Below the pieces are notes generated by a model. The model did no database searches. It had not been told where the DNA came from and saw nothing but the letters and a program-made list of their open reading frames with translations. 33,267 nucleotides of DNA, from contig NZ_PTRE01000075.1 of NCBI RefSeq assembly GCF_002965065.1, forward strand, positions 1-33,267, written 5' to 3'. This stretch comes from Escherichia sp. MOD1-EC7003 (GTDB lineage: Bacteria; Pseudomonadota; Gammaproteobacteria; Enterobacterales; Enterobacteriaceae). Below are positions 1-33,267 of this stretch, piece after piece. The number at the start of each line of letters is the position of its first letter. Position 1 is the stretch's first letter. The position numbers and the translations under genes are program-made.

Positions 1-258
1 GTAGGCCTGATAAGACGCGTCAGCGTCGCATCAGGCTGTTGTTGCCGGATGCGGCGTGAACGCTTTATCCGGCCCACAAAACCAAAACGTATGTAGGCCT
101 GATAAGACGCGTCAGCGTCGCATCAGACAGTTGTTGCCGGATGCGGCGTGAACGCTTTATCCGGCCTACAAAACCAAAACGTATGTAGGCCTGATAAGAC
201 GCGTCAGCGTCGCATCAGGCAATTATTGTCGGATAAGGCATTAACGCCTTATCCGTCC
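1..258. repeat. Tandem BIME (REP) array, three 92-bp units
   Basis: Three copies of a repeat begin at 1, 93 and 185, so the period is 92 bp. Each unit has two inverted REP halves: one starts gtaggcctgataagacgcg, the other is read as gccggatgcggcgt...ttatccggc. A short spacer, aaaaccaaaacgtat, joins the units. Units 1 and 2 differ at only a few bases. Unit 3 matches at its 5' half and then diverges (attattgtcggataaggc...). The array lies just before malF, the position of the malE-malF intercistronic REPs in E. coli, where such hairpins protect upstream malE mRNA from 3' exonucleases. The protective role is family knowledge; the repeat structure is seen directly. Confidence 0.93.
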
Positions 259-277
259 TGGAATGAGGAAGAACCCC

Positions 278-1821
278 ATGGATGTCATTAAAAAGAAACA
301 TTGGTGGCAAAGCGACGCGCTGAAATGGTCAGTGTCAGGTCTGCTCGGTCTGCTGGTGGGTTACCTTGTTGTTTTAATGTACGCACAAGGGGAATACCTG
401 TTCGCCATTACCACGCTGATATTGAGCTCAGCGGGGCTGTATATTTTCACTAATCGTAAAGCCTACGCCTGGCGCTATGTCTATCCGGGAATGGCCGGGA
501 TGGGTCTATTCGTCCTCTTTCCTCTGGTCTGTACCATCGCCATTGCCTTCACCAACTACAGCAGCACTAACCAACTGACTTTTGAACGTGCACAGGAAGT
601 ATTGTTAGATCGCTCCTGGCAAGCAGGCAAAACCTATAACTTTGGTCTTTACCCGGCGGGCGATGAGTGGCAGCTGGCACTCAGCGACGGCGAAACCGGC
701 AAAAATTACCTCTCCGACGCTTTTAAATTTGGCGGCGAACAAAAACTGCAACTGAAAGCAACGCTCGCCCAGCCCGAAGGCGAGCGCGCGAATCTGCGCG
801 TGATTACCCAAAATCGTCAGGCGCTGAGTGACATTACCGCCATACTCCGGATGGCAACAAAGTGATGATGAGCTCCCTGCGCCAGTTTTCTGACACGCAG
901 CCGCTCTACACACTCGACGGTGACGGCTCGCTGACGAATAATCAGAGCGGCGTGAAATATCGTCCGAATAACCAAATTGGCTTTTACCAGTCCATTACCG
1001 CCGACAGCAACTGGGGCGATGAAAAGCTAAGCCCCGGTTACACCGTGACCACCGGCTGGAAAAACTTTACCCGCGTCTTCACCGACGAAGGCATCCAGAA
1101 ACCATTCCTCGCCATTTTCGTCTGGACCGTGGTGTTCTCGCTGATCACCGTCTTTTTCACGGTGGCGGTCGGCATGGTTCTGGCGTGTCTGGTGCAGTGG
1201 GAGGCGTTGCGCGGCAAAGCGGTCTATCGTGTCCTGCTGATTCTGCCCTACGCGGTGCCATCGTTTATTTCAATCTTGATTTTTAAAGGGTTGTTTAACC
1301 AGAGCTTCGGTGAGATCAACATGATGTTAAGTGCGCTGTTTGGCGTGAAACCAGCCTGGTTTAGCGATCCGACCACCGCCCGAACGATGCTGATTATCGT
1401 CAATACCTGGCTGGGTTATCCGTACATGATGATCCTCTGCATGGGCTTGCTGAAAGCGATTCCGGACGATCTGTATGAAGCCTCAGCAATGGATGGTGCA
1501 GGTCCATTCCAGAACTTCTTTAAGATTACGCTGCCGTTACTGATTAAACCGCTGACGCCGCTAATGATCGCCAGCTTCGCCTTTAACTTTAACAACTTCG
1601 TGCTGATTCAACTGTTAACCAACGGCGGCCCGGATCGTCTTGGCACGACTACGCCAGCCGGTTATACCGACCTGCTTGTTAACTACACCTACCGTATCGC
1701 TTTTGAAGGCGGTGGGGGTCAGGACTTCGGTCTGGCGGCAGCAATTGCCACGCTGATCTTCCTGCTGGTGGGTGCGCTGGCGATAGTGAACCTGAAAGCC
1801 ACGCGAATGAAGTTTGATTAA
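278..1821 (+). pseudogene. malF: malF, maltose ABC transporter permease, broken by a one-base deletion
   Basis: MalF is the larger membrane subunit of the MalFGK2 maltose/maltodextrin importer; it pairs with MalG and receives sugar from periplasmic MalE. The start at 278 has a GAGGAA Shine-Dalgarno and gives MDVIKKKHWW. The first part codes the N-terminal membrane segments and most of the large periplasmic P2 domain. The frame breaks at about 846-850 and stops at 865. There the sequence reads ctccggatggc; the frame expected from memory of K-12 is ctc-ccg-gat-ggc, so one C is missing. The rest continues in another frame to 1821 and holds the permease core with its EAA loop (YEASAMDGAG). Total length is one base short of the 1545 expected for 514 codons plus stop. 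Translation should give a truncated, inactive protein. A sequencing error in a C run is the main alternative. Confidence 0.92.
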
Positions 1822-1835
1822 GGGAGATAACAAAA

Positions 1836-2726
1836 ATGGCCATGGTCCAACCGAAATCGCAAAAAGCACGTTTGTTTATTACTCACCTGCTACTGCTACT
1901 TTTTATCGCAGCGATTATGTTCCCGCTGCTGATGGTCGTCGCCATCTCGCTGCGTCAGGGGAACTTCGCGACCGGTAGCCTGATCCCGGAGCAAATCTCC
2001 TGGGATCACTGGAAACTGGCGTTAGGTTTTAGCGTTGAACAGGCTGATGGCCGCATTACGCCACCGCCATTCCCGGTACTGCTGTGGCTATGGAACTCGG
2101 TAAAAGTCGCCGGGATTTCCGCGATTGGCATTGTAGTGCTCTCCACCACCTGCGCCTACGCTTTCGCCCGTATGCGCTTTCCAGGCAAATCGACGCTGCT
2201 GAAAGGAATGCTGATTTTCCAGATGTTCCCGGCCGTACTTTCACTGGTCGCGTTGTATGCATTGTTTGATCGTCTGGGTGAGTACATTCCATTCATTGGC
2301 CTGAATACTCACGGCGGCGTAATCTTCGCATATCTGGGTGGGATTGCGCTGCATGTCTGGACCATCAAAGGTTATTTCGAAACCATCGACAGTTCGCTGG
2401 AAGAAGCGGCGGCGCTGGATGGAGCAACACCGTGGCAGGCCTTCCGCCTTGTCCTGTTGCCGCTGTCAGTACCGATTCTGGCGGTGGTGTTCATCCTGTC
2501 GTTTATCGCTGCCATTACTGAAGTTCCGGTCGCATCGCTGTTACTGCGTGACGTAAACAGCTACACCCTGGCCGTGGGGATGCAGCAATACCTCAACCCG
2601 CAAAACTACCTGTGGGGTGACTTTGCCGCCGCTGCCGTGATGTCTGCATTACCGATCACCCTCGTCTTCTTACTGGCTCAACGCTGGCTGGTCAACGGCC
2701 TGACGGCAGGTGGTGTGAAAGGTTAA
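1836..2726 (+). CDS. malG: Maltose/maltodextrin ABC transporter permease MalG
   Basis: MalG is the second inner-membrane permease subunit of MalFGK2. The 296-residue protein is full length for the family, with six hydrophobic segments starting at about residue 15 ([20 protein letters not shown]). The EAA loop that docks on MalK is visible near residue 190 ([20 protein letters not shown]). It starts 14 bp after malF behind AGGGAGA. It is intact although malF is frameshifted, so by itself it cannot form a transporter. A terminator hairpin follows at 2797. Confidence 0.97.
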
Positions 2727-2796
2727 AGATGTTGTTCTGCCAATGTTATGCCGCTGCACCCTCAACTTACGTTATCCCAACTTGTGACTGTTATTC

Positions 2797-2821
2797 GGCG
2801 CTCTACGGAGCGCCTTTTTTT
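2797..2821 (+). terminator. Rho-independent terminator after malG
   Basis: A perfect 7-bp stem ggcgctc/gagcgcc with loop tacg is followed by seven T. It ends the mal operon and overlaps the last codon of convergent psiE. The malG-psiE gap is only 93 bp and has no room for xylE, which I recall between these genes in K-12. Confidence 0.9.
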
Positions 2822-3230
2822 ACTCCCGCTTCAGCCGTTTCGAATTACACAGCCACAGGGTGATCACCAGTAACAGGATCGCTGCCGAGTAGATCAACAC
2901 ATCCAGTGGCGATTTATGATCGACGATGATCAAGCGCACAATAGCGGTGATCCCGATATAGACAAAGTAACGTAGCGGGAAGTGAAAACCGGACTGAAAA
3001 TACTTCACAATCAGCGCGATAAATTCGAAATAGAGAAAATAAACCACCAGTCCTTCCACCAGCTCATATTTGCTGGTTTGTTCTGGCGCGAACAGCACAT
3101 CAGCCAGATGCACCGTTTCTTTGCCGAGAAAGACAACCAAAATCAGGCCGAGGCACAACAGGCCAAGATTGAGAACGGTCTGCAAAATGGTGGAGATAAA
3201 CTCCACGCGCGGACGAGAGAGTGACGTCAT
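2820..3230 (-). CDS. psiE: Phosphate-starvation-inducible membrane protein PsiE
   Basis: PsiE is a small inner-membrane protein of unknown biochemical role, known in E. coli as phosphate-starvation inducible. The ATG at 3230 follows a strong AAGGAGGT and gives 136 residues, the family length; the open frame extends upstream but has no better start. Four hydrophobic segments are visible: about residues 15-35 ([18 protein letters not shown]), 58-75, 85-100 and 115-130, with a basic C-terminus (NSKRLKRE). Confidence 0.95.
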
Positions 3231-3339
3231 AGCAGTACCTCCTTCACAGTGGCGAGCTTCCTGTATAACGCAGAAATGTGACGGAGATCTATATTTTTTG
3301 TGTATGTTTTGTTCAATCTGGATTAAGTGGGCATCTGCC

Positions 3340-3425
3340 AACCAACGTCGGATTCGGCGTAAACACCTTATCCGTCCTACCCGTAGGCCGGATAAGCCGC
3401 GTCTCGCGGCGCATCCGGCAAGACA
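3340..3425. repeat. BIME/REP pair between psiE and yjbT
   Basis: Two inverted REP halves are seen: gtcggattcggcgtaaacac with cttatccgtcctac, then gtaggccggataagccgcg with gcgcatccggca. They lie in the divergent psiE-yjbT intergenic space upstream of both genes, where a REP is less usual than between or after genes. It may mark the region of an older rearrangement. Confidence 0.85.
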
Positions 3426-3507
3426 CATTACCTCAGAAAATCACCCATTCAGGTGATTCCCAGCCACCAGCAATGCGCGAAAAATCGACAATGTTCCTCT
3501 GGAACAA

Positions 3508-3786
3508 ATGAAACGTAACCTGATAAAGGTGGTAAAAATGAAGCCTTATTTTGCTGCTTTGTTGTTATCAGTCTCTGTTCTTCCTGCTTATGCTGGTCCG
3601 CTCGGTACTGCTGATAAAGCCGACCTGCCGCAAAGCAATGTCTCCAGCCCAATGATGGCCCAGTCGCTCAGGCAACCAGACCTGCAACCGATATCGACGG
3701 ACAGGAAGACAGAATGTTTTCGCCTTTACACACCAGATCGCAAACCGGGGGTGAACTGCGTTCCTGATGGCTCGACAGGCCATTAA
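3508..3786 (+). CDS. yjbT: Small putative secreted protein YjbT
   Basis: This 92-residue protein of unknown function matches E. coli YjbT as I remember it. The start at 3508 is the usual annotation. The internal ATG at 3538 (MKPYFAALLLSVSV) has a better Shine-Dalgarno (AAGGTGG, five bases upstream) and would place a classic signal peptide at the very N-terminus, with likely cleavage after AYA. I therefore suspect the 82-residue form is the real product. The mature part is short, polar and Pro/Asp-rich with two cysteines (TECFRLY, GVNCVPD) that could form a disulfide in the periplasm. It is convergent with the yjbH remnant. Confidence 0.85.
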   Translation: MKRNLIKVVKMKPYFAALLLSVSVLPAYAGPLGTADKADLPQSNVSSPMMAQSLRQPDLQPISTDRKTECFRLYTPDRKPGVNCVPDGSTGH

Positions 3787-3793
3787 GAATGAG

Positions 3794-3824
3794 GGTGCCA
3801 GTGAGTGCGAAAACTGGCACCTTT
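3794..3824. terminator. Bidirectional hairpin between yjbT and the yjbH remnant
   Basis: A perfect 9-bp inverted repeat, ggtgccagt at 3794 and actggcacc at 3813, lies between two convergent stop codons. A short T run follows on the plus strand. It probably ends both transcripts. Confidence 0.7.
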
Positions 3825-3832
3825 CCCATGAC

Positions 3833-4390
3833 TTAGCGGAAATTCACGCTTCGGTCGCTGGTCATGTCATACCACTGGAACTTGCGCCCAAGTTGCTGAC
3901 CCCCGTCACGCGTCAGCGGCGTCCAGCCAATTGCCGCACGGCTGCGTGTCGGGCCAGACGAGAAGAGATCCAACGGTACAGAAACATACACGCCTTTGGT
4001 GAAGTCCCCTTTGCCGTACTCCTCTTGCGAAACATTAGTGATCGTGGCATAGCCCCCCACCATCACACCGCTGTCAAAACGCCTGGCGATTTCCAGCGTG
4101 CCGCCTTTATCCCCTGCCAGATACTGCCCGACACTGGCTTTCACTAACACATCCTGAGCAAAAGATGGCGTCCAGTATGCGGTCAGATGTCCGGTTTTCA
4201 CGCTGTAATCGGTGAATTTCATCATATCTTTTGCGCTACGCCAGTTACGTTGTTTAACGTAGTTAGCATCCAGACCAAACGCCCAATTGCTGTCCAGCGG
4301 GCGATACAACACTTCTGCCCCCGCACCGCCAAACATGGTTTCGAGATAGCCGCCGAGCAGGCAGATAAGAACGAGTGCAGGTCGCTTCAC
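3833..4390 (-). pseudogene. yjbH: yjbF-yjbH deletion fusion: YjbF start joined to YjbH C-terminal quarter
   Basis: The frame from 4390 begins with GTG and [12 protein letters not shown], which matches the start of lipoprotein YjbF (I recall MKRPALILICLLLQAC). It then changes abruptly to [19 protein letters not shown], which is internal to YjbH, the roughly 700-residue outer-membrane barrel of the yjbEFGH exopolysaccharide system. About 180 C-terminal YjbH residues remain. All of yjbG, nearly all of yjbF (including its lipobox Cys) and most of yjbH are gone. GGAG lies upstream, so a fusion peptide could be translated, but it has only half a signal peptide and cannot replace either protein. The junction is at about 4350. 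Confidence 0.9.
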
Positions 4391-4420
4391 GACTCTTCTC
4401 CAGAGGAGCTGAATAACCAC

Positions 4421-4445
4421 TCCGGAGTGTGGTTATGGTTAATCC
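4421..4445. promoter_or_regulatory. Hairpin in the former yjbE-yjbF gap
   Basis: The sequence ataaccac-tccggagt-gtggttat forms an 8-bp stem with an 8-base loop just before the yjbF start on the minus strand. It has no T run, so an intercistronic attenuator or mRNA-stability hairpin is more likely than a full terminator. Confidence 0.5.
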
Positions 4446-4564
4446 CCTTCATACTTCAGCAGATGCGGTGACCGCACTCATTCACCCCGGTCACATAGTT
4501 ATCTATGCTCTTGGGGACTCACTCGCTTGTCGCCTTCCTGCAACTCGAATTATTTTGGGATACA
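4440..4564. repeat. ERIC (IRU) element inside the yjbE remnant
   Basis: About 125 bp match the enterobacterial repetitive intergenic consensus. One end reads cttcatacttcagcaga. The centre reads, on the minus strand, gtgagtccccaagagc...tatgtgaccggggtga. The other end reads gcaactcgaattatttt. The imperfect central palindrome and the length near 127 bp are diagnostic. It sits where most of the yjbE coding sequence should be. Confidence 0.88.
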
Positions 4565-4570
4565 TACTTT

Positions 4571-4635
4571 GCAGCCCACGCAGAAGTCGCCGCAAGCGCA
4601 GATATGGCAAAAATGCCATACAGAACTTTTGTCAT
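4571..4635 (-). pseudogene. yjbE: yjbE remnant, signal peptide only
   Basis: Read on the minus strand from the ATG at 4635, the first 22 codons give MTKVLYGIFAISALAATSAW followed by AA. This is the signal peptide of YjbE, the small secreted first protein of the yjbEFGH polysaccharide operon. The similarity then ends and the frame runs into the ERIC element, stopping about 15 codons later. The mature Ser/Thr/Gly-rich portion is missing. The upstream start region and Shine-Dalgarno (AAGGGAA) persist. Confidence 0.8.
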
Positions 4636-4639
4636 AACA

Positions 4640-5043
4640 ATTTCCCTTCATTGAATGAATGGATATTTACCCAAAAATATTTCGGGCAGGATCGAGTATA
4701 CACAACTAAAGCATGCGAATTATGGCGCGGGGAATGAGTGATGGGGTTTTAGGATAATTGGAATGAATATCAAATATAATCCACAACTTATATACAAATA
4801 AGGTTGAAAATCAAAAAAGTTAAAATAAAATCAAAAATAATTAGCCTGTGTATTTTTCGAAATCAACCACGATTAAAAATCTATTTCAGGATTAACCTCA
4901 AGGTATGATTTTCGTTAAATCACAGACAAGGGGATTTATCTGATAAAACAATGCCGACTTATAGTCGGCATTGTTATTAAGGTTATTTAATTAATCGTGC
5001 TATGCATCAATTGCCGAATACGATGTACATATCGGCATCGACC

Positions 5044-5044
<1 letters not shown>
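4640..5044. other. Gene-free AT-rich region upstream of the yjbE remnant
   Basis: No plausible gene is visible in about 400 bases. The part nearest yjbE (about 4640-4930) is strongly AT-rich and is probably the old yjbE promoter region. The rest contains the 12-bp hairpin at 4948-4974 and leads into the REP pair after pgi. Confidence 0.6.
4948..4974. terminator. Perfect 12-bp inverted repeat, likely terminator
   Basis: acaatgccgact-tat-agtcggcattgt is a perfect 12-bp stem with a 3-base loop. It is flanked by A-rich sequence on one side and ttattaa on the other. It lies downstream of pgi and upstream of yjbE, and would work on the minus strand as a pgi terminator. Confidence 0.65.
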
Positions 5045-5123
<79 letters not shown>

Positions 5124-5148
5124 TATCGGCATCAGGCATGCTCGATGA

Positions 5149-6798
5149 TTAACCACGCCACACTTTATAGCGGTTAATCAGACCATTGGTTGAGCTATCG
5201 TGACTGCTGATTTCTTTGCCATCTTTCAGCTCCGGCAGAATACGGTTCGCCAGTTGTTTACCCAGCTCCACGCCCCATTGGTCGAAGGTGAAGATGTTCA
5301 GGATCACGCCCTGAGTAAAGATTTTGTGCTCATACAGCGCAATCAACGCCCCCAGGCTGAACGGAGTGATTTCGCGCAGCAGGATAGAGTTGGTCGGGCG
5401 GTTACCTTCGAACACTTTGAACGGCACCACGTAGTCGAGCGTTGCCGGATCTTTACCCTGATCGCGATATTCCTGCTCAACCACTTCACGGGATTTACCA
5501 AACGCCAGCGCTTCGGTCTGAGCGAAGAAGTTAGACAGCAGTTTCTGGTGATGATCAGAGAGCGGGTTATGGGTGATAGCCGGGGCGATGAAATCGCACG
5601 GCACCATCTTCGTACCCTGGTGGATCAGTTGGTAGAACGCGTGCTGACCGTTAGTACCCGGCTCACCCCAGATAATCGGGCCAGTCTGGTAATCAACCAC
5701 GTTACCATTACGGTCAACGTACTTACCGTTGGACTCCATATTGCCCTGCTGGAAGTACGCCGCGAAACGGTGCATATACTGGTCGTACGGCAGAATCGCT
5801 TCAGTTTCCGCGCCGAAGAAATTGTTGTACCAGATGCCGATCAGCGCCAACAGTACAGGCAGGTTTTTCTCGGCAGGCATGGTGGAGAAATGCTTGTCCA
5901 TTGCGTGTGCGCCGGAAAGCAACTCAACGAAGTTATCAAAGCCAATAGAGAGAACAATCGACAAACCAATCGCTGACCACAGAGAGTAACGGCCGCCGAC
6001 CCAGTCCCAGAACTCGAACATGTTGGCGGTATCAATACCAAACTCACCAACGGCTTTCGCGTTGGTGGAAAGCGCAGCGAAGTGTTTCGCAACGTGTTTA
6101 TCATCACCCGCCGCTTTCAGGAACCAGTCACGCGCGCTATGGGCGTTGGTCATAGTTTCCTGGGTAGTGAAGGTTTTAGACGCCACCAGGAACAGGGTGG
6201 TTTCCGGGTTTACTTTTTTCAGCACTTCCGCAATGTGAGTCCCATCGACGTTAGAAACAAAGTGCATGTTCAGGTGATTTTTGTACGGACGCAGTGCTTC
6301 GGTCACCATGTACGGGCCGAGGTCAGAACCGCCGATCCCGATGTTCACCACGTCGGTGATTGCTTTGCCGGTATAGCCTTTCCACTCACCCGAAATAATC
6401 GCTTGTGAGAAGGTTTTCATCTTCTCCAGCACGGCGTTAACTTCCGGCATGACATCTTTGCCATCAACCAGAATCGGGGTATTGCTACGGTTACGCAGCG
6501 CCACGTGCAGCACGGCACGGTTTTCGGTGCGGTTGATCTTCTCGCCAGAGAACATCGACTTAATCGCGCCAGCCAGATCGCACTCTTTCGCCAGATCTTG
6601 CAATTTCGCCAGCGTCTCTTCAGTGATGCGGTTTTTGGAGTAATCCACCAGCATCTGATCGTCGAAGGTTGCGGAGAACTTAGAAAAACGATCGCTGTCT
6701 TGAGCAAAAAGATCGGCGATCGTAACGTTTTTCATTTCATCAAAGTGTTTCTGTAGTGCCTGCCAGGCAGCGGTCTGCGTTGGATTGATGTTTTTCAT
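5149..6798 (-). CDS. pgi: Glucose-6-phosphate isomerase
   Basis: Pgi interconverts glucose 6-phosphate and fructose 6-phosphate in cytosolic glycolysis. The start [10 protein letters not shown] at 6798 gives the usual 549 residues and follows AGAAGAG; the two extra upstream codons (MLMKN) are not needed. Family signatures are visible: the phosphosugar loop [12 protein letters not shown] near 150, the SIS-type segment [17 protein letters not shown] near 205, and the catalytic region [12 protein letters not shown] plus [15 protein letters not shown]. It has no obvious lesion and is transcribed divergently from lysC. Confidence 0.98.
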
Positions 6799-6981
6799 TA
6801 GCAATACTCTTCTGATTTTGAGAATTATGACTTTGGAAGATTGTAGCGCCAGTCACAGAAAAATGTGATGGTTTTAGTGCCGTTGGCGTAATGTTGAGTG
6901 TAAATCCTTAGCGCGGTGAAGCAGTTATTAGCTGAACTACTGATCGCCAGGAGTGGATGAAAAATCCGCATGACACCATCG

Positions 6982-7011
6982 TTGACAACCGCCCCGCTCA
7001 CCCTTTATTTA
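6982..7011 (+). promoter_or_regulatory. Likely lysC promoter
   Basis: A consensus -35 ttgaca at 6982-6987 is followed after 18 bases by tattta at 7006-7011. Transcription would start just before the lysine riboswitch at about 7018. Confidence 0.6.
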
Positions 7012-7017
7012 TAAATG

Positions 7018-7322
7018 TACTACCTGCGCTTGCGCAGGCCAGAAGAGGCGCGTTGCCCAAGTAACGGTGTTGGAGGAGCCAGTCCTGTGATAACACCTGA
7101 GGGGGAGCATCGCCGAGGTGATTGAACGGCTGGCCACGTTCATCATCGGCTACAGGGGCTGAATCCCCTGGGTTGTCACCAGAAGCGTTCGCAGTCGGGC
7201 GTTTCGCAAGTGGTGGAGCACTTCTGGGTGAAAATAGTAGCGAAGTATCGCTCTGCGCCCACCCGTCTTCCGCTCTTCCCTTGTGCCAAGGCTGAAAATG
7301 GATCCCCTGACACGAGGTAGTT
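7018..7322 (+). promoter_or_regulatory. Lysine riboswitch (lysC leader)
   Basis: The roughly 300-nt leader matches the E. coli lysC L-box. Conserved aptamer blocks are seen in order: agaggcgcgttgcccaagta, ggaggagccagtcctgtg, agcatcgccgaggtgattga and ggctacaggggctgaatccc. The downstream part is the expression platform that sequesters the lysC ribosome site (acgaggtag) when lysine binds. A few loop bases differ from the version I remember (gcgcttgcgc, ggggagcat), none in the aptamer core as far as I can tell. Confidence 0.95.
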
Positions 7323-8672
7323 ATGTCTGAAATTATTGTCTCCAAATTTGGCGGTACCAGCGTAGCTGATTTTGACGCTATGAACCGCAGCGCTGATATT
7401 GTGCTTTCTGATGCCAACGTGCGTTTAGTTGTCCTCTCGGCTTCTGCTGGTATCACTAATCTGCTGGTCGCTTTAGCTGAAGGACTGGAACCTGGCGAGC
7501 GATTCGAAAAACTCGACGCTATCCGCAATATCCAGTTTGCCATTCTGGAACGTCTGCGTTACCCGAACGTTATCCGCGAAGAGATTGAACGTCTGCTGGA
7601 GAACATTACTGTTCTGGCTGAAGCGGCGGCGCTGGCAACGTCTCCGGCGCTGACAGATGAACTGGTCAGCCACGGCGAGCTGATGTCGACCCTGCTGTTT
7701 GTCGAGATCCTGCGCGAACGCGATGTTCAGGCACAGTGGTTTGATGTACGTAAAGTAATGCGTACTAATGATCGATTTGGTCGTGCAGAGCCAGATGTAG
7801 CCGCGCTGGCAGAACTGGCCGCATTGCAGCTGCTCCCACGCCTCAATGAAGGCTTAGTGATCACCCAGGGATTTATCGGCAGCGAAAGTAAAGGTCGTAC
7901 AACGACGCTTGGCCGTGGAGGAAGCGATTATACGGCAGCCTTGCTGGCAGAGGCTTTACACGCTTCTCGTGTTGATATCTGGACCGATGTCCCAGGCATC
8001 TACACCACCGATCCACGCGTGGTCACCGCAGCAAAACGCATTGATGAAATCGCGTTTGCCGAAGCGGCGGAGATGGCAACTTTTGGTGCAAAAGTACTGC
8101 ATCCGGCAACATTGCTACCCGCAGTACGCAGCGATATTCCGGTCTTTGTCGGCTCCAGCAAAGACCCACATGCAGGCGGTACGCTGGTGTGCAATAAAAC
8201 TGAAAATCCACCGCTGTTCCGCGCTCTGGCGCTGCGTCGCAATCAGACGCTGCTCACTTTGCACAGCCTGAATATGCTGCATTCTCGCGGTTTCCTCGCG
8301 GAAGTTTTCGGCATCCTCGCGCGGCATAATATTTCGGTAGACTTAATCACCACGTCAGAAGTGAGCGTGGCATTAACCCTTGATACCACCGGTTCAACCT
8401 CCACTGGCGATACGTTGCTGACGCAATCTCTGCTGATGGAGCTGTCTGCACTATGCCGGGTAGAAGTGGAAGAAGGTCTGGCGCTGGTGGCATTGATTGG
8501 TAATGACCTGTCAAAAGCCTGCGGCGTTGGCAAAGAAGTATTTGGCGTACTGGAACCGTTTAATATTCGCATGATTTGCTACGGCGCTTCCAGCCACAAC
8601 CTGTGCTTCCTGGTGCCCGGCGAAGATGCCGAGCAGGTGGTGCAGAAACTGCATAGTAATTTGTTTGAATAA
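7323..8672 (+). CDS. lysC: Lysine-sensitive aspartokinase III
   Basis: LysC phosphorylates L-aspartate in the first step of lysine, threonine and methionine synthesis and is feedback-inhibited by lysine. The 449-residue product is the expected length. The kinase domain starts with VSKFGGTSVADF and includes TLGRGGSDYTAALLA near 195 and the DVPGIYTTDPR segment. The C-terminal third (from about 300) holds the paired ACT domains that bind lysine (LHSLNMLHSRGFLAEVFGIL, ...NIRMICYGASSHN). Transcription is controlled by the leader riboswitch. It has no lesion. Confidence 0.98.
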   Translation: MSEIIVSKFGGTSVADFDAMNRSADIVLSDANVRLVVLSASAGITNLLVALAEGLEPGERFEKLDAIRNIQFAILERLRYPNVIREEIERLLENITVLAEAAALATSPALTDELVSHGELMSTLLFVEILRERDVQAQWFDVRKVMRTNDRFGRAEPDVAALAELAALQLLPRLNEGLVITQGFIGSESKGRTTTLGRGGSDYTAALLAEALHASRVDIWTDVPGIYTTDPRVVTAAKRIDEIAFAEAAEMATFGAKVLHPATLLPAVRSDIPVFVGSSKDPHAGGTLVCNKTENPPLFRALALRRNQTLLTLHSLNMLHSRGFLAEVFGILARHNISVDLITTSEVSVALTLDTTGSTSTGDTLLTQSLLMELSALCRVEVEEGLALVALIGNDLSKACGVGKEVFGVLEPFNIRMICYGASSHNLCFLVPGEDAEQVVQKLHSNLFE

Positions 8673-8683
8673 TCCTTGCCTGC

Positions 8684-8716
8684 TGGCGTATAGCGTTCAC
8701 CTGTTGCTATACGCCA
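8684..8716 (+). terminator. Hairpin after lysC
   Basis: tggcgtatagc and gctatacgcca form a perfect 11-bp stem with an 11-base loop shortly after the lysC stop. No strong T run follows (tcctcactg), so termination may be partial. The accessory island starts after it. Confidence 0.65.
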
Positions 8717-8776
8717 TCCTCACTGAAAACATAGGCTAAATAATATCTGAAAAGCAAAATCACTCCCGTAAAGCAG

Positions 8777-8785
8777 TGTTATAAT
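8777..8785 (+). promoter_or_regulatory. Extended -10 promoter for the zeta-toxin gene
   Basis: TGtTATAAT is a perfect extended -10 element about 30 bases before the start codon. The matching -35 region is weak, as is usual for extended -10 promoters. Confidence 0.55.
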
Positions 8786-8815
8786 TATCGAAAATATTAT
8801 TTAACAGGAGTGTTA

Positions 8816-9748
8816 ATGGCTACTTTAATGGAAAAAGATGCACTTTTAAATGGCGTTAGCCAGTGCATCGCGTTTTTATCAAACATCGTTGATAATTACG
8901 TTAATTTACAGAATCAGAAACCCGGTGATACGCTAACGCAATTAGTCAGCTATCGCGATTATCTTTATTCAACACCGTCTGAACTTGTAGATTTTGTACA
9001 AGGGAAGTTACGCCTTCAGCAAGTCAGAACTCAATACCAGCGCGAATTCAACAATACTGAGCATTCAAAAAATAAAGCGTCTTTTAATTCGCTATGGCAG
9101 CGTCTGACAAATAATGTCGTCACCACCCAGCAGCATCCCATTGCTTTTGTATTAGGTGGGCAACCGGGGGCGGGGAAATCATCCTTGATTGAATTAGCAA
9201 AAAGGGAGACAAAGGATAACATAATGATTATTAACGGTGATGATTTCAGATTTCAGCACCCTGACTTTAATTATATCTACAAAACCTACGGTGACGATTT
9301 TGTTACTCATACCGCGAAATTTTCCGGTGAAACCGTCGAATGTGCAATTGAGAGAGCTATTGCCAGCAAGCTCAATATAGTTGTCGAAGGAACATTTCGT
9401 AACGCCGCTACACCACTACAGACATTAAAAAAACTTAAAGAGGCAGGCTACCGAACGGAAGTCATGATAAAAACCACTTCATCCGCATTAAGTTGGGAAA
9501 GCACCAATGAACGGTATAATAAGGATAAAGAGGCAGGAAATATCGCCCGAAAAGTGGATAAAAATCACCATGATATCGTCACCGATTTGCTGGCAGAAAA
9601 TGCCAGCAAGGTGTTTGCTTCGAACCTGGCAGATAAGTTTTCGGTGTATTCGCGCGAGAAAATGATATTTAGTTCACAAGCGGCAACGAATGACGATATT
9701 GCAACGCTTATCCAGAATGAAATCAGCGGGAATACACAAGAAGAATAA
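8816..9748 (+). CDS. ezeT: Zeta-like toxin kinase with N-terminal inhibitory domain (EzeT-like)
   Basis: Zeta toxins phosphorylate UDP-N-acetyl sugars and so block peptidoglycan synthesis. The ATG at 8816 sits five bases after AGGAG; the GTG at 8810 overlaps that site. The product has 310 residues. The kinase domain begins near 108 and shows a Walker A loop GGQPGAGKS at 114-122, then NGDDFR near 140 and VVEGTFRN near 180. About 90 residues precede it and lack kinase motifs. No separate epsilon antitoxin gene adjoins. This matches the E. coli EzeT architecture, in which the N-terminal domain inhibits the kinase in cis. Base composition is AT-rich compared with lysC, which fits horizontal acquisition. 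The fold is seen in the motifs; activity is inferred. Confidence 0.85.
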   Translation: MATLMEKDALLNGVSQCIAFLSNIVDNYVNLQNQKPGDTLTQLVSYRDYLYSTPSELVDFVQGKLRLQQVRTQYQREFNNTEHSKNKASFNSLWQRLTNNVVTTQQHPIAFVLGGQPGAGKSSLIELAKRETKDNIMIINGDDFRFQHPDFNYIYKTYGDDFVTHTAKFSGETVECAIERAIASKLNIVVEGTFRNAATPLQTLKKLKEAGYRTEVMIKTTSSALSWESTNERYNKDKEAGNIARKVDKNHHDIVTDLLAENASKVFASNLADKFSVYSREKMIFSSQAATNDDIATLIQNEISGNTQEE

Positions 9749-9768
9749 GGCCTGATGGAGTGAAATAA

Positions 9769-9789
9769 CACCGGGCATCACACCCGGTG
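9769..9789. terminator. Shared hairpin between the convergent ezeT-like and rlaP-like genes
   Basis: caccggg at 9769 and cccggtg at 9783 form a 7-bp stem between the two genes; the arm overlaps the last codons of the minus-strand gene. It has no long T run. Confidence 0.55.
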
Positions 9790-10578
9790 CATTACCGTCT
9801 GGTACAGCAAACTATCCAGTTCCTTAACGTCCCCTTCCCGGCTATCCGGTAACATCGGTGGAATTTCCCCACGCGCCAGTTCTGCACGGATAAACTCATG
9901 TAACAATGGACGACGCGGTCCATATTCCGCTTCCCCCGCACGTTGTTTACGTTCCAGCAATTCGTCTATTTCTGCGCGTAACGGCATATCAAGTTCGCTT
10001 CCCATCAGTAGATCGGCAAAGCGCATTGGTGGTACGCCTTTACCCGCTTCGACCCAACGTACGGCAAGTAGCGGGCGCAGCACGTAAAAATATTTTTTCA
10101 GCCGTACTTCGTCGCCTTGTAAATAACCGCGAAAGTTTTTTCGTGCCATCGAATAATAATGCCAACGCGCACGCAACGGAGAAAACCACTTTGGCACCAT
10201 TGTCTTTAGCGCCGTTATCGTCTCTTCATCTTGCTGATAAACCACCGGTGAATCCAACCATTCAATCAGCGTCGGGTTTGCGCCTTTCAACAATCCCAGC
10301 GCCTTGCGCAATTCCCAGCCTGAAACATCCAGCTCGTTGTCGATAGGCAGTTCGATAACATCACGTGGTGACACCACCCGCAGATACCATTCCAACGGAT
10401 GAACATACAAGAACCGCACATCATAGTCGCTATCGGGCGAAGCAAATCCACAGCCGCGACTCCCTGATTCACAGGCATACAGCACTTTAACGCCATATCG
10501 CTGCTCAATTTCGTTTAACTGCCGCGAAACCCTTTCGCGCATTGCGGCACTGACGCCATTTAATAGCATTTGACTCAT
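9778..10578 (-). CDS. RlaP/COG3541-type predicted nucleotidyltransferase
   Basis: The 266-residue protein has the nucleotidyltransferase signature GSRGCGFASPDSDYDVRFLY at about residues 39-58: the GS motif followed by a paired acidic motif that binds metal-NTP. The C-terminal half is helical and basic. The fold and the MARKNFRGYL segment fit the COG3541/PF10127 family, called RlaP for RNA-ligase-associated protein, whose members often lie in operons with RtcB-type RNA ligase. The reaction is not established; nucleotide transfer to damaged RNA ends is the inferred role. Its ATG overlaps the slipin stop codon (ATGA), so the two are translationally coupled. No RtcB is in the window. Confidence 0.8.
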   Translation of the reverse strand: MSQMLLNGVSAAMRERVSRQLNEIEQRYGVKVLYACESGSRGCGFASPDSDYDVRFLYVHPLEWYLRVVSPRDVIELPIDNELDVSGWELRKALGLLKGANPTLIEWLDSPVVYQQDEETITALKTMVPKWFSPLRARWHYYSMARKNFRGYLQGDEVRLKKYFYVLRPLLAVRWVEAGKGVPPMRFADLLMGSELDMPLRAEIDELLERKQRAGEAEYGPRRPLLHEFIRAELARGEIPPMLPDSREGDVKELDSLLYQTVMHRV

Positions 10579-11702
10579 CCTTTGATATTAACTAATCCAT
10601 GCAGAACCTGGTCCAGACCGCCAAAAACAGAGATGTTATCGATCCGTTCTGCCACTCTTTCCAGTGTTTCCAGCTCTTTTAAGCGTAACGCCACCGGATT
10701 GTTTTCCATAACCTTAGCGGTATTCAACAACGAACGTGTCGCTGCCGTTTCTTCACGGCGACGAATCACATTCGCCTGTGCAGATTTCTCCGCTTCGACT
10801 AGCTGCGCAAGGATATTTTTCATATCACCAGGCAATACAATATCTTTCACCCCTAACGAGGCGATCTCCATGCCAAATGGCTGCATGCGCGATTTTACCT
10901 GTTCGCTGACGACGTCATCGATTATCTGTTTATCTTCAAGCAGCTCGTCCAACGTGCGCGTACCTACTGCTTCACGCAGCGCAAACTGCAACTCCCGATA
11001 TAGATGATCTATCGGCTTCGTCAACTGACTAAACGCCAATAATACGTCACTATAGCGCCAGTTGGCGGCGAGGTTAATCCGCAGATTAACCTTATCTTTC
11101 GTTAAGATTTCTTGCCCGCTAACTTCCAGCACCTGCAAGCGGGTGTCGACCACTTCAGCTTCAACCAGATGATTTATTTTCCAGTACGCAGTCAGCCCCG
11201 GCGGTAACAGCGCCTGCGTTTCACCATCGATTTTCAGCACACCTACGTGCCAGGCCGGAACCTGCACCGTGAGTATCGCGTCGCGGCCTTTAACAACACC
11301 TTTGCGCCGTGGCTGCAATACCGCATTCATCACATCCGTTTGTACCTGGACTTGCTGCGTATTCATCCGCACCAGCGTCAAATCATCCTCTACACGCCAG
11401 TACAAACGACGCGTTGATGGCGGTAGAATCTCCAGCAAAATACCGTCCATATACAGCGCCCCGGCTTCAGTCTCCGACAAGTCTGCCATCAGGCAATATC
11501 TTTCCACCCAATCAGGCTGAAAGCGGCGCAAATAATCTGCCAGTGTATCGGGCACTTCACTGCCATCCAGCGTAATCAGCAACACTTCCGGGGTATTTAA
11601 CCAGGGTAAAATATGCTTGCCTGCATGCAGCACTTTATAGTAATCACCCTTTCTTGCCAGTAATGCCAGTTGATCTTTTCGTACGCTAATTTTTTTAATC
11701 AT
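10575..11702 (-). CDS. Slipin/SPFH (band 7) family protein
   Basis: The 375-residue protein contains an SPFH domain at about 150-330: VPAWHVGVLKIDGETQALLPPGLTAYWKIN, then the slipin hallmark DKVNLRINLAANWR, LYRELQFALREAVGTRTLDELL and a charged helix LVEAEKSAQANVIRRREETA. The N-terminal 140 residues are not hydrophobic; I see no membrane hairpin such as classical stomatins have. It may therefore be soluble, or attach by oligomerisation or to a partner. It follows a 287-nt structured leader and starts behind AAGGAA. It is coupled to the RlaP-like gene, as in RNA-repair-associated slipin operons. Function is inferred only from context: a scaffold for RNA or the nucleotidyltransferase. Confidence 0.85.
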   Translation of the reverse strand: MIKKISVRKDQLALLARKGDYYKVLHAGKHILPWLNTPEVLLITLDGSEVPDTLADYLRRFQPDWVERYCLMADLSETEAGALYMDGILLEILPPSTRRLYWRVEDDLTLVRMNTQQVQVQTDVMNAVLQPRRKGVVKGRDAILTVQVPAWHVGVLKIDGETQALLPPGLTAYWKINHLVEAEVVDTRLQVLEVSGQEILTKDKVNLRINLAANWRYSDVLLAFSQLTKPIDHLYRELQFALREAVGTRTLDELLEDKQIIDDVVSEQVKSRMQPFGMEIASLGVKDIVLPGDMKNILAQLVEAEKSAQANVIRRREETAATRSLLNTAKVMENNPVALRLKELETLERVAERIDNISVFGGLDQVLHGLVNIKG

Positions 11703-11835
11703 TGTTTATTCCTTGTTTAATAGCCGTCGCGAAAGCAGATACGAAGCGACAGGGGAATTCCCTTTTGCCTGTTACCCGGCGTCTTTATCGGCGACGTTAT
11801 CGGGGATCATTGACCGCGCAATCCCTCATTTTTAT
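11703..11835 (-). ncRNA. Structured second half of the slipin operon leader
   Basis: On the minus strand this part, just before the slipin start codon, holds further stems. gtcgc...gcgac spans about 11727-11751, cagg...cctg encloses the palindrome gggaattccc, and cgtc...gacg lies further upstream. It may be a second Y-RNA-like unit, as some bacteria encode two in tandem, or a 5' UTR that controls slipin translation. It shows no tRNA-type motif, so I cannot choose. Confidence 0.4.
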
Positions 11836-11989
11836 TTAATAAGTTACAACCAGTATTCATTTCAGGAATGAATGCGGGAATCGAACCCATAAGTGCGTCA
11901 AAGGCTGACGGAACACGCCCGGAAAACAGCCTAGCCGTTCCTGGTGTGCCGACGGGGTTTAACCCCCTTTGTAATTCAGTATCAACGCA
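11836..11989 (-). ncRNA. tRNA-mimicking, Y-RNA-like structured RNA
   Basis: Read on the minus strand, a T-arm-like stem-loop gggTTCGATTccc lies at 11888-11876. It leads directly into a 7-bp hairpin attcatt-cctga-aatgaat (11873-11855), like a capped, permuted acceptor stem. Next comes a tggtt motif resembling the D-loop GG. The ends pair: tgaattacaa (11978-11969) with ttgtaactta (11849-11840), six perfect pairs, one mismatch, then three more. Inside lie hairpin gggg-ttaaa-cccc (11966-11954) and stem aggctg/cagcct. A terminal stem plus a permuted tRNA module is the design known for YrlA, the bacterial Y RNA that binds the Ro protein. The match is by eye, without covariation, and there is no Ro gene nearby. 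Confidence 0.65.
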
Positions 11990-11995
11990 TAGGAG

Positions 11996-12016
11996 TTATT
12001 GCGAGAAGCGTGCCAG
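11996..12016 (-). promoter_or_regulatory. Sigma-54 promoter for the RNA-slipin-RlaP operon
   Basis: The minus strand reads cTGGCACGcttcTCGCAataa. TGGCACG is the exact -24 consensus; TCGCA differs by one base from the -12 consensus TTGCA. The GG (12014-12013) and GC (12002-12001) are separated by exactly 10 bases. Transcription should start near 11989, which is just before the terminal stem of the structured RNA. Such promoters need an AAA+ activator bound upstream; RtcR is the natural candidate given the RNA-repair context, but no activator gene is in the window. Confidence 0.75.
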
Positions 12017-12228
12017 AAGAGAGAAAAGATTATTAACCAAATGAAAAATATAGATTTAATAAATTATTGTTGTTTGTAGGGGGGATTTTTTCGCTAAATT
12101 TTTATCTGTGTTTATCGTCAATTATCAAGAAAGATAAATATTTAAGAAGAGAACAAAGGAATATTATCAGTTCTGCTTGCAAATAAATTCCCGTACACTG
12201 AATCCATCAGCTAACTGAGGGCACCATC
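12017..12228. promoter_or_regulatory. AT-rich divergent control region
   Basis: This gene-free stretch separates the sigma-54 promoter from yjbD. It is very AT-rich. It contains the inverted repeat tttatct (12101) and agataaa (12132), about 90-120 bases upstream of the sigma-54 start site, a typical position for an activator or IHF site. The assignment is inference. It should also hold the yjbD promoter. Confidence 0.4.
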
Positions 12229-12501
12229 ATGGCACTCCCCCGTATTACCCAAAAAGAGATGACTGAACGCGAGCAGCGCGAACTAAAAACATTGCTGGAT
12301 CGCGCGCGCATTGCGCATGGTCGCGTACTGACCAACTCCGAAACCAACAGCATTAAGAAAGAGTACATCGATAAATTAATGGTTGAGCGTGAGGCTGAAG
12401 CGAAAAAAGCCCGCCAGTTGAAGAAAAAGCAGGCTTATAAACCGGATCCTGAAGCGTCATTCAGTTGGTCGGCAAATACGTCGACGCGCGGAAGACGTTA
12501 A
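12229..12501 (+). CDS. yjbD: Small basic helical protein YjbD (DUF3811)
   Basis: The 90-residue product matches E. coli YjbD apart from a few substitutions. It is mostly charged helix (MTEREQRELKTLLDRARIAH, then VEREAEAKKARQLKKKQAYK) with a basic, Ser/Thr-rich tail ending RGRR. No enzyme motif is visible; function is unknown. It starts behind TGAGGG. Its stop codon abuts the stop of convergent rluF with no gap. In K-12, as I recall, it directly follows the lysC region, so it marks the right edge of the accessory island. Confidence 0.95.
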   Translation: MALPRITQKEMTEREQRELKTLLDRARIAHGRVLTNSETNSIKKEYIDKLMVEREAEAKKARQLKKKQAYKPDPEASFSWSANTSTRGRR

Positions 12502-13374
12502 TCAGCGCCCCTTCTTTTTGCGCCCCGGCGAGGTGAAACGTTTACCATTTGACGCCGGGCGACCGCCTTTTTCTGATGTTTTTTCCATCTTCACCACCGG
12601 GCGCTTGATGCCCGCCGTTTTCGGTTTGGCCTTCGCTTTAGGTTTTGCCTCGGAAGAGGAATTTTCAATGAGCTTAAAAAGATCGATAAGCTCATCGTCA
12701 GTTAAATCGCGCCACTCCCCCAGCGGAATACCGCTTAAGCTGACGTTCATAATGCGCGTACGTTCCAGCTTCTTCACTTCGTAACCAAAGTGTTCGCACA
12801 TACGACGGATCTGACGGTTCAGCCCCTGCACGAGGGTGATGCGAAAGACAAACGGCGCTTCTTTTTTGACTTTGCACTTTTTAGTCACCGTCCCGAGGAT
12901 CGGTACCCCTGCCCCCATGCCACGAATAAATTCATCGGTAATCGGTTTATCTACCGTCACCAGATACTCTTTCTCATGATCGTTGCCGGCACGGAGGATT
13001 TTATTCACCAGATCGCCGTGGTTGGTGAGGAAAATCAGCCCTTGAGAATCTTTATCCAGGCGGCCAATCGGGAACACGCGTTTGCTGTGGTTAACGAAAT
13101 CGACAATGTTATCGCGCTCGCCATCTTCGGTGGTGCTGACAATGCCTACGGGCTTGTTCATGGCGATAAGTACCAAATCTTCAGCTTCCCGAGGCTCAAT
13201 CAACTGGCCGTTTACTTTCACAACATCGCCGGGTTTCACCTGATCGCCAATGGTGGCTCGCTTGCCATTAAGGAACACATTGCCTTGCTCGATATAGCGA
13301 TCCGCTTCGCGGCGTGAGCAAATTCCGCTTTCGCTGATGTATTTATTTAAACGGACTGATGAGTCGGGCAGCAT
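12502..13374 (-). CDS. rluF: 23S rRNA pseudouridine synthase RluF
   Basis: RluF makes pseudouridine at U2604 of 23S rRNA (and can modify U2605). The 290-residue protein has an N-terminal S4 RNA-binding domain ([20 protein letters not shown], residues 8-27). The RsuA/RluB-type catalytic core shows the active-site Asp in [15 protein letters not shown] near 105, and [17 protein letters not shown] near 185. The low-complexity Lys/Pro tail ([16 protein letters not shown]... to GRKKKGR) is typical of RluF. It is full length. Confidence 0.97.
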
Positions 13375-13721
13375 AAATTCTCCTGTAAAACGCGGAATAT
13401 ACCGTACCTCTTAGCGGGGAAAAACTGGGTTATGCAGCAACGTCGAAATTAAATGTGATCTGCCACGCCTTTTATCACAAAAGTGTCTCCGGAAACACGA
13501 TGCAAATTTGCCTGGCAAAATAAGGATAATCAACATATTACGAATCGTTGCACATCTGTGCTGATGACTACTACGCAAAGAAACAAATGTGCAAGAGAAA
13601 GCGCTATTCCACCCCATGCAAAGAGTGAAAAATCGCTTTGAAAGGCCATCATGATGGGGTTATATCAGATCAAGCGGTGAGAAAGCATATTTGCACAAAT
13701 GTGCAAAATCAGGAGGCGGCG
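13375..13721 (+). promoter_or_regulatory. sor operon promoter/operator region
   Basis: This gene-free region between rluF and sorC carries repeated SorC-like operator motifs. A palindrome TTTGCACA-AA-TGTGCAAA lies at 13690-13707. The 12-mer acaaatgtgcaa occurs at 13583-13594 and again at 13695-13706, 112 bp apart. A related TTGCACATCTGTGC is at 13548-13561, and gcaaatttgc near 13502 is another small palindrome. SorC acts as repressor, and as activator when sorbose is present. Repeated sites suggest looping between distant operators. Half-sites of CRP type (tgtga, tcaca) occur near 13454-13480 but not at standard spacing. Confidence 0.65.
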
Positions 13722-14669
13722 ATGGAAAACAGTGACGACATCCGTTTGATTGTGAAGATTGCCCAACTCTATTACGAACAGGACATGACGCAGGCGCAAA
13801 TCGCCCGCGAACTGGGTATTTATCGGACCACCATCAGCCGCTTACTTAAACGGGGTCGCGAACAGGGTATTGTCACCATCGCTATCAACTATGACTACAA
13901 CGAAAACCTCTGGCTGGAACAGCAACTGAAGCAAAAGTTTGACCTGAAAGAAGCGGTGGTGGTATCGGGGCGCAATGAAGAGGAAGACGCTCAGTTGGCG
14001 GTAATGGGGTTACACGGCGCGCAATTGTTAGATCGTTTGCTGGAACCTGGTGATATTGTTGGTTTTTCCTGGGGCCGCGCGGTGAGCGCATTGGTTGAAA
14101 ACTTGCCGCAAGCAGGACAATCGCGGCAATTAATCTGCGTACCGATTATTGGCGGGCCGTCCGGTAAACTCGAAAGCCGCTATCACGTAAACACATTAAC
14201 CTACAGCGCAGCGGCGAAGCTGAAAGGGGAATCGCATCTCGCGGATTTTCCGGCTCTGCTGGATAACCCCTTAATTCGTAATGGGATCATGCAGTCTCAG
14301 CACTTTAAAACCATCTCTGCCTACTGGGATAATCTGGATGTCGCCCTGGTGGGGATTGGCTCACCGGCCATTCGCGATGGCGCCAACTGGCATGCATTTT
14401 ATGGTGGGGAAGAGAGTGACGATCTGAATGCCCGTCAGGTTGCCGGGGATATTTGCTCACGCTTTTTTGATATTCACGGCGCAATAGTAGAAACGAATAT
14501 GAGCGAGAAAACGCTCTCTATCGAGATGAATAAATTAAAGCAGGCACGGTATTCCATTGGCATTGCCATGAGCGAAGAAAAATACAGCGGAATTATTGGT
14601 GCACTGCGCGGAAAATATATTAATTGTCTGGTAACGAATAGCAGCACAGCTGAACTATTACTGAAATAA
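13722..14669 (+). CDS. sorC: Sorbose operon transcriptional regulator SorC
   Basis: SorC is the prototype of a regulator family that senses phosphorylated sugars. The start at 13722 follows AGGAGG and gives 315 residues, the family length; the frame is open upstream but no upstream start has a comparable site. The helix-turn-helix is at about 22-48 (MTQAQIARELGIYRTTISRLLKRGREQG). The sugar-binding domain from about 60 shows GFSWGRAVSALVENLP, CVPIIGGPSG and, near the C-terminus, the conserved ALRGKYINCLVTN. It is first in the sor operon, 69 bp ahead of sorD. The gene appears intact. Confidence 0.95.
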   Translation: MENSDDIRLIVKIAQLYYEQDMTQAQIARELGIYRTTISRLLKRGREQGIVTIAINYDYNENLWLEQQLKQKFDLKEAVVVSGRNEEEDAQLAVMGLHGAQLLDRLLEPGDIVGFSWGRAVSALVENLPQAGQSRQLICVPIIGGPSGKLESRYHVNTLTYSAAAKLKGESHLADFPALLDNPLIRNGIMQSQHFKTISAYWDNLDVALVGIGSPAIRDGANWHAFYGGEESDDLNARQVAGDICSRFFDIHGAIVETNMSEKTLSIEMNKLKQARYSIGIAMSEEKYSGIIGALRGKYINCLVTNSSTAELLLK

Positions 14670-14738
14670 GAATCTCCCCGATGTTTACCGTGATAAAAAT
14701 TACGGCGGGTCCCTATTATCTAAAATCAGGAGTCTGTT

Positions 14739-15545
14739 ATGCAAACGTGGTTAAATTTGCAGGGTAAAATCATTATTGTCACCGGCGGCGCATCCGGTAT
14801 TGGTCTGGCGATTGTAGAGGAATTATTAGCACAAGGCGTGAATGTACAGATGGCCGATATTCACAGTGGCGACGGTCAATATGCAAGCAATAAAGGTTAT
14901 CAGTTCTGGCCAACCGATATTTCCAGCGCCAAAGAGGTAAATCATACGGTGGCGGAAATTATTCAACGCTTTGGCCACATTGACGGTTTGGTCAACAACG
15001 CCGGGGTTAATTTCCCGCGCCTGTTAGTCGATGAGAAAGCGCCTGCCGGACAGTATGAACTCAACGAAGCCGCATTCGAAAAGATGGTCAATATCAACCA
15101 AAAAGGTGTGTTTCTGATGTCGCAAGCGGTGGCGCGACAGATGGTCAAACAGCACGATGGCGTGATTGTGAACGTCTCCTCGGAATGCGGACTGGAAGGC
15201 TCTGAAGGTCAAAGTTGCTACGCCGCTACCAAGGCCGCACTCAATAGCTTCACGCGTTCCTGGTCGAAAGAACTGGGTAAACACGGTATCCGTGTGGTCG
15301 GTATCGCCCCAGGGATTCTGGAAAAAACCGGGCTGCGCACGCCGGAATATGAAGAAGCGCTGGCGTGGACGCGCAATATCACCGTCGAGCAGTTGCATAA
15401 AAGCTATACCGAACATTCCATTCCTATCGGGCGCGCGGGAAGATTAACGGAAGTAGCTGATTTTGTGTGTTATCTGCTGTCCGAACGTGCCAGCTACATC
15501 ACCGGAGTAACCACTAACATTGCTGGCGGCAAAACGCGCGGTTAA
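14739..15545 (+). CDS. sorD: Sorbitol-6-phosphate 2-dehydrogenase SorD
   Basis: SorD oxidises D-sorbitol 6-phosphate (made by SorE) to fructose 6-phosphate with NAD. The 268-residue protein is a classical short-chain dehydrogenase. The cofactor loop TGGASGIG is at 16-23, NNAGVN near 88, a Ser in NVSSEC near 147, and the catalytic YAATK near 160. The C-terminal ITGVTTNIAGGKTRG is the usual SDR end. It starts behind CAGGAG. Confidence 0.95.
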   Translation: MQTWLNLQGKIIIVTGGASGIGLAIVEELLAQGVNVQMADIHSGDGQYASNKGYQFWPTDISSAKEVNHTVAEIIQRFGHIDGLVNNAGVNFPRLLVDEKAPAGQYELNEAAFEKMVNINQKGVFLMSQAVARQMVKQHDGVIVNVSSECGLEGSEGQSCYAATKAALNSFTRSWSKELGKHGIRVVGIAPGILEKTGLRTPEYEEALAWTRNITVEQLHKSYTEHSIPIGRAGRLTEVADFVCYLLSERASYITGVTTNIAGGKTRG

Positions 15546-15554
15546 GGAGGTTTT

Positions 15555-15962
15555 ATGGTCAACGTCATTTTTTGTGCCCACGGCAAATTAGCCTGCGCCA
15601 TGCTGGAATCGGTTCAGATGGTGTACGGCGACGCCAACGTTGAAGCAGTTGAATTTGTGCCCGGCGAAAACGCCGGAGATATCGTGGCGAAACTGGAAAA
15701 GTTAGTAAGCACACACAATCAATGCGAGTGGTTGATCGCCGTGGATTTACAGTGCGGCAGCCCGTGGAATGCGGCAGCGACGCTTGCGATGCGTAATCCG
15801 CGCCTGCGGGTGATCAGCGGCCTTTCTCTGCCACTGGCGCTCGAACTGGTTGATAACCAGGACAGCATGAATGTTGATGAACTGTGTGAACACCTGATGC
15901 AAATCGCAACGCAAACCTGCGTTGTCTGGAAACAACTGGAAACGGCTGAGGAGGATTTCTGA
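15555..15962 (+). CDS. sorF: Sorbose PTS EIIA component SorF
   Basis: SorF accepts phosphate from HPr and passes it to SorB. It is a 135-residue mannose-family EIIA. The phospho-accepting His9 is in VIFCAHGKLACAMLES, and NAGDIVAKLEKLV and VDLQCGSPWNAA follow as in the family. The start has a strong AAGGAGG eight bases ahead. Its stop overlaps the sorB start (TGATG), so the two are translationally coupled. Confidence 0.94.
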   Translation: MVNVIFCAHGKLACAMLESVQMVYGDANVEAVEFVPGENAGDIVAKLEKLVSTHNQCEWLIAVDLQCGSPWNAAATLAMRNPRLRVISGLSLPLALELVDNQDSMNVDELCEHLMQIATQTCVVWKQLETAEEDF

Positions 15963-16456
15963 TGAACATTACGCTCGCCCGCATTGATGACCGCCTAATC
16001 CACGGACAGGTCACCACCGTATGGTCGAAAGTGGCTAACGCTCAGCGCATCATTATCTGTAATGACGAGGTGTATAACGATGAAGTGCGTCGGACATTAT
16101 TGCGCCAGGCTGCCCCGCCGGGAATGAAAGTCAATGTGGTCGATATTGAAAAAGCCGTCGCGGTTTATCACAACCCACAATATCAGGACGAAACCGTATT
16201 TTATCTTTTTACTCGGCCTCAGGATGCCTTAGCGATGATTCGCCAGGGGGTAAAAATAGGTACGCTGAATATTGGTGGAATGGCCTGGTGCCCGGGAAAA
16301 AAACAGTTAACTAAAGCGGTTTCATTAGATGATGATGATATTAACGCATTTCATGAATTAAATAATCTTGGCGTCACACTGGATTTACGCGTCGTAGCGT
16401 CAGATCCCTCAATCAATATTATAGACATAATAAACGAACAGTTAGTCGAAAATTAA
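15962..16456 (+). CDS. sorB: Sorbose PTS EIIB component SorB
   Basis: SorB transfers phosphate from SorF to incoming sorbose. The 164-residue protein has the mannose-family EIIB signature at its start, ARIDDRLIHGQVTTVW, with phosphorylated His14. NIGGMAWCPGKKQLTKAVSL near 105 is the usual second block. The start codon overlaps the sorF stop. A 65-bp gap with a hairpin separates it from sorA. Confidence 0.95.
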   Translation: MNITLARIDDRLIHGQVTTVWSKVANAQRIIICNDEVYNDEVRRTLLRQAAPPGMKVNVVDIEKAVAVYHNPQYQDETVFYLFTRPQDALAMIRQGVKIGTLNIGGMAWCPGKKQLTKAVSLDDDDINAFHELNNLGVTLDLRVVASDPSINIIDIINEQLVEN

Positions 16457-16464
16457 ATAATAGC

Positions 16465-16490
16465 GCCTGTGTACATATGCTTTAACAGGC
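16465..16490 (+). promoter_or_regulatory. Intercistronic hairpin between sorB and sorA
   Basis: gcctgt (16465) and acaggc (16485) form a 6-bp stem in the only large gap among the PTS genes. It may set the ratio of soluble to membrane components by mRNA processing; it has no T run. Confidence 0.4.
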
Positions 16491-16521
16491 AGGGATGACG
16501 ACACTTAAAAGGTGACAAATT

Positions 16522-17319
16522 ATGGAAATAAGTACCCTACAAATCATTGCCATATTTCTTTTTTCCTGTATTGCCGGAATGGGCAGCGTGCTGGATGAAT
16601 TTCAGACTCATCGCCCGTTAATTGCCTGTACGGTGATTGGTTTAATTCTCGGTGATTTAAAAACCGGAATTATGCTCGGTGGTACGCTGGAATTGATAGC
16701 TCTCGGCTGGATGAACGTCGGCGCGGCGCAATCTCCGGATTCTGCACTCGCCAGCATAATCTCTGCCATTCTGGTTATCGTTGGTCAGCAAAGTATCGCC
16801 ACCGGTATCGCCATCGCGTTGCCTGTGGCTGCGGCAGGCCAGGTGCTTACTGTGTTTGCCCGCACCATCACCGTAGTATTCCAGCACGCGGCTGATAAAG
16901 CAGCGGAAGAAGCACAGTTTCGCACTCTCGATATTCTGCATGTCTCCGCGCTTGGCGTGCAAGCGCTGCGCGTTGCTATTCCGGCACTGATTGTCTCACT
17001 GTTCGTCAGCGCCGATATGGTGAGCAATATGTTGAACGCCATTCCCGAATTTGTAACCCGTGGATTGCAGATTGCTGGCGGTTTTATCGTGGTGGTCGGT
17101 TACGCCATGGTGCTACGCATGATGGGTGTAAAATATTTGATGCCTTTCTTCTTCCTCGGCTTCCTCGCAGGTGGCTACCTCGATCTCAGTCTGCTGGCAT
17201 TCGGTGGCGTCGGCGTGATCATGGCCCTGGTCTACATCCAGCTAAATCCACAGTGGCGTAAAACTGAACCTCAACTCCAGGCCACCGCTTCCACCACCCT
17301 TGACCAACTTGACGATTAA
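16522..17319 (+). CDS. sorA: Sorbose PTS EIIC permease SorA
   Basis: SorA is one of two membrane subunits of the sorbose permease. The 265-residue protein is hydrophobic throughout and opens with LQIIAIFLFSCIAGMGSVLD. It carries the mannose-family EIIC block IMLGGTLELIALGWMNVGAA near 50-70 and GFIVVVGYAMVLRMMGVKYL near 190. It starts behind AAAGGTG. The polar C-terminus should be cytoplasmic. It is intact. Confidence 0.95.
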   Translation: MEISTLQIIAIFLFSCIAGMGSVLDEFQTHRPLIACTVIGLILGDLKTGIMLGGTLELIALGWMNVGAAQSPDSALASIISAILVIVGQQSIATGIAIALPVAAAGQVLTVFARTITVVFQHAADKAAEEAQFRTLDILHVSALGVQALRVAIPALIVSLFVSADMVSNMLNAIPEFVTRGLQIAGGFIVVVGYAMVLRMMGVKYLMPFFFLGFLAGGYLDLSLLAFGGVGVIMALVYIQLNPQWRKTEPQLQATASTTLDQLDD

Positions 17320-17329
17320 CGGAGCCATC

Positions 17330-18154
17330 ATGGAACAGAGAAAAATTACACGCAGCGATCTGGTGAGCATGTTTCTGCGCTCCAACCTGCAACAGGCGTC
17401 CTTCAACTTTGAACGCATTCATGGGCTGGGCTTTTGCTACGACATGATCCCCGCTATCAAACGACTCTACCCATTAAAAGAGGATCAGGTTGCGGCGCTC
17501 AGGCGACACCTGGTGTTCTTCAATACCACGCCAGCCGTGTGTGGTCCGGTCATCGGCGTGACCGCCGCCATGGAAGAAGCGCGCGCCAACGGTGCAGAAA
17601 TTGATGATGGCACCATTAACGGCATCAAAGTTGGCCTGATGGGCCCACTGGCCGGGGTCGGCGATCCGCTTGTGTGGGGAACCCTGCGCCCGATTACCGC
17701 CGCGTTCGGCGCCTCGCTGGCACTGTCCGGCAACATTCTTGGCCCGCTGCTGTTCTTCTTTATTTTCAACGCAGTGCGTCTGGCAATGAAGTGGTATGGC
17801 CTACAGCTCGGCTTTCGCAAAGGCGTGAATATCGTCAGCGACATGGGCGGGAATGTGCTGCAAAAACTGACTGAGGGCGCGTCAATTCTTGGCCTGTTTG
17901 TGATGGGCGTGCTGGTCACCAAATGGACGTCAATCAACGTGCCGCTGGTCGTCTCGCAAACACCTGCCGCAGACGGTTCTACCGTCACCATGACCGTGCA
18001 GAACATTCTTGACCAGCTCTGCCCTGGCCTGCTGGCGCTGGGTTTGACGTTGCTGATGGTGCGTTTGCTCAACAAAAAAATTAACCCTGTATGGCTGATC
18101 TTCGCCCTGTTTGGCTTAGGGATTATCGGCAATGCACTGGGCTTCCTGTCCTGA
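17330..18154 (+). CDS. sorM: Sorbose PTS EIID permease SorM
   Basis: SorM completes the membrane part of the sorbose permease with SorA. The start at 17330 (MEQRKITRSDL) lies 10 bp after the sorA stop behind CGGAG; the earlier ATG at 17300 is inside sorA. The 274-residue protein has the EIID hallmarks NFERIHGLGFCYDMIPAIKR near 25, HLVFFNTTPAVCGPVIGVTA near 60 and LMGPLAGVGDPLVWGTLRP near 100. Hydrophobic segments lie in its C-terminal half. It is intact. Confidence 0.95.
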   Translation: MEQRKITRSDLVSMFLRSNLQQASFNFERIHGLGFCYDMIPAIKRLYPLKEDQVAALRRHLVFFNTTPAVCGPVIGVTAAMEEARANGAEIDDGTINGIKVGLMGPLAGVGDPLVWGTLRPITAAFGASLALSGNILGPLLFFFIFNAVRLAMKWYGLQLGFRKGVNIVSDMGGNVLQKLTEGASILGLFVMGVLVTKWTSINVPLVVSQTPAADGSTVTMTVQNILDQLCPGLLALGLTLLMVRLLNKKINPVWLIFALFGLGIIGNALGFLS

Positions 18155-18160
18155 TTCTTC

Positions 18161-18182
18161 GCCCCGGTGCGACTGCCGGGGC
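18161..18182 (+). promoter_or_regulatory. GC-rich hairpin between sorM and sorE
   Basis: gccccgg and ccggggc form a perfect 7-bp GC-rich stem with an 8-base loop just after the sorM stop. There is no T run, so it is better read as an mRNA-stability or attenuation hairpin than as a terminator. Confidence 0.5.
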
Positions 18183-18205
18183 CATCGCTAAACATGAGGT
18201 GGTTT

Positions 18206-19434
18206 ATGAAAACAACTGCTCTGCGTCTTTATGGCAAACGTGACCTGCGTCTGGAAACATTTGACCTTCCTGAAATGCAGGAAAATGAAATTCTGGCGAC
18301 GGTCATCACTGACAGCCTGTGTCTTTCCTCCTGGAAAGAGGCCAATCTGGGCGAAAACCACAAAAAAGTGCCCGACGATGTGGCGACCAATCCCATCATC
18401 ATCGGCCATGAATTTTGCGGCGATATTCTGGCCGTCGGTAAAAAGTGGCAGCACAAGTTCCGGCCCGGCCAGCGCTATGTGATTCAGGCCAACCTGCAAC
18501 TGCCGGATCGCCCGGACTGCCCCGGCTACTCCTTCCCGTGGGTGGGCGGCGAAGCCACGCATGTGGTTATCCCAAATGAGGTCATGGAACAGGATTGCCT
18601 GCTGGCATACGAAGGCGAAACTTACTTTGAAGGCTCGCTGGTTGAACCGCTCTCCTGCGTGATTGGCGCATTCAACGCCAACTATCATCGCAGGAAGGCT
18701 CTTATAACCACACGATGGGGATTTACCCGCAAGGACGCACACTGATCCTCGGCGGCACCGGCCCGATGGGGCTTCTGGCGATCGATTATGCGCTGCATGG
18801 GCCGGTTAATCCGTCGCTGCTCGTCATTACCGATACTGACAACGATAAATTGAGTTATGCGCGGAAGCACTATCCATCAGAACCGCAAACGCTGATTCAT
18901 TACCTCAATGCCGCCGATGCATCATTTGATACGTTAATGGCACTGAGCGGCGGTCACGGTTTCGATGATATTTTCGTCTTTGTCCCCAATGAAGGACTAG
19001 TGACTCTTGCCTCCTCCTTGCTGGCGACAGATGGTTGCCTGAATTTCTTCGCCGGGCCGCAGGATAAACTCTTCAGCGCACCGATTAATTTCTATGATGT
19101 GCATTATGCCTTTACCCATTACGTTGGCACGTCAGGCGGCAATACCGACGACATGCGCGCAGCGGTTAAACTGATCGAAGAGAAAAAAGTGCAGGCAGCA
19201 AAAGTGGTAACACATATTCTTGGGCTGAATGCTGCGGGCGAAACCACGCTTGAGTTACCTACTGTCGGCGGCGGGAAAAAGCTGGTGTATACCGGAAAAT
19301 TCCTGCCGCTGACGTCACTCACGCAGATTCAGGATGAAGCCCTGGCGGCGATTTTGGCGCGTCATCAGGGGATCTGGTCCGGTGAGGCAGAGCAATATCT
19401 GCTCACTCATGCAGAGGCAATTAACCATGATTAA
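18206..19434 (+). pseudogene. sorE: sorE, L-sorbose 1-phosphate reductase, broken by a one-base deletion
   Basis: SorE reduces L-sorbose 1-phosphate to D-sorbitol 6-phosphate; it belongs to the zinc-type alcohol dehydrogenase superfamily. The start at 18206 follows GAGGTGG. The N-terminal half (IIGHEFCGDILAVGKKW, EGSLVEPLSCVIGAF) reads to NANYH near 18687 and then shifts, stopping at 18745. The correct continuation (QEGSYNHTMGIYPQG) is in the next frame, where the nucleotide-binding motif LILGGTGPMGLLAIDYAL follows, reading to HD-stop at 19434. The span of 1229 bases is one short of 410 codons. The lesion at about 18688-18691 is a single missing base (catcgcagg). Unless it is a sequencing error, sorbose catabolism is blocked after uptake. 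Confidence 0.92.
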
Positions 19435-20239
19435 TCGCGATACTCAACTCTGCATGTCGCTGGCTGGTCGCCCCGGCAACTTCGGCACACGTTTTCACAA
19501 TTATCTGTATGAAACGCTGGGGCTGAATTTCATCTACAAAGCGTTCACCACACAGGATATTGAGGCGGCGGTGAAAGGTGTTCGCGCATTAGGTATTCGC
19601 GGCTGTGCTGTGTCGATGCCGTTTAAAGAAAGCTGTATGCCCTTTCTCGATGCTATCGATCCGTCGGCAAGGGTTATTGATTCTGTGAATACCATCGTGA
19701 ATGACGACGGCAAGCTGACGGGATTTAACACTGACTACATCGCGGTGAAAAGCCTGATTATTCACCACCAGCTCAATACCACCAAACGGGTGATGATTCG
19801 TGGTAGTGGCGGCATGGGCAAAGCGGTAATTGCCGCCTTTCGCGACGCGGGGTTTACGGATGTCATCATCGCCGCCCGCAACCACGAGAGCGGCCCGGCG
19901 CTGGCGAAACAGTATGGCTTTCGGTGGCAACCACAGCCAGAAGGAATCGACTGCGACATTCTGGTTAACGTGACGCCTGTCGGCATGAGCGGTGGTAAAG
20001 AGAGCCATGAGCTGGCCTTTAGCGAGGCAATGATCTCTGCGGCAAGTATCGTTTTTGACGTCGTGGCATTGCCGCCGGAAACGCCGCTCATTCGCCTGGC
20101 GCAACAGCTTGATAAGCAGACAATCAGTGGCGCAGAGGTGATAGCCTTACAGGCCGTCGAACAATTCGCGATGTATACCGGCGTACGACCTGATGTGCAG
20201 CTGATTGCTGAAGCGGCACAATTTGCACGAGAAGGATAA
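19427..20239 (+). CDS. Shikimate dehydrogenase-like (AroE-family) oxidoreductase
   Basis: The 270-residue protein is an AroE/YdiB-type NAD(P)-dependent dehydrogenase. The substrate domain shows GCAVSMPFKESC near 60, with the catalytic Lys, and NTIVNDDGKLTGFNTDY near 85. The cofactor domain has RGSGGMGKA near 125 and VNVTPVGMSGG near 183. It opens MINRDTQLCMSLAGRPGNFG instead of the usual short SHS substrate motif, so it probably is not housekeeping AroE; true substrate unknown. Its ATG overlaps the end of sorE by 8 bp, making it the last gene of the sor operon. It is not part of the seven-gene Klebsiella-type sor set as I recall it. Confidence 0.85.
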   Translation: MINRDTQLCMSLAGRPGNFGTRFHNYLYETLGLNFIYKAFTTQDIEAAVKGVRALGIRGCAVSMPFKESCMPFLDAIDPSARVIDSVNTIVNDDGKLTGFNTDYIAVKSLIIHHQLNTTKRVMIRGSGGMGKAVIAAFRDAGFTDVIIAARNHESGPALAKQYGFRWQPQPEGIDCDILVNVTPVGMSGGKESHELAFSEAMISAASIVFDVVALPPETPLIRLAQQLDKQTISGAEVIALQAVEQFAMYTGVRPDVQLIAEAAQFAREG

Positions 20240-20293
20240 GAAACATCAGTGCCTTAACGGGCGCTCAGATTGTTGGCAAAGTGCGCATTGTTC

Positions 20294-20394
<101 letters not shown>

Positions 20395-20517
20395 ATGCTG
20401 TGTTTGTCATCAGTCTCAGCGTCTGGTGCAATACGCAACATCGTGAGCCATGTCAGTAAGCGGTTAACATCACAGTGGTAGCATACCTCCCGAGATTTCT
20501 TACTAACCGGAGAAGTA

Positions 20518-21207
20518 ATGGAACTGCTTTTATTGAGTAACTCGACGCTGCCGGGTAAAGCCTGGCTGGAACATGCGCTGCCGCTGATTGCTGAACAGTT
20601 GCAAGGGCGCCGTTCAGCGGTGTTTATCCCTTTCGCTGGCGTAACGCAGACCTGGGATGATTACACAGCGAAAACGGCTGCTGTTCTCGCTCCGCTGGGT
20701 GTTTCTGTCACCGGTATTCATAGCGTCACCGATCCCGTTGCCGCGATTGAAAATGCGGAAATTGTGATTGTCGGCGGCGGTAATACTTTCCAGTTGCTGA
20801 AACAGTGCCGCGAGCGCGGGCTGCTGGCACCAATTACTGACGTGGTTAAACGTGGCGAGCTGTATATTGGCTGGAGCGCAGGCGCTAACCTTGCTTGCCC
20901 AACCATTCGTACTACCAACGATATGCCGATTGTCGATCCACAAGGTTTCGATGCGCTGAATCTGTTCCCGCTGCAAATTAACCCGCACTTCACCAACGCG
21001 CTGCCGGAAGGCCATAAAGGTGAAACCCGTGAGCAGCGTATTCGCGAACTGCTGGTAGTCGCGCCAGAACTGACGATTATTGGTTTACCGGAAGGTAACT
21101 GGATCACGGTGAGTAAAGGTCACGCTACGCTGGGTGGCCCGAATACCACTTATGTGTTTAAGGCTGGTGAAGAAGCGGTTCCACTGGAAGCTGGACACCG
21201 TTTTTAA
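20518..21207 (+). CDS. pepE: Peptidase E (alpha-aspartyl dipeptidase)
   Basis: PepE hydrolyses dipeptides with N-terminal aspartate in the cytosol. The 229-residue protein is full length. The nucleophile Ser120 is in the elbow GWSAGAN, and [20 protein letters not shown] near 155 carries the conserved His. [11 protein letters not shown] near 85 is also a family block. The start follows CCGGAGA. It is intact. Confidence 0.96.
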
Positions 21208-21209
21208 GT

Positions 21210-21288
21210 AAATTGCCGGATGCATCATCCGGCATCTTGTACATAGCGCCTGATGTGATGCTTTACGCGTCTTATCAGGCCTACAGGA
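21210..21288. repeat. REP elements between pepE and yjbB
   Basis: attgccggatgcatcatccggca forms one short REP palindrome and cctgatgtgatgctttacgcgtcttatcaggcctac a second, inverted one. They fill the 89-bp gap between two convergent genes. Confidence 0.85.
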
Positions 21289-21296
21289 TCACGGTA

Positions 21297-22928
21297 TTAA
21301 TACTCGTCCCGCCCCTCATCTTCATCCGGCTGTTCCAGCACACTGTAAGCGACTGAACAAAACAGCGAGTTCAGGCGCTGCATGTCTCCCAGTAAGCCTA
21401 AATGTAGCGAACTGGTTTCAATGCTCTGCACGTTTTGCTGATGTAGGCGATCGACGTGAGCGTGGGAATAGCGGCGATTAAGAATGCGAAAACGATGCTT
21501 GCTGCGGCGCAAACGACGGGCACTGGTAACATCGCCAGAAAAGAAAACCGACATTGCCAGTTTTAAATTACTGAGCAATTGCTCATAGAGCGCATCCAGT
21601 TCCTTCAAGCCATCAAGCGAAAATGCTCGCCTTGCTGCCAGCGATTTGTCGGCAATTTCACTGCCCATGCGCTCGACGATATCGGAGGCTTGTTCAAGGT
21701 TGAGCGACATTTCAATAATCTCAGCCCAGCGACGCGACTCTTCCTCTGCCAGCTCTTCTTTTGGCATCCGCGCCAGATACAGCTTAATGGCGGTGTAGAG
21801 GACGTTGATATCATCAGCCAGCTTACGCAGCTCTTTCTCCTGCCGTGGCTCGCCGTGTATCACTTTATTCAGCCCTTCCATCATCTGTTCCATGGCGTCG
21901 CCAATGCGCAGGGTTTCGCGGGCGGCGTTCGCCAGAGCAAGCGTGGGCGTATCCAGCGCGCTGACATCCAGATGTTTGGGCCGTAGCTGGGTATCCAGTT
22001 CCGGTTCATCGCGAATAATCGTTTTGCAAAACCGTGCCATCGGGTCAACGAATGGCAGCATAACCAGGCAGCGTGCAAGGTTGTAGAAGACGTGGAAATA
22101 GATCACCAGCTCCGCTTTTGGCAATGACAACTTCCCCATTGTCTCTGCCAGCAAATGGACAAATGGCAGGATAATCAGGCTACCCACCAGCTTAAACAAC
22201 AGACTACCCAGCGCGACACGGCGAGCTGCGGCATTGGCGGCACTGTTGTTGAGCATCGCCAGCAGGCCGGAGCCGAGGTTAGCACCAATCACCAGACACA
22301 GTGCCACGGGAAAGGAGATAATGCCTGCGGCGGTCAGAGTCGCGGTCAGCAGTACAGCAGCAAGGCTGGAGTAGCTGATAATGGCGAACATCGCGCCAAT
22401 CAGCGCATCCAGCAGAATGTCTCCCGTCAGCGAGGCAAAAATAACCTGAACGCCGTTTGCCTGGGTGATCGGCGTTACGGCCTGCACAATCAATTCCAGC
22501 GCCAGTAAAATCAGCCCAAGACCAATACCGACGCGGCCCAGTTGCCCGGCGCGTGACTGTTTACGTCCGAGGAAAAAAATCACGCCGATAAAAATAAGTA
22601 ACGGTGACAACCAGGATAAATCGAAGGTGAGAATACGCGCCATTAGCGCCGTCCCGACATCTGCACCCAGCACAATAACCAGAGCCGGTGCGAGGGCAAC
22701 CAGATCCTGAGCAACGAAGGAGGTCACCAGCATGGTGGTGGCATTACTGCTCTGCACCAGTGCAGTAACACCAATCCCCGCGCAAAAGGCGAGCGGCTTC
22801 TTTTCGACGCTCCGGCTAAGGACCGTTCGCAGGCGCGCCCCGAAGACGCGCATTACGCCTGTTCGAACAATATGAGTCCCCCAGACCAACAGGGCGACGG
22901 CAGAAAGCAGGTGAAGCAGCGTTAACAC
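21297..22928 (-). CDS. yjbB: Na+/phosphate cotransporter-like protein YjbB
   Basis: YjbB is an inner-membrane protein of the NptA/PNaS family with a C-terminal PhoU-like domain, linked to phosphate export in E. coli. The 543-residue product shows the duplicated transporter motif: GVTALVQSSNATTMLVTSFV near 55 and a second half with CLVIGANLGSGLLAMLNNSA near 215. The C-terminal part from about 340 is polar and helical with two PhoU-type repeats (LRIGDAMEQMMEGL, MSLNLEQASDIVERMG). It is full length. Confidence 0.94.
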   Translation of the reverse strand: MLTLLHLLSAVALLVWGTHIVRTGVMRVFGARLRTVLSRSVEKKPLAFCAGIGVTALVQSSNATTMLVTSFVAQDLVALAPALVIVLGADVGTALMARILTFDLSWLSPLLIFIGVIFFLGRKQSRAGQLGRVGIGLGLILLALELIVQAVTPITQANGVQVIFASLTGDILLDALIGAMFAIISYSSLAAVLLTATLTAAGIISFPVALCLVIGANLGSGLLAMLNNSAANAAARRVALGSLLFKLVGSLIILPFVHLLAETMGKLSLPKAELVIYFHVFYNLARCLVMLPFVDPMARFCKTIIRDEPELDTQLRPKHLDVSALDTPTLALANAARETLRIGDAMEQMMEGLNKVIHGEPRQEKELRKLADDINVLYTAIKLYLARMPKEELAEEESRRWAEIIEMSLNLEQASDIVERMGSEIADKSLAARRAFSLDGLKELDALYEQLLSNLKLAMSVFFSGDVTSARRLRRSKHRFRILNRRYSHAHVDRLHQQNVQSIETSSLHLGLLGDMQRLNSLFCSVAYSVLEQPDEDEGRDEY

Positions 22929-23091
22929 GAGTTCAGGTTCTCCTTATCGTTATATGTTCCTGAAGCAATTAAATGCCCAAAGGACCGGAAACACGCTGAC
23001 TGGCATCTTTATTGTGCCTTTTGGCATTCGTTTTTCCGGCTAAGATTATTCCAGCCTGATTCCAGTATAAGTGTTTCATATTAATAAAGAG

Positions 23092-23120
23092 ACAGGGCAC
23101 TCATTGAGCGCCCTGTTTGT
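23092..23120 (-). terminator. metH terminator
   Basis: The inverted repeat acagggc/gccctgt (23092 and 23110), with further partial pairing inside, lies 28 bp after the metH stop. On the minus strand it is followed by ctcttta. The 219-bp gap 22929-23147 holds nothing else that I can identify. Confidence 0.7.
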
Positions 23121-23147
23121 TGTAAGGAAAAGTGACAGATTTGTGAA

Positions 23148-26100
23148 TCAGTCCGCGTCATAGCCCAGATTCGGTGCCAGCCAGCGCTCAACATCAGCAA
23201 CGCTCATACCTTTACGGCGGGCATAGTCTTCAACCTGGTCGCGCTGAATTTGCGCTACCGCGTAATACTTGCTGTCCGGATGACTGAAGTACCAACCCGA
23301 AACCGACGCACCAGGCCACATCGCGAAAGATTCCGTGAGTTTCATGCCGGTATGTTTTTCCACTTCCAGCAGCTCCCAAATGGTGGCTTTTTCCGTATGT
23401 TCCGGGCAGGCCGGGTAGCCCGGTGCCGGGCGGATACCCTGATAGTTTTCGCGGATCAGCTCTTCGTTGTTGAGGTTCTCGTTCGGCGCATAACCCCAGT
23501 AAACTTTGCGTACACGCTCATGGAGATACTCCGCAAAGGCTTCTGCCAGACGGTCAGCAAGCGCTTTCACCATGATTTTATTGTAATCATCGTGCTGTGC
23601 TTCGAAGGCATCAGCCAGTGCGTCCTCTTCCAGTCCACCAGTCACGGCAAATGCACCGATATAATCCGCTTTGCCAGATAGCTTCGGCGCAACGAAGTCA
23701 GCGAGACAGTAGTTAGCGAAGCCCGTTTTTTCGGTCTGTTGACGCAGATGGTAGCTGACGTTGATCACATGTGTACGCGTTTCGTCACGGTAGATTTCAA
23801 TGTCATCGCCCACACGGTTTGCCGGGAACAGCCCCACCACGCCACGCGGGTTGAGCGTTTTTTCGGCGCTTAATTTATCCAACATGTCGTTGGCATCTTT
23901 GAACAGCCGCCGCGCCTCAACGCCGACCACTTCATCTTCCAGAATACGCGGATACTTCCCGGCAAGCGACCAGGTCATAAAGAACGGCGTCCAGTCGATG
24001 TAATTACGTAGCGTTTCGATACTGGCTTCAACTTCCTGCACGCCGAGACGATGCGCCACCGGCGGCGTGTAAGCCTGCCAGTCAAAAGCGAAATCATTAT
24101 CGCGCGCCGCTTCCAGCGTGACTGGCGATGTGCGCGGTTTCTTGCGCCCGTGTTGAATACGCACGGTTTCGTACTCCTTGCGGATACGAGCAACAAAATC
24201 ATCGTGCTGAGTGTCGGAAAGCAGCGCCGCCACCACACCAACGGTGCGTGAGGCGTTCTGCACATATACCGTCGGGCCGCTGTAGTTTTGCTCAATTTTC
24301 ACCGCCGTGTGCGCTTTTGAGGTCGTTGCGCCGCCAATCAATAACGGAATGGTGAAGCCCTGACGCTCCATCTCTTTCGCCACGTTGACCATTTCGTCCA
24401 GCGATGGCGTGATCAATCCCGAAAGGCCAATCAAATCAGCATTCACTTCTTTGGCAGTGCGGAGGATTTTTTCCGCAGGCACCATCACGCCGAGATCGAC
24501 AATTTCGTAATTGTTACATTGCAGCACCACACCAACGATATTTTTACCGATATCGTGGACGTCACCCTTCACTGTAGCGATCACCATCTTGCCGTTGGTT
24601 TTGCCCTGCTCTTTGCTGGCTTCAATAAACGGTTCGAGGTAGGCCACCGCCTGCTTCATCACGCGCGCCGATTTCACCACCTGTGGCAGGAACATTTTCC
24701 CTTCGCCAAACAGATCGCCGACCACGTTCATGCCGTCCATCAGCGGGCCTTCAATCACTTCAATCGGGCGTGTAGCCTGCTGGCGGGCTTCTTCGGTATC
24801 CTGCTCGATAAACTCGGTAATGCCTTTGACCAGCGAGTACTCCAGACGTTTATTCACTTCCCACGAGCGCCACTCTGCCTGCTGGGCGTTAGCGGTATCG
24901 TCGGTTTTGCTGCCGCGATATTGCTCGGCAAGCTCCAGTAAACGCTCGGTGCCATCGTCGCGACGATTGAGGATCACATCTTCTACCGCGTCGCGCAGCG
25001 ACGTGGGCAAGTCGTCATAGATTGCCAGTTGCCCGGCGTTGACGATCCCCATATCCATACCGTTACGAATAGCGTAGTAGAGGAACACCGCGTGAATAGC
25101 TTCGCGCACCGGATCGTTGCCACGGAATGAGAAAGAAACGTTAGAAACACCGCCAGAAATCAGCGCATGCGGCAGTTCGCGTTTAATATCTTCACACGCG
25201 CCGATAAAGTCCTGCGCGTAATTGTTGTGCTCTTCAATGCCGGTGGCGACCGCGAAGATGTTCGGATCGAAGATGATATCTTCCGGCGGGAAGCCAACCT
25301 CTTCGGTGAGGATTTTGTACGCCCGACGGCAAATCTCGATTTTCCGTGCGCGGGTATCGGCCTGTCCCTGCTCGTCAAAGGCCATCACCACTACTGCCGC
25401 ACCGTAGCGACGCAACAATTTCGCGTGATGGACAAAGGCATCGACGCCCTCTTTCATCGAGATAGAGTTAACAATGCCTTTACCCTGAATACACTTCAGA
25501 CCTTTTTCAATGACGCCCCATTTTGAGGAGTCGATCATAATCGGCACGCGAGCAATATCCGGTTCACCGGCAATCAGATTGAGAAAACGCACCATCGCCG
25601 CTTCAGCGTCGAGCATCCCTTCATCCATATTGATATCGATAATCTGCGCGCCGTTTTCCACCTGCTGACGCGCCACATCCAGCGCCTCGCTGTATTTCTC
25701 TTCTTTAATCAGTCGTTTGAACTTAGCGGAACCGGTGACGTTAGTCCGTTCGCCCACGTTCACAAACAGGCTGTCGTCACCAATGTTCAGCGGCTCCAGG
25801 CCAGCCAAACGACAGGCAACGGGAATCTCTGGCAGTTTGCGCGGCGTTAATCCTTCTACAGCACGACTCATCGCTGCAATATGTTGTGGCGTGGTGCCGC
25901 AGCAGCCGCCGACGATATTGAGAAAGCCCGCTTGCGCCCATTCGCGTATCTGTTTTGCCATCATGTCGGCGTCGAGATCATATTCACCAAAGGCGTTGGG
26001 CAACCCGGCGTTCGGGTGCGCGGTGACATAGCATTCCGCAATCCGCGACAGCTCCTGCACGTACTGGCGTAGTTCGTCTGGCCCCAGTGCACAGTTCAGG

Positions 26101-26831
26101 CCAAAGGTCAGCGCTTCGGCGTGGCGCAATGAGTTGTAAAACGCTTCGGTTGTTTGTCCGGAGAGTGTGCGCCCGGAGGCGTCGGTGATGGTACCGGAGA
26201 TCATAATCGGCAGCTCAACGTCCAGCGCTTCGAACTCCGTTTTCACCGCAAAGACCGCCGCTTTGGCGTTAAGGGTGTCGAAAACGGTTTCAATCAGGAT
26301 CAGATCCGCGCCACCTTCCACCAGCGCTTTGGTAGACTCGCGATAGGCCGCCACCAGCTGGTCAAAAGTGATATTACGGAATGCCGGATCGTTTACGTCC
26401 GGAGAGATAGACGCCGTGCGGTTGGTCGGGCCGAGAACACCGGCAACGTAGCGCGGTTTCTCTGGCGTGCGGGCGGTCCACTCATCAGCACAGGCGCGCG
26501 CCAGTTTCGCCGCCGTAAAGTTGATTTCTGCCGACAGGGATTCCATCTGGTAATCCGCCATCGCAATAGTCGTGGAGTTGAAGGTGTTGGTTTCGATGAT
26601 ATCCGCGCCCGCTTCAAAGTAAGCGTTATGGATAGCGGCGATCACTTCCGGTTTACTGAGCACCAGCAGGTCGTTGTTGCCTTTCAGATCGCATGGCCAG
26701 TCGGCAAAGCGTTCACCACGAAAATCGGCTTCGTTCAGTCGATAGCTCTGGATCATGGTGCCCATACCGCCGTCCAGCACCAGAATACGTTCATTTAACT
26801 GCGCACGCAGTTGTTCCACTTTGCTGCTCAC
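23148..26831 (-). CDS. metH: Cobalamin-dependent methionine synthase
   Basis: MetH transfers the methyl group of 5-methyltetrahydrofolate to homocysteine by way of cobalamin. Starting at the GTG at 26831 gives the usual 1227 residues; the ATG seven codons upstream is less likely. The homocysteine domain (to about 350) has zinc ligands in GLNCALG and GGCCGTTP. The folate domain (about 355-650) has [14 protein letters not shown]. The cobalamin domain has DVHDIGKN with the axial His. The AdoMet reactivation domain follows from about 900 ([17 protein letters not shown]-type block near the end). It has no lesion. It is divergent from iclR. Confidence 0.97.
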
Positions 26832-26982
26832 ACTCGCTCCCGACACACTCAACCCAGAGTTAATAAAAATTCAACAAACCATACTGGCATAAACGCATCG
26901 GTGGTAAAAGCGACCACCACGCAACATGAGATTTGTTCAACATTAACTCATCGGATCAGTTCGGCAACTATTGCATTAGTCA

Positions 26983-27015
26983 ATAATAAAAATGAAAATA
27001 GTTTCCACAATGCAG
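26983..27015. promoter_or_regulatory. Possible IclR autoregulatory site
   Basis: An AT-rich stretch just ahead of the iclR ribosome site contains tgaaaatagtttcca, resembling part of the aceB-side IclR box (tggaaattgttttt) in inverted order. IclR represses its own gene; the exact site is inferred. Confidence 0.35.
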
Positions 27016-27030
27016 AAAAAGGAGGCTATC

Positions 27031-27855
27031 ATGGTCGCACCCATTCCCACAAAACGCGGCAGAAAACCCGCCGTTGCCACCGCACCAGCGACTGGACAGG
27101 TTCAGTCTTTAACGCGTGGTCTGAAATTACTGGAGTGGATTGCCGAGTCCAATGGTAGTGTGGCGCTCACAGAGCTGGCACAGCAGGCCGGGTTACCCAA
27201 TTCCACGACCCACCGCCTGCTAACCACGATGCAACAGCAGGGTTTCGTGCGTCAGGTCGGCGAACTGGGGCACTGGGCTATCGGTGCACATGCCTTTATG
27301 GTCGGCAGCAGCTTTCTCCAGAGCCGTAACTTGTCAGCGATTGTTCACCCTATCCTGCTCAATCTGATGGAAGAGTCTGGCGAAACGGTCAATATGGCGG
27401 TGCTTGATCAAAGCAATCACGAAGCGATTATTATCGACCAGGTACAGTGTCCCCACCTGATGCGGATGTCCGCGCCTATTGGCGGTAAATTACCTCTGCA
27501 TGCTTCCGGTGCGGGCAAAGCCTTTTTAGCCCAACTGAGCGAAGAACAGGTGACGAAACTGCTGCACCGCAAAGGGCTACATGCCTATACCCACGCAACG
27601 CTGGTGTCTCCTGTGCATTTAAAAGAAGATCTCGCCCAAACGCGCAAACGGGGCTATTCATTTGATGATGAGGAACATGCGCTGGGGCTGCGTTGCCTCG
27701 CAGCATGTATTTTCGATGAGCACCGCGAACCGTTTGCCGCAATTTCTATTTCCGGGCCGATTTCACGTATTACCGATGACCGCGTGACTGAGTTTGGCGC
27801 GATGGTGATTAAAGCGGCGAAGGAGGTGACGCTGGCCTATGGCGGGATGCGGTGA
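27031..27855 (+). CDS. iclR: Glyoxylate bypass repressor IclR
   Basis: IclR represses aceBAK, and its own gene, in the absence of acetate or fatty acids; glyoxylate and pyruvate affect its binding. The start at 27031 follows AAAGGAGG and gives 274 residues; the 13 codons upstream in the open frame lack support. The N-terminal winged helix shows VALTELAQQAGLPNSTTHRL near 45-65. The effector domain includes APIGGKLPLHASGAGKAFLA near 155 and GLRCLAACIFDE near 220. It is intact, with its stop 16 bp from that of convergent aceK. Confidence 0.97.
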   Translation: MVAPIPTKRGRKPAVATAPATGQVQSLTRGLKLLEWIAESNGSVALTELAQQAGLPNSTTHRLLTTMQQQGFVRQVGELGHWAIGAHAFMVGSSFLQSRNLSAIVHPILLNLMEESGETVNMAVLDQSNHEAIIIDQVQCPHLMRMSAPIGGKLPLHASGAGKAFLAQLSEEQVTKLLHRKGLHAYTHATLVSPVHLKEDLAQTRKRGYSFDDEEHALGLRCLAACIFDEHREPFAAISISGPISRITDDRVTEFGAMVIKAAKEVTLAYGGMR

Positions 27856-27871
27856 CATTTTCGCTTCTGAT

Positions 27872-29596
<1,725 letters not shown>

Positions 29597-29622
29597 TTAG
29601 TGCCCTCATCAGGAGCAGAGAA

Positions 29623-29690
29623 TTGCCTGATAAGACGCGCAAGCGTCGCATCAGGCGTTGATTGCCGGATGACGCCTTATCCGGCCTACA
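29623..29690. repeat. REP pair between aceA and aceK
   Basis: Opposed REP halves, ttgcctgataagacgcgcaagcgtcgcatcaggc and attgccggatgacgccttatccggcctaca, lie in the aceA-aceK gap. REPs here are thought to lower aceK expression compared with upstream aceA. Confidence 0.9.
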
Positions 29691-29712
29691 GTCAGCAACG
29701 TTTGTAGGTTGC

Positions 29713-31017
29713 TTAGAACTGCGATTCTTCAGTAGAACCTGTCAGTGCGGTCACCGACGACGTGCCGCCCTGAATAATGGTTGTCACTTTATCGAAATAG
29801 CCCGTCCCCACTTCCTGCTGGTGAGATACGAAGGTGTAGCCATCTTTCGCGGCAGCGAATTCCGGTTGCTGTACTTTCTCAACGTAGTGCTTCATACCTT
29901 CGCCTTGGGCATAGGCGTTTGCCAGGTCAAACATGTTGAACCACATGCTGTGGATGCCTGCCAGGGTGATGAACTGGAACTTGTAGCCCATATCCGACAG
30001 CTGCTGCTGGAAGCTGGCGATAGTTTTGTCGTCGAGATTTTTCTGCCAGTTGAACGATGGCGAGCAGTTATAAGCCAGCAGTTTGCCTGGGTATTTCGCG
30101 TGAATAGCTTGTGCAAAGCGACGCGCCAGTTCCAGATCCGGCGTGGAAGTTTCACACCAAACCAGGTCAGCATATGGCGCATACGCCAGGCCACGGCTGA
30201 TCGCTTGCTCAATGCCTGCGTGAGTACGGAAGAAGCCTTCGCTGGTACGCTCGCCGGTAATGAATTCGCTGTCATACGGGTCGCAATCCGAGGTGATCAG
30301 ATCTGCCGCATCGGCATCGGTACGAGCAACCAGCAGGGTTGGAACGCCCGTCACGTCGGCAGCCAGACGCGCAGCAACCAGTTTCTGAATAGCTTCCTGA
30401 GTCGGCACCAGCACTTTGCCGCCCATATGACCGCATTTCTTCACTGACGCCAGCTGATCTTCGAAGTGAACTGCCGCTGCACCGGCTTCAATCATCGCTT
30501 TCATCAGTTCAAAAGCATTCAGGACACCGCCAAAACCGGCTTCCGCATCGGCGACGATCGGCAGAAAATAATCGACATAGCGCGGATCGCCCGGTTCAAT
30601 GCCAGCAGACCATTGGATCTGATCGGCACGGCGGAAGGTGTTATTGATCCGTTCCACTACAGCTGGCACCGAGTTTGCCGGGTAGAGCGACTGATCCGGA
30701 TACATGCTGGCCGCCAGGTTAGCGTCTGCCGCTACCTGCCAGCCCGACAAGTAAACCGCTTCGATACCCGCTTTCGCCTGTTGCAGCGCCTGACCACCAG
30801 TCAGTGCACCAAGGCTGTTGATGTAGCCTTTTTTCGACTCACCGTGCAGCAGACGCCACATTTTCGCCGCGCCCAGCTGCGCCAGCGTGCATTCCGGATT
30901 GACTGAACCGCGTAATTTCACCACATCTTCCGCGCTGTACGGACGGGTAATGCCTTCCCAACGCGGTTGAGTCCACTCTTTCTGTAATTCTTCAATTTGT
31001 TGTGTACGAGTTTTCAT
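29713..31017 (-). CDS. aceA: Isocitrate lyase
   Basis: AceA splits isocitrate to succinate and glyoxylate, the first step of the glyoxylate bypass. The start [10 protein letters not shown] at 31017 gives the usual 434 residues and follows GGAG; the longer open frame upstream runs back through the aceB remnant. The catalytic motif [13 protein letters not shown], with active-site Cys, is near 192. [20 protein letters not shown] near 225 and NCSPSFNW near 315 bind metal and substrate. It is intact although aceB, ahead of it in the operon, is destroyed. Confidence 0.98.
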
Positions 31018-31046
31018 GTGCAGATGCTCCATAGTTATGGGGTGGT

Positions 31047-31393
31047 TTACGCTAACAGGCGATAGCCTGGCAGGACTGGGTTTTCGGCAGATAGAAATAG
31101 GGACCGCTGCCTTTTGCCAACAGTGCCTGGTAGTTGTGGAAGAGATAGAGCGCAAAATCAAACAGGCTGCCAGGAATTGCTTCTCCGCGCCAGGTGACAT
31201 GTTTTTCCGGCAAGTGCATACCGCGTACCCGACAAATCAAAACCGCTGGATTGGGCTTGAACTGATAAATTTTGCCAGCTTCATTGGTATAGCTGATGGC
31301 GCCGTTAACTGCATCACGCAGGTTAATTTGCCCCTCGATCACTTTGTTCCAGTCCGGGGCCAGCTCATCGGTTGTTGTTGCCTGTTCAGCCAT
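31047..31393 (-). pseudogene. aceB: aceB, malate synthase A, with two internal deletions
   Basis: AceB condenses glyoxylate with acetyl-CoA. The true start is recognisable at 31393 (MAEQATTTDELA) behind AGGAG. After 12 codons, at about 31358, the sequence jumps to PDWNKVIEGQINLRDAVNGA, which lies more than 100 residues further on in the intact 533-residue enzyme. About 95 codons then match up to FYLPKTQS, where a second jump, at about 31072, joins the last codons of the gene out of frame. The original end (GYRLLA, stop at 31047) is still readable in the other frame. About 1.25 kb is missing, including most of the catalytic barrel. The remnant cannot be active. Confidence 0.93.
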
Positions 31394-31447
31394 CGTGCAG
31401 CTCCTCGTCATGGATCCGAAAACTTCCCCACAGTGGACGAAGGATCG

Positions 31448-31514
31448 TTGTGCGCTTTTCGTTCAGCACAACTAAGACTACTCATTTAAAATGCAAAATC
31501 AAAAACAATTTCCA
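31448..31514 (-). promoter_or_regulatory. aceBAK promoter and IclR operator region
   Basis: On the minus strand, tggaaattgtttttgatttt and the following tgcattttaaatg (31514-31483) match the IclR box of aceB as I remember it. A second element, ttgtgc-N12-gcacaa, is a 6-bp inverted repeat at 31448-31471. The region is preserved although aceB itself is not, so aceA and aceK should still be regulated by IclR. Confidence 0.65.
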
Positions 31515-31593
31515 TTCTAAATAAAAATACGCATTAACTTATTGATAACAATATAAATAAAATTTATTCACCTGCTGAGGTGTGTTTCGGAAA

Positions 31594-31621
31594 TAAAAAA
31601 GACACCCGAAGGTGCCTGTAG
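31594..31621 (-). terminator. Rho-independent terminator after metA
   Basis: On the minus strand aggcacc-ttcg-ggtgtct forms a stable stem with a UUCG-type tetraloop, followed by tttttta. It separates metA from the ace operon. Confidence 0.88.
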
Positions 31622-31661
31622 TAAGGTGCTGAATCGCTTAACGATCGATTATCACAGAAGA

Positions 31662-32591
31662 TTAATCCAGCGTTGGATTCATGTGACGTAGATCGTATGG
31701 CGTGATCTGGTAGACGTAATAGTTAAGCCAGTTGGTAAACAGCAAATTACCGTGACTACGCCAGCTTGCCCGCGGTTTGTTTTGCGGATCATTGTGCGGG
31801 AAATAATTATACGGAACATCCGGATCTAGTCCGGCTTCCACATCGCGGAAATATTCCTGCGCCAGCGTTTGCGCATCGTATTCGGGATGGCCCGTCACAA
31901 AGGCAATGCGCTTATCTTTGCTGGCAAACAGATATGCGTCCCCTTCTTCCGTCTCTGCCAGAATTTCCAGATCGGTGTAATCACGAATCAACGCTGCCGG
32001 AAAGTCAGCATAGCGCGAATGTGGTGCCAGGAATGAATCATCAAAGCCACGCGTCAGAAGCGCATGAGGATGGAGAATATGATGCTCGTAAACGCCAGAG
32101 AGTTTGTCGGTGCGGGTTTGCTTAGGTATTCCGTAGAGGATATTGAGCGCGGCCTGTACCGCCCAGCAGACAAACAGCGTCGAGGTGACGTGATCTTTTG
32201 ACCACTCCAGTACCTGTTTGATCTGTGGCCAGTAAGCGACGTCATTAAACTCCACCAGTCCCAACGGTGCACCGGTTACAATCAGACCGTCAAAATTCTG
32301 TTCCTGAATATCTTCAAAGTTACAGTAGAAGTTATTCAAATGCTCTGCGGGCGTGTTGCGCGATTCACGGGAATCGATGCGCAACAGCTGAATATCGACC
32401 TGCAAAGGCGAGTTTGAAAGCAGGCGCAGAAACTGGTTTTCAGTTTCGATCTTCTTCGGCATCAGGTTAAGGATAAGCACCTTTAACGGACGAATTTCCT
32501 GACCAGATGCGCGAGAAGTTGTCATCACAAAGACGTTTTCTTCACGCAAGAAATTGACGGCGGGTAGCTCGTCCGGCACACGAATCGGCAT
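31662..32591 (-). CDS. metA: Homoserine O-succinyltransferase
   Basis: MetA makes O-succinylhomoserine, the first committed step of methionine synthesis. The 309-residue protein is full length. The catalytic Cys is in [11 protein letters not shown] near 142, and the His and Glu of the triad are in VTGHPEYD near 235. Gly in [10 protein letters not shown] near 111 is the residue class linked to succinyl rather than acetyl preference. MetJ-type operator repeats lie upstream. It is intact and divergent from yjaB. Confidence 0.97.
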
Positions 32592-32610
32592 AACCTGATT
32601 ACCTCACTAC

Positions 32611-32642
32611 ATACGCTTATACGTTTAGACATCCAGATAGCT
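32611..32642 (-). promoter_or_regulatory. MetJ operator (tandem met boxes) upstream of metA
   Basis: On the minus strand four consecutive 8-mers, gctatctg, gatgtcta, aacgtata and agcgtatg, resemble the met box agacgtct in tandem, the arrangement bound cooperatively by MetJ-AdoMet. They lie about 20-50 bases before the metA start. Confidence 0.65.
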
Positions 32643-32747
32643 GAAGATAACCAGGAAATTTGCCAATGTCGAGCCTGCATGTTGAAGGTGAGAAAGTTTC
32701 AAGGAAAAGGCTGCGTTAGAATATAAGAATGACTAAAAGGAGAGAAA

Positions 32748-32901
32748 ATGGTTATTAGTATTCGCCGCTCACGGCATGAGGAAGGGGAGGAACTCGTTGC
32801 GATTTGGTGTCGTTCTGTCGATGCCACCCACGATTTTTTATCAGCAGAGTATCGGGCCGAACTGGAAGAGCTGGTGCGTTCCTTTCTGCCGGAAGCGCCG
32901 T

Positions 32902-32902
<1 letters not shown>
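32748..32902 (+). pseudogene. yjaB: yjaB, GNAT acetyltransferase, cut by an IS element
   Basis: The start follows AAGGAG and gives MVISIRRSRHEEGEELVAIW, identical to E. coli YjaB as I remember it (147 residues). After about 51 codons (...SFLPEAPL) the sequence changes at 32902 and the frame stops at 32942 inside IS sequence. The acetyl-CoA-binding part of the GNAT fold (from the middle of the protein) is missing, so the fragment should be inactive. The rest of yjaB probably lies beyond the window, on the far side of the IS. Confidence 0.9.

Positions 32903-33267
<365 letters not shown>

Follow-up and report, generated by a model that had tools for sequence, protein, structure and literature searches.

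Why does an RNA with a tRNA-like arm stand ahead of a slipin gene and a nucleotidyltransferase gene, and which of its neighbors does it serve? The question is raised by the minus strand of the 33,267-nucleotide stretch of Escherichia sp. MOD1-EC7003 DNA analyzed here (the window), where a sigma-54 promoter precedes a structured leader RNA bearing a tRNA T-arm, followed by genes for a slipin and an RlaP nucleotidyltransferase. The parts of this operon and their coordinates, as given in a first-pass annotation, were found to be correct on re-examination. We consider it likely that the locus is a reduced RtcR/sigma-54 RNA-repair module in which the tRNA mimic is the RNA partner of the slipin, with a cellular function that we infer.

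Promoter and Proteins of the Operon

The sigma-54 promoter (TGGCACGCTTCTCGCA) lies at 12015-12000 on the minus strand, where the sequence reads TGGCACgcttcTCGCA, and transcription would be expected to start near 11989. Sites were ranked by a weighted score, based on what we take to be the sigma-54 consensus, which replaced a stricter pattern that had overlooked most relatives. When the upstream 480 nt were shuffled base by base 2000 times, the score of this site was never reached, and a score of at least 14 was found at all 61 rtcR2 loci of the family set (rtcR2 being a second rtcR gene, described below). Comparison of homologous loci, a check named beforehand, showed that both the sigma-54 site and the RNA are conserved along with the slipin-RlaP pair.

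The slipin (SPFH/band 7, 375 aa; 11702-10575, minus strand) contains a band 7 domain (PF01145, 2.7e-27); its nearest solved structure by sequence is the stomatin 3bk6, and its structure model, with a pLDDT of 55.6, was of too low quality for use. It is coupled by an ATGA overlap to RlaP (266 aa; 10578-9778, minus strand), a full-length match to PF10127 (1.9e-93) in which the nucleotidyltransferase motif is present, the GSR...SDYD residues being found in 22/22 aligned sequences. The RlaP model (pLDDT 83.9) matched nucleotidyltransferase folds, HalB among others, with TM-scores of about 0.4. Compared with six E. coli alleles, dN/dS was 0.029-0.044 for the slipin and 0.059-0.075 for RlaP; by this measure, both are under strong purifying selection. 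A zeta/PezT-like gene adjoins the operon in the window.

The Leader Contains a tRNA T-Arm Mimic and Covarying Domains

All elements of the leader lie on the minus strand. Domain A (11988-11894) is a three-way junction closed by GCGTTGA/TTGACGC, the closing stem being taken from single folds and lying outside the pair counts. It is followed by a mimic of the tRNA T-arm, GGG-TTCGATT-CCC, with its T-loop (GGGTTCGATTCCC) at 11888-11876, a pattern that arose in 6 of 20,000 shuffles. Next come, in permuted order and with moderate support, an acceptor-like hairpin (ATTCATT/AATGAAT) and a D-loop-like ACTGGTT (11873-11848), then a small hairpin, GGGAT/ATCCC (11825-11803), which appears in the RNAalifold consensus with its pairs outside the counts, and finally domain B, a long covarying hairpin (11796-11725). 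Domain B, like the RtcR-type upstream site at 12137-12099 described below, was absent from the first-pass annotation.

After removal of near-identical leaders, 33 of 51 were retained. Double changes occurred in 21 of 25 pairs for domain A (alignment A2) and in 13 of 19 pairs for domain B (alignment A3, comprising 32 of the 33 rows, L108 having been excluded by choice ahead of counting); in both alignments, none of 500 shuffles scored as high on any measure. Thus, the leader has covarying structure across homologous loci and, with its T-arm, bears out the earlier description of a tRNA mimic. A further alignment, A4, placed the permuted stem out of register and was therefore not used for pair counts; A5 had 15 rows, among which two unpermuted leaders (L072 and L103) were missing. 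The CM R1 scored 91.5 bits over 11993-11874 and the CM R2 105.5 bits on domain B, the window itself being among the training rows of each. In the genome that contains the window, R1 gave one further weak match (C165, E 0.89).

The window RNA is not an ordinary tRNA, as ARAGORN reported none and RF00005 had no match in the window. Instead, it is apparently a reduced tRNA elbow, circularly permuted as in YrlA (RF02553), which shares the order of T-arm, acceptor-like hairpin and D-arm/D-loop (judged by eye in L118). However, the D-arm of the window RNA is reduced to the loop-like ACTGGTT, and its partner gene encodes a slipin. There was no RF02553 match either at gathering threshold or at E ≤ 5, whereas true YrlA loci, found as rsr-YrlA-rtcB in L118-L122 and L147, score 69-101 bits; no YrlA similarity was seen in domains A and B. 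The earlier label "Y-RNA-like" therefore fits the topology, the T-arm domain being present and the acceptor and D-loop parts moderately supported, but not family membership. Neither the operon nor the genome has Ro/Rsr: rsr had no match within the window, and the absence of Ro that had been claimed held for the whole genome, with no TROVE match at E ≤ 0.001. Searches of single sequences for an acceptor stem gave weak results for both topologies, with p values of 0.028-0.251 in the permuted group (15 sequences) and 0.033-0.126 in 12 of 13 members of the unpermuted group, L103 giving 0.95. Three leaders (L065, L106, and L108) fitted either topology poorly.

tRNA-like Elements Precede Slipin Genes outside the Family

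A T-loop was present upstream on the same strand at 25/25 slipin loci outside the family, against 0/25 on the opposite strand and 0.23 expected. Most of these elements are recognizable tRNAs (Rfam tRNA in 8/10 and 12/14). Thus, a tRNA-like element before such slipins recurs in other gammaproteobacteria, and these slipins may partner tRNA-like RNAs in RNA repair. At 14 such class loci (L200-L213), no sigma-54 score exceeded 13.5 within 1 kb and no rtcR match was found in the 1.5-kb flanks, where 6 of the 14 also had no repair gene; the RtcR link would therefore extend no further than the order. Since most of the distant loci showed no R1 or R2 match beyond the T-arm, it is not proven that the tRNA-like elements all descend from one ancestor. 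Several of the distant elements look like ordinary tRNAs, as does L143, a weak R1 match in the class search, when inspected by eye.

These loci bear on the possibility that the leader is merely a 5' UTR that governs in cis how the slipin mRNA is translated or how stable it is, for example by sensing tRNA-handling enzymes, with no free RNA. The leader is continuous with the slipin frame, and about 10 nt separate the end of domain B from the ribosome-binding site, the structured part reaching almost to the slipin start. However, other families have tRNA genes at the leader position, sometimes several of them, and YrlA, described in the literature as a free RNA, is similarly placed inside rsr-yrlA-rtcB operons. 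That the leader acts solely in cis seems to us rather unlikely.

The Window Carries a Probable Reduced Form of a Larger Module

In other Enterobacteriaceae, the DNA beside lysC contains a second rtcR along with the RNA, the slipin, often rtcB, and rlaP, in the arrangement rtcR2 <- -> tRNA-mimic RNA - slipin - (rtcB) - rlaP; in many relatives, rtcB separates slipin from rlaP. The product of rtcR2 exceeds the NCBIfam RtcR cut-off (819 versus 650). Because relatives carry rtcR2 and rtcB at the same place, the operon can be assigned to RtcR-controlled RNA repair, as had been proposed. In the window and in E. coli, the RNA, slipin, and RlaP are present together with the promoter and the upstream site, but rtcR2 and rtcB are missing there. 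While 61 of 71 loci in the family set have an adjacent rtcR, the window has none; its operon has neither RtcB ligase nor RtcA cyclase, rtcB had no match anywhere in the window, and a search for an rtcR2 remnant yielded chance matches only (best E 0.40). The operon had been described as stand-alone, which is true of its present state in the window and in E. coli; as an original state this did not hold up, as it looks derived by loss.

The claim that the operon is "without RtcB or RtcR" applies to the locus only, because the genome encodes a single RtcR-family protein, of housekeeping type, beside rtcB and rtcA, and has RtcB matches at three places outside the window. Could this RtcR act on the operon? 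A predicted RtcR2-type upstream activating site (12137-12099, minus strand) comprises a TTATC-N6-GATAA palindrome plus CGATA and GATAA. The palindrome precedes the -24 element by 122 bp; the window and 5/6 E. coli alleles have it at 122-123 bp, compared with 132-135 bp in 25 of the 31 non-redundant slipin loci with rtcR2, the other 6 of which lack the exact palindrome. Shuffling gave a value of 0.0006 for a pattern that was picked after inspecting the loci. This test replaced an earlier template built from the window and L039, which was circular for those two. One diverged E. coli allele retains the upstream-site block. As judged by sequence conservation only, the promoter and RtcR-type site of an RtcR/sigma-54 RNA-repair operon are therefore present. 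Because they persist without rtcR2, and because the genome has exactly one RtcR, activation by an rtcR elsewhere in the genome is plausible. However, this genome's own rtcBA promoter carries CGATA-N6-TATCG instead, at a different distance, so RtcR1 may not read an RtcR2-type site.

If rtcR2 is needed, the module might be a decaying relic in Escherichia that is never switched on. Besides the disappearance of rtcR2 and rtcB, a genome of the same genus (L084) has lost both RNA and slipin and has an altered -24 element. Against this stand the dN/dS values of 0.03-0.075, the promoter and upstream site that are conserved in E. coli alleles even where the surrounding DNA has diverged, and the finding of the module, over at least 80% of the query, in 1614 of the 5426 complete E. 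coli genomes. We regard decay as improbable.

The RNA Accompanies the Slipin

The first-pass annotation had suggested that the RNA docks the nucleotidyltransferase. The two share an operon in the window, and RlaP is a plausible RNA-end nucleotidyltransferase. However, while a T-loop was present at 51/51 slipin loci of the family set, none was found within 480 nt at 20 RlaP loci lacking a slipin, 12 of them rtcR2/sigma-54 operons; these counts are not independent, because they include related loci and, in some cases, the same species twice. Over the whole of those 20 loci, R1 gave two matches only (9.5 bits, E 4.6). Conversely, two loci (L180 and L181) have kept the RNA and the slipin but lack an adjacent RlaP, the L181 genome having divergent RlaP copies on another contig. 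In L084, the RNA and the slipin have disappeared together. Over 246 family genomes, R1 gave 22 strong matches, with a slipin at 21/21 whose surroundings were read; there were also a match in G028 and four weak matches in small genomes. By these comparisons, the RNA is inherited together with the slipin. Since it is absent without slipin and present without adjacent RlaP, the docking proposal is unsupported, and a role of the RNA as docking site or substrate for RlaP is very improbable.

Discussion

If the RNA is indeed the partner of the slipin, the induced transcript would release a mimic of the tRNA elbow, or carry it in cis, and this mimic would bind the slipin. The resulting particle of RNA and slipin might then gather damaged tRNA or, as a decoy, occupy a tRNA-cutting or tRNA-modifying enzyme; both the decoy and the scaffold steps are conjecture on our part. 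RlaP would extend the ends of tRNA or RNA by adding nucleotides, leaving the housekeeping RtcB to seal them. HalB-like nucleotidyltransferases may make a nucleotide signal, but a defense module in which RlaP does so with the zeta-like neighbor as effector is very unlikely: although the RlaP model resembles HalB among others and the zeta/PezT-like gene is adjacent, the TM-scores are only about 0.4, PADLOC has no family for slipin or RlaP, and some E. coli alleles have the zeta gene frameshifted or not adjacent to rlaP, while none was found in relatives' stretches.

Several known systems combine similar parts. Salmonella rsr-yrlBA-rtcBA resembles the fuller form in its divergent RtcR, sigma-54 promoter, tRNA-mimic RNA, and repair enzymes; here, however, slipin holds the position of Rsr, RlaP is added, the RNA is unmatched by Rfam YrlA, and rtcB and rtcR are missing from the window locus. 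RlaP in the window, as a PF10127 family member, has no adjacent ligase. According to the passages cited from PMC13086221, the SPFH protein PaFlo8 is encoded alongside RtcA, RtcB, and RtcR in the Pseudomonas aeruginosa rtc locus; those passages mention no RNA, and the window locus lacks rtcAB and rtcR. Anabaena, in the cited portion of PMC10272220, places a slipin gene, rtcB, and the trn tRNA operon under one repressor, TrcR; it thus shares slipin, rtcB, and tRNA genes under a single stress control but differs in having separate loci, a repressor in place of RtcR, and true tRNAs. As stated in the excerpts cited here, tRNA fragments activate RtcR (PMC7790460; PMC9879122).

More tentatively, and with somewhat less than even confidence, we propose a joint reading in which this slipin clade would be a dedicated partner of tRNA-like RNAs across Gammaproteobacteria, a counterpart of the Ro60/Y-RNA pair. 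The RNAs might form a series from tRNA gene arrays, through an acceptor stem with an ACCA-like end (L181), to the bare elbow. The Enterobacteriaceae elbow would have become circularly permuted via an intermediate that Superficieibacter still displays; there, one acceptor strand could pair on either side and two D-loop-like elements appear to coexist. If the two topologies are true, a tRNA mimic has changed through circular permutation inside one bacterial family.

These results bear on the part played by bacterial Y RNAs and by the SPFH proteins of rtc loci. The tight genetic link between slipin and tRNA-like RNA, which is absent where there is no slipin, raises a direct question: is it the mimic or damaged tRNA that the slipin might bind? 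As so many complete E. coli genomes have the reduced form, this is testable in a well-tooled species.

Composition of the Operon and Its Genome

The whole unit lies on the minus strand, flanked by yjbD and lysC. A sigma-54-type site, recognized as a sequence motif (12015-12000), precedes a leader of about 300 nt whose sequence contains a tRNA T-loop (11888-11876), and this is followed by genes for a slipin (11702-10575) and, with an ATGA overlap, an RlaP nucleotidyltransferase (10578-9778). The leader is neither an ordinary tRNA (ARAGORN reported none) nor YrlA (no Rfam match even at E ≤ 5). A Zeta/PezT-like P-loop gene (8810-9748, plus strand) is convergent with rlaP; it was not seen in the stretches of relatives examined and is annotated as frameshifted in one E. 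coli locus (L185), while in two others (L186 and L187) the neighbors of rlaP are other genes, phage tail genes among them.

The first-pass annotation described this unit as being without Ro, RtcB, or RtcR. That holds for the locus, which has no rtcB and no rtcR2 (the second rtcR found beside lysC in relatives), and for Ro in the genome, with no TROVE match at E ≤ 0.001. It does not hold for RtcB and RtcR in the genome, a draft of 333 contigs, which carries rtcA-rtcB with a divergent rtcR and exactly one PF06956 RtcR protein. RtcB also matched at two further places, i.e., L007 1021-2445 (contig C65) and L008 4709-5860 (contig C11), the latter followed by a gene that we take to be prfH. A search for a remnant of rtcR2 in the window found none. 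The genome is close to E. coli, with 88.1-90.5% identity over at least 90% of the query in 29 of the 30 E. coli matches listed.

A Fuller Module in Relatives

RlaP was present in 51 of 295 family genomes, and 32 named RlaP loci were taken from genome contigs, 29 being from Enterobacteriaceae. In 25 of those 29 the module adjoins lysC, and also yjbD where the stretch extends that far. At the same site Citrobacter, Klebsiella, Phytobacter, Kosakonia, Enterobacter, Leclercia, and others carry a divergent rtcR2, followed by slipin, often rtcB, and then rlaP. RtcR2 has about 528 residues, is 62% identical to the housekeeping RtcR, and scores 819 bits against NCBIfam RtcR (cut-off 650). With rtcR2, the arrangements were slipin-rtcB-rlaP, slipin-rlaP, rtcB-rlaP, or rlaP alone, and without it rlaP or rtcB-rlaP; among 71 loci, the combination of promoter, RNA, slipin, and rlaP without rtcR2 was confined to the window and E. 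coli L111. Within E. coli, 1614 of 5426 complete genomes have the module and 4746 of 5426 have rtcR, both counted at a coverage of at least 80%.

Both proteins are under purifying constraint in comparisons of the window with six E. coli alleles, with dN/dS values of 0.029-0.044 (slipin) and 0.059-0.075 (rlaP). The GSR...SDYD residues of RlaP are present in 22/22 sequences; within the GSRGWGF/GSRAWGF motif the window protein has Cys, against Trp in the 21 other aligned sequences, E. coli included. A model of RlaP (pLDDT 83.9) matched nucleotidyltransferases, among them 3c18, ANT(4''), and HalB, with low TM-scores.

The RNA Accompanies the Slipin Rather Than RlaP

The first-pass annotation suggested checking whether RNA and promoter are conserved with the slipin-RlaP pair, and comparison of 71 RlaP loci (some species being represented twice, from two collections) showed that they are. 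The T-loop pattern GGTTCGANTCC occurred within 480 nt 5' of the first gene in all 51 slipin loci, where the sigma-54 site precedes the slipin by 294-387 nt, and in none of the 20 slipin-less loci over the same 480 nt. Twelve of the latter are rtcR2 operons, in which the sigma-54 site lies just 49-105 nt before the first gene. R1, the covariance model of leader domain A and the T-arm (trained on sequences including the window), gave only two matches in the 20 whole slipin-less loci (9.5 bits, E 4.6). Two loci combine rtcR2, RNA, and slipin in a stretch that lacks RlaP, i.e., L180 (12 kb) and L181 (9.6 kb, also with rtcB); the L181 genome has divergent RlaP copies on a different contig. In L084, from an Escherichia relative, a deletion removed the RNA together with nearly all of the slipin, so that just the slipin tail and rlaP remain; the upstream palindrome can still be read there, and the -24 element is altered.

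Genome searches with R1 gave the same association. In 246 family genomes there were 26 matches at E ≤ 0.01, 22 of them strong (E ≤ 5e-8) and four weak, in small genomes, and a slipin adjoined all 21 strong matches whose surroundings were read. With stricter filters, 369 class genomes yielded only the match from the window's own genome and one weak match that reads as an ordinary tRNA. TROVE matched in 5/198 family genomes, two above the cut-off. All five (L118-L122; L074, L078, L079, L088, L097) also have RlaP, on another contig and without a slipin there, and in none did Rsr-YrlA and the slipin RNA occur together.

Structure of the Leader

Because both leader domains covary strongly across homologous loci, the proposal of a structured RNA, for which lack of covariation had been set beforehand as a refutation, stands. 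For domain A (11988-11894) plus T-arm, 96.7% of cells were paired in 33 non-redundant leaders, with changes on both sides in 21/25 pairs; none of 500 shuffles scored as high on any of five measures, and slid partners scored far lower. For domain B (11796-11725; 32 leaders), 96.5% were paired, with double changes in 13/19 pairs and 0/500 shuffles as high on five measures. The T-loop fits GTTCGANTC in 51/51 loci, its variable position corresponding to N59, which varies in tRNA as well.

In Kosakonia L055 and L057, Franconibacter, Siccibacter, Mangrovibacter, and L181, an acceptor-like 5' strand before the T-arm (GCGAA, GCAAA, GGAAAA, TCAGTG) pairs with the strand after it (TTCGC, TTTGC, TTTTCT, CACTGA), and the D-loop-like AGTCGGTT is usually also 5' of the T-arm. 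This unpermuted pairing (15 rows) was 94.7% paired; 0/500 shuffles reached its covariation score, but 30/500 reached its double-change pairs and 65/500 its further types. In other leaders, among them those of the window, E. coli, Citrobacter, and Klebsiella, the strand that follows the T-arm instead pairs downstream (ATTCATT/AATGAAT, TTTCAT/ATGAAA, TTCATC/GATGAA, TCACC/GGTGA, TCACT/AGTGA), and in most of these leaders ACTGGTT follows the hairpin. Their order, i.e., T-arm, acceptor hairpin, D-loop, is that of YrlA as read in L118. Superficieibacter-type loci (L043, L047, L104, L180) allow both pairings; L043 and L104 have an intact D-loop-like element upstream of the T-arm, and in L047 and L180 this element is altered. 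The alignments support the hypothesis that the elbow is circularly permuted between lineages, a hypothesis rather than a proof because single-sequence significance is weak. The leaders of L106, L108, and L065 fit either topology poorly.

Promoter, Upstream Site, and Proposed Mechanism

Of 31 non-redundant rtcR2 slipin loci, 25 have a TTATC-N6-GATAA palindrome 132-135 bp upstream of the -24 element. In the window and five of six E. coli alleles the palindrome is about one helical turn closer (122-123 bp), and in the sixth allele it is off by one base; its chance probability, from shuffling 150 nt of the window, was 0.0006. Allele L187 has diverged around the upstream site and promoter, both of which it keeps. 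At the housekeeping rtcBA promoter the arrangement is instead CGATA-N6-TATCG; the rtcBA promoter of E. coli is described as having a sigma-54 site, an upstream site for RtcR, and one for IHF (PMC9650030). Housekeeping RtcR (RtcR1) and RtcR2 (from L039) share 63% of their C-terminal 71 residues, the stretch NDADRLRKYLARFGLSWE being identical. The conserved site and this shared C terminus make it reasonable to propose that RtcR1 may act on the module in trans.

In published work, tRNA fragments switch RtcR on and Salmonella has rsr-yrlBA-rtcBA (PMC7790460, PMC9879122), an SPFH protein is reported inside an rtc locus of P. aeruginosa (PMC13086221), and in Anabaena a slipin gene is under the same repressor as rtcB and a tRNA operon (PMC10272220). 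Our literature search found no report of RlaP together with a slipin, and the RNA-slipin pairing was in no title or abstract among the matches listed (slipin with RtcB, tRNA arrays, band 7, RNA repair), a set covering the key literature incompletely. Sequence comparison is the source of the RNA-slipin pairing, leader structure, conserved promoter and site, selection, and absence of rtcR2 and rtcB from the locus. We envisage that RtcR1 would induce the module and the leader would yield a free RNA, which would bind the slipin and with it act as a decoy or scaffold, while RlaP would repair ends, RtcB helping in trans.

Slipin Loci beyond the Family

At E ≤ 1e-60, a slipin profile matched in 12 of the 197 genomes searched from the order and 16 of the 284 from the class, giving 25 loci beyond the window's own, one of which (L189, identical to L149) had been in the profile. 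All 25 loci had GGTTC[GA]ANTC in the 1.5 kb before the slipin and on its strand (0.23 expected from shuffles); the pattern occurred on the opposite strand in none of them and downstream in two, both with further tRNAs according to ARAGORN. Rfam tRNA was met in 8/10 order loci (L190-L199) and 12/14 class loci (L200-L213; one cut by the locus end). Odd elements among them have anticodons AGA, AGT, AGG, or AAG, or loops without a normal anticodon. Also odd are scores of 37-52 bits in L192-L196, in L199, and for the third element of both L197 and L198, as against 70-77 bits for Asn and Lys tRNAs further upstream in the last two. Ordinary anticodons occur in L202, L207, and L209, whose elements score up to 69 bits and may therefore be working tRNAs. 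The slipin of L205 sits inside a 13-gene tRNA array that has rtcB at its start, an arrangement recalling the tRNA operon of Anabaena.

R1 recognized L181 (47 bits) and L194 (25.8 bits), and R2, the model of domain B (also trained with the window), recognized L181 (29 bits) and L190 (24.7 bits); other distant slipin loci reached at most 20 bits with R1 and 13 with R2, so a single ancestry of all the tRNA-like elements does not follow. An rtcR lay within the flank of 9/11 order loci (L189-L199) and 0/14 class loci; in the latter no sigma-54 score within 1 kb exceeded 13.5, and six had no repair gene within 1.5 kb. In L149, a degenerate sigma-54 site is separated from slipin-rtcB-rtcA-rlaP by three tandem tRNA-like genes (2669-2883), two with anticodons AGA and AGT.

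Elsewhere in the window, there are naRNA4 repeats (4-258 and 5048-5119), a match to the STnc430 sRNA (4833-4982), and an apparent sorbose-like PTS operon (13638-20239) between rluF and pepE, identified by a sugar-binding regulator domain match and otherwise by gene sizes.
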